Shown here: positions 1 to 37,533 of the stretch, in pieces | Layout: every line of letters begins with the position of its first letter | Position numbering within the stretch: position 1 is the stretch's first letter | Assembly: GCA_026416535.1 (NCBI GenBank) | Contig: JAOAFA010000013.1 | Location: 1 to 37,533 of the forward strand | From: Deltaproteobacteria bacterium | GTDB lineage: Bacteria; Myxococcota; SpSt-1050 | Reading direction: 5' to 3' | Length of the DNA stretch: 37,533 nucleotides | The notes under the pieces: model-generated | Told to the model about the DNA's origin: nothing | The model's database searches: none | The model's input: only the letters and a program-made list of their open reading frames with translations | Program-made: the position numbers and the translations under genes

Positions 1-25
1 GCTCGGAGATGTGTATAAGAGACAG
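1..25. other. Tn5/Nextera sequencing-library adapter (artificial sequence)
   Basis: Bases 7-25 are identical to the 19-bp Tn5 mosaic end used in Nextera libraries. The six bases before it (GCTCGG) match the end of the Nextera read-2 adapter. This is untrimmed library sequence at the contig edge, not genome. Native sequence begins at base 26. Any start codon called inside it, such as the GTG at 11, is spurious. Confidence 0.97.
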
Positions 26-502
26 GAAATAGTGCTGGGTGCTACTAACCCATTTGCGGGAATACTCCTTGATGAGAGAAATGAAAGAATAGTTATTGGG
101 GAAACAGGCAAGTTTGGAGAGACCGATGGAAGGGTAGAGTTCTTTAGCATAAAGGACGGAATTATTACTCCACAGAATATTCCAGAATCAAAATGGGGAG
201 GGGATCTCAATCGCATTGCATTTGTAAAGAATAAAGTATTTGCAGTAATTAGCGATGCAAATTTTAATACTAGTTTAAAGGTATATGACCTAGCCAATGC
301 AACTCTGAAACCTGTATATGAAACTACAGGGTTTAGTCTTGCTGGTATATCCATATTTAGTGAAGTAGAGCTCTTCTTGTGTGACAGAGACTTGAAAAAG
401 CCTGGAATCAGGATATTTGACATAGAGAGCTTAACTCAAAAAACCAGTGAACCGATTGACACGGGTCTTCCTCCGGTTAGTCTGGTCTTCTTTAAGATGT
501 AG
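26..502 (+). CDS. C-terminal fragment of an unrecognised propeller-like protein (5' truncated)
   Basis: About 158 native codons remain and end at TAG 500-502. The frame is open into the adapter, so the N-terminus, and any signal peptide, is missing. The fragment has repeated short beta-rich units of the kind 'ILLDERNERIVIGETGKFG', 'DLNRIAFVKNKVFAVISD' and 'GISIFSEVELFLCDRD'. This pattern is typical of beta-propeller or YncE-like surface proteins. No catalytic motif is visible. A hairpin terminator follows 13 bp after the stop. I do not recognise a family; the propeller reading is an inference from repeat character only. Confidence 0.75.
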   Translation, partial: EIVLGATNPFAGILLDERNERIVIGETGKFGETDGRVEFFSIKDGIITPQNIPESKWGGDLNRIAFVKNKVFAVISDANFNTSLKVYDLANATLKPVYETTGFSLAGISIFSEVELFLCDRDLKKPGIRIFDIESLTQKTSEPIDTGLPPVSLVFFKM

Positions 503-515
503 TCATATATTTTTA

Positions 516-546
516 GGGTTCCAGTCTCTGGAACCCTTTTTTATTT
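516..546 (+). terminator. Rho-independent terminator
   Basis: The perfect 8-bp stem GGGTTCCA (516-523) / TGGAACCC (529-536) encloses a 5-nt loop. It is followed by a T-rich tract running to about 549. It lies directly after the stop of the propeller-like fragment and abuts the next start codon. Confidence 0.9.
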
Positions 547-550
547 TTTG

Positions 551-1429
551 ATGATTTACTTGAATAGATTGGTATTCATTTTATTGCAGATTTACTTTGT
601 ATCTATTGAAGCTAATTCTGACGTTGTATATTACTTTGGAGAAAATAAAATCAAGTCGAGCCACAATCTGAAGATTATATCTTTAGCACCTTCAATAACA
701 GAAACTCTATATGCCATAGGAATTGGAGAATGGATAATTGGTGTAACAAGATATGATGATTTCCCAGAGGATGTGAGGAATAAGGAGATTATCGGTGGTT
801 ATATAGACGTTGATGTGGAGAAGATATTAAAGCTTTCTCCTGATGTAGTAGTTTGCGAGCCCAATTCAGGAATAAAAGAGTCTGTTCAATTTTTAAGCTC
901 AAAAGGCATTCCGGTTCTAGTAGTCAATATAAACTCTATCAAGGACATACTTGAAGCGATTGAAGATTTTGGAAGGCTATTTGGTAAGGAGAGGGAGGCA
1001 AGAGAACTTTTAAACAATCTTTTAGTAAAATATAAAAATTTACAAAAATATTATAGAGGTAATAACAATCGTTCGATGTTATCCGCACTGGTCGTCCTAA
1101 ATGAAAATCCACTGATGGTGGCGGGTTATAGCTCATTTGTGGGAGAGCTTATTAACCTTGTGGGGTTAGAAAATGCATATAAAGGCCGTCAAAAGTATCC
1201 TGTTCTTGATATAGAATTATTACACATTCTTCGACCAGATATAATATTTAACATCTCTGAGTTAGTAATGGCTGGAGGATCTGCAGAGGAAAATAAAAAA
1301 TCTCTATTAATTTTTGGTGGTAAAATTATCTATGATTTGAGGGATTCAACTTTTATTAGACCTTCACCGCGCTTCGTTGACGCACTTGAGAAATTATGTT
1401 CGTTAATTAGCGGATATTATTGTTATTGA
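551..1429 (+). CDS. Periplasmic BtuF/TroA-type substrate-binding protein (cobalamin, heme or Fe-chelate)
   Basis: The 292-aa protein has a short hydrophobic N-terminal segment (about residues 6-20) that looks like a signal peptide. It then shows the class III helical-backbone binding-protein signature: 'IISLAPSITETLYAIG' near residue 44, 'VTRYDDFPEDV' and 'DVEKILKLSPDVVV'. These are characteristic of BtuF and related vitamin B12 or siderophore receptors. A C-terminal 'RPSPRFVDALEKL' helix also fits. The ligand cannot be fixed. No permease or ATPase gene lies next to it, so it would depend on transporter parts elsewhere. The start is ATG 551 (TTG 548 is also in frame). There is no Shine-Dalgarno site, because the T-tract of the preceding terminator occupies that position. 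Confidence 0.85.
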   Translation: MIYLNRLVFILLQIYFVSIEANSDVVYYFGENKIKSSHNLKIISLAPSITETLYAIGIGEWIIGVTRYDDFPEDVRNKEIIGGYIDVDVEKILKLSPDVVVCEPNSGIKESVQFLSSKGIPVLVVNINSIKDILEAIEDFGRLFGKEREARELLNNLLVKYKNLQKYYRGNNNRSMLSALVVLNENPLMVAGYSSFVGELINLVGLENAYKGRQKYPVLDIELLHILRPDIIFNISELVMAGGSAEENKKSLLIFGGKIIYDLRDSTFIRPSPRFVDALEKLCSLISGYYCY

Positions 1430-1445
1430 ACTTAACTATCTGGTA

Positions 1446-2234
1446 CTATGGTAGATAAAACAGCGGGTTGCGTGCCTTTACGCCATCCCTGATTTCAAAA
1501 TGTAAATGGGGAGTCTCGGCATTCCCAGTTCTTCCTACTTCTCCTATTTCTTGTCCTTTTTTAACCTCATCGTTTTCCTTCACATAATTTATCTTGTTGT
1601 GGGCATAAACTGTTATAAAATTCCCATGATGCTTTATAATAATTACATTTCCGTAATTTCTCAATTTGTCATCAGAGTAGATAACAGTTCCCGATTCCGA
1701 TGCTACTATCTTAGTTCCTTCGGGAGCCGCAATATCAATTCCCTTATGATTTCTTCCACCTCTGACTCCAAAATAACTTATTACCTTTCCTTTTACCGGC
1801 CAAATGAACCTGCCTTTGAAGGTCTTTATCTCTCCGCTATCATGCTCATCTTTCCGAGTTACTTCTTTCTTCTCTTCCCTTATCCCATTTACATTTAAAT
1901 TCTCATTATTAACCTTTTTCTCCTCGGATTTATGTATTATCTCAACCTTTTTTATCTCTTTTGCACCAGGTATAAATATCTTCTGTCCGATCTTAATCTG
2001 ATTTATGTCTTCTATTCCGTTTATCTCTGCAATCTCCTGTAAGTCTACGTTATATGCCTTTGAGATTCTATATAGATTCTCTCCTTTGCTGACTGTATGG
2101 TACACACCATCCTCTCCCTCAATGATGTTTTCTTCTTCGATAATGTTCCACTTTGGTGATGGGCAGGCTAAGATGTATGATAGTAAAATACAAAACAACG
2201 GTATAATGAGGACTAATCTACGTTTATCTTGCAT
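1446..2234 (-). CDS. LysM-M23 peptidase lipoprotein (NlpD/EnvC-like)
   Basis: The 262-aa predicted lipoprotein has a signal peptide ending in ILA-C24. A LysM peptidoglycan-binding domain spans about 44-90 ('YHTVSKGENLYRISKAY'). After a charged linker comes an M23 LytM domain from about 140 to 262. The zinc-site motifs are intact: H163xxxD167, YAH212 and H243-L-H245. It is therefore either an active endopeptidase or a divisome amidase activator; NlpD proteins of enterobacteria usually lack these residues. Its ATG follows the surE stop with no gap, so the two are translationally coupled, matching the common surE-nlpD order. It converges on the binding-protein gene with a 16-bp gap. The lipobox has Leu at -2, which is acceptable but not ideal. 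Confidence 0.92.
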   Translation of the reverse strand: MQDKRRLVLIIPLFCILLSYILACPSPKWNIIEEENIIEGEDGVYHTVSKGENLYRISKAYNVDLQEIAEINGIEDINQIKIGQKIFIPGAKEIKKVEIIHKSEEKKVNNENLNVNGIREEKKEVTRKDEHDSGEIKTFKGRFIWPVKGKVISYFGVRGGRNHKGIDIAAPEGTKIVASESGTVIYSDDKLRNYGNVIIIKHHGNFITVYAHNKINYVKENDEVKKGQEIGEVGRTGNAETPHLHFEIRDGVKARNPLFYLP

Positions 2235-2990
2235 TTAGGATTTTAATCCTCTTGTCCATCTTCTTAATACGTTAATCTTGGACTTGTCAGTTATATCTAC
2301 TCTAATAGGTGTAATTGATATTTTGCCTTGATTAATAGCATATACATCCGTGCCTTGTCCATTATCAGTATTCATGGGTTCACCAGCTATCCAAAAATAC
2401 TCACGTCCTCTGGGATCTGTTCTCTTCTCAATCACTTTGTCGTATCTGCGGCTTGATAACCTAGTTATAGCAAAATTATATGGGGGACCCTTGACATGAG
2501 CTGGCATATTTATATTTATAAAAGTTCCCCGAAATAGTGAGTCGCTTCTCATAACGCATTTGATGAAGTACCCGATAAATTTGGCATGACCTGTCAAATT
2601 CTTTACCTTGTAATCAATACAAGAGACGGCAATTGATTTAATCCCAAGGATCGCACCTTCAAGCGCTGCTGCAACAGTCCCAGAATATGTAACATCAGTC
2701 CCTAGGTTTGGACCCATATTGATGCCTGAGATTATTAGATCCGGTGTCTCTCTCAATATGTGGAATAAAGCAAGATTGACACAATCGGTAGGAGTACCGT
2801 TAACGGCGTAGTGGGCATCATCAATTTTTCTTACTCTTAATGGGGAATGAAGGGAGATGGAATGAGATGAGGCAGACATCTCACTTTCTGGTGCAATTAT
2901 AGTAACCCTGTGTTCTAAAATGAGTAACTCGTATAATGTGTTTATCCCTAAACTGTATATGCCATCGTCATTTGTTAGGAGGATAAACAT
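2235..2990 (-). CDS. surE: 5'/3'-nucleotidase SurE
   Basis: The 251-aa protein matches the normal SurE length (about 250). The N-terminal 'ILLTNDDGIYSLGI' carries the metal-binding DD pair. 'NGTPTDCVNLAL' and 'ISGINMGPNLGTDVTYSGTV' are the classic family signatures around residues 65-105. SurE dephosphorylates nucleoside monophosphates in the cytoplasm and is linked to stationary-phase survival. It lies 29 bp after the TPR gene and its stop touches the start of the LysM-M23 gene, so it is in the middle of a minus-strand run. No truncation or missing motif was seen. Confidence 0.96.
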   Translation of the reverse strand: MFILLTNDDGIYSLGINTLYELLILEHRVTIIAPESEMSASSHSISLHSPLRVRKIDDAHYAVNGTPTDCVNLALFHILRETPDLIISGINMGPNLGTDVTYSGTVAAALEGAILGIKSIAVSCIDYKVKNLTGHAKFIGYFIKCVMRSDSLFRGTFININMPAHVKGPPYNFAITRLSSRRYDKVIEKRTDPRGREYFWIAGEPMNTDNGQGTDVYAINQGKISITPIRVDITDKSKINVLRRWTRGLKS

Positions 2991-3019
2991 TATAACAACC
3001 CTTTTATTCTATTGCTGAT

Positions 3020-5275
3020 TTAGTTTTTTTTTTCTGCGCTTTGAATAAGCGCCAACAGTTGTTTTACATTTCTGTAATTTGGGTTGTGTCTGTAGACCTT
3101 GTTTAAATAAAAGAGCGCCTCGCTCTTATCATTAATTTTTAAATATGACTCCCCTATATAATAGAGAAAATCTACTCTCTGTTCATCTGTGATCTCATCG
3201 TAATTTAAGAGCTTTTTAAATATTGATATAGCATCTGTATATCTCTGCCTTTCGAAGTTAATTAGAGCAATCATGTTTAATGCTGGAATCTCTTTGTCTT
3301 CGTTTTGCATTGATATCTTAAACTCCTCTATTGCCTCCTCATATAAGCCCATCTCTTTGTAGGCTAACCCTAGATCGTAGTGTGCCTGAGCATCATTTGC
3401 GTCAACTATCTTTAAAAGTTGCTTTTTAGATTCGGAGAGAATTTGCTCTATTGGGATGTCAAGATTCTCTGATTTATCCATTACCTTTTCTATCGATTCA
3501 TTGATTTTTTTACTTTTATCCGTCAGCTGTTTCAATTTTGCCTTTGCTACAGGATGGTCAGGATCCTTCGACAATATTTGGTTATATATTTCTATGGCCT
3601 CGTCAATCAATTGCTGTGAGATAAAAAACTCTGCCTCTTCTAATTCATCTGTAAAATCTTCTTTTTGTTCTGCTACTATTTCCTTTTCTATTTGCTTAGC
3701 CTGATTATTTGATGTCTCCTTGGGACTTATAACGTCTATATCAACGTCTTTATTTTGAGCATCCGGTTTAATTTCGATGATCTCTTCTGGTTCTTCCTCG
3801 ATATCTACTTCTATTTCAGGCTTCTTCTCCTCTACAGACTCATTTGTGGCAGGAAATTCGTAATTATCAAGTTCAACTATTTCATCAGACACCTCCTCGA
3901 TCTTGCCTTCAGAGAGCATATCATAGGTATTCCTTGCTGCTTCATTTAGTGGGTCGATCTCTATAACCATAAGAAGGTATCTCTTTGCCTCCTCAATATT
4001 TTCCCTTTTTAGGTAGATATTGGCTATGTTCATGTAAGTAGACACTAGTAGTGCATTATCACCAGAGTTCTCAAGAAGGGATGCATACTTGAGATGGGCC
4101 TCCAGATTCTCATTGTCAAGCGACAGAATAGTCTTTAAATGGTTTATTGCCTTTTGTTTAAGCCCGTATTTGAGATATACGTCTGTCTCAGTTAATAATC
4201 GTGGTATATCAGCTGTTGTGAACTGCTTTTCTTTTCCATAGGTTATTGGTATTGGCTTTGAAACAGATTGTTCCGGGATGGGTTTGGGGGCAGAGGATGG
4301 TATGGGGATTTCTTTGGAAATAGGTCTAAATTCTTTTGATTTAATAGATTGAGGAGAAACTGAGTCCGATAATCTTACAGAGAATTCTTTTGATATAGGT
4401 GCAGATGATATCTCTTTACCTGTTAGGGTTGTTATAATCCTCCTTATGCCATCTGCCTCTTTTAATCTTCCTTCTGTTGTATATATGTTTAGTAATTCTT
4501 TATAAGCAGCCACAGCATTAGCTATCTGATTGTTTTTTCTGAAGGCGTCTGCAATAAGAGTCAAAACCTTTGGCTCTTTTGGATTTATCTTGTACGCAAT
4601 TTGAAGTTTTTGCATGGCTGAGGTAAAATCATTCCTCGATAGGTATATCTCTGCAACTTCTATTAAATAATCAAGGTTATCATGATCTATAGTAGATAGC
4701 CTTTCTATGACCCTTAAATATTCATCTATCCTGCTATTTTCTTTCAGAAACTTAGCTATATTTTTGTATTCTTCTATGGCCTCTTGGTTCATACCTTCTC
4801 TATAATACAATTCAGAGAGTTTCATTCTCATAAGTATGTCATTGGGCGATAGCTCAAGGATTTTTTTTATAATTGATATTGACTCCTTATAATTTCCATT
4901 TTTTTCGTATATTGCAATTATAGCGTTATATTGGTTTATTGCCTCATTTACTATCCCCAAGAGTGAATATGCCTGAGCCAGTTTTTCATATATATCTATT
5001 CGTGAGGCATCAATTTTTATAATATTTTTGTATATTGCAACCGCCTTCAGGAAAAAACCCTGTTTTGTGTATACGTCAGCTACCTTAGAATAGTTATCGA
5101 TGGCGTTCTTGCTGTCACCCATTCTGGCATACAACTCTGCGATCTTCTGAATAGTCCTTACATCGTCTGGCTCTTCAAAAACAATTTTTTGAAGTTCTTT
5201 TATTGCCTTATCAAACTGGCCTTTTTGGATATACTTTGTTGCCTCTTGATTTATTTTGTCTTTGTTTATAGCCAA
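3020..5275 (-). CDS. 751-aa multi-TPR scaffold protein
   Basis: It is built almost wholly of tetratricopeptide repeats. One array covers about residues 10-285, for example 'YIQKGQFDKAIKELQKIVFE'. A Ser/Pro/Lys-rich linker spans about 288-348. More repeats follow at about 352-455, then an acidic segment at about 456-545. Final repeats lie at about 546-585 and 625-750 ('AHYDLGLAYKEMGLYEEAIE'). There is no signal peptide or membrane segment, so a cytoplasmic interaction scaffold is likely. The start is a TTG at 5275 with a TGAGG site about 8 nt upstream; no in-frame ATG precedes it. It lies 17 bp downstream of efp. Proteins of this layout are common in gliding or polarity-capable deltaproteobacterial lineages, but no partner is proven here. 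Confidence 0.88.
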   Translation of the reverse strand: MAINKDKINQEATKYIQKGQFDKAIKELQKIVFEEPDDVRTIQKIAELYARMGDSKNAIDNYSKVADVYTKQGFFLKAVAIYKNIIKIDASRIDIYEKLAQAYSLLGIVNEAINQYNAIIAIYEKNGNYKESISIIKKILELSPNDILMRMKLSELYYREGMNQEAIEEYKNIAKFLKENSRIDEYLRVIERLSTIDHDNLDYLIEVAEIYLSRNDFTSAMQKLQIAYKINPKEPKVLTLIADAFRKNNQIANAVAAYKELLNIYTTEGRLKEADGIRRIITTLTGKEISSAPISKEFSVRLSDSVSPQSIKSKEFRPISKEIPIPSSAPKPIPEQSVSKPIPITYGKEKQFTTADIPRLLTETDVYLKYGLKQKAINHLKTILSLDNENLEAHLKYASLLENSGDNALLVSTYMNIANIYLKRENIEEAKRYLLMVIEIDPLNEAARNTYDMLSEGKIEEVSDEIVELDNYEFPATNESVEEKKPEIEVDIEEEPEEIIEIKPDAQNKDVDIDVISPKETSNNQAKQIEKEIVAEQKEDFTDELEEAEFFISQQLIDEAIEIYNQILSKDPDHPVAKAKLKQLTDKSKKINESIEKVMDKSENLDIPIEQILSESKKQLLKIVDANDAQAHYDLGLAYKEMGLYEEAIEEFKISMQNEDKEIPALNMIALINFERQRYTDAISIFKKLLNYDEITDEQRVDFLYYIGESYLKINDKSEALFYLNKVYRHNPNYRNVKQLLALIQSAEKKN

Positions 5276-5292
5276 TTTTTAAACCTCAAAAA

Positions 5293-5862
5293 TTATTTTT
5301 TAAGGGCCACCCTTTCAATGTATTCACCTGTTCGTGTGTCTATCTTGATAATATCCCCCTCGTTGATAAACAGTGGAACCTGGACCTTAGCACCTGTCAC
5401 TAACTCCGCTGGTTTAGTAGTGTTTGAGACTGTATCTCCTTTAAAACCTGGATCAGTTTTAGCTACCTCAATGTCCATGAATATAGGTAATTCAATCCCT
5501 ATTACTTTACCTCGGAAGAAGAGCATTTGAACAGGGGTATTCTCGAGTAGATAAAGGTATGCATCTCCAAGGGTGTTTTTATTTACCTCAATTTGTTCAA
5601 AAGTCTGTTGATCCATGAAGTAATAGGAGTCCCCCTCATTATACATGTATTGCATCTCCTTTTCCTCCAAATCTGGTTTTGCAACCTTCTCACCAGATTT
5701 AAATGTAACGTCCAATACATTCCCTGTAATGAGATTTTTAATTCGCGTGCGGGTAAAGGCATTTCCTTTACCAGGTTTAACGTGTTGGAAGTCAACTATT
5801 TCATAAGGTTCGCCATTATACTCAATCTTGAGACCTTTCCTAAAATCTGACGTATCAAACAT
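5293..5862 (-). CDS. efp: Translation elongation factor P
   Basis: The 189-aa protein has the standard EF-P length and three domains: a KOW-like N-terminus (about 2-62), a central OB fold (about 66-128) and a C-terminal OB fold (about 130-187). The loop 'HVKPGKGNAF' puts Lys32 at the site that is modified in EF-P. An Arg-type (EarP) modification is therefore excluded, but whether the Lys is lysylated, aminopentanolated or unmodified cannot be told here. No epmA/epmB-like gene is in the window. EF-P relieves ribosome stalling at polyproline. A GGAGG site sits 4 nt before the ATG, which is tight. It is preceded by the Roadblock gene (27-bp gap). Confidence 0.96.
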   Translation of the reverse strand: MFDTSDFRKGLKIEYNGEPYEIVDFQHVKPGKGNAFTRTRIKNLITGNVLDVTFKSGEKVAKPDLEEKEMQYMYNEGDSYYFMDQQTFEQIEVNKNTLGDAYLYLLENTPVQMLFFRGKVIGIELPIFMDIEVAKTDPGFKGDTVSNTTKPAELVTGAKVQVPLFINEGDIIKIDTRTGEYIERVALKK

Positions 5863-5889
5863 AGGTCCTCCAATAGATTAATCATATAA

Positions 5890-6246
5890 TCATAGTTGTG
5901 CCTTTATGTCATCTTCTATAATCTTAAGGACATATCTGGCTTTACCACTTATTGAGTTTGTAGAAAGTACTGAGACAAGAAAATAGTTATCGTTTAGAGG
6001 TTTTATTAAAAGGATATATTTAGTTGTCCTAATAGTTATTTCTTCCGTATTCCCAAAATTGTTTTCTTTTATGAGTATTATTGTCTGCTTTAGTTCATTT
6101 AAAACTTGTAATATTAATTCAGTTGCTTCAGCATTTTCATTTTCTTTAGGATATAGTGCAATAGGAATCCCCTCTTCATCTATTACAGCGCATATAATAG
6201 CTCCATCTATTCGTCTATAGGCATTAGATAAGATCTCCTCAAACAT
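5890..6246 (-). CDS. Roadblock/LC7-domain protein (MglB-like)
   Basis: The 118-aa single-domain protein resembles the Roadblock/LC7 superfamily: 'RIDGAIICAVIDEEGIPIAL' near the N-terminus, a central helix, a beta strand 'TTKYILLIKPLNDNYFLVSVL' and a C-terminal helix. Members such as MglB are dimeric regulators (GAPs) of small Ras-like GTPases. No MglA-type GTPase is encoded in this window, so the partner is unknown. The gene overlaps the 3' end of the upstream 187-aa gene by 8 nt, with an AAGGAG site inside that gene, implying coupled translation and perhaps a physical partnership. Family assignment is by pattern and is not certain. Confidence 0.75.
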   Translation of the reverse strand: MFEEILSNAYRRIDGAIICAVIDEEGIPIALYPKENENAEATELILQVLNELKQTIILIKENNFGNTEEITIRTTKYILLIKPLNDNYFLVSVLSTNSISGKARYVLKIIEDDIKAQL

Positions 6247-6802
6247 GTTCCAACTCCTTCTTCCTCTGATTCTTAATAACCTCTATTCTTTTTAACATCT
6301 CTTTTAGCATCTCTATCTTCTCAACTCTGGTCTGTTTTCTTAGAATGTCTTTTGAAAAATTACCACATATTATGTCCATTACACTGTTAATTGACTGTAA
6401 GGTTAAATCTTCAATCATTTGGATCATTTCTCTGTTCTTCCCACTTGTTTGATTTATACGCACATTCTCTTCTTTTATCTCTACTTTCTCAATTGGTTTG
6501 ATAACTGTTGTATCTACTTTTTTAAATTCAACTCTGGCTGAAGACTCAACCCTTCTTCTCTTTAATTCCCTTATATTGTTTAAAATCTTATTTAATCTAA
6601 AGATCTTCTTTTCTTTTGTCTTTCTATTCATTGTAAGCACAGGGTCGATTCTCTCTACCTCCAAAAGTAGATTTGTGTAGGGGGTGTAGTCTTTAATGGT
6701 TCCATTTTTGATCAATAGCTTATATATCCTGAATGCCTCTAAGAACTTTTTTTGGTCAATCAGGATTTTTAGCATATTTTCGTTAACGAAATCATCTTGC
6801 AT
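6239..6802 (-). CDS. 187-aa hypothetical protein upstream of the Roadblock gene
   Basis: I do not recognise a family. The N-terminal 40 residues resemble one TPR-like helix pair ('ILIDQKKFLEAFRIYKLLIK'). A very basic, helical central segment follows ('NIRELKRRRVESSARVEFKK'), then a Glu/Lys-rich C-terminal helix (about 155-187). It is probably cytoplasmic. It is the first gene of the minus-strand run and overlaps the Roadblock gene by 8 nt, which suggests a shared function with it. The ATG at 6802 has no Shine-Dalgarno site, but a perfect TATAAT lies 15 nt upstream. Confidence 0.75.
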   Translation of the reverse strand: MQDDFVNENMLKILIDQKKFLEAFRIYKLLIKNGTIKDYTPYTNLLLEVERIDPVLTMNRKTKEKKIFRLNKILNNIRELKRRRVESSARVEFKKVDTTVIKPIEKVEIKEENVRINQTSGKNREMIQMIEDLTLQSINSVMDIICGNFSKDILRKQTRVEKIEMLKEMLKRIEVIKNQRKKELEHV

Positions 6803-6816
6803 ATAATTTTAATTAA

Positions 6817-6822
6817 ATTATA
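6817..6822 (-). promoter_or_regulatory. -10 element (TATAAT) for the 187-aa/Roadblock/efp run
   Basis: A perfect TATAAT read on the minus strand ends 14 nt before ATG 6802. No convincing -35 box sits at 16-18 bp; a TTGACT lies only 10 bp upstream. The predicted leader is about 7-10 nt with no ribosome-binding site. Confidence 0.45.
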
Positions 6823-6950
6823 ACCCCTTAAAAGTCAATAAATTATTAAGTAGATTTTGGTTAAGAGGTTGATTTGGGTTTACATAAGGTGGAAATTGGT
6901 GTAATAAGTCTTTGGGTGTATTAAGACCTACCGTTATTTTTGGAGGTTAT

Positions 6951-8156
6951 ATGAGTATTTATAGGAGAATCCTTGAACTTTCAAAGAGCTATGAGTTAGA
7001 TATCGCTTCATTTTTGGGCGAAATTGTAAAGATTAAATCTTTTTCAACTAAAGAAAAAGATGTAGTTGAGAGGATCGCACGAGAGATGAACAGAGTAGGA
7101 TTTGATGAGGTGAAAATAGATGGTCTTGGTAATGTAATTGGTAGAATAGGTAATGGTAAAAAAGCTATAGCTTTTGATGCACATATAGACACTGTTTATC
7201 CTGGCGATGAATCTCTATGGACATTTGATCCATTTGCTGGAGAAATAAAAGATGGGAAAGTATTTGGGAGGGGAACTGTTGATCAGAAAGGTGGCATGGC
7301 ATCAATGGTCTATGCCGGAAAGATTATCAAAGAACTTGACATAAACAAAGATTACTCTATTTACTTTACTGGTACGGTCATGGAGGAGGATTGTGACGGT
7401 CTATGTTGGCAGTATATTATAAAAGAGGATAAAATTGTCCCAGAACTTGTGGTTATTACAGAGCCTACTAATCTGAACATTTATCGTGGACATAGAGGGA
7501 GAATGGAGATTGTGGTTGAGGTCCAAGGGAGATCTTGTCATGGTTCTGCCCCTGAAAGGGGAGATAATGCCATCTATAAGATATCCAGAATAGCACTTGA
7601 AATAGAAAAATTAAATGAAAGATTAAAAGGGCATCATTTTTTAGGAAAAGGAACAATAGCGGTTACTCAAGTGTTTTTCTCTTCTCCTTCGCAATGTGCT
7701 ATCCCTGACAATGCGAGGATTCAACTCGACAGAAGGTTGACATTCGGTGAGACCAAAGAGAGTGCGATTAAGGAGGTGGAGGAGGCGTGTAAGATGGCTG
7801 GCTATCCAGAGGCTAAAATAATTGTTTTAAGATATGAGGAGTCGGCATATACAGGGCTCAAATATCCAACTGAAAAATATTATCCTACATGGGTTATTGA
7901 AGAGGATTCATTTTATCTTAAAAAAGCAAAAGAGACTTATAGAGAGTTGTTTATGAATGAACCTAAGATCGATAAATGGACATTCTCAACTAATGGAGTA
8001 GCAATCATGGGAATGCATAACATTCCATGTATAGGATTTGGCCCTGGCAATGAAATTTATGCTCATGCCCCTGATGAATTTTGTCCTGTGGAACATCTAA
8101 GTGCAGCCACTGCATTTTACTCTGGATTAGTGGCAAAACTTAATAACAAGGGTTAA
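6951..8156 (+). CDS. M20-family metallohydrolase, YgeY type
   Basis: The 401-aa predicted zinc amidohydrolase/peptidase closely resembles the YgeY family linked to selenium and purine metabolism clusters. Metal-site motifs are intact: 'DAHIDTV' (H78, D80), 'GRGTVDQKGG' (D111) and 'VMEED' (E145/E146). 'GHRGRMEIVVEVQGRSCHGS' opens the dimerisation lid domain, and a C-terminal 'HAPDEFCPVEHL' carries the last ligand. The start is ATG 6951, with GGAGG at 6942-6946; an upstream in-frame TTG at 6912 has no such site. It is followed after 5 nt by the PLP enzyme, so the two form an operon. The substrate is unknown; a carbamoylated or acylated amino compound is likely. Confidence 0.88.
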   Translation: MSIYRRILELSKSYELDIASFLGEIVKIKSFSTKEKDVVERIAREMNRVGFDEVKIDGLGNVIGRIGNGKKAIAFDAHIDTVYPGDESLWTFDPFAGEIKDGKVFGRGTVDQKGGMASMVYAGKIIKELDINKDYSIYFTGTVMEEDCDGLCWQYIIKEDKIVPELVVITEPTNLNIYRGHRGRMEIVVEVQGRSCHGSAPERGDNAIYKISRIALEIEKLNERLKGHHFLGKGTIAVTQVFFSSPSQCAIPDNARIQLDRRLTFGETKESAIKEVEEACKMAGYPEAKIIVLRYEESAYTGLKYPTEKYYPTWVIEEDSFYLKKAKETYRELFMNEPKIDKWTFSTNGVAIMGMHNIPCIGFGPGNEIYAHAPDEFCPVEHLSAATAFYSGLVAKLNNKG

Positions 8157-8161
8157 TTCTC

Positions 8162-9355
8162 ATGAATACGTTTATTTATAAATGCACTATCTGTTGCAGA
8201 GAGTACAAAAGGGATGAAGTAAGGTATATCTGCCCTGTTTGTGCAATGGATTATAGACCGGGTATGCCGCTTAAGGGAGTTTTGACAGCCGAATTTGATT
8301 ATGGATATATCAAGAGAAAGTTTTCAAGGAAGAATCCAGATTTTTCTCTCTTTTCAGCAGTGGAAAAGAAGTTCTATCCCAATTTTCCTGTAGGAAATAC
8401 CCCGATCATAAAAAATTCTGCTCTATCATCACTCCTTCATGTGGAGAATGTTTTGGTTAAGTACGAAGGACTAAACCCTAGCGGTTCTCTGAAAGATAGG
8501 GCATCTCTTCTCGTTGTTGCTGAATCAATAAGATTAAACGAAGAGAGGATCGTATGTGCATCAACGGGTAACGCAGCCTCGGCTCTTGCCGCTGTATGTG
8601 CAAGTGCTGGTAAAAAAGCTGTAATCTTTGTTCCTAAGAACGCACCAAGGGCAAAACTTGTTCAAATAGTTCTATACGGTGCAAAGATAATACTTGTGGA
8701 TGGAAGTTATGATGATGCCTTTGCAATGTCCTTAAGATTTACAGAAAAAAAAGGTGGTTTAAACAGAAATACTGCATATCATCCTTTAACAATAGAAGGA
8801 AAGAAAACGGTCTCGCTTGAGATATTTTATCAGATGAATTTTAATACCCCAGATGCGATCTTGGTTCCTGTTGGAGATGGTGTAATTATATCTGGTGTCT
8901 ACAAAGGATTTTACGATCTTTTTATGTCTGGACTAATAAAAAGGATGCCTGTTTTGATTTCTGTGCAAGCAGAAGGTAGTAATGCTATAAACAGGTTTAT
9001 TAAGACGAATAAATATAGTGATATGGAGAACCCAAGGACAATTGCTGATTCGATATCTGTTAGCACACCTAGTAATGCGTATATGGCAAAGAAGGCTGTT
9101 GAAAACACTGGAGGTTTTGTGGTAGATGTTTCAGATCACGAGATTCTCAATGCTCAAAGGATCTTGGCATCAACAACAGGAATCTTTGCTGAACCAGCTG
9201 CTTCCGCTCCTCTAGCAGGGGCAATAAAGATATCAAAGAACCTTAAAAAGTATAAAACTATTTTACTGCTCATTACTGGGAACGGCCTAAAGGATATAGA
9301 TACTCCCTTAAGGACAATCAGATTACCTAAACCTGTCCCGAAAGATTGGATTTAA
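8162..9355 (+). CDS. Threonine-synthase-like PLP enzyme with N-terminal zinc ribbon
   Basis: The 397-aa fold-type II PLP enzyme has an N-terminal zinc ribbon (C8xxC11 and C24xxC27), seen in a subset of threonine synthases. The PLP lysine is K111 in 'NPSGSLKDRAS'. 'ASTGNAASALAA' binds the cofactor phosphate and 'LLLITGNGLKD' closes the site. The relatives are threonine synthase and related beta-eliminating or replacing lyases. Because it sits 5 nt after a YgeY-type hydrolase, and no hom/thrB gene is near, a catabolic role on an amino acid freed by the hydrolase is as likely as threonine synthesis. It ends 1 nt from the stop of the convergent lipoprotein gene. Confidence 0.85.
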   Translation: MNTFIYKCTICCREYKRDEVRYICPVCAMDYRPGMPLKGVLTAEFDYGYIKRKFSRKNPDFSLFSAVEKKFYPNFPVGNTPIIKNSALSSLLHVENVLVKYEGLNPSGSLKDRASLLVVAESIRLNEERIVCASTGNAASALAAVCASAGKKAVIFVPKNAPRAKLVQIVLYGAKIILVDGSYDDAFAMSLRFTEKKGGLNRNTAYHPLTIEGKKTVSLEIFYQMNFNTPDAILVPVGDGVIISGVYKGFYDLFMSGLIKRMPVLISVQAEGSNAINRFIKTNKYSDMENPRTIADSISVSTPSNAYMAKKAVENTGGFVVDVSDHEILNAQRILASTTGIFAEPAASAPLAGAIKISKNLKKYKTILLLITGNGLKDIDTPLRTIRLPKPVPKDWI

Positions 9356-9356
9356 A

Positions 9357-10055
9357 TTATCTCTCGAGTTGAATATTTACTTCTGAAATTGAGTAACTAA
9401 ATGTCATTCCACCTTCAAATTCCTTTGGGACATTAGTTGAGGCGTATCTCTTTATTAGGATATTCACTGGGCATCTGTTTAAGTCAGTGTCTTCATCGAA
9501 TTTGAGTGTCCCCGTTGGTATTAAATATTCACCGTTGTCTATTGATAGGATTTTGCTATAAGGATCAATGCACTCCCCATCTATGTTAATATCTATATCT
9601 TCAGTAGATGTAGGTTCCCACTTTATTTTTAAATCCTGACTTATTTTAAGGTTTTGAGATTGATTTGGTTGAATAATACGGAGTTCCTTTAGTTGAGTCA
9701 CCTCTACTTTATGCTCTTCATCTTTTCTTTTGAATTTGAAAACGTATTTTTCACCTGAATTCTTTTTTGGTAGTTGCGCAGTATACTCTATGATGCCGAG
9801 TCCTCCATCCCTCATAGTTAGTTTTGTTTCATCACAAAATAGTTCATCTTCATCCACAAGTTTAATATACGAACCTGTTATTCCTCCCACCTGTAAGGAT
9901 GCCCTTGCAAGGACATTAGCATGCCCGTATTTGCTTTCAATTGTGAATAGGGCATAGATCCCTGATGTTTTTACATTATCAGAAGTCGTCGAAGAACATC
10001 CACAAATTAAAAATGAAAATAAAATAATCACTGATGTAATCAAATAATTTTTCAC
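9357..10055 (-). CDS. Unrecognised 232-aa lipoprotein
   Basis: A clear lipoprotein signal peptide ends in LICG-C20, followed by Ser-Ser-Thr. The mature part is beta-rich and polar, with 'GGITGSYIKLVDEDELFCDE' and 'SQDLKIKWEPTSTEDIDINI', suggesting one or two Ig-like domains. No family is recognised. The start is GTG 10055, with AAGGAGG 7 nt upstream and a readable promoter just before it. Because Asp does not follow the lipidated Cys, outer-membrane sorting is expected under the classical rule. It is a single-gene unit that converges on the PLP enzyme gene. Confidence 0.85.
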   Translation of the reverse strand: MKNYLITSVIILFSFLICGCSSTTSDNVKTSGIYALFTIESKYGHANVLARASLQVGGITGSYIKLVDEDELFCDETKLTMRDGGLGIIEYTAQLPKKNSGEKYVFKFKRKDEEHKVEVTQLKELRIIQPNQSQNLKISQDLKIKWEPTSTEDIDINIDGECIDPYSKILSIDNGEYLIPTGTLKFDEDTDLNRCPVNILIKRYASTNVPKEFEGGMTFSYSISEVNIQLER

Positions 10056-10075
10056 TTTACACCTCCTTGAAAAGG

Positions 10076-10104
10076 ATTTTACAATGTTAAATTGAATTGG
10101 TCAA
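10076..10104 (-). promoter_or_regulatory. Sigma70-type promoter of the 232-aa lipoprotein gene
   Basis: Read on the minus strand: -35 TTGACC (10104-10099), 17-bp spacer, -10 TAAAAT (10081-10076). The predicted transcription start is near 10069, so the mRNA would begin essentially at the AAGGAGG ribosome-binding site. Confidence 0.65.
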
Positions 10105-10193
10105 TAAATAAGTTCCATGGTGTAATATCAAGATTTTTTTCATTCAATTAGCTTTTAGGTATGTTATAGTCCAAATTGGTAAGTTGAAAAATA

Positions 10194-10214
10194 CATTTCA
10201 TACATTTTGAAATG
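10194..10214. repeat. 21-bp inverted repeat (CATTTCA-N7-TGAAATG)
   Basis: Perfect 7-bp arms (10194-10200 and 10208-10214) are separated by 7 bp. It lies in the long gap upstream of the 232-aa lipoprotein, about 90 bp beyond its -35 box. It could be an operator or a weak hairpin; function is unknown. Confidence 0.4.
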
Positions 10215-10321
10215 CGTTTTATCTATATTATGCGTATTAAAGAGAAAGAATTGGTCTTGAATTAGCCAACAAGATTTTTTCGAGATAAGAAACTTAGAGG
10301 AATTGGGTGAATAAAACAGGT

Positions 10322-10628
10322 AGATCATAATTGCAGGAAGTAAGAAGTTTATTGATGAAGATTTTGGGGTGGCTGATAGGAGACCGATGGGTAAAGGGGA
10401 GATTTACTCCTGTTGGATTTAAGGTATATGAGCGATTATGTAATATCTATTAAAGTTACGTTGCGGGAGAGAATTGCACTAACTGGGTATTGGAAGATGA
10501 AGTTAACACAGGATCCTATAACAAGAAATATAAAAGTTTTATTTATTACATTGGATGAAGATGGGACACTAAGTATTAAAAGACCAGCCAAGAAATGTAG
10601 AGCCATGGCAGAGGCAGCTATGTCATGA
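10322..10628 (+). pseudogene. Possible decayed hotdog acyl-CoA thioesterase
   Basis: Thioesterase-like pieces occur in order but in different frames. 'DHN' is at 10324-10332, 'KKFIDEDFGVADRR' at about 10345-10383 resembles the 'WIDEAAGIAARR' helix, and a third frame from 10395 gives 'RGDLLLLDLRY' and later 'TQDPITRNIKVLFITLDEDG', like the C-terminal 'FVALDEDGKP' strand. The downstream frame alone, from ATG 10428, is an intact 66-codon ORF ending at 10628. No Shine-Dalgarno site precedes it. The resemblance is by eye and weak. A chance ORF in AT-rich DNA is the main alternative. The rest of the gap 10105-10774 shows nothing else. Confidence 0.3.
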
Positions 10629-10774
10629 GTGAGGTGGGATTGAGGAGGCTAAAAAGGTAAAAAGATTTGACAAGTTTATTGAGGACTTGAAATATTTTAT
10701 AAATCCAACGTAAAGTCTTATATATAAGTGAGTTATTGTTTTTTTAATTTTTTAACTTTCTGATTTTTAAGTAT

Positions 10775-11287
10775 TTAAAATAGTTTGGAGTAATATTTTC
10801 TTAGGATTTTTATTTCGTAGATTAGATTAGATGAAAATATATCACTCTCTGTAATATCTGATATATTAAAACAACTTACTTCTTCTATCTCGTCCTTTTG
10901 GTAAGTGATCTCGCCATCCCAAAGGGTATAAAATGAGAATACAAACTCTCTTTCTATTTCACTCTCCCAAATGTATTTGTAGAGAAATTTTATTTCTACG
11001 TTCTTTATCCTGAGCTCTTCCTCTAGCTCTCTCCTAGCTGCGCTAAGCTCGTCTTCTCCGAAGTTAATATGTCCGCCGGCAGATATATCGTATTTACCTG
11101 GTGCTATGATTTTATTTTTTGCCCTCTTCTGGAGGAGTATTTTGCCATCGGAATTGAATACGAAGATATGAACAGCACCATGTAGGTATTCTTTGGATTT
11201 ATGGGCAGTATGTCTATCTATTTTGCCTATCTGTTTACCGTCTATGTTGTATAATGCTATTTCTTCAGAAAGATTGTCTGCATCCAT
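10775..11287 (-). CDS. Nudix hydrolase (YfcD/IDI-like subgroup)
   Basis: The 170-aa protein has a Nudix box at about residues 92-114: 'GHINFGEDELSAARRELEEE', matching Gx5Ex7REUxEE. The final box Gly is replaced by Arg, as often seen in isopentenyl-diphosphate-isomerase-like Nudix proteins. The N-terminal 'IDRHTAHKSKEYLHGAVHIF' also fits the YfcD/IDI subgroup. Members hydrolyse or isomerise nucleoside- or prenyl-diphosphates; the substrate is not deducible. It is the last gene of the lepA run, 6 nt after the lipid kinase gene, which hints at a lipid-related role. No strong terminator was seen after it. Confidence 0.87.
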   Translation of the reverse strand: MDADNLSEEIALYNIDGKQIGKIDRHTAHKSKEYLHGAVHIFVFNSDGKILLQKRAKNKIIAPGKYDISAGGHINFGEDELSAARRELEEELRIKNVEIKFLYKYIWESEIEREFVFSFYTLWDGEITYQKDEIEEVSCFNISDITESDIFSSNLIYEIKILRKYYSKLF

Positions 11288-11293
11288 AACGTT

Positions 11294-12211
11294 TTAAGGT
11301 ATTATTATATTAATTGCTTTAGGTATTATTATAAATTCAGCTGGTGTTGTACCCACGTCTTCACCATCGAGATCAATGTAGAGACCTCCTGTGTTAACCT
11401 GTAGGCTTTTACCTTTTAGGGAAAATACATTCGGTGGTTTTATGTGTTTGCCTTTATAAATTTTTCTGCCGTCGAGAATAAATCTGAATTTTGTGATATC
11501 CTTCATTATCACAATATCAAAAACCCCATCATTTAACTCTGCATCTGGTGCAACCATCATGGAACCACCAAAGTATTTTCCATTTGCAACTGCTACTAAG
11601 GTTATGTTCATCCTGCCGAGGTCTCTTCCATCCACAATTATATTCGCTGGTGTGTTCTTATAATTAAATATTCCTCTGAGCGTCCCTATCATGAATGATA
11701 TTTTTCCTCCCAGTAGTTTGGTTGTGTGATTTACATAGTAGTCTACTAGCCCTGATATTCCAAAGCTACAGATATTTAAGAAGTATCTTTTTACATGAGT
11801 TTTGGAATGGTCCAAAAATCTTACTTCTCCTATGTCGATTCTAAGACGGTTTGAGTTGATTAGAATTTCAATCGCTCTTTCTATGTTGGGTGTAACGTGT
11901 ATACTTCTCCTGAAATCGCCTCCAGTCCCTTGTGGGATAAAACCTAATGATGGTCTTTTATCTATTGGCACTTCAGCGAGCATTATCCCGTTTAGCACTT
12001 CATTATTGGTTCCATCTCCCCCAACCGAAACAATAACATCAAACTTTTTATTTGTGGCCTCCTTGGCAATTTCAATTGCATCGAGGGGGGCCTTTGTGAG
12101 TCTATATTCAAAGTTAATGGCTTTGTTATTGAGTTGCTTTTCAATCTTAGGCCAGATTCTTCTTGTGTGTCCATTTTTTGAGTTCGGATTTACAATAAAA
12201 AAGAATTTCAT
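11294..12211 (-). CDS. Diacylglycerol-kinase-family lipid kinase (YegS/BmrU-like)
   Basis: The protein is about 305 aa. N-terminal 'FFIVNPNSKNG' and the nucleotide-binding 'SVGGDGTNNEVLNG' (residues about 63-76) define the DAGK catalytic domain. 'LGFIPQGTGGDFRRS' is the second conserved loop. The C-terminal beta-sandwich includes 'VAVANGKYFGGSMMVAPDAE', typical of YegS/DgkB-like soluble lipid kinases. It would phosphorylate diacylglycerol, ceramide-like or other lipids at the inner membrane. GTG 12214, which overlaps the upstream TAG stop, or ATG 12211 can serve as start; ATG is preferred. There is no Shine-Dalgarno site, so translation probably relies on coupling to the Fe-S gene. Confidence 0.9.
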   Translation of the reverse strand: MKFFFIVNPNSKNGHTRRIWPKIEKQLNNKAINFEYRLTKAPLDAIEIAKEATNKKFDVIVSVGGDGTNNEVLNGIMLAEVPIDKRPSLGFIPQGTGGDFRRSIHVTPNIERAIEILINSNRLRIDIGEVRFLDHSKTHVKRYFLNICSFGISGLVDYYVNHTTKLLGGKISFMIGTLRGIFNYKNTPANIIVDGRDLGRMNITLVAVANGKYFGGSMMVAPDAELNDGVFDIVIMKDITKFRFILDGRKIYKGKHIKPPNVFSLKGKSLQVNTGGLYIDLDGEDVGTTPAEFIIIPKAINIIIP

Positions 12212-12213
12212 CA

Positions 12214-13317
12214 CTATTGGTTAATGAAATTGTGTACTACATCGATTATATCAATAACTTCTATATCAGGATCGGCGTCTTTAAACATATTCAAACAGGT
12301 AGGACAGGATGTTGCGATTGCTTTAGAGCCAATTGTCTTAAATTCTTCAATTCTTTTGTAGGCCATATCTAGAGATATGACTTTATTTGTGGATCGAAAC
12401 ATTCCTCCACCTCCACAACAGACTGAATTTTTTTTACTCCATAAAAATTCTGACAATATCGCTCCAGTAGTAGTGATTAACTCTCTTGGTTCAGATACCT
12501 GATTGAGATATCTGCTCATGAAACATGGGTCATGGTACGAATAGTGTTCTGTGATCTTCTTTTTGTTTCTTGCCATAGCTTTTACAAATGGAAGGATGAA
12601 TTCAGAAAAGGTGAGTACCTCGGCCTTAATCCCATTGTCGTATTGCTGATACAATGCCTTTAATGTATATGCACAAGTAGGACAAAGAGCTATTAGCTTT
12701 TTGGTGCCAGATAGATTGTTTTTGATTTTGATGATGTAGTTAACAAATTCCTTTTCAAAACCGGATGAATACAGTGGATAACCACAGCAAAATTCTTTAT
12801 TGGAGTAAATACCTACGTAATCTATGCCAAGTCTTTCAAGAATGAAGATAACCTTCCTTATTTTTTCTACATGTTTCTCTGTATATACGCACCCTAAAAA
12901 TATTTTTGCCTTTAGAGAGGTAGAGAAGTATACAGCGTCGAGTTCTGATCTTATCTTATTATTTAAGTCATTTTTAAAGATTGAACCAACCTTTTTTATG
13001 TTTTTAAGTCCTTTTTCCAATCGCTTGTGATGCCTTGAGTCTTCGTACGCAAGCTTTCTTCCATGAGTTAGTATGTCTGGGACTGATATTTGATGTTCGC
13101 AAAATTCTCTACATGAGAGACAACCTGTGCAATGATAAATGAGTTCGTAGTTTTCAGTAGTTTTAGGTACATAATCTTTGCTTAAAAAGTATAACATTCC
13201 TACTTTTCCCCACGGTGTCACAGATTCTCTGTATTCGACATTTGCTACAGGGCATGCAAACCTACAAAGTTTTGGGCAGGTTGTGCAATATTCCAGTTCC
13301 TTTTTTATAGACCTCAT
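12214..13317 (-). CDS. Fe-S oxidoreductase with two [4Fe-4S] sites and two CCG domains (GlpC/HdrD-like)
   Basis: The 367-aa protein has C11xxC14xxxC18xxxC22 and C63xxC66xxC69xxxC73 at the N-terminus, a 2x[4Fe-4S] ferredoxin-like module. Two CCG (cysteine-rich) domains follow, with 'FCCGYPLYSSG'/'LCPTCAY' and 'VCCGGGGMF'/'SCPTCLNMF'. The family includes GlpC, LutA, GlcF and HdrD subunits, which pass electrons between a partner dehydrogenase and quinone or disulfide. No flavoprotein partner is adjacent. Its ATG overlaps the stop of the 89-aa gene (ATGA), and its own stop overlaps the kinase start. No membrane segment is visible. Confidence 0.92.
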   Translation of the reverse strand: MRSIKKELEYCTTCPKLCRFACPVANVEYRESVTPWGKVGMLYFLSKDYVPKTTENYELIYHCTGCLSCREFCEHQISVPDILTHGRKLAYEDSRHHKRLEKGLKNIKKVGSIFKNDLNNKIRSELDAVYFSTSLKAKIFLGCVYTEKHVEKIRKVIFILERLGIDYVGIYSNKEFCCGYPLYSSGFEKEFVNYIIKIKNNLSGTKKLIALCPTCAYTLKALYQQYDNGIKAEVLTFSEFILPFVKAMARNKKKITEHYSYHDPCFMSRYLNQVSEPRELITTTGAILSEFLWSKKNSVCCGGGGMFRSTNKVISLDMAYKRIEEFKTIGSKAIATSCPTCLNMFKDADPDIEVIDIIDVVHNFINQ

Positions 13318-13583
13318 GAATCCTTCCTTCTTCTTGTAAATAAAATGAATGCCATAGCTGGCCTCTTTGAAGACTCTCTCATGGCAAATTGGATATTTTC
13401 AAAGTTCCATCCCTCTCGCACATGTTTGTTTATTAATTCCTCAAGTGTGATGTCTGTTACATCGGATGTTTCTACAACTTTATATTCAAGTTCTATTATT
13501 GGATTTAGTCTATCTTCAATGTTGTTGGGGAACTCTCTATTAATTTTGGGATCTTTTTCTTTCTTCTTGTTAACCTTTGGCAT
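13314..13583 (-). CDS. 89-aa DUF4177-like protein
   Basis: This small soluble protein has a highly charged N-terminus (residues 1-20, Lys-rich). It then has a compact domain: 'YKVVETSDVTDITLEELINK' and 'VREGWNFENIQFAM', ending in a strand 'AFILFTRRRK'. The pattern (strand, helix ending in GW, two strands) resembles DUF4177-type domains of unknown function. The start ATG 13583 has a GGAAG site. It is followed by a 4-nt ATGA overlap with the Fe-S gene, so the two are likely co-made. No function is known. Confidence 0.78.
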   Translation of the reverse strand: MPKVNKKKEKDPKINREFPNNIEDRLNPIIELEYKVVETSDVTDITLEELINKHVREGWNFENIQFAMRESSKRPAMAFILFTRRRKDS

Positions 13584-13614
13584 ATCTCTTCCTTCTTTAT
13601 ATTTAACTCAAATC

Positions 13615-14586
13615 TTATTTTCCCTTTTTCTCACTTCTTTCATTCATTCTTGCTAGATAACTTCTGACTACCAAATCAGGCCTTAAATTTAGACATTTGG
13701 CTATTTGTGTGAGATACCCTTTGATGTATACAAGAGCCGGGAGATTATTGTAGTTCTCTTCTTCAAGATATGTGATATTTGCAGTAGAAATCTTTGTAGT
13801 CTTCGCAATATCTTTTATGGTAATTCCCATTGATTCCCTAATTCTTCTTAGAAGTTCTCCTGAGAACTCCGTATTTTCATCAATTATAATCTGATTGTAG
13901 TTGGCTGTCGGCATTTCTTCTTTTTTCACCTCAATATTATTGTTATCTTGTCCTATTGGTTCTGGTAGTTTATTTTCTAATTTTTGTTTTATTCCCCCTA
14001 TCTCAACATCTTTTGGTTGTTCAATTTTGTCTGTGTTTTCTCTCTTTCTCTCTTCAATGGCTACATCTTTGGTATCTAACCAGTAATCTATATCAAAGCT
14101 TGTATAAGATTGTTTGTGGGTTATGATTTGTTCTTGAGTCGTTAACTCATTTTTATCACTTTTGGAAGTTTCAATATCCGCACCTCTAAGGACATTTTCT
14201 GCCATTGATGAATAAGGATCTCTTGCAGTTTGGAGTGTTGAGTATTTGAAGGCTTCTTCTGGCTTTCTTGTAGAATCTATATAAGTAAAGGCCCCCTTGG
14301 CGAACTCAAAAGAAAGTTGTTTTGATGGTTCACTCTCTATTTTTTCATCTTTTTGCTGTTCTGTTTTAATAGATATGTCATAATTGCGCCTTTTTATGGG
14401 GTTTATCAAAGTATTGTATGCCTCATCTATTTCTTTCAGAAATGTCTCTTTTTCTGTGGAGGGAAGAATAGAGTATAGTGATATAGAATTTTTTAGGACA
14501 AGGTTTTTTAGTTTTTGGTATGCCTTTTCGATCTCCATCTGGTCGGCGTTAGGAGGTATATCGAGAATTCTATAGTAGTTCTTCAT
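13615..14586 (-). CDS. J-like domain fused to RodZ-type HTH (cytoplasmic)
   Basis: The 323-aa protein has an N-terminal (1-72) J-domain-like module: 'KNYYRILDIPPNADQMEIEK', ending 'EAYNTLINPIKRRNYDIS'. The HPD tripeptide needed to stimulate Hsp70 is absent, so it is probably a binding rather than a co-chaperone module. A low-complexity linker follows (about 73-240). The last about 80 residues are an HTH_25 domain as in RodZ ('GELLRRIRESMGITIKDIAK', 'YLEEENYNNLPALVYIKGYL'). There is no membrane helix, unlike RodZ. The ATG at 14586 is chosen; an in-frame TTG 14595 overlaps the stop of the MinD-like gene. Coupled expression suggests the two work together. Confidence 0.82.
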   Translation of the reverse strand: MKNYYRILDIPPNADQMEIEKAYQKLKNLVLKNSISLYSILPSTEKETFLKEIDEAYNTLINPIKRRNYDISIKTEQQKDEKIESEPSKQLSFEFAKGAFTYIDSTRKPEEAFKYSTLQTARDPYSSMAENVLRGADIETSKSDKNELTTQEQIITHKQSYTSFDIDYWLDTKDVAIEERKRENTDKIEQPKDVEIGGIKQKLENKLPEPIGQDNNNIEVKKEEMPTANYNQIIIDENTEFSGELLRRIRESMGITIKDIAKTTKISTANITYLEEENYNNLPALVYIKGYLTQIAKCLNLRPDLVVRSYLARMNERSEKKGK

Positions 14587-14591
14587 GTCAA

Positions 14592-15506
14592 TCAATCATA
14601 GCATAAACTTTTTGAAATGTTGACAATATTTGATGCTATTTCGTGGATTTTTAGTGTGGTTGGTGAATCAGGAAATAATTCGACATATGGCCTCATTTTC
14701 TTTATTGATTCACGCACCTTATCATCGTATAAAATTCCACCAAGTGGGGTGATGTTAAAGCCATAAAACCTCTTTATAGCAAGTGGTATATGGTCGAGTA
14801 ATTCAAGATCATGTTCTGAGGCGCTGTTTAGGATAAGGTAGTAATAATGTTGTCTTGCGGTCGTGTATGCAATATTGGCCAGTTCTGTGTGTATGGAGTT
14901 AAAGTAGTCAAAAAGTTTTACACCTGTTGGAATGATTATCTTTCCATCATATATATTATCGACAAAATCTTTTAATTCTTTATTCTTTATTCTTGTGCGG
15001 AGTTCTCTTAAAAAGGCACTTTTTAAAAACTTGTAACAATTTTCAAGAGCCGTGGGTTCAGGATATGTAATGAGGACACCATTGGGAGCTATGTTGAATG
15101 TATCTAATGTACTGATGCTCATTCCGGCCCCAATGTCGATTATTATATAGTCAAAATCAAGAGCTTTTACTGCAGCGAATAGCCTAGCTTTTTGGCCTAT
15201 ATTAAAATTTGTAGCTTTTAGGTCGTTTTGTATTCCCGCTGCGAGCATGATGTTGTAGTCAGGTATATTTAATAGAATTTCACTAAACTTCTTTACCCTG
15301 TGTTCTATGAAATCATCTATAATCTTTTGTGGTCTGTCTATTCCAAAGAAGGTGTGTTGATTTGCTCCACCCAGGTCCAAGTCAATAAGCGCTACTCTGT
15401 ACCCCATTTTACTAATAGATGCTGCAATATTTGCTGAGAGAAATGACTTTCCTATACCTCCTTTTCCTCCACCAAATGCAAAGATGTGTGATTTCCTTTC
15501 TGTCAT
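14592..15506 (-). CDS. MinD/FlhG-like P-loop ATPase
   Basis: The protein is about 304 aa from ATG 15506. It has a deviant Walker A 'GGGKGGIGKSFLSANIA' (about residues 12-28), switch I 'LIDLDLGGANQHTFFGI' and Walker B 'DYIIIDIGAG'. This subgroup of MinD-like proteins (with 'GGANxHTxxG') is known from deltaproteobacteria beside J/HTH genes. It likely positions proteins at the membrane or pole; no C-terminal amphipathic helix is obvious. An upstream in-frame GTG at 15599 would extend it by 31 residues over the lepB 3' end, but those residues are not family-like, so the shorter start is preferred. Neither start has a well-spaced Shine-Dalgarno site. Confidence 0.86.
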   Translation of the reverse strand: MTERKSHIFAFGGGKGGIGKSFLSANIAASISKMGYRVALIDLDLGGANQHTFFGIDRPQKIIDDFIEHRVKKFSEILLNIPDYNIMLAAGIQNDLKATNFNIGQKARLFAAVKALDFDYIIIDIGAGMSISTLDTFNIAPNGVLITYPEPTALENCYKFLKSAFLRELRTRIKNKELKDFVDNIYDGKIIIPTGVKLFDYFNSIHTELANIAYTTARQHYYYLILNSASEHDLELLDHIPLAIKRFYGFNITPLGGILYDDKVRESIKKMRPYVELFPDSPTTLKIHEIASNIVNISKSLCYD

Positions 15507-15552
15507 GTGGCTTTTTATTATAAATCTATGTTGTAAACATTGCAAAGATTTA

Positions 15553-16473
15553 CTACTCAATCCATTTAAATATTCTATTAAATTGAATTCCCTTTCCACC
15601 TCCCCATGACCACCAAATGAACATAGCCCGTCCTTTTATCTGTTTTAATTTTACAGTCCCCCAAAATCTCGAATCAGAGCTGTTATCTCTGTTGTCACCC
15701 ATTACAAAGAGCGCATCTTTTTCGATCTTGTATATTCCGTCTCCAAATCCCATGAGGGGTGAATCAGGTTTAAGTATTATATAGTGTTTTTTCCCATCAA
15801 TGGTCTCTAAATAGCGTTGGGCGCGAACCTTTTTGTATTCGCCGGAGAATTCATCTTTTTCGAAGTATTCATATTCATCTACGTATTCCTTTTTTAAGAG
15901 CTCGCCGTTTAAATATATGTCGTGACCTCTAACCTCGACAGTATCCCCTTCTACACCTATGACCCTCTTTATAAAATCCTTGCCCTCCTCTGGTCTAGTA
16001 AATATGACTATCTCACCTCGTTTAGGTTTTCTATAGTCAAAAAATTTTATAAAGGTAAAAGGTATCTTTAGTCCATATATATATTTATTCACAAAGAGGT
16101 GATCGCCTATTACGAGGGTAGGTATCATAGAACCTGAGGGGATTTTATAGGCTTCTATTACAAAGGATCTAAGAATTAATGCAATAGACGCTGCCCAAAT
16201 AATGGATTCGATATTCTCTCTTATTACTCCTTTCTTGTATTTGTTGAGATTTCTTTCAAAAAAATCACTAAACTTGTCAAACTCGGTTTTAAATTTGTGC
16301 CAGTCGTTTGATGATAGAATCTCTTGTAATTTATTTAAAAATTCACTTGATTTTTGAATTTGCTCTTCGGTTAACTTTTCTGTACGATGTTTGAGTATCC
16401 ACTCTGTTTGCTCCTTGAGTTTTTTGAATTTCTTTCTAACCTTATATCTTTTATAAAATCCTTTTATGTCCAT
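15553..16473 (-). CDS. lepB: Signal peptidase I
   Basis: The 306-aa type I signal peptidase carries box B 'PSGSMIPTLVIGDHLFVNK' with nucleophile Ser115. The general base is Lys169 in 'DFIKRVIGVEGD', and box E 'GDNRDNSSDSRFWG' spans 259-272. One membrane helix lies at about 86-105. It is preceded by an unusually long, charged, coiled-coil-like cytoplasmic N-terminus (1-85), where many enzymes have only a few residues. The catalytic domain is periplasmic and cleaves Sec/Tat signal peptides. Its ATG overlaps the lepA stop by 1 nt, the classic lepA-lepB arrangement. Confidence 0.95.
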   Translation of the reverse strand: MDIKGFYKRYKVRKKFKKLKEQTEWILKHRTEKLTEEQIQKSSEFLNKLQEILSSNDWHKFKTEFDKFSDFFERNLNKYKKGVIRENIESIIWAASIALILRSFVIEAYKIPSGSMIPTLVIGDHLFVNKYIYGLKIPFTFIKFFDYRKPKRGEIVIFTRPEEGKDFIKRVIGVEGDTVEVRGHDIYLNGELLKKEYVDEYEYFEKDEFSGEYKKVRAQRYLETIDGKKHYIILKPDSPLMGFGDGIYKIEKDALFVMGDNRDNSSDSRFWGTVKLKQIKGRAMFIWWSWGGGKGIQFNRIFKWIE

Positions 16474-18284
16474 TAGTCTTCCTCTAGTTCCTCAGTGGAT
16501 AGTACTGCCAAGAAGGCCTCTTGAGGTATTTCTATTCTGCCTACTTGTTTCATCTTTTTTTTACCCTCTTTTTGTTTTTCAAGAAGTTTTCTCTTTCTTG
16601 TGACATCTCCACCATAACACTTGGCCAATACATCCTTTCTAAAGGCCTTAATGGTCTCCCTCGCTATTACTCTGGATCCAATGGCTGCCTGGACTGCTAT
16701 TTCAAATTGGTGTCTCGGGATTACACCTCTAATCTTGTGGACGAGTTCCTTTGCCCTTCTATATGCAAAGTCTTTGTGGACTATTATTGAAAGGGCATCC
16801 ACTATATCACCATTTAATAAAATATCTACCTTTACGAGTTCCCCTTCTTTGTATCCGACAAATTCATAATCAAGTGAGCCATATCCCCGGGTGACCGTTT
16901 TAAGCCTATCATAGAAATCAAAGATTATTTCTGCAAGAGGTATCTCGTATTTTATTGCAACTCTATTTTGTGCTAAATAATCTATTGATTTTTGAACACC
17001 TCTTCTCTCTTCACAAAGCTTGAGGATGGAGCCAATATACTCTGATGGTGTATGTATGGTTGCAAGTATAACTGGTTCGCAAATAGATTTAATGAATTGT
17101 GACGGAGGCATTTTAGAGGGTGAGTCTATAACTATTTTCTCCCCTTTTGTGGTTAAGATTTCATATACGACATTAGGAGCAGTGGATATTAATTCAAGGC
17201 CGTATTCGCGCTCGAGTCTCTCTTTTATTACTTCCATGTGTAAAAGGCCCAAAAATCCGCATCTAAAGCCCAGTCCCAAAGCAGCTGAATTTTCAGATTC
17301 AAATACAAAACTTGCGTCATTTAGTCTAAGCTTTTCCACGGCATCCCTCAATTGATTATATTTTTGTGCCTCAACAGGGTAAAATCCTGCGAAGACCATA
17401 GGCTTTGTTTCTTTAAATCCTGGGAGCGGAGTATCTGCAGGGTTGTCTTCATATGTTATTGTATCTCCAACTCTTGCATCTTTTATATCTTTTATGTTGG
17501 CTGATATAAAGCCTACTTCTCCGGCTGATAGGGTTTCAATAAATTTTTGATGTGGAGTCATTACCCCTACTTCCATAACTTCGAAGGTCTTGTTGTTTGA
17601 CATTAATTTTATTTTAGTTCCTTTTCTTATAGTTCCATCGAATACCCTTATGAGCACTATAACACCTTTGTAATTGTCGAACCAGCTATCGAATATAAGA
17701 GCCCTTAGGGGTTTATCTGGTGAGCCCTGTGGTGGAGGAATTTTCTTGATTATCTCCTCTAAAAGGACATCAATATTTATACCTAATTTTGCACTAACTT
17801 TTATGTGTCCGGATGTATCGAGTCCAATGTCATCTTCAAGTTGCCTTAGGCACATTTCGATGTCAATGCTTGGAAGATCTATCTTATTAATGACGGGGAT
17901 AATTGTAAGGTCATTTTCAATTGCTTGATAGAGATTTGAGACTGTCTGTGCCTCTACTCCTTGGGAGGCATCAACGACTAAAATAGCTCCTTCGCAGGCC
18001 TTTAGTGCTCTGGACACCTCATATGAAAAATCAACATGTCCCGGTGTGTCTATAAGGTTAAATATATACTCATTTCCATCTTTTGACTTGTAATTGAGTC
18101 TAACCGCGCTTGCCTTTATAGTTATGCCACGTTCTCTCTCAATGTCCATTGAGTCAAGAAACTGTTCACGCATTTCTCTCTCGCTGATAGCCCCCGTTAA
18201 TGTTAGGATTCTGTCGGCAAGAGTAGATTTTCCATGGTCTATGTGAGCAATTATGCAAAAATTCCTAATATGATTTTGATTCAT
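16473..18284 (-). CDS. lepA: Elongation factor 4 (LepA)
   Basis: The 603-aa translational GTPase has normal EF4 length. G1 '[13 protein letters not shown]' (about 13-25), G2 '[12 protein letters not shown]', G3 '[12 protein letters not shown]', G4 'NKIDLP' and the EF4-specific C-terminal domain ('[20 protein letters not shown]'-type, here starting AKC) are all present. It promotes ribosome back-translocation or biogenesis at the membrane/cytoplasm. It is the first gene of an eight-gene minus-strand run. No Shine-Dalgarno site precedes ATG 18284, although a promoter can be read about 33 nt upstream. Confidence 0.97.
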
Positions 18285-18316
18285 ATATTATTAGTACCAC
18301 AATTGAGCGACAAGAT

Positions 18317-18342
18317 ATTATAATTGTGAAATAAAAAGTCAA
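18317..18342 (-). promoter_or_regulatory. Promoter candidate for the lepA operon
   Basis: On the minus strand a TTGACT (18342-18337) precedes a perfect TATAAT (18322-18317) at 14 bp, or TAATAT (18320-18315) at 16 bp. The predicted leader is about 25 nt and lacks a purine-rich ribosome-binding site. Confidence 0.5.
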
Positions 18343-18765
18343 ATAAAATAAGTGAATCGAAATGATAATTTGGGCACTTTCTTGAAATATATTGAAATTT
18401 ACCTATGCTAGTCCTGTGAGTGAAAATTGTCTTTTTAATTAAAGATCATTGAAATAGGACTTCGATTAAGCTTTCCTTAAATCTTATTTTGTGGTGGTAA
18501 GGATATAAGAAAGGATCATGGAGAAGTAAAACATAGGGTTGTAAAAAATGAGTTGTGTAATTGAAAAGCCGGATTTTCTACAATATTCAAGGTTCACGAT
18601 TTGAATCTTTGTTTTTTTATTTGAAGACGATGAACTCATAAGTAGGTATGAATTTGAATTGAATAAAAGATGTAGAGTCAGTAGTGGGATTTTTCGGGGT
18701 GAATTTTTTGCCTCGAGAGATATCCTTCATAAAACATATAGATCATTAAAATTGGTGAAAATTTA
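18343..18765. other. Long non-coding gap between divergent lepA and lipoprotein operons
   Basis: There is no intact gene here, nor any RNA-gene signature that I recognise (tmRNA, RNase P, SRP and tRNA motifs were looked for by eye). One plus-strand frame, 18548-18769, is open for 74 codons except for a single TGA at 18602. It has no recognisable product and no Shine-Dalgarno site. Confidence 0.5.
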
Positions 18766-18794
18766 TTGACAAACGCTGAATGTAATATTAAAAA
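18766..18794 (+). promoter_or_regulatory. Promoter candidate for the PQQ/stalk lipoprotein operon
   Basis: A consensus TTGACA (18766-18771) is followed after 17 bp by TAAAAA (18789-18794). The predicted start is near 18801, giving a leader of about 33 nt that contains TAGGA before ATG 18834. Confidence 0.5.
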
Positions 18795-18833
18795 CAACCC
18801 AATGTTTTGCATTTTAACAGGGATGGTAGGAAT

Positions 18834-19943
18834 ATGAGAAGAGCATCTATTATACTTATTTTTATTTTTATTTTTGCCTCATGTAAGAAGAATCAGCCTG
18901 TCGAGCTTCTATGGAAGTATTTAGGTCAGGCTCCGAGTTTTTCTACGCCACTGATAGTTGATGATCTACTTGTGTTTGGGAATGAAGATGGGTATCTGAC
19001 AGCGCTTAATAAAAAGACTGGTGAGCCGCGGTGGAGTTATAATGTTGGTATGAATATCATTTCTGCCCCAAAATATGGGCAGGGTAAGATATTATTTGGC
19101 TCCATTAATTATAATTTTTATGCAGTAGATACTATGGGGAAAGAGTCATGGAAGTTTACAACTAGAAGGGCGATAAAATCAGATCCTATAGTAAAAGGCG
19201 ATACTGTGTATTTTACAAGTTATGATGGTCATATATATGCAGTGAAAATTGCTAATAAAGAGATAGTATGGAAATTTCCAGTATCGCATAATGAAAAAGT
19301 GTCTCAATTAAAGGCAGAGGGTAAAGATGTGGGAGGACTTGTAGAAGATCTTAAACCTGGTGAATTTAGTTATTCCTCACCATTTATTGATGGTGATATC
19401 CTGTATGTTGGTAATCTCGATACTTATCTTTATGCTGTAAATATAAACGATGGGACTATGGTATTTAGGTTCAAGACAGATGATGGGGTAACATCTTCAC
19501 CTGTAGTTGAAAACGGAATTGTGTATTTTGGTTCAAATGATAAAAATATCTATGCAGTTGATGCTAAGGAGGGTAAGAAGATTTATTTTAAAGTTGAGAC
19601 TCAGGGTTGGATCAACTCGTCCCCACGTATTAGTGGAGACAGGATTTACATAGGTTCGAATGATAAAAATATGTATGTGATAGATAAAAAATCAGGGAGT
19701 GTATTAGGGAAATTTACTGCTGCTGGACCTATAATCTCAATCCCGGCTATTTATAAAAACCTTGTAATATTTGCTGGTGGGCAGGGTGATGGAACAGTAT
19801 ATTTTGTGGATATAAATACATTAAAGTCTATTTTCGAGTACAAGACGGGTGGTAAGATTGAATCTGATCCTGTTATTGATGGTAATGTAGTATATATTAC
19901 CTCAACTGACAGGTTTACATATGCGTTTAGGATTAATTTTTAA
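18834..19943 (+). CDS. PQQ-type beta-propeller lipoprotein (BamB-like fold)
   Basis: The protein is about 369 aa. Its lipoprotein signal ends in FAS-C17 followed by Lys-Lys. The rest is a WD/PQQ-type propeller with about seven or eight blades, each with a 'GxxYAVDxxxG' motif: 'GYLTALNKKTGEPRWSYNVG', 'GHIYAVKIANKEIVWKF', 'LYAVNINDGTMVFRFKTDDG', 'KNIYAVDAKEGKKIYF'. BamB of the outer-membrane Bam complex has this fold. Without other bam genes nearby it may instead be a general scaffold or cargo binder. The start is ATG 18834 with TAGGA upstream; an in-frame ATG at 18807 lies before that site and would add 9 residues before the signal. It lies 22 nt before the stalk lipoprotein gene. Confidence 0.87.
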   Translation: MRRASIILIFIFIFASCKKNQPVELLWKYLGQAPSFSTPLIVDDLLVFGNEDGYLTALNKKTGEPRWSYNVGMNIISAPKYGQGKILFGSINYNFYAVDTMGKESWKFTTRRAIKSDPIVKGDTVYFTSYDGHIYAVKIANKEIVWKFPVSHNEKVSQLKAEGKDVGGLVEDLKPGEFSYSSPFIDGDILYVGNLDTYLYAVNINDGTMVFRFKTDDGVTSSPVVENGIVYFGSNDKNIYAVDAKEGKKIYFKVETQGWINSSPRISGDRIYIGSNDKNMYVIDKKSGSVLGKFTAAGPIISIPAIYKNLVIFAGGQGDGTVYFVDINTLKSIFEYKTGGKIESDPVIDGNVVYITSTDRFTYAFRINF

Positions 19944-19965
19944 AACTTTGTATGGAGAGGAGACT

Positions 19966-22900
19966 ATGAAAAGGAAGTATTTGTTTGTAGCTTTCGTTTT
20001 GGCATCTTTACTCTTGTATGCCTGTAGTGATGATGAAGATGTGAAAGATGATAAGGGTAAGGATGTATCAACTGATGTGGTTATTACAGATGTAATAACG
20101 GACACACATAGACCAGATGTAGGTAAGGATGTTTCACCAGATGTAGAGCCAGATGTGGTCGAGGATGTTATGCCGGATGTTTACGAAGATGTATTACCAG
20201 ATGTGGGTATGGATGTTTTAGAAGATGCTGGACAGGATATTGTTGATACTGGTCCGCAGGAACATAAGTATAATGAGGAAGAACCTAATTCACTTGATAG
20301 CCCAAATAAAGTAGAGCTTGATGCTGAGATCAATGGGCAAATAGATGAGCCTAAGTTTGATCCTGATTTGGGTTATGAAAATGATTTGGATTTTTACGAA
20401 TTTAGTTCAAAGGCAGGTGATGTATTGAGAATAGAGGCTAAGGCGCTTGAGAATATGGACATAGTCCCTGCAGTCATTATTATAGACAAAGAGTCATTAG
20501 GTAATTTTTATTATAGGGCTGCTACTATGAATATGGATAGTAATATAAATGCTGGTATGACTGTATTTATTCCAAAGGATGGGGACTATCTAGTAGTAGT
20601 TGGGGAGTTTACAAATTTTGGTGAGAACCCAGCGAATGTTGGTGGTGAAAAATATAAGTATGTATTATCCATTAAACACTCCTCTCTTAATGTGGAGGCA
20701 CTTGATTTATCTTCTGTTCCCAAGCGAGTTTCAAAGACGATGCCGATTGATGGTCCCAACCCGTTTGGATTTAGTTTATCAGAGGAGAAGTATATTAAGG
20801 CTGAGACAAAGGCGGTCAGACTCTCTCCCCCTTCAGATATAGATACTGTCATAACATTGTTTAATGCGAGTAAGAGGGAGTTAGTAGAGATGGCTGATAA
20901 TATGGATTCATTTGCTGGAAATTTTGATTCTCTACTTCTTGCCTATACTGGTGGTGGAGGTGATTTTTATTTAATAGTAGAATCCATTATCTATATGGAT
21001 CAAAAGAGTGATTATGAATTAGATGTAGATTTTTTAAAAATGGATGAAGAATTTGAACCAAATGATTTATATACAAATGCATCTGCGCTAAGAATTCCTT
21101 CTGAGACATCAGGGGTTATTGGGGAACCAAAAGATGGAGAAGATGAAAATGGTAATCCTATTAAGGTTGGCGATGTAGACAATTTTTACTTCTATGCAAA
21201 GGCAGGGGACTTGTATAGATTTACAATTATTGCGGAGAATGGGAGCCCTGCATCAGATTTGGATGCATATTTGGTAGTTTATCAGGTAGTGGATACTATA
21301 TTTGGTCCGTGGCCTGTCGCTATTAATCTTAATGATAACTCAAGGGGTAAAGATTCAATGGTTGAGGCATTGATTTCCGAAAATGGGAAGTATTTTGTAT
21401 TTGTAGCTGATGCAAGAAACACTTCAGATAATCCCAACCCGGTAGGAGGAAATACTTATAGATATAAACTTAAATCTGAGAAAATATCCCTTGTTTCTAA
21501 GAATGTATCTTCATTCCCGTATTCCGATAGTGGCAATTTAGACCCGGCTGGGGCATATAAATTCTATAAATTTAGCGGAGTAAAGGGTGATAAGTTTACT
21601 ATTGATGTATATCAAGCGAGTGGGTCAAATGTGGCTTTTATACCTTTTGTTGTGCTTTATGATGCTGATACCTACCAAATCATAGATGTGGGTGTTGGGG
21701 ACAAGAATAGTGCAACTAAGAAGGTCTCCTTAAATAAAATAACACTTGATTCAGTGAATTACTTGATTGGGATACTCGATTATTATGGAGCTGGTGGATC
21801 AGATTATAAATATGTGATTGATATTAAGAGGAAAAAACTACCTTATTATGATGAAACTGAACCCAATGATAATGCATCAAGTGCAAATGAGATAAAAGAG
21901 AATCATTCACTGTATTTTGGGGCAGTGGATAGTGATAACGATAGTGTGGATATGTATAAATTTTATGGTAAAGTTGGGCAGGTATTAAATGTGGCACTAT
22001 TTGGTGGTAAAGATCCCGAAGCCTATGACACAGTGATTTTCATACTTGATCATGAGGAAAACGTCCTGGCAAGCAATGAGGACTATGGTGGCTCTTATTA
22101 TTCTGCAATTTATGGTTGGCCAATTCCTTATGATGGGACATTTTACATTTTGGTAGGTCCTCAAGCAGATTATGGTCCTATTAAAGGAAATTATGTTTTA
22201 GAGTTTGAGTTGATAAATGGTTGTCTACCAACGAATATTGATTTACCAAAGGCAGGGGACCTTGTTATTAACGAGTTTTATGCCTATGCCAAGGATGATG
22301 TAAATAACGATGGTAGAAAAGACATGGGGGATCAGTTCGTAGAGATTGTTAATAAAACAGAGAAGGACTTACTTATTGAACTTGCTGAACTAAGGCTGTT
22401 CAACAATGCTAAATTTAAGTTTCCATGTGGTGCAGTCGTGCCCGCTAGTGGTGCAGTTGTAGTATTCGGTGGTGGACGTCCAGACGGGTATTTTGGAGGT
22501 GCAAAGGTGTATTCTTCGGTGAGTGGGCTTGGACTTCCTTCCCATCCTTTGTTAGTAGTTGCTAATGTATCCCTTGTAAAAGGTCAGGTTGAGATAGATA
22601 GGATTGAATATGATGCAGCGGGGCAGAATGAAAACACATCATTCACAAGAGACCCTGATATTACTGGTGAATTTAAAAAACACAAAGATGCGGCAAATTC
22701 TAATGGTGCATTATATTCTCCCGGAACAAGAATAAATGGAATACCATTTGTTACTGGGTATGCCATGTTTGAGATCGAACCTAATAATGATATGTCAAGT
22801 GCTAATGTGTTGCCAAAAGATGAAAATAGAATAGTTGTATTTGGAACCCTTAAATATGAGCAAGGGGCTAGTGATAATGACTTGGACGATTATTTCAAAA

Positions 22901-23163
22901 TCTCATTAAGAAAAGGTCAAAAATTGTCTCTGGTTACTTCCGGCGGGTATAAGCCTCAGATTGAGGATACTACTTTGATATTATTCGATTCAAATGGGAA
23001 CGAATTAGAGAGCAATAGGGATATCAGTTTAGATAACTATTATTCAGAGATAAAAGATTTTGAGGTGCCATCTGATGGAGATTATTATATAGATGTGCAA
23101 GCAGAGACTAGTTATGGAGACCTTCCTGGTACTGGTTATAGGCTTGATATTATAATTAAGTGA
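19966..23163 (+). CDS. 1065-aa surface lipoprotein: Asp-Val stalk, PPC-like repeats and lamin-tail domain
   Basis: The signal peptide ends LYA-C20. Residues 33-94 form an Asp-Val-rich stalk, strictly every fourth residue from D51 to D91. PPC-like (pre-peptidase C-terminal) beta-sandwiches follow at about 103-237, 361-502, 629-748 and 935-1064, with more divergent units at about 255-355 and 515-620. Their typical 'EPNxxxxxA...I' motifs include 'EEPNSLDSPN', 'FEPNDLYTNA', 'TEPNDNASSA' and 'IEPNNDMSSA'. A lamin-tail domain sits at 761-925 ('GDLVINEFYAYAKDD', 'GDQFVEIVNKTEKDL'). No peptidase domain is present, so binding or structural display is likely. The start is ATG 19966 with GGAGAGGAG; it is co-transcribed with the propeller lipoprotein. 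Confidence 0.9.
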   Translation: MKRKYLFVAFVLASLLLYACSDDEDVKDDKGKDVSTDVVITDVITDTHRPDVGKDVSPDVEPDVVEDVMPDVYEDVLPDVGMDVLEDAGQDIVDTGPQEHKYNEEEPNSLDSPNKVELDAEINGQIDEPKFDPDLGYENDLDFYEFSSKAGDVLRIEAKALENMDIVPAVIIIDKESLGNFYYRAATMNMDSNINAGMTVFIPKDGDYLVVVGEFTNFGENPANVGGEKYKYVLSIKHSSLNVEALDLSSVPKRVSKTMPIDGPNPFGFSLSEEKYIKAETKAVRLSPPSDIDTVITLFNASKRELVEMADNMDSFAGNFDSLLLAYTGGGGDFYLIVESIIYMDQKSDYELDVDFLKMDEEFEPNDLYTNASALRIPSETSGVIGEPKDGEDENGNPIKVGDVDNFYFYAKAGDLYRFTIIAENGSPASDLDAYLVVYQVVDTIFGPWPVAINLNDNSRGKDSMVEALISENGKYFVFVADARNTSDNPNPVGGNTYRYKLKSEKISLVSKNVSSFPYSDSGNLDPAGAYKFYKFSGVKGDKFTIDVYQASGSNVAFIPFVVLYDADTYQIIDVGVGDKNSATKKVSLNKITLDSVNYLIGILDYYGAGGSDYKYVIDIKRKKLPYYDETEPNDNASSANEIKENHSLYFGAVDSDNDSVDMYKFYGKVGQVLNVALFGGKDPEAYDTVIFILDHEENVLASNEDYGGSYYSAIYGWPIPYDGTFYILVGPQADYGPIKGNYVLEFELINGCLPTNIDLPKAGDLVINEFYAYAKDDVNNDGRKDMGDQFVEIVNKTEKDLLIELAELRLFNNAKFKFPCGAVVPASGAVVVFGGGRPDGYFGGAKVYSSVSGLGLPSHPLLVVANVSLVKGQVEIDRIEYDAAGQNENTSFTRDPDITGEFKKHKDAANSNGALYSPGTRINGIPFVTGYAMFEIEPNNDMSSANVLPKDENRIVVFGTLKYEQGASDNDLDDYFKISLRKGQKLSLVTSGGYKPQIEDTTLILFDSNGNELESNRDISLDNYYSEIKDFEVPSDGDYYIDVQAETSYGDLPGTGYRLDIIIK
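20116..20241 (+). repeat. Period-4 Asp-Val stalk repeat inside the surface lipoprotein
   Basis: Eleven consecutive four-residue units put Asp at residues 51, 55, 59, 63, 67, 71, 75, 79, 83, 87 and 91. Nine have Val after Asp, one Ala and one Ile. The DNA repeat is a 12-bp GATGTN-type unit with variable codons, so selection is on protein rather than recent slippage. Confidence 0.85.
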
Positions 23164-23171
23164 CAACTTTG

Positions 23172-23214
23172 AATTAGGGTGGACTAAAATTGTCCACCCT
23201 AATTTTGTTTTTTG
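23172..23214 (+). terminator. Rho-independent terminator after the surface lipoprotein gene
   Basis: A perfect 13-bp stem AATTAGGGTGGAC (23172-23184) / GTCCACCCTAATT (23192-23204) encloses a 7-nt loop. It overlaps a T-rich tract to 23213. It ends both lipoprotein genes. Confidence 0.93.
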
Positions 23215-23217
23215 GGG

Positions 23218-23245
23218 TTGACAGGGGAAAAAGTGTGATTAAATT
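23218..23245 (+). promoter_or_regulatory. Promoter candidate for hsp20
   Basis: A consensus TTGACA (23218-23223), 16-bp spacer and TAAATT (23240-23245) lie directly after the terminator. There is no CIRCE inverted repeat nearby. The leader is about 30 nt and includes AAAGGAGG. Confidence 0.5.
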
Positions 23246-23280
23246 TTACTCAGAAATTGAGAAGAAAGGAGGTAATAAAT

Positions 23281-23724
23281 ATGATGTTAACAAGGTTTAA
23301 TCCGATGAGGGAACTTTCAGGGATTCAAAGAGAGATTAACAGGCTTTTTGAGGATTTCTTTGGAGATGCTTTGGAAAGGAGTATTGATAAGGCATGGGGT
23401 CCAGCAGTGGATATTACGGAGGATGGGAAGAACATCTACCTCAAGGCTGATCTTCCCGGGATGAATCAGAAGGATATTAAAGTCAGTGTTGAGGATGATG
23501 TTTTGACAATCAGTGGTGAAAGAAAATCGGAGAGAGAGGAGAAGAAAGAAGGCAAATTCTACAGGCTTGAGAGGGTATATGGGCAGTTTTGTAGGAGCTT
23601 TACATTGCCAGATAACGTAGATCCAACAAAGATTACCGCTGAATATAAAGATGGTGTCCTTACACTAACTATACCCAAGACTCAAGAAAAGAAGAGTAAG
23701 ACTATAGAGATTGAAGTCAAATAA
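23281..23724 (+). CDS. Small heat-shock protein, Hsp20/alpha-crystallin family
   Basis: The 147-aa protein begins at ATG 23281, with AAAGGAGG 8 nt upstream; an in-frame TTG at 23257 lies before that site. The N-terminal arm 'FNPMRELSGIQREINRLFED' is typical of class A bacterial Hsp20. The alpha-crystallin domain runs from about 38 to 135 ('AVDITEDGKNIYLKADLPGM') and ends with 'GVLTLTIPK', and the C-terminal tail carries an 'IEIE' motif near the usual IxI position. It holds unfolded proteins in the cytoplasm without ATP. It is a single-gene unit with its own promoter and hairpin after it. Confidence 0.94.
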   Translation: MMLTRFNPMRELSGIQREINRLFEDFFGDALERSIDKAWGPAVDITEDGKNIYLKADLPGMNQKDIKVSVEDDVLTISGERKSEREEKKEGKFYRLERVYGQFCRSFTLPDNVDPTKITAEYKDGVLTLTIPKTQEKKSKTIEIEVK

Positions 23725-23746
23725 CCCCTCCCTTTGAATCCCTCCA

Positions 23747-23766
23747 GGAGAGGCTTGTGCCTCTCC
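23747..23766 (+). terminator. Hairpin after hsp20 (probable terminator)
   Basis: The 8-bp GC-rich stem GGAGAGGC (23747-23754) / GCCTCTCC (23759-23766) has a TTGT loop. It is followed by a pyrimidine-rich stretch (C and T) rather than a clean U-tract, so termination may be partial. Confidence 0.6.
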
Positions 23767-23801
23767 TCCCTCTTCCCTGAAATTTTTGTTATTTTTCTGT
23801 T

Positions 23802-23830
23802 TTGACAGTTGAGAAGAGAAGGCGTATATC
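23802..23830 (+). promoter_or_regulatory. Promoter of queA, abutting its start codon
   Basis: TTGACA (23802-23807), 17-bp spacer and TATATC (23825-23830) place the predicted transcription start at about 23836-23840. The ATG is at 23842, leaving a leader of only about 2-6 nt with no ribosome-binding site. Confidence 0.6.
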
Positions 23831-23841
23831 CATATATTCGT

Positions 23842-24879
23842 ATGGATATTTCGCTTTTTGATTTTGAGCTACCTAAAAGTCTTATTGCTCAGTATCCTCA
23901 GGATAAGAGGGACGAATCTAGGTTACTGATTGTGGATAGGAAAAGTGGTAACTTAAAGCACTCAATATTCAGGGATCTACCAAAAGAATTAGATAAGGAT
24001 AGCCTTCTCATACTTAACAATTCAAGAGTTATAAAGAGTAGGTTGATTGGTAAGAGAAATGGTAAAAGTAGATGTGAGGTTTTTTTACATAAGTTCATAA
24101 ATGATTCGGAGTTTTTTGCGTTGTTAAAACCTCATAAAAAGTTTCTTATTGGAGATAAAGTGGTTTTTGATGGTGTTAATATTGAGCTTGAAATTGTTGA
24201 ACTTGATAAAGATAATATAAATAACAGAGTAAAGATCTTATCTAATAAAATTACAGTTGATAATTTACTTGAAAAGGTAGGTTATATGCCTCTACCTCCT
24301 TATATAAGAAGGGGGTATAAAAAGGGTTATGATGATGTTCGTTATCAAACCATATTTGCTAAGAAAGATGGTTCTGTTGCGGCACCTACAGCAGGTCTAC
24401 ATTTTACTCAAGAGGTTTTTGACTCTCTTAAAGAGAAGGGGATTGTATATGACTTTATAACTTTGTATGTGGGTATTGGGACATTCTTGCCAGTTCGGGA
24501 GAGAGATATTACAAGACACAAAATGCACACTGAAGAATATGAAATATCAGAAAGAACAGCCCAACTTATTAATCAATATTTGGCTCAAGACAAAAAAATT
24601 ATTTCGGTAGGGACGACAACTGTTAGAACGTTGGAGTCAAATTATAGAATTAAAAATATGATTCTGTCTGGTAGATTCTCTACTGATATATTTATATATC
24701 CTGGATTTGAGTTCAGAGTTGTGAGTGGTTTGATTACAAATTTTCATCTCCCTAAATCTACATTGTTTATGCTCGTGTGCGCATTTGCTGGAAGGGAATT
24801 AATGCTTTATGCCTATAATGAGGCAATTAAACATGAATATAGGTTTTTCAGCTATGGGGATGCAATGCTTATAAAGTAG
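23842..24879 (+). CDS. queA: S-adenosylmethionine:tRNA ribosyltransferase-isomerase (QueA)
   Basis: The 345-aa protein has normal QueA length. 'FDFELPKSLIAQYP' opens the family. 'GYMPLPPYIRR' and 'KDGSVAAPTAGLHFTQE' are central signatures, and 'NFHLPKSTLFMLVCAFAG' lies near the end. It moves the ribosyl group of SAM onto 7-aminomethyl-7-deazaguanine of tRNA in queuosine synthesis, in the cytoplasm. No other queuosine gene is adjacent. ATG 23842 is the family-like start; the in-frame TTG at 23809 would fall inside the promoter. The GT-C gene follows by 36 nt without a visible terminator. Confidence 0.96.
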   Translation: MDISLFDFELPKSLIAQYPQDKRDESRLLIVDRKSGNLKHSIFRDLPKELDKDSLLILNNSRVIKSRLIGKRNGKSRCEVFLHKFINDSEFFALLKPHKKFLIGDKVVFDGVNIELEIVELDKDNINNRVKILSNKITVDNLLEKVGYMPLPPYIRRGYKKGYDDVRYQTIFAKKDGSVAAPTAGLHFTQEVFDSLKEKGIVYDFITLYVGIGTFLPVRERDITRHKMHTEEYEISERTAQLINQYLAQDKKIISVGTTTVRTLESNYRIKNMILSGRFSTDIFIYPGFEFRVVSGLITNFHLPKSTLFMLVCAFAGRELMLYAYNEAIKHEYRFFSYGDAMLIK

Positions 24880-24915
24880 TTGAATTTGCTAAGGTAGAGA
24901 GGTAGAACATAATAT

Positions 24916-26826
24916 ATGAACAAAAAGTATGTAGGGACCAAAAAAGATTTATCTTATATAGTCATATCTATTGTGGTTCTATTTTTGATTCTTTTCCCAA
25001 ACGGACCCTTTGGATTTCTTCCAGCAAATATAGCCATTTTTTTAGCAATAATTGTTGCATACGGCTGGGCAAGGCAATATTTTGTTGAACTTGACGATAA
25101 GATTAAAAGAGGAGGTCGGTTAATAGAGGTTTTCTCAGTTTTATTGTTTTTTGTATTTTGGTTTTTGATAAAGGTGTTCTGTATTCACCCATCAACTACT
25201 GATGAAAATATATATTTTTATATGGCAAAGAGGTTTTCAGAAGGACTGTTGCCCTATAGGGATTTCTTTTTTGCTCACCCGCCTATTCATCTTGTTATTC
25301 CAGCATTAATATTTAAATTGTTTGGGTTTAATATAGTAGTTGCTAAATTGATCCCTATCTCAGCCTCTCTAATATCAGGTGTCTTCTTATATAGAACCTT
25401 AAAAGAGCTTTCTGGAGTTGTTACAGCTTTTGCAGGGCTTATCTATTATATGTTCTCTTATCAAGTCCTAATGGCATCTTCAGATATGACAGGAGTAAAT
25501 TTAACAATTATGTTTGTATCAATATCTGTTTACTACCTTTTTATTAATAAGCCTGTATTGGCAGGGGTATTCTCGGCTCTAGCTATATCAACAGGTTTAT
25601 ACTCTTTGGGGGTTTTAGCATCAATATTTATTTATTTTCTGATATCAAAGGAATTTAAAAATTTATTGAGGTACCTGGTGTCATTTACAATTATAGCCTC
25701 ATTGATTTTTGGGGTATTTTATATAATAGGTGGGGATAACTTTATTCTCGGAGTCTTCAAGTATCATATACTCAAACCAGAAAAGATACCGAATAAGATA
25801 GATATCTTTAATACGTCAAATCCATTTTTGATTCTTTATGGCATATTGTTAAACTCTATAAATTTCTTTTTTGGTCGAGAATTTCTTAAGTCTGTTTATT
25901 TTCATTCAATGTTGTATATCCCTTTTTGCATCGTATCATTGTCTTTTTTGGTTTTCAGTGTGAGAGATTTGATTAGGAGAAGAGATGCCGAGGGACCTCC
26001 GTTTTATAAGGCTTATAAGATGGTTGGCTTTTCGATTCTCGCCTTCTTTGTTTTTGTTGCGGAGTATTCGGCTTTAAGAGAGCTTTATGATTTTTATCTT
26101 GTGTTTTTATTTTTCTTTATGTCAATGGGGGCATCTTATCTTATAAAATACCTCTTTATACTTCCTAAAGTTGAGAATTTTTCGAAGGCAGTTGTATATC
26201 TCTTTCTAATTTTGATAGGTCTATGGATGTATAGACCTATTTCTGGGATGTTAGATAAACTGCTGTTTGGTAGTGATGTTAGGCCAGAAGGCGAACGAAT
26301 TAGCTATACGTATAAGAAGCCTCATTTTGTGGATTTTATTTCAGATATAGCATATTTTTTGTATTTCAAAGATCATCGAATAGTTGGTAGAATGGAGCCA
26401 TTCTATAGACATTATATTTGGAACAAAAACCTATCATTTGAGGGCGCGTATGAGATTGCAGATTACATAAGATCAAATACTAAGGACTTTGAGACAATAA
26501 CTGGTGCATCAACAATAGCACCTCTTCTGGCACTGCTTTCAGATAGAAAAATGGCCGGCGAAGAGATAGATACAAATGCAAAGAGATTTAAGTCAGGACT
26601 TATGTCTGATGATGACTTTTTTAGAAAGGTATGCTCGGATAATTTAAAATATTTAGTTGTGACTGCTAGGTCATATTTTAATGAGAGGTATGTGTTGCAC
26701 AATGTCTTTTTGAGAAACTCATTTGTTCAGGATAAGAAATTTGTTGACCCATCCGCGCAGCATTTCAAACCACTGGAGATATATCTTTTTAGGCCGGCTT
26801 TTATTGCCTGTGGACTTGTTAAATGA
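24916..26826 (+). CDS. Polytopic GT-C glycosyltransferase (ArnT/PMT-like)
   Basis: The 636-aa membrane protein has about eleven to thirteen hydrophobic segments across residues 1-480 and a soluble C-terminal part (about 490-636). The first periplasmic loop holds 'TTDENIYFYMAKRF' with D96-E97, then 'YRDFFFAHPPIHLVIPA'. This is the acidic motif and surrounding pattern of GT-C enzymes that use polyprenyl-phosphate sugars, such as ArnT and PMT. It would glycosylate a lipid or protein outside the inner membrane; acceptor unknown. The start ATG 24916 has only a distant GAGAGG, so translation may depend on read-through from queA. It converges on the YlqD gene with a 2-nt gap. Confidence 0.8.
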   Translation: MNKKYVGTKKDLSYIVISIVVLFLILFPNGPFGFLPANIAIFLAIIVAYGWARQYFVELDDKIKRGGRLIEVFSVLLFFVFWFLIKVFCIHPSTTDENIYFYMAKRFSEGLLPYRDFFFAHPPIHLVIPALIFKLFGFNIVVAKLIPISASLISGVFLYRTLKELSGVVTAFAGLIYYMFSYQVLMASSDMTGVNLTIMFVSISVYYLFINKPVLAGVFSALAISTGLYSLGVLASIFIYFLISKEFKNLLRYLVSFTIIASLIFGVFYIIGGDNFILGVFKYHILKPEKIPNKIDIFNTSNPFLILYGILLNSINFFFGREFLKSVYFHSMLYIPFCIVSLSFLVFSVRDLIRRRDAEGPPFYKAYKMVGFSILAFFVFVAEYSALRELYDFYLVFLFFFMSMGASYLIKYLFILPKVENFSKAVVYLFLILIGLWMYRPISGMLDKLLFGSDVRPEGERISYTYKKPHFVDFISDIAYFLYFKDHRIVGRMEPFYRHYIWNKNLSFEGAYEIADYIRSNTKDFETITGASTIAPLLALLSDRKMAGEEIDTNAKRFKSGLMSDDDFFRKVCSDNLKYLVVTARSYFNERYVLHNVFLRNSFVQDKKFVDPSAQHFKPLEIYLFRPAFIACGLVK

Positions 26827-26828
26827 GA

Positions 26829-27317
26829 CTATTGTCTAATGTCAGGTCCTTTTATAGTTGAGAAGTTAGCTATCTCTATAAGAGAGGTCTCTTGCTCTAC
26901 AATCCTTTCGACAATTCCGTCTTTGACTATTATTTCAGCTCCGGCTATCTTTTTATATAGGTCATCTCCTATACTGACCTCTACCTCGCCTTCTAATTGT
27001 CCTTGTGTATAGAGTGTCCCATAGACTAGTCTTTCAGCTTCTACTAATTTCTCATTTATTTCTTCAAGACCTTGTGTATATCTCTCCTTTGTTTCAGCTA
27101 ATTGTGCCTCTATCATCTGTGCCCTCACTAGATCACCATTTTTTTTAAGTTGGTCAAGATAGATACGGGCCTCGCTCTCTAATTGCATTATTTGGATATT
27201 TATATTCTCTTTCGCCTTCTTTAGATCCTGGATGAGATTCTTTTTGAAAGAATCCGTCACAATTGCCTTTACAGTTATTATTCTCTTAATTTTTATTCTA
27301 TCGACTTCTCTGTCCAT
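26829..27317 (-). CDS. YlqD-family protein
   Basis: The 162-aa protein resembles the YlqD family: N-terminal strand 'RIITVKAIVTDSFKKNLIQD', then a long coiled-coil-like helix pair (about 25-95, with 'QIMQLESEARIYLDQLKKNG'), then 'GEVEVSIGDDLYKKIAGAEI' and the ending 'EIIVKDGIVERI'. The family is best known in Bacillus, where it lies in the ribosome maturation region; its function is not known. It is a single-gene unit with GGAGGG before ATG. It is probably cytoplasmic. The match rests on overall pattern and the C-terminal motif. Confidence 0.72.
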   Translation of the reverse strand: MDREVDRIKIKRIITVKAIVTDSFKKNLIQDLKKAKENINIQIMQLESEARIYLDQLKKNGDLVRAQMIEAQLAETKERYTQGLEEINEKLVEAERLVYGTLYTQGQLEGEVEVSIGDDLYKKIAGAEIIVKDGIVERIVEQETSLIEIANFSTIKGPDIRQ

Positions 27318-27344
27318 AATCCCTCCTTAAAGTTGAAAGGTATC

Positions 27345-27362
27345 ATTATAACTACTTGTAGT
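27345..27362 (-). promoter_or_regulatory. TATAAT with adjoining palindrome upstream of ylqD-like gene
   Basis: A perfect TATAAT (27350-27345, minus strand) lies 27 nt before the ATG. Immediately upstream is the 12-bp palindrome ACTACTTGTAGT (27351-27362), inside what would be the promoter spacer. No good -35 box is seen, so activation or repression through this palindrome is possible. Confidence 0.35.
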
Positions 27363-27521
27363 CAAACTAATTAAACACAATTGAACTTTTTAAAACATCT
27401 CATAGAAATCTGACCTCTTGCTATTTTATGAATACTTAGAGGATATATTATGAAGCTTTGAGAAAGATATACAGGTTTGTGAGGCAGTTGAATAAAATTC
27501 ATTTGGCTCATAATATAGTTT

Positions 27522-28286
27522 TTATCCGTTACTTGTTTCACTCTTGAAGCATTTACAGATTAATGAAACAATAATCCCTGAAAAGGCATAAAATGCAACA
27601 ATAGTATATCCGGTCGGGAGATCCAGATAATATGAAAAGAGTATTGCTATGATGTTTATTAATATCCCAAGTATCCATGCCCCGATTAATTTTATTGAGA
27701 AACTATGTGTAAAAAAGGACATAATGTAGGCTGGTGCAACAAGTATAGAGAATACAACTAATACACCTGCAAGGTTGACGGAGCTCGTAACGGTAATTGC
27801 AAACGAAGTAAAAAACAGAACCTCTTTTATCGTTCCTTCTACTTTTTCTACTACAAAGAATAAAAATAGACCTATAGTTGCGTATAATACAGATACTTTA
27901 ATCAGTTCACCCTTTGTAATAAACAATATATCTGATGCTGTGAGCTTCTGAACCTCTTCTGTCCCGTGGGGATTCTTTGAGAGGACAATGATAGAAAGGC
28001 TTATTCCGATTGCATATATAAGACCAATGAATGCCTCGTGATTTATTCTCTTCTTTGAGGTAAGTGCAATCAGAAATGCGCCTATAAGTGCAAATGAGAG
28101 TGAGACGGGATAGATAAAACTTCCATCAAAGATAAGAAAGGCGATGGCGGTTCCGAGAGCCGCCATCTGTCCTATTGCAAGGTCTGTAAATATGATCCCG
28201 CGTCTAATTATATGAATTCCATAATAAGAATGAATTCCGAGTAATACTGTTGCAAAGATAAAACTTGTAAGCAGAATATCTATCAT
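27522..28286 (-). CDS. Metal ABC transporter permease (ZnuB/MntB family)
   Basis: The 254-aa protein is a polytopic ABC-3 permease with about seven or eight membrane segments. The family pattern 'RRGIIFTDLAIGQMAALGTA' near residues 28-47 and the C-terminal half 'NLAGVLVVFSILVAPAYIMS' are typical of zinc/manganese permeases. Its ATG overlaps the ZnuA-like stop (ATGA). It is the last gene of the cassette, and no ABC ATPase gene follows or precedes. The 200 bp beyond it are non-coding. The ATPase must be supplied in trans if the system works. Confidence 0.93.
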   Translation of the reverse strand: MIDILLTSFIFATVLLGIHSYYGIHIIRRGIIFTDLAIGQMAALGTAIAFLIFDGSFIYPVSLSFALIGAFLIALTSKKRINHEAFIGLIYAIGISLSIIVLSKNPHGTEEVQKLTASDILFITKGELIKVSVLYATIGLFLFFVVEKVEGTIKEVLFFTSFAITVTSSVNLAGVLVVFSILVAPAYIMSFFTHSFSIKLIGAWILGILINIIAILFSYYLDLPTGYTIVAFYAFSGIIVSLICKCFKSETSNG

Positions 28287-29185
28287 TCTGTAAGTCTCCT
28301 CACAATAAAGTCATAGAGTGAAAAGATATCTTTTACTTCACTCAGACTATTTACATCGTGTGGAAGAATAATGTAAGGGATCTTTGTCTCCTCGGAGAGT
28401 TTCTTTACAGACTTAATTTCGTGATAGTCATCACCGATTATCTTTAGGATTTTTTGTCCCTTTGACTTTTCTATTATGGACTCAATATGCTTTGCCGTTG
28501 GTGGTATACCAGGTTTTGGTTCTATCTCAGCAAAGATTGAACAATTGGCATCCATTGCCACATAATTAAACATTCTGTGATACTGAATAAGTTTGCAACC
28601 CTTTATTTTACTGAGTCTCTCATCCCACTCTTTCTTCTTCTCCTCAAAGCGTCTGATAAAATCAGTAAAATTCGCCTCAAAAAATTCCTGTTTGTCAGTT
28701 CTGACTCTGATTAGACCATTCTTAATTCCTTCTGCTATTCTGGGAAGATTCTTATAACTGAGGTAGTAGTGTGGGTTCCCCTCGGGGTGGACATCGCCCT
28801 CGGACCTGCTCACATTATACGGTTTATTTATAAGTTCTACGGTTTTAGACAGGTCAATAAAATACTCTGAGCCTGGGTTAATTTTTGGATTATTTGCCTG
28901 TTTTAAGAGCGGTGGCAAAAAGCCTATTTCGAGAGATGCCCCGTTGATAAACAGTATGTCAGCCTGTCTGAGCCTCCCAATGAGGGATGGTTTTGGGACA
29001 ACAAAATGTGGGTCTTCTGTTCCCTTTGCGAGGGTAGTGATAATTACTACATCTCTGCCGATCTCCCTAACTATTGATTCTATGTAAGGGTATGTGACAA
29101 CTACCTTGATTTTGTCTTCAGCAAGTATAGTACTTGTAATAAAAATTCCTAATAAAACTCCTAAGGTAAAAAATGTTTTATTCAT
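28283..29185 (-). CDS. Periplasmic metal-binding protein (ZnuA/TroA cluster 9)
   Basis: The 300-aa protein has a cleavable signal peptide (about 1-22, ending LA-E). Cluster A-I ligand positions are visible: H60 in 'EDPHFVVPKPS', H139 in 'GNPHYYLS' and H203 in 'IQYHRMFNY', with an acidic or amide residue expected near 'HDVNS' at about 276-280. Most ZnuA proteins carry a long His-rich loop; here only a short 'DVHPEG' is left. It delivers Zn or Mn to the permease encoded downstream. GAGGAGG precedes the ATG. It follows the outer-membrane barrel gene by 15 nt. Confidence 0.92.
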   Translation of the reverse strand: MNKTFFTLGVLLGIFITSTILAEDKIKVVVTYPYIESIVREIGRDVVIITTLAKGTEDPHFVVPKPSLIGRLRQADILFINGASLEIGFLPPLLKQANNPKINPGSEYFIDLSKTVELINKPYNVSRSEGDVHPEGNPHYYLSYKNLPRIAEGIKNGLIRVRTDKQEFFEANFTDFIRRFEEKKKEWDERLSKIKGCKLIQYHRMFNYVAMDANCSIFAEIEPKPGIPPTAKHIESIIEKSKGQKILKIIGDDYHEIKSVKKLSEETKIPYIILPHDVNSLSEVKDIFSLYDFIVRRLTE

Positions 29186-29200
29186 AAATTCACCTCCTCA

Positions 29201-30496
29201 TTAAAAAGAGTGTGCCCCGTGAGCCCCCACAGCAAAGTTCAGATTCAATATAAATTCCTGAATGGGCAACATCCTCTCTTCAAAATACTTGGTGTGATCA
29301 TAATTGTACTGAAATCTTATTTTTGAAAACTCAGTAAAATTATAATCAATCATGTATGAAATTTTATACAACCTTTCTTCACTGTGTTCGTGTTCGGGGT
29401 GCTGACCATCAAGTTCGACATGAGGCTCAATCAGATAATCAAGTCTCAAACCTGTTCTCCATCTCTTGTCAAACTTAAATAGTGCCTGGACATAGAGACC
29501 TGAATTGGTTTTGTGTATTTTTCTTTTAATGGCAAAATCATCAGTTATTTCTTCTGTCTCATTATCATCTGCAATGTATATCGTCCCGTCAATGATTCTG
29601 CTCAAGTATTCGCTCTCAACTGACAGATATCTGTGGGCATCAATAATGTATTTGTAAGTCAGGTCAAAGCCGAAGACAATTGTCCCAGGGGCATTGATGG
29701 CATTCTCCTGCTTGTGTTCGGATATTTCTTCATTTTGTTTATGTGTGTGACCCGATTGTGAGAGATTTGAATGTCCATAGAGAACCGATGAACCCAGAAG
29801 AAAGATGTGTTCACCAAAATCAAATGAGGTCTTCAGATATCCTGTGAAGAGTGATGGCACAGAGGCATCTTTTATCTCATGTCCAAGGAATGTAAATCCT
29901 TTGGCATTAAATGATATGGGTTCGCCACTATTGCCCTGAAAAATCTCTCCTCCCAGCTGGAGAAAGAAATCAAGCGGAAATGTATATGTGAGCCTTAGAC
30001 CGACATCTGATATCCCTTCGCTTCCCAATATTGCATCATAAATAACAGGCGAATCGTAAAAATCCCAGTTGTGTATGTGTTTTGAATTATGTCTTCCTAT
30101 ACCGCTCTTAAAAAGCCCTGTCCTTGCCCCGAATCCGTAGGGGAGAAACCTTGTGTCTGCATAGACTTCTTCAATCTCTATTCCGTGCCCCGGTGCAAGG
30201 GTTGTGATTCCAGTAAAGTCAAAGTAGACATCTATTGGTGCTGAGAAGGCGAGTTCGAGATAATTGAAATTTATTCCTCTGGCTTTGCTTATGTGAGAGT
30301 GAGGGTGGTGGTGTAAAAACTCGGGTATTTCTAATTTCTCTCTTGACTCATCCCTGATATCGCTACTATTGAATGCAAAATCAGCTATGATTGACAAATC
30401 CGGATTAAATTTATTCTGTAGAAAAGGGTTTTCAGATATCTGTGCTAAAAGTAGGTTTGGAATTGACATTATTAATAGTATTACTAATATCTTCAT
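29201..30496 (-). CDS. His-rich outer-membrane beta-barrel of the metal cassette
   Basis: The 431-aa protein has a signal peptide (about 1-18) and alternating beta-strand pattern throughout, ending in Phe ('GAHGAHSF'), the barrel-assembly signature. Histidines cluster in predicted loops: 'HHHPHSH' (62-68), 'RHNSKHIHNW', 'GHTHKQNEEISEHK' and 'DGQHPEHEHSE'. There is no TonB box or plug domain. It would be a porin-like metal entry channel or a metal-binding surface protein. AAGGAGG precedes ATG. Its position between the small Cys/His protein and the ZnuA-like protein supports a role in metal uptake. The transport role is inference. Confidence 0.82.
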   Translation of the reverse strand: MKILVILLIMSIPNLLLAQISENPFLQNKFNPDLSIIADFAFNSSDIRDESREKLEIPEFLHHHPHSHISKARGINFNYLELAFSAPIDVYFDFTGITTLAPGHGIEIEEVYADTRFLPYGFGARTGLFKSGIGRHNSKHIHNWDFYDSPVIYDAILGSEGISDVGLRLTYTFPLDFFLQLGGEIFQGNSGEPISFNAKGFTFLGHEIKDASVPSLFTGYLKTSFDFGEHIFLLGSSVLYGHSNLSQSGHTHKQNEEISEHKQENAINAPGTIVFGFDLTYKYIIDAHRYLSVESEYLSRIIDGTIYIADDNETEEITDDFAIKRKIHKTNSGLYVQALFKFDKRWRTGLRLDYLIEPHVELDGQHPEHEHSEERLYKISYMIDYNFTEFSKIRFQYNYDHTKYFEERMLPIQEFILNLNFAVGAHGAHSF

Positions 30497-30554
30497 ATTT
30501 GGACCTCCTTAGGTTGAGGTGCATAGAGGTTAGGTAGTAGTAAATTTTAAGAGC

Positions 30555-30830
30555 TTATCCTTTGGGAGGTCCACGAATGTGGTTTGATTGGTATTGTAAA
30601 GTTACTACCCTTTCAGTAGGGGGAGAGACCTTCCATTTTTCCTCTTTATTAGTTAGGAGAATTTTGTTAAGGTCATCTAATTTGTCTGCGCTGTTTTGAT
30701 ATGTATGAAATTGGCATATCGGACAATTATCTCTCTGGTTGTAGTTGTGTTCTGGGTGGATAAAGTCAAATATGTTAAGGTGTATTAAGATTGGTAAGGC
30801 AACAAGTATTTTAATGAATTTATTAAACAT
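30555..30830 (-). CDS. Small membrane/periplasmic Cys-His protein of the metal cassette
   Basis: It has 91 aa from ATG 30830. One hydrophobic segment (about 4-19) is a signal peptide or anchor, followed by 'FIHPEHNYNQRDNCPICQFH', which offers CxxC plus several His. The C-terminus 'NHIRGPPKG' resembles the 'RAPP' ending of small periplasmic proteins often found in metal operons. It is likely to bind or sense Zn or Cu; no enzyme motif is seen. An upstream in-frame TTG at 30866 lies inside the -35 box and is rejected as start. It is the first gene of the cassette. No Shine-Dalgarno site precedes the ATG. Confidence 0.7.
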   Translation of the reverse strand: MFNKFIKILVALPILIHLNIFDFIHPEHNYNQRDNCPICQFHTYQNSADKLDDLNKILLTNKEEKWKVSPPTERVVTLQYQSNHIRGPPKG

Positions 30831-30837
30831 CGTTTTA

Positions 30838-30866
30838 ACTTTAAATACAAATAGATTTTGTGTCAA
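30838..30866 (-). promoter_or_regulatory. Promoter of the metal-uptake cassette
   Basis: Minus strand: consensus TTGACA (30866-30861), 17-bp spacer, TAAAGT (30843-30838). The -10 ends 7 nt before ATG 30830, so the mRNA is predicted to begin at or next to the start codon. Confidence 0.65.
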
Positions 30867-30927
30867 GAGTAATTTTCCATGAATGAGATGTATGAGCTCT
30901 GTTGAGTTGTATATCCCGCAACCTGTT

Positions 30928-30943
30928 ATTAGAAAATTCTAAT
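30928..30943. promoter_or_regulatory. Palindrome ATTAGAA-AA-TTCTAAT in the divergent intergenic region
   Basis: Perfect 7-bp arms flank a 2-bp centre, forming a dyad typical of a dimeric repressor site. It lies between the metal cassette promoter (62 bp from its -35) and the SDR promoter. The sequence does not match the Zur or Fur consensus that I know. It is a candidate operator. Confidence 0.45.
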
Positions 30944-31061
30944 TCTTATCCTACTTTTGATTTATAGGTGAAATTTACAATCTTTGTCATAGGAAATATA
31001 GGCTAATATAGGATGATATTTTTGTAGTTTTTGGTTTTGTAAAAGGCTACGGAATCATTAT

Positions 31062-31091
31062 TTGACATATGTGAAAATACCTTATTATATT
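31062..31091 (+). promoter_or_regulatory. Promoter of the SDR gene
   Basis: A consensus TTGACA (31062-31067), an 18-bp spacer and TATATT (31086-31091) can be read. The leader is about 28 nt and includes AAGGAGG before ATG 31126. Confidence 0.65.
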
Positions 31092-31125
31092 TACCGTGTC
31101 GTATTTTAGTTTAAGGAGGTAAAAG

Positions 31126-31878
31126 ATGTTTGATTTTAAGGGAAAGAACGTACTTGTGACAGGTGGTTCGAGGGGCATTGGTAGGGAGATCTGCAAGCAG
31201 TTTGCCAAATACGGTGCAAAGGTCATAGTATCAAGTCGCAAGCTTGAAGCCTGTGAAAAGGTTGTCGAGGAGATAGAGAGAGAGGGTGGAGAGGCCATAG
31301 CGGTGGCAGCTAATATGGGCAAAATGGATGAGGTAATGAATCTGGCAAATAGATCTCTTGAAGAGTGCGGTTATATTGATGTCTTGGTAAATAATGCTGC
31401 TACAAATCCAATCTTCGGACCAATTTTGAATACCGAAGAGAAGGCATGGGATAAGATTATGGATGTAAACTTAAAGGGTCCTTTCTTTTTATCATTGAGG
31501 ATTGCTCAAAAGATGATAGAAGGGAAGGGTGGCTCTATTATTAACATAGCCTCTACGGCGGGTTTAAGATCCTGGCCAGGACTTGGGGTGTATGGTATAT
31601 CCAAGGGTGCTATTGTACAGATGACTCGTCAGATGGCACGTGAGTGGGCTGGTGGGAATGTAAGAGTTAACTGTGTTGCGCCTGGACTTATTGATACGGA
31701 TTTTTCAAAGGTTCTAATAGTTAATCAGGCACTTAGAGAAGAGGCACTAAAGACTGTTTCAATGAATAGACATGGTGTAGTGTCTGAGATAGCAGGTTTG
31801 GTCCTATTTCTTGCCTCGGATGCAGCTTCATATATAACAGGTCAGATTATTGTTGCTGATGGTGGGGGTATGTGCTGA
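31126..31878 (+). CDS. SDR-family oxidoreductase (FabG-like)
   Basis: The 250-aa classical short-chain dehydrogenase has cofactor motif 'TGGSRGIGREI' (about 12-22), 'NNAA' (89-92), catalytic N115, S143, Y156 and K160 ('YGISKGAI'), and the ending 'ITGQIIVADGGG'. 'SSRK' at about 36-39 after beta-2 suggests NADPH preference. It acts on a ketone, alcohol or sugar; substrate cannot be fixed. It stands alone between the divergent metal cassette and the convergent sugar ABC operon (3-nt gap to malG stop). It has its own promoter and a strong AAGGAGG. A role in sugar or polyol oxidation would fit the neighbour but is not shown. Confidence 0.94.
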   Translation: MFDFKGKNVLVTGGSRGIGREICKQFAKYGAKVIVSSRKLEACEKVVEEIEREGGEAIAVAANMGKMDEVMNLANRSLEECGYIDVLVNNAATNPIFGPILNTEEKAWDKIMDVNLKGPFFLSLRIAQKMIEGKGGSIINIASTAGLRSWPGLGVYGISKGAIVQMTRQMAREWAGGNVRVNCVAPGLIDTDFSKVLIVNQALREEALKTVSMNRHGVVSEIAGLVLFLASDAASYITGQIIVADGGGMC

Positions 31879-31881
31879 GAA

Positions 31882-32742
31882 TCAACCCTTCACTGATCCA
31901 GCTGTGAGTCCAGATATAAGGTGTTTCTGTAAAAAATAAAAGAGGGTCACAACTGGTAATGCAACTATGATGGCACCAGCAGCAAAGTGTCCCCACTCAG
32001 TATTGTGGGCCCCTACAAAGTGTTGAAGCATGACAGGTAATGTGTAACTTGTCTCCTTGCTCATAAAAGTTGCAGCAAGGATAAATTCGTTCCATGCTGT
32101 CATAAATGAGAAGAGGGCCGTAACTGCTATTGCAGGTCTGGCAAGTGGTAGGATTATTTTTAGGAATATTTTTAGTCTCCCTGCTCCGTCTATCATCGCT
32201 GACTCTTCGAGCTCTTTGGGAATTGTATCGAAATAGCCCTTGAGGGTCCATACACAAAATGGGATCGATGTGGTCGAATATACAAGCACAAGGCCCATGA
32301 GATGATTTAGCAGACCTAGTTTATCCATTATGATATAAAGTGGTATCATCATCATTGTGCCCGGGAACATCTGGGTTACAAGGAATGCCATAAGTCCCGT
32401 TCTTCTCAATGGGAAATTGAACCTTGAAAATGCGTATGCTGCCGTGGTTGCGAGTAGGACCCCGAGTAAAGTAGTGAGAAAGCTTACTGCTATTGAGTTA
32501 AAGAGCTGATAAAAAAAGATATATTGACCTGCCATATTTTTAGCAAATATTACTTCCGTAAAGTTTGTAAGGGATATCTTCTCAGGGATAGGGTTGAGTG
32601 AGACTTTGAAGTTTTGACTTTCAGAAAAAGCCATCTTAAAGACCCAAAGGACGGGATAGATGGTGACTATTGAAAAGATGGTGAGGAAAATGTGTGTTAG
32701 TAGTTGGCTTATAAATAATTTTGTCTTTTTTGCAAATCTCAT
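31882..32742 (-). CDS. Sugar ABC transporter permease (MalG family)
   Basis: The 286-aa protein has six predicted membrane segments. The EAA loop 'EESAMIDGAGRLKIFLKIIL' (about 178-200) contacts the ATPase. The start 'LLTHIFLTIFSIVTIYPVLW' and the ending 'LISGLTAGSVKG' are typical of MalG-type permeases. It overlaps the MalF-like stop by 4 nt (ATGA), and the two form a heterodimer. It is the last gene of the sugar operon and converges on the SDR gene. Confidence 0.95.
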   Translation of the reverse strand: MRFAKKTKLFISQLLTHIFLTIFSIVTIYPVLWVFKMAFSESQNFKVSLNPIPEKISLTNFTEVIFAKNMAGQYIFFYQLFNSIAVSFLTTLLGVLLATTAAYAFSRFNFPLRRTGLMAFLVTQMFPGTMMMIPLYIIMDKLGLLNHLMGLVLVYSTTSIPFCVWTLKGYFDTIPKELEESAMIDGAGRLKIFLKIILPLARPAIAVTALFSFMTAWNEFILAATFMSKETSYTLPVMLQHFVGAHNTEWGHFAAGAIIVALPVVTLFYFLQKHLISGLTAGSVKG

Positions 32743-34721
32743 CGGTATATACTCTCTGTTGCCTTGGAATATTTATTGGTTACTAATGAGTAACCCAACA
32801 GTATTAAGAATATGATTGTTGAGTAGGCTGCTGCATATCCGTATCTTTCACCCCTCTCAAATGCCCATCTGTATGCCTCGACAATCAATATATCAGTAGC
32901 ACCTGATGGTTCTCCTCCTGATACTAGATAAATGATGTTAAACATATTGAATGTCCAGATTGAACCCAGAATAATGGCAGGGAACAAAGCAGGTTTTAGT
33001 AGAGGAAGTGTAATCTTCCAGAATTTCTGCCACTTAGAGGCACCCTCTATGTCTGCGGCCTCGTATATATCCTGAGGAATGCTTTGCAAAGCGCCGAGTG
33101 ATATGACCATCATAAAAGGAAACCCGAGCCATGAGTTCGTAATTAGATTAGCGGCAAACGCTGTTGAAAATGAACTAAACCATGAAATCTCTTCTATGCC
33201 AAAATACCCAATTAATTCATTAATTATACCGAATTGTTTGTGAAACATCCCCTTCCATATCAGAGCTGTTATATAATTTGGAATTGCCCAAGGCAAGATC
33301 AAGAGGACCCTGTATACCTCTCTCAATTTTAAAAGAGGATTTTTAAGGATTAAAGCTAATGACAAGCCAACCGTGACATGAATAATGAGGTTAGCAGCTG
33401 TCCAAAGAATGGTAACAAGGAAGGTGTAGTAGAAGGATAATGGTTCAAAGAAGCTTCTGCCCTCCGAGGTGAGTATTTTTATGTAGTTGTCTATGCCTAC
33501 AAACGTATATTCTCCATGGTCATGTTCAAAGAAGCTTAGTGTTATCCCGGATATAAAAGGAATGAATATCAAGATTAGGGTGCTGATTATGGCAGGTGCT
33601 ATATATCCGTATGCGTATGAGTATTTTATGAGATTATTTACCAATGTCTCTACAAAACCTATTGCATAAAGGATGTAAATCAGAAGTCCTACTATGGAGC
33701 TAAATAATAGTACCAAATAATATCTACCAATTCCTTCTTCTAAAAGCTTTTTGATAGGGATGTCCACTCTGATCGCCTCATATGGTGCACGACTGAAAGG
33801 GAGAATATATAGGTATCTTGCATCATGGTCTTTGTAAGTCCTAATTATCTGATTAATAAGAGAACTCTCGCTATGTGGGATTATATTTGAGGGGGCAATT
33901 TTACTTATCACTTTTATGGGGGCGATCTTGTGGATCTCCTCTGGAGTTATATTCAGTTTTTTATTTTTGTTGAAGTCTATAATTAGTGAAAGCTCGATAA
34001 TGTCGTCTTTTATTATAGAGGCGTTCCACCTTTTGATTACCTCTTTTCCAGAAAGGGAATATAAAACAAATGAGATAATGGCTATTAGTCCAAAGGCATG
34101 ACGAAAGTTGTAAAAGAAGAATAGTCCTATCCCAAAGATTATAATTGACAAGCAAGAGGCTATGAGACTATTGAGGAGTGGTATAGATAGCTTATTTGAT
34201 GTAAACAATCTTTCAGATAGATATACATAAAATGTCTTATCGCCTTTATCAATTCGTCTAACATAATGGACTACCGAGTCGTCTCTGAGAAGGGCTGATA
34301 AATTCTTCTGGTCTGTGCGCGATATCAGGTCAAATATTTTTTTATCACCTTTATCCTCCGATGAAAGGAGTTTATTTTCTTTTTCGCTTCCTGGATAAAT
34401 AATATATCTTCTCTTTTTCAGAAATGCTAAATCTCCCTGTGTCTCCTCTGAAATAATGGCAATAGTATTTAGCCCGATTGAGTTTTTATAATCCCTTATA
34501 AGGTTTGATAGCTCTCTTTGTTGTTCTATTGATAATACTAATATAGAGGCATACCTCCCAAATAATTCTATGCTGTTTTCTATGGATTTTTGGATATTGG
34601 TCTCCGCGGATTTTTTTATAACAAAGAGGGTGGAAAACATTATTATTAAAAGGGGGAGTATAATAGCAACAAGAGAGGCAATTAGCTCATCTCTTCCTGG
34701 AATTCTTATTAGTGACTTCAT
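32739..34721 (-). CDS. MalF-family permease with a 350-residue N-terminal membrane/extracytoplasmic extension
   Basis: The protein has 660 aa, about twice a typical sugar permease. The C-terminal about 290 residues (370-660) are a normal MalF domain with EAA loop 'EAADIEGASKWQKFWKITL' (554-572). Before it are a membrane helix (about 12-36), an extracytoplasmic segment (37-180), two helices (181-204, 208-226), a second soluble segment (227-335) and a helix at about 336-356. The extension has mixed alpha/beta character, like a periplasmic sensor, but no known domain is recognised. The ATG overlaps the end of the transaldolase-like gene by 35 nt, with GAGG upstream. E. coli MalF also has a large P2 loop, but inside the core, not N-terminal. 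Confidence 0.9.
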   Translation of the reverse strand: MKSLIRIPGRDELIASLVAIILPLLIIMFSTLFVIKKSAETNIQKSIENSIELFGRYASILVLSIEQQRELSNLIRDYKNSIGLNTIAIISEETQGDLAFLKKRRYIIYPGSEKENKLLSSEDKGDKKIFDLISRTDQKNLSALLRDDSVVHYVRRIDKGDKTFYVYLSERLFTSNKLSIPLLNSLIASCLSIIIFGIGLFFFYNFRHAFGLIAIISFVLYSLSGKEVIKRWNASIIKDDIIELSLIIDFNKNKKLNITPEEIHKIAPIKVISKIAPSNIIPHSESSLINQIIRTYKDHDARYLYILPFSRAPYEAIRVDIPIKKLLEEGIGRYYLVLLFSSIVGLLIYILYAIGFVETLVNNLIKYSYAYGYIAPAIISTLILIFIPFISGITLSFFEHDHGEYTFVGIDNYIKILTSEGRSFFEPLSFYYTFLVTILWTAANLIIHVTVGLSLALILKNPLLKLREVYRVLLILPWAIPNYITALIWKGMFHKQFGIINELIGYFGIEEISWFSSFSTAFAANLITNSWLGFPFMMVISLGALQSIPQDIYEAADIEGASKWQKFWKITLPLLKPALFPAIILGSIWTFNMFNIIYLVSGGEPSGATDILIVEAYRWAFERGERYGYAAAYSTIIFLILLGYSLVTNKYSKATESIYR

Positions 34722-35346
34722 AAAATCCTCTAATCCATTTTGCAGATTCTTCTGTAAGTGATAGATTCACAAACGGCAAGAAGGGGAGAGTATAATCAAG
34801 ATTTTTGAGACTTAGTAATGGTTCAATAAGGGATGGTTTCGGGAGTGATGCGACCAATATGCGTGTCCTAAATCCGTTATTTTCAATCATTTTATCGGAT
34901 TGCATGATATGATGATATATGTCTTTTTTTTGCTCAATCATCCTGTTAAGATAGACGGCACAATACTCTATTCCTAGGGTGCAGGAGATGGCTATCTGCC
35001 TAATGTTTGAGATGGCGGTCAGACATACCCGCACTCCCTTTTCTGTCAGACGCACTGCTGCCTTTAAGAGAGCGTTTGTTGCTGGGATTTTTACTACAAT
35101 CCTGTCCCTTGCCATCCCCGATAGAGATATTCCCTCTTTGTAAGCGTTGTCTTCATCATCTGAGAAGACCTGAACAAATAATTCCTTTTTCTGAATAAGT
35201 GAGAGAACGGATTCATAAAATCTCTCTCGATTTGTTATTTTTGCTTTCTCGAGGAGGATCGGATTTGTGGTGACCCCGGCAAAAAATGGAAGCTCCTTTG
35301 CCTGTCTTATCTCTTCTATTTTTGCTGAGTCTAAGAAAAACTTCAT
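34687..35346 (-). CDS. Transaldolase / fructose-6-phosphate aldolase-like enzyme
   Basis: The 219-aa protein matches the small FSA/TalC class. 'MKFFLDSAKIEEIRQ' and 'GVTTNPILLEK' open the barrel. Lys86 in 'RIVVKIPAT' is the Schiff-base lysine, and 'KGVRVCLTAI' follows. It transfers or cleaves a dihydroxyacetone unit of a sugar phosphate in the cytoplasm. It lies inside a sugar ABC operon: 4 nt after the binding protein and overlapping the MalF-like gene by 35 nt. It is therefore expected to process an imported sugar after phosphorylation. No kinase is in the visible part of the operon. Confidence 0.9.
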   Translation of the reverse strand: MKFFLDSAKIEEIRQAKELPFFAGVTTNPILLEKAKITNRERFYESVLSLIQKKELFVQVFSDDEDNAYKEGISLSGMARDRIVVKIPATNALLKAAVRLTEKGVRVCLTAISNIRQIAISCTLGIEYCAVYLNRMIEQKKDIYHHIMQSDKMIENNGFRTRILVASLPKPSLIEPLLSLKNLDYTLPFLPFVNLSLTEESAKWIRGFYEVTNKNSRKR

Positions 35347-35350
35347 AATA

Positions 35351-36619
35351 TTATTTGCGTTCTATATAGCTTGTAATCTCTTTGTTGGTTGATTCTAAAA
35401 TCTCTTTGTAATTTGTTTCACCTCTTATAAACTTCGAAATAGCCATTTGGATTGGTGTCCAGACCATCCGCATTTCAGGGGTATTTTCCATTGGCACTGC
35501 ATATTTTTGTTGTTCAAAGAATGCCATAATAATAGGGTTAGATTTTATATCATCTTTTTCGTATAGTCTTTTATTTGATACCGTTTGACTTCCATCTCTG
35601 AGTCTAACCTCTGCTTGGTTATCAGATGTTATATACGTCATTAATTTAAATGCCTCTTTTTTATAGTTGGATTTGGCAGACATAATGATGGCCTCAATAG
35701 TGAGGAAGGGTGTAAGTCTCCTCTCTTCTTTGATTGATGGGGCACTCTTTTTGTCCATGATGGGAAGTGGAGCGACACCAAACTCCACGGATTTTTCAAT
35801 CTCACCCAAAAACCATGGACCATTTATAACAAATGCAGCCTTGTTCTGGTTAAATAGCGAAGTTACAAGTGTACTTGTGATCTCCTCTGGCATGATCTTA
35901 TGCTTTAGGAGTGATGATAAAAACTTAAATGACTCAATAGACTCCTTTGAAGTAAATGCAGGTCTATAGTTTTCATCAAATACCTTTGCCCCAAATGCAT
36001 GAAAGAGTGCTGAGTGAAAATAGAAGTTACCAACTTCATAAACCAGTCCAAATACTTCTTCTTTTGGATCTGTAATCTTTTTGGCAATAGAGATCAGTTC
36101 ATCCATGGTACCTGGAACTTTATTTACAAGTTTTTTGTTATAAAAGAGGGCAGTGCTCTTGAATGCCATTGGGAGCCCGTATAGTGAACCTTTGTAGGTA
36201 AGTGATTTAATGTGGGAATCAGGAAAGTTATCTATAATTGATGGATTTTCCTGAACGAGGAGATCGAGAGGTTCAATAACTTTTGACATAGCCCAGTCTC
36301 CTATTCTATCATGTGCAAAGATAAAGACATCGGGGCCATGACCTCTCGGAATTGCTGCCGTAATCTTATCTGCAAATGCATCATATGGGATTGGGAGTGA
36401 CTCCACCATGATTTCTTTCTCTGATTCATTAAAGCTTCTTATGATCTTATCAAGTGCCTCTTTCTCTGCACCCCTGTATGAATGCCATAGAACGAGTTTT
36501 GTTTTTTCTCTACTTTCCTGTTTTTGAGGTTTGTGTGGCTTTGTTTCTTCCGGTTTTTTGCAATTTCCTAGAAAGGCAAGGATAAGTGGCACAAAGAGTA
36601 AAAATATAATCTTCCTCAT
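35351..36619 (-). CDS. Sugar-binding lipoprotein (MalE-like, family 1)
   Basis: The 422-aa protein has a signal peptide ending FLGN-C20, followed by a Lys/Glu/Pro-rich linker. Asn at -1 is unusual for a lipobox, where Gly, Ala or Ser is normal. The mature part is a type-B extracellular binding protein: '[20 protein letters not shown]' (about 42-61), '[16 protein letters not shown]', '[18 protein letters not shown]' and '[11 protein letters not shown]'. These fit oligosaccharide or maltose-type receptors. Its ATG overlaps the malK stop by 4 nt. The substrate is not deducible. Confidence 0.93.
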
Positions 36620-37533
36620 TTTTTCTCCTCTTCTTTCTTATTTACCCTCAGACCGCTTGTTTTATTAAAAAGTCTGATGGTTTCAGGTTTGAAATTTAAG
36701 TAGATTGTCTCTCCTATGTCAAACTTGTGTGATGCCTCTTGCCTTAGACATAAGGTAAATGAGCCACAGTTAACATACAAATACAGTTCGGAGCCCAGGA
36801 CCTCTTTTATCTCAAGAACGCCTTTAAAGATGGCATTTATTGGATCTACGGGGAAGATATTTTCTGGTCTTATCCCAAGTATTACATCTGAATTGTCAGG
36901 TTCATATACAGGAGGGATTTCAAAGTACCAGTTATCCCCTCTAAGAAGACATCTATCATTCTCCTTTCTGAATTTGCACTCTATAAAATTCATCGTCGGA
37001 CTACCTATAAATCCTGCTACAAATAGGTTTTTTGGTCTATTGTATATTTCCAAGGGGGGACCGATTTGCTGAACTATGCCGTTGTTCATAATTACAATTT
37101 TGTCTGCCAGTGTCATTGCCTCTACCTGGTCGTGCGTGACGTAGATTGTGGTTGCGCCTATCCTCTTGTGTAGTCTTGCAAGTTCTGACCTCATCTGAGT
37201 CCTGAGTTTTGCATCCAGATTAGAGAGAGGTTCATCAAACAGAAAAACAGATGGATTTCTGACGATTGCCCTTCCCATTGCTACCCGTTGTCTTTGCCCA
37301 CCAGATAGTTGTTTTGGAAATCTATGTAGTAACTGGTCAATATCTAATAATTTTGCAGCCTCAATGACCCTTCTCTTTATCTCTTCTTCCTCAACCTTTC
37401 TGATTCTAAGACCAAATGCCATGTTCTCAAAGACATTCATATGTGGATACAGGGCATAGTTCTGAAATACCATAGCGATGTCTCTGTCTTTTGGGGGGAC
37501 ATCATTTACCAGTCTGCCATTGATATATAGTTC
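36616..37533 (-). CDS. Sugar ABC transporter ATPase (MalK/UgpC type), 5' truncated at the window edge
   Basis: Some 305 residues are visible and the frame is open to the end of the window. Internal Met at 37473 is not the start: '[16 protein letters not shown]' is the Q-loop and the sequence before it ('[19 protein letters not shown]') is still MalK-like. The Walker A motif lies beyond the edge. The signature '[15 protein letters not shown]', Walker B '[17 protein letters not shown]' and H-loop '[14 protein letters not shown]' are intact. A C-terminal OB/TOBE regulatory domain follows (about the last 110 residues). It powers the MalF-like/MalG pair and is the first visible gene of the operon. 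Confidence 0.95.

Follow-up and report, generated by a model that had tools for sequence, protein, structure and literature searches.

A metal cassette with an outer-membrane barrel, no ATPase gene, and a permease that has lost the ATPase-coupling helix

Transport driven by ATP is the defining feature of ABC importers, and an operon that encodes the binding protein and permease of such an importer with no ATPase beside them raises the question of what the permease does. We analyzed such an operon in the window, the whole stretch of 37,533 nucleotides of contig JAOAFA010000013.1 from a Deltaproteobacteria bacterium (assembly GCA_026416535.1; genome G000). ORF calls place four genes on the minus strand at 27522-30830 in the order small Cys/His protein, outer-membrane barrel, ZnuA-like protein, and ZnuB-like permease, with gaps of 58 nt between the small gene and the barrel and 15 nt between the barrel and znuA, and a 4-nt overlap of znuA and znuB. 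This tight spacing bears out the initial annotation, which had read the four genes as one packed operon with znuC missing. Among the window ORFs, no ATPase gene lies between or beside the four; the gene adjoining the operon downstream is YlqD-like, and the divergent gene upstream (31126-31878, plus strand) is SDR dehydrogenase-like by sequence. A sigma-70-like promoter, TTGACA-17-TAAAGT (30838..30866, minus strand; a consensus match only), ends 8 nt 5' of the ATG at 30830, and mRNA starting from it would possibly be leaderless; in the deposited sister genome, G001, TTGACA likewise lies a few tens of bases 5' of the start. We looked for a Zur box or other zinc-responsive operator at the operon and found no convincing one. 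The sister genome has the same gene order, and the cassette is confirmed as ATPase-less, with an outer-membrane barrel and an order conserved elsewhere.

Is the missing ATPase encoded at another site? A genome-wide ZnuC profile scored 295-351 bits in genomes with ZnuC and 213-223 bits for the separate full operons of G034 and G041, and its best match was 166 bits in G000, 165 bits in G001, and ∼125 bits in G043, G054, and family f18. G000 has about 21 ABC ATPase genes, and by this profile there is no ZnuC among them; nor does G000 hold a second full znuABC, as it has one ZnuA, one ABC-3 permease, and no ZnuC. The 166-bit match is a BtuD encoded in a BtuC operon; we rejected it as a partner because its own BtuC lies beside it. 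A His-tailed ECF ATPase was rejected as an orphan partner as well; its G001 orthologue follows the genes for NikM and for a NikQ-like protein (AMRSRG motif) in a NikKLMQO-like operon. A PF02361 search found no CbiQ, and the NikQ-like protein beside the ECF ATPase in G001 indicates that this was a false negative. G000 also encodes a ZIP transporter, so the cassette is not the sole possible zinc route.

The central point, which goes beyond the initial annotation, is that by alignment and model the permease itself has lost the helix through which an ATPase would be coupled. The ZnuB-like protein (254 aa, 27522..28286; PF00950, 2.6e-17) is short of ∼15 residues that comprise the entire coupling-helix motif FDPE.A..G of classical ZnuB; at the approximate deletion site (27831..27860, minus strand), a short FFVVEKVEGTIKEV turn replaces them, and the AlphaFold2 model (pLDDT 90) has only this turn at the place of the helix. 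The fold is still PsaC-like (Foldseek, PsaC 7kyp, TM 0.77), and a ZnuB profile search picked up 9oko, the solved structure of E. coli ZnuB, at 1e-19. Classical ZnuBs all carry the motif (16/16), and all 10 scored members of the ATPase-less clade that are unextended have lost it, with the identical gap in G000, G001, and Sulfurovum; within this clade, the motif is confined to the 13 members that are extended at the C terminus by a cytosolic region. In some relatives, these extensions are HEAT repeats. The BtuC of G000 retains its coupling motif (LGEDIAKTSG). ZnuB is also the operon's most conserved protein (90% identity between G000 and G001; pN 0.066, pS 0.75), and on these sequence measures, it is under strong purifying selection despite the loss of the coupling helix.

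In phylogenetic trees, the permease falls in an ABC-3 clade of its own kind (support 99/99, or 100/100 when Sulfurovum and Vibrio are included). The E. coli ZnuB row in the earlier alignment and in the 99/99 tree was not a database sequence and is not relied on; the 100/100 tree was built without it. Every ATPase-less operon falls in this one clade, and the ZnuBs found next to ZnuC fall on the other side of the tree. The clade is present in 23 of the 195 genomes of the phylum, in nine families, and none of its operons contains an ATPase gene; the order barrel-znuA-znuB is kept in 20 of these 23 genomes and in both records from outside the phylum, which come from a plasmid collection only. These are a Sulfurovum mangrovi (Campylobacterota) plasmid, NZ_CP087125.1, where the set is annotated, and a Vibrio campbellii record, NZ_CP050465.1, where it is readable and unannotated. 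Further searches of the plasmid collection gave no additional records of the set, and a contig search with ZnuB matched only the sister contig. In G136, a second ABC-3 permease with its ATPase lies ∼3 kb from the ATPase-less operon. We found no description of znuAB without znuC in the literature searched, so that, as far as our searches reach, the first impression that this layout is not a described system stands.

On balance, we favor reading the operon as a pathway that takes up zinc (or a similar divalent metal) and has dispensed with an ABC ATPase, with ATP-independent, binding-protein-dependent metal import as its most likely activity; we infer the identity of the metal, the direction of transport, the independence from ATP, and the energy source. 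The barrel would pass metal through the outer membrane, past its conserved His and Glu residues, and the ZnuA-like protein would bind it in the periplasm, dock on the ZnuB-derived permease, which would be a dimer, and pass the ion to it. Entry could be passive or driven by the membrane potential, with cytosolic binding retaining the ion inside, and the former ABC permease would act as a binding-protein-gated facilitator or a secondary carrier. ABC permeases without their ATPase usually leak or are inactive, which counts against this proposal, as do the permease-ATPase pair near the operon in G136, the ZIP transporter of G000, and the failure to find a zinc-responsive operator. The set recurs in three phyla, so ATP-free operation of an ABC-type importer may have evolved. 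More tentatively, we propose that the whole permease clade has dropped its ATPase permanently and become such a carrier, in at least three phyla and by two structural solutions: in one, the coupling helix was deleted or decayed; in the other, it was retained together with the C-terminal extension, which may sit at the former position of the ATPase. If this is true, a widespread natural clade lacking both the ATPase and the docking helix shows that an ABC permease can function without its motor and offers a natural experiment on the purpose of the coupling helix. Annotation would change too because such genes currently carry the name "metal ABC transporter permease."

The operon can be set against several known systems. 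With ZnuABC and the other cluster A-I importers (E. coli ZnuABC, PsaBCA, AztABC), it shares a PF01297 binding protein, a PF00950 permease, and the PsaC-like fold, but it has no ZnuC in operon or genome, its coupling helix is deleted, and it adds the outer-membrane barrel and the small Cys/His protein. The barrel-znuA-znuC-znuB operons of the same phylum have the barrel family, the ZnuA family, and the small Cys/His gene in common with it, whereas ZnuC is present in them and their ZnuB is classical, coupling helix included. TRAP and TTT systems, which are organic-acid carriers, would share the logic of a periplasmic receptor with an ATP-independent carrier, but there is no homology. A precedent in favor of our proposal comes from solitary ECF S components: BioY and two cobalt S components, which in ATP-driven importers are the membrane subunits that confer substrate specificity, take up substrate in the absence of the ATPase units (PMC3246461). 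These have an unrelated fold and no binding protein and are normally partnered or reported to be of low affinity, whereas here a whole clade is without ATPase. The window permease is not itself an ECF S component, as its fold is PsaC/BtuC-like.

We consider it unlikely that the permease is a true ABC importer that borrows an ATPase encoded elsewhere, in the manner of MsmK, an ATPase that serves several sugar importers. The ABC ATPase genes of G000 and the FecE/BtuD-like ATPases (160-182 bits) of several clade genomes would offer candidates, and the motif kept by the 13 extended members, which also counts against our proposal, could mean that an ATPase is still met. However, an ATPase would find no coupling helix to dock on in the window permease, and both metal/B12-type ATPases are already partnered, as described above. 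In G043, G054, and family f18, no ZnuC-/FecE-like ATPase scores above about 127 bits, which makes a single partner shared across the clade unlikely.

It is distinctly unlikely that the cassette senses, buffers, or scavenges periplasmic metal, or signals via the C-terminal domain of its relatives, with no inward transport. The HEAT-repeat extensions, the metal-motif small protein, and the barrel-ZnuA pairs that stand without an adjacent ZnuB in G006, G028, G029, and G190 would fit such a role. Against it, ZnuB shows no variation in its membrane helices, at D35 and Q40, or in its pore-side region, and its PsaC-like fold is complete, which suggests a working transport path, and the window ZnuB has no cytosolic domain.

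That the cargo of this uptake pathway is manganese, iron, or another metal in place of zinc, with the mechanism unchanged, we regard as improbable. The ABC-3 and ZnuA families carry all of Zn, Mn, and Fe, and the NCBIfam matches of the ZnuA-like protein (300 aa, 28283..29185; cluster A-I; PF01297, 3.9e-40) include Mn-binding proteins, none above cut-off; its best match is the zinc protein AztC, and its ligands in the alignment, the His of DPH, GNPH, and QYH and the Asp of LPHDV, make a set of three His and one Asp. In Mn-specific binding proteins, Glu replaces the third His. The protein has no long His-rich loop, as initially noted, but "lost" is misleading because the loop is absent across this ZnuA family, including relatives with ZnuC in their operon, and thus independently of ATPase loss. 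Decay of the operon or an assembly artefact by which znuC was lost or missed can be dismissed: G000 is a draft of 134 contigs (97.95% complete), but the operon is internal to its contig, its genes are under purifying selection, and the ATPase-less set recurs in the sister genome, more than 20 independent genomes, and the Sulfurovum and Vibrio records.

The barrel (431 aa, 29201..30496) has 16 predicted strands and ends in GAHGAHSF. Its model (AlphaFold2, pLDDT 82, pTM 0.82) has a porin-like loop L3 bearing the conserved H140 and H142; E110, H140, and H426 are conserved (48/48 each), and these residues and H142 are found with or without ZnuC. Foldseek matched general porins and the phosphate porins OprP/OprO (TM 0.56-0.59 to the latter), with which the barrel shares the predicted 16 strands and an L3-like loop, but it has conserved His/Glu where OprP/OprO have an arginine ladder, and by sequence it matched nothing in PDB or Pfam. 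A TonB-dependent zinc receptor (ZnuD-like) was ruled out, as the barrel has no plug and ∼16 rather than 22 strands, and its only barrel hit (0.25) was sub-threshold. The barrel is indeed His-rich (24/431, 5.6%, versus 1.5% in other window ORFs), and its His residues cluster in the predicted loops L1 (HHHPHSH), L5, and L7; the sister has 4.4% and most relatives 1.2-4%. The idea that metal capture has moved from ZnuA to the barrel did not hold up: the short ZnuA also occurs beside ZnuC, the His clusters are genus-specific, and the barrel family, with homologues in 136 of the 195 genomes, accompanies znuCB operons equally. Together with the small Cys/His family, the conserved barrel is a likely part of metal uptake across the phylum. 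The small protein, first in the operon (91 aa, 30558..30830), has a hydrophobic N-terminal segment, an HPEHNYNQRDNCPICQFH motif, and GPP at its C terminus. Its family evolves fast and is found at the same place in most relatives; a small ORF with the pattern H...C..[HC] and a C-terminal PP precedes the barrel in 17/22 loci that lack an ATPase and in 18/26 that have one, against a background of 45/2829 ORFs of the same loci.

The window spans contig C74 in full, part of a draft genome that totals 2.96 Mb and is 97.95% complete. The four genes lie on its minus strand in the transcription order small Cys/His ORF (30558-30830) and barrel (29201-30496), both with no curated family match, ZnuA-like protein (28283-29185; PF01297, 3.9e-40) and ZnuB-like permease (27522-28286; PF00950, 2.6e-17), with intergenic gaps of 58, 15, and -4 nt. 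There was no ATPase gene beside this operon in the window, confirming the order without ZnuC reported in the initial annotation, and the order was conserved in the same-genus sister genome G001, where ZnuB is divided between two contig ends. The G001 contig (locus L089) is deposited as DYEF01000105.1 and labelled Bdellovibrio sp., which may be wrong; its closest relatives in the genome collection are from a phylum whose large genomes (9-13 Mb) suggest Myxococcota. A promoter-like TTGACA-17-TAAAGT (30838-30866, minus strand) ends 8 nt ahead of the operon's first ATG, so the operon mRNA may be leaderless, and G001 has a similar arrangement ahead of its GTG start. Between the two genomes, synonymous sites are almost saturated (pS 0.72-0.77), and nonsynonymous differences amount to 6.6% in ZnuB, 14% in ZnuA, 17.5% in the barrel, and 37% in the small protein; this pattern indicates that the operon genes are in use and that the permease is their most constrained part.

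Across the phylum, 136 of 195 genomes have the barrel, whose place is directly upstream of znuA. In most of these operons znuA is followed by znuC and by a classical znuB, whose similarity to the window's ZnuB is distant (E 1e-4 to 1e-9). Permeases of the window type (E down to 1e-44) number 26 genes in 23 genomes of nine families, and none of the 23 genomes has an ATPase in the permease's operon. The order barrel-znuA-znuB holds in 20 of the 23; the other three are small genomes with the permease at a separate location. G131 has a generic ATPase ∼4 kb from the permease, and G034, G040, and G041 have an additional full system elsewhere. In G136, a second ABC-3 permease, paired with an ATPase of its own (L160:3431-4916), sits ∼3 kb from the ATPase-less operon, providing a natural comparison pair. 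A maximum-likelihood tree placed every window-type permease on one side with 99/99 support. Outside the phylum, where our sampling consists of two records from a tblastn search of a plasmid collection, Sulfurovum mangrovi (NZ_CP087125.1, Campylobacterota) and Vibrio campbellii (NZ_CP050465.1) encode the barrel (C-terminal GAHGAHAF), ZnuA, and ZnuB, and no ATPase gene follows these three; the Sulfurovum record also has the small Cys/His gene. Adding both, in a tree without E. coli ZnuB, gave clade support of 100/100; Sulfurovum ZnuB is sister to the window's (45% identity), and the exact Vibrio placement is unsure because of its long branch. Pairs of ATPase-less znuB genes arranged in tandem behind one znuA (L177:8285-10333 in G018; L170:5129-8430 in G183) suggest a possible heterodimer. 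Barrel-ZnuA pairs with neither ZnuB nor ZnuC adjacent occur in G028 (L105), G190 (L112), G006 (L097), and G029 (L109), the last with two lipoprotein-like genes in their place, one with a His/Asp-rich start.

The main rival explanation is that ZnuB uses an ATPase borrowed from elsewhere in the genome. We ran a profile (A1) built from 17 ZnuC proteins of relatives against whole genomes; true ZnuC, in genomes having it, scored 295-351 bits, and the best scores were 166 bits in the window's genome and 165 in G001. The 166-bit match lies directly behind a BtuC-type permease and is BtuD of that system; because it has this BtuC, we rejected it as a partner of ZnuB, and this genome yielded no lone ZnuC-type ATPase. 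Its only other metal-type ATPase, of the ECF type with a His-rich tail (HRHRHKEIDHTHYHKH), was rejected as a free partner, the G001 orthologue being downstream of NikM, NikQ-like, and NikK-like proteins. This NikKLMQO-like operon (L193:5233-9344 in G001; L190:1026-1838 in the window's genome) has a CbiQ-like component that PF02361 fails to recognise. The borrowed-ATPase explanation is weakened because both plausible ATPases already have their own partners. The genome encodes one ZnuA (E <= 0.001) and one ABC-3 permease (seen as two segments of one gene), hence no second full znuABC, and also a ZIP transporter and one Fur-family regulator. By these searches, the genome as a whole lacks the ATPase, not just the operon.

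The permease itself further weakens this rival. In the phylum's classical ZnuBs, one cytoplasmic loop has the motif F-D-P-E-x-A-x-x-x-G. This loop aligns with SFDELLAKAMG of PsaC and SPDLAFVDG of E. coli ZnuB and constitutes the coupling helix in type II importers. In PsaBC, coupling helices link permease and ATPase (PMC11779740). Around 15 residues are missing at this helix in ZnuB of the window, G001, and Sulfurovum. An AlphaFold2 model of the window's ZnuB (pLDDT 90), whose overall fold matches PsaC (Foldseek TM 0.77), has a short turn (residues 145-151) connecting the two helices. The part gripped by the ATPase is gone from this permease. BtuC of the same genome retains its coupling motif (LGEDIAKTSG). 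Elsewhere in the clade, family f18 lacks 6 residues, Vibrio lacks a similar stretch, and f15, f21, and G136 are degenerate. With G001 (split) and G183b (ambiguous extension) left out, all 13 members that have a C-terminal extension (158-221 residues) retain the motif, and the 10 scored members that have none have each lost it (Fisher p 9e-7, not corrected for kinship). The extension contains HEAT repeats in G191 (L179:4870-6351), G131 (L161:6386-7837), and G189 (L174:7167-8714). On a simple reading, the extension would hold the coupling helix in the ATPase's former role, and unextended members would have let the helix decay; extended members may still borrow an ATPase.

Best supported is ATP-independent passage: metal would enter across the outer membrane via the barrel, be captured by ZnuA, and be released through a ZnuB dimer without ATP, with membrane potential and binding inside the cell as the driving forces. 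A precedent is provided by those ECF S components that work in the absence of ATPase units (PMC3246461). The parts belong to known families; in the open-access literature we found no description of a permanently ATPase-less state, coupling-helix loss, or the conserved barrel-ZnuA-ZnuB set, in line with the initial impression of an undescribed system, although a subscription paper may exist.

The barrel is modelled with 16 strands, and the third of its extracellular loops (L3) is long; it matches general porins and OprP/OprO (Foldseek) and, unlike TonB-dependent receptors, has no TonB plug. Among 48 homologues, E110, H140, and H426 are invariant, E109 (45/48), N137 (44/48), and H142 (43/48) are nearly so, and the C terminus reads GAHGAHxF/Y or GPHKHxxY. 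L3 of classical porins narrows the pore, and H140 and H142 are located in L3 of the model, making a metal-lined constriction plausible but unproven. The His clusters noted initially are present, in L1, L5, and L7, but are common to the closest relatives only; barrel His content is 5.6% in the window and 4.4% in its sister versus 1.2-4.1% in the other 46 homologues. The proposal that metal capture had moved from ZnuA to the barrel fails, since ZnuA of ZnuC-bearing relatives likewise lacks the long His loop. The window's ZnuA has no long His loop and has ligand-type residues in DPH, GNPH, and QYH plus one Asp; three His and an Asp favour zinc over manganese.

The small protein is a member of a fast-evolving family at this operon position, characterised by a hydrophobic stretch at the N terminus, the pattern H...C..(H/C), and a (PK.S)PP motif at the C terminus. 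Such an ORF precedes the barrel in 17 of 22 ATPase-less and 18 of 26 ATPase-bearing loci, against a background of 45/2829 ORFs in the same DNA; a few matches may be chance.
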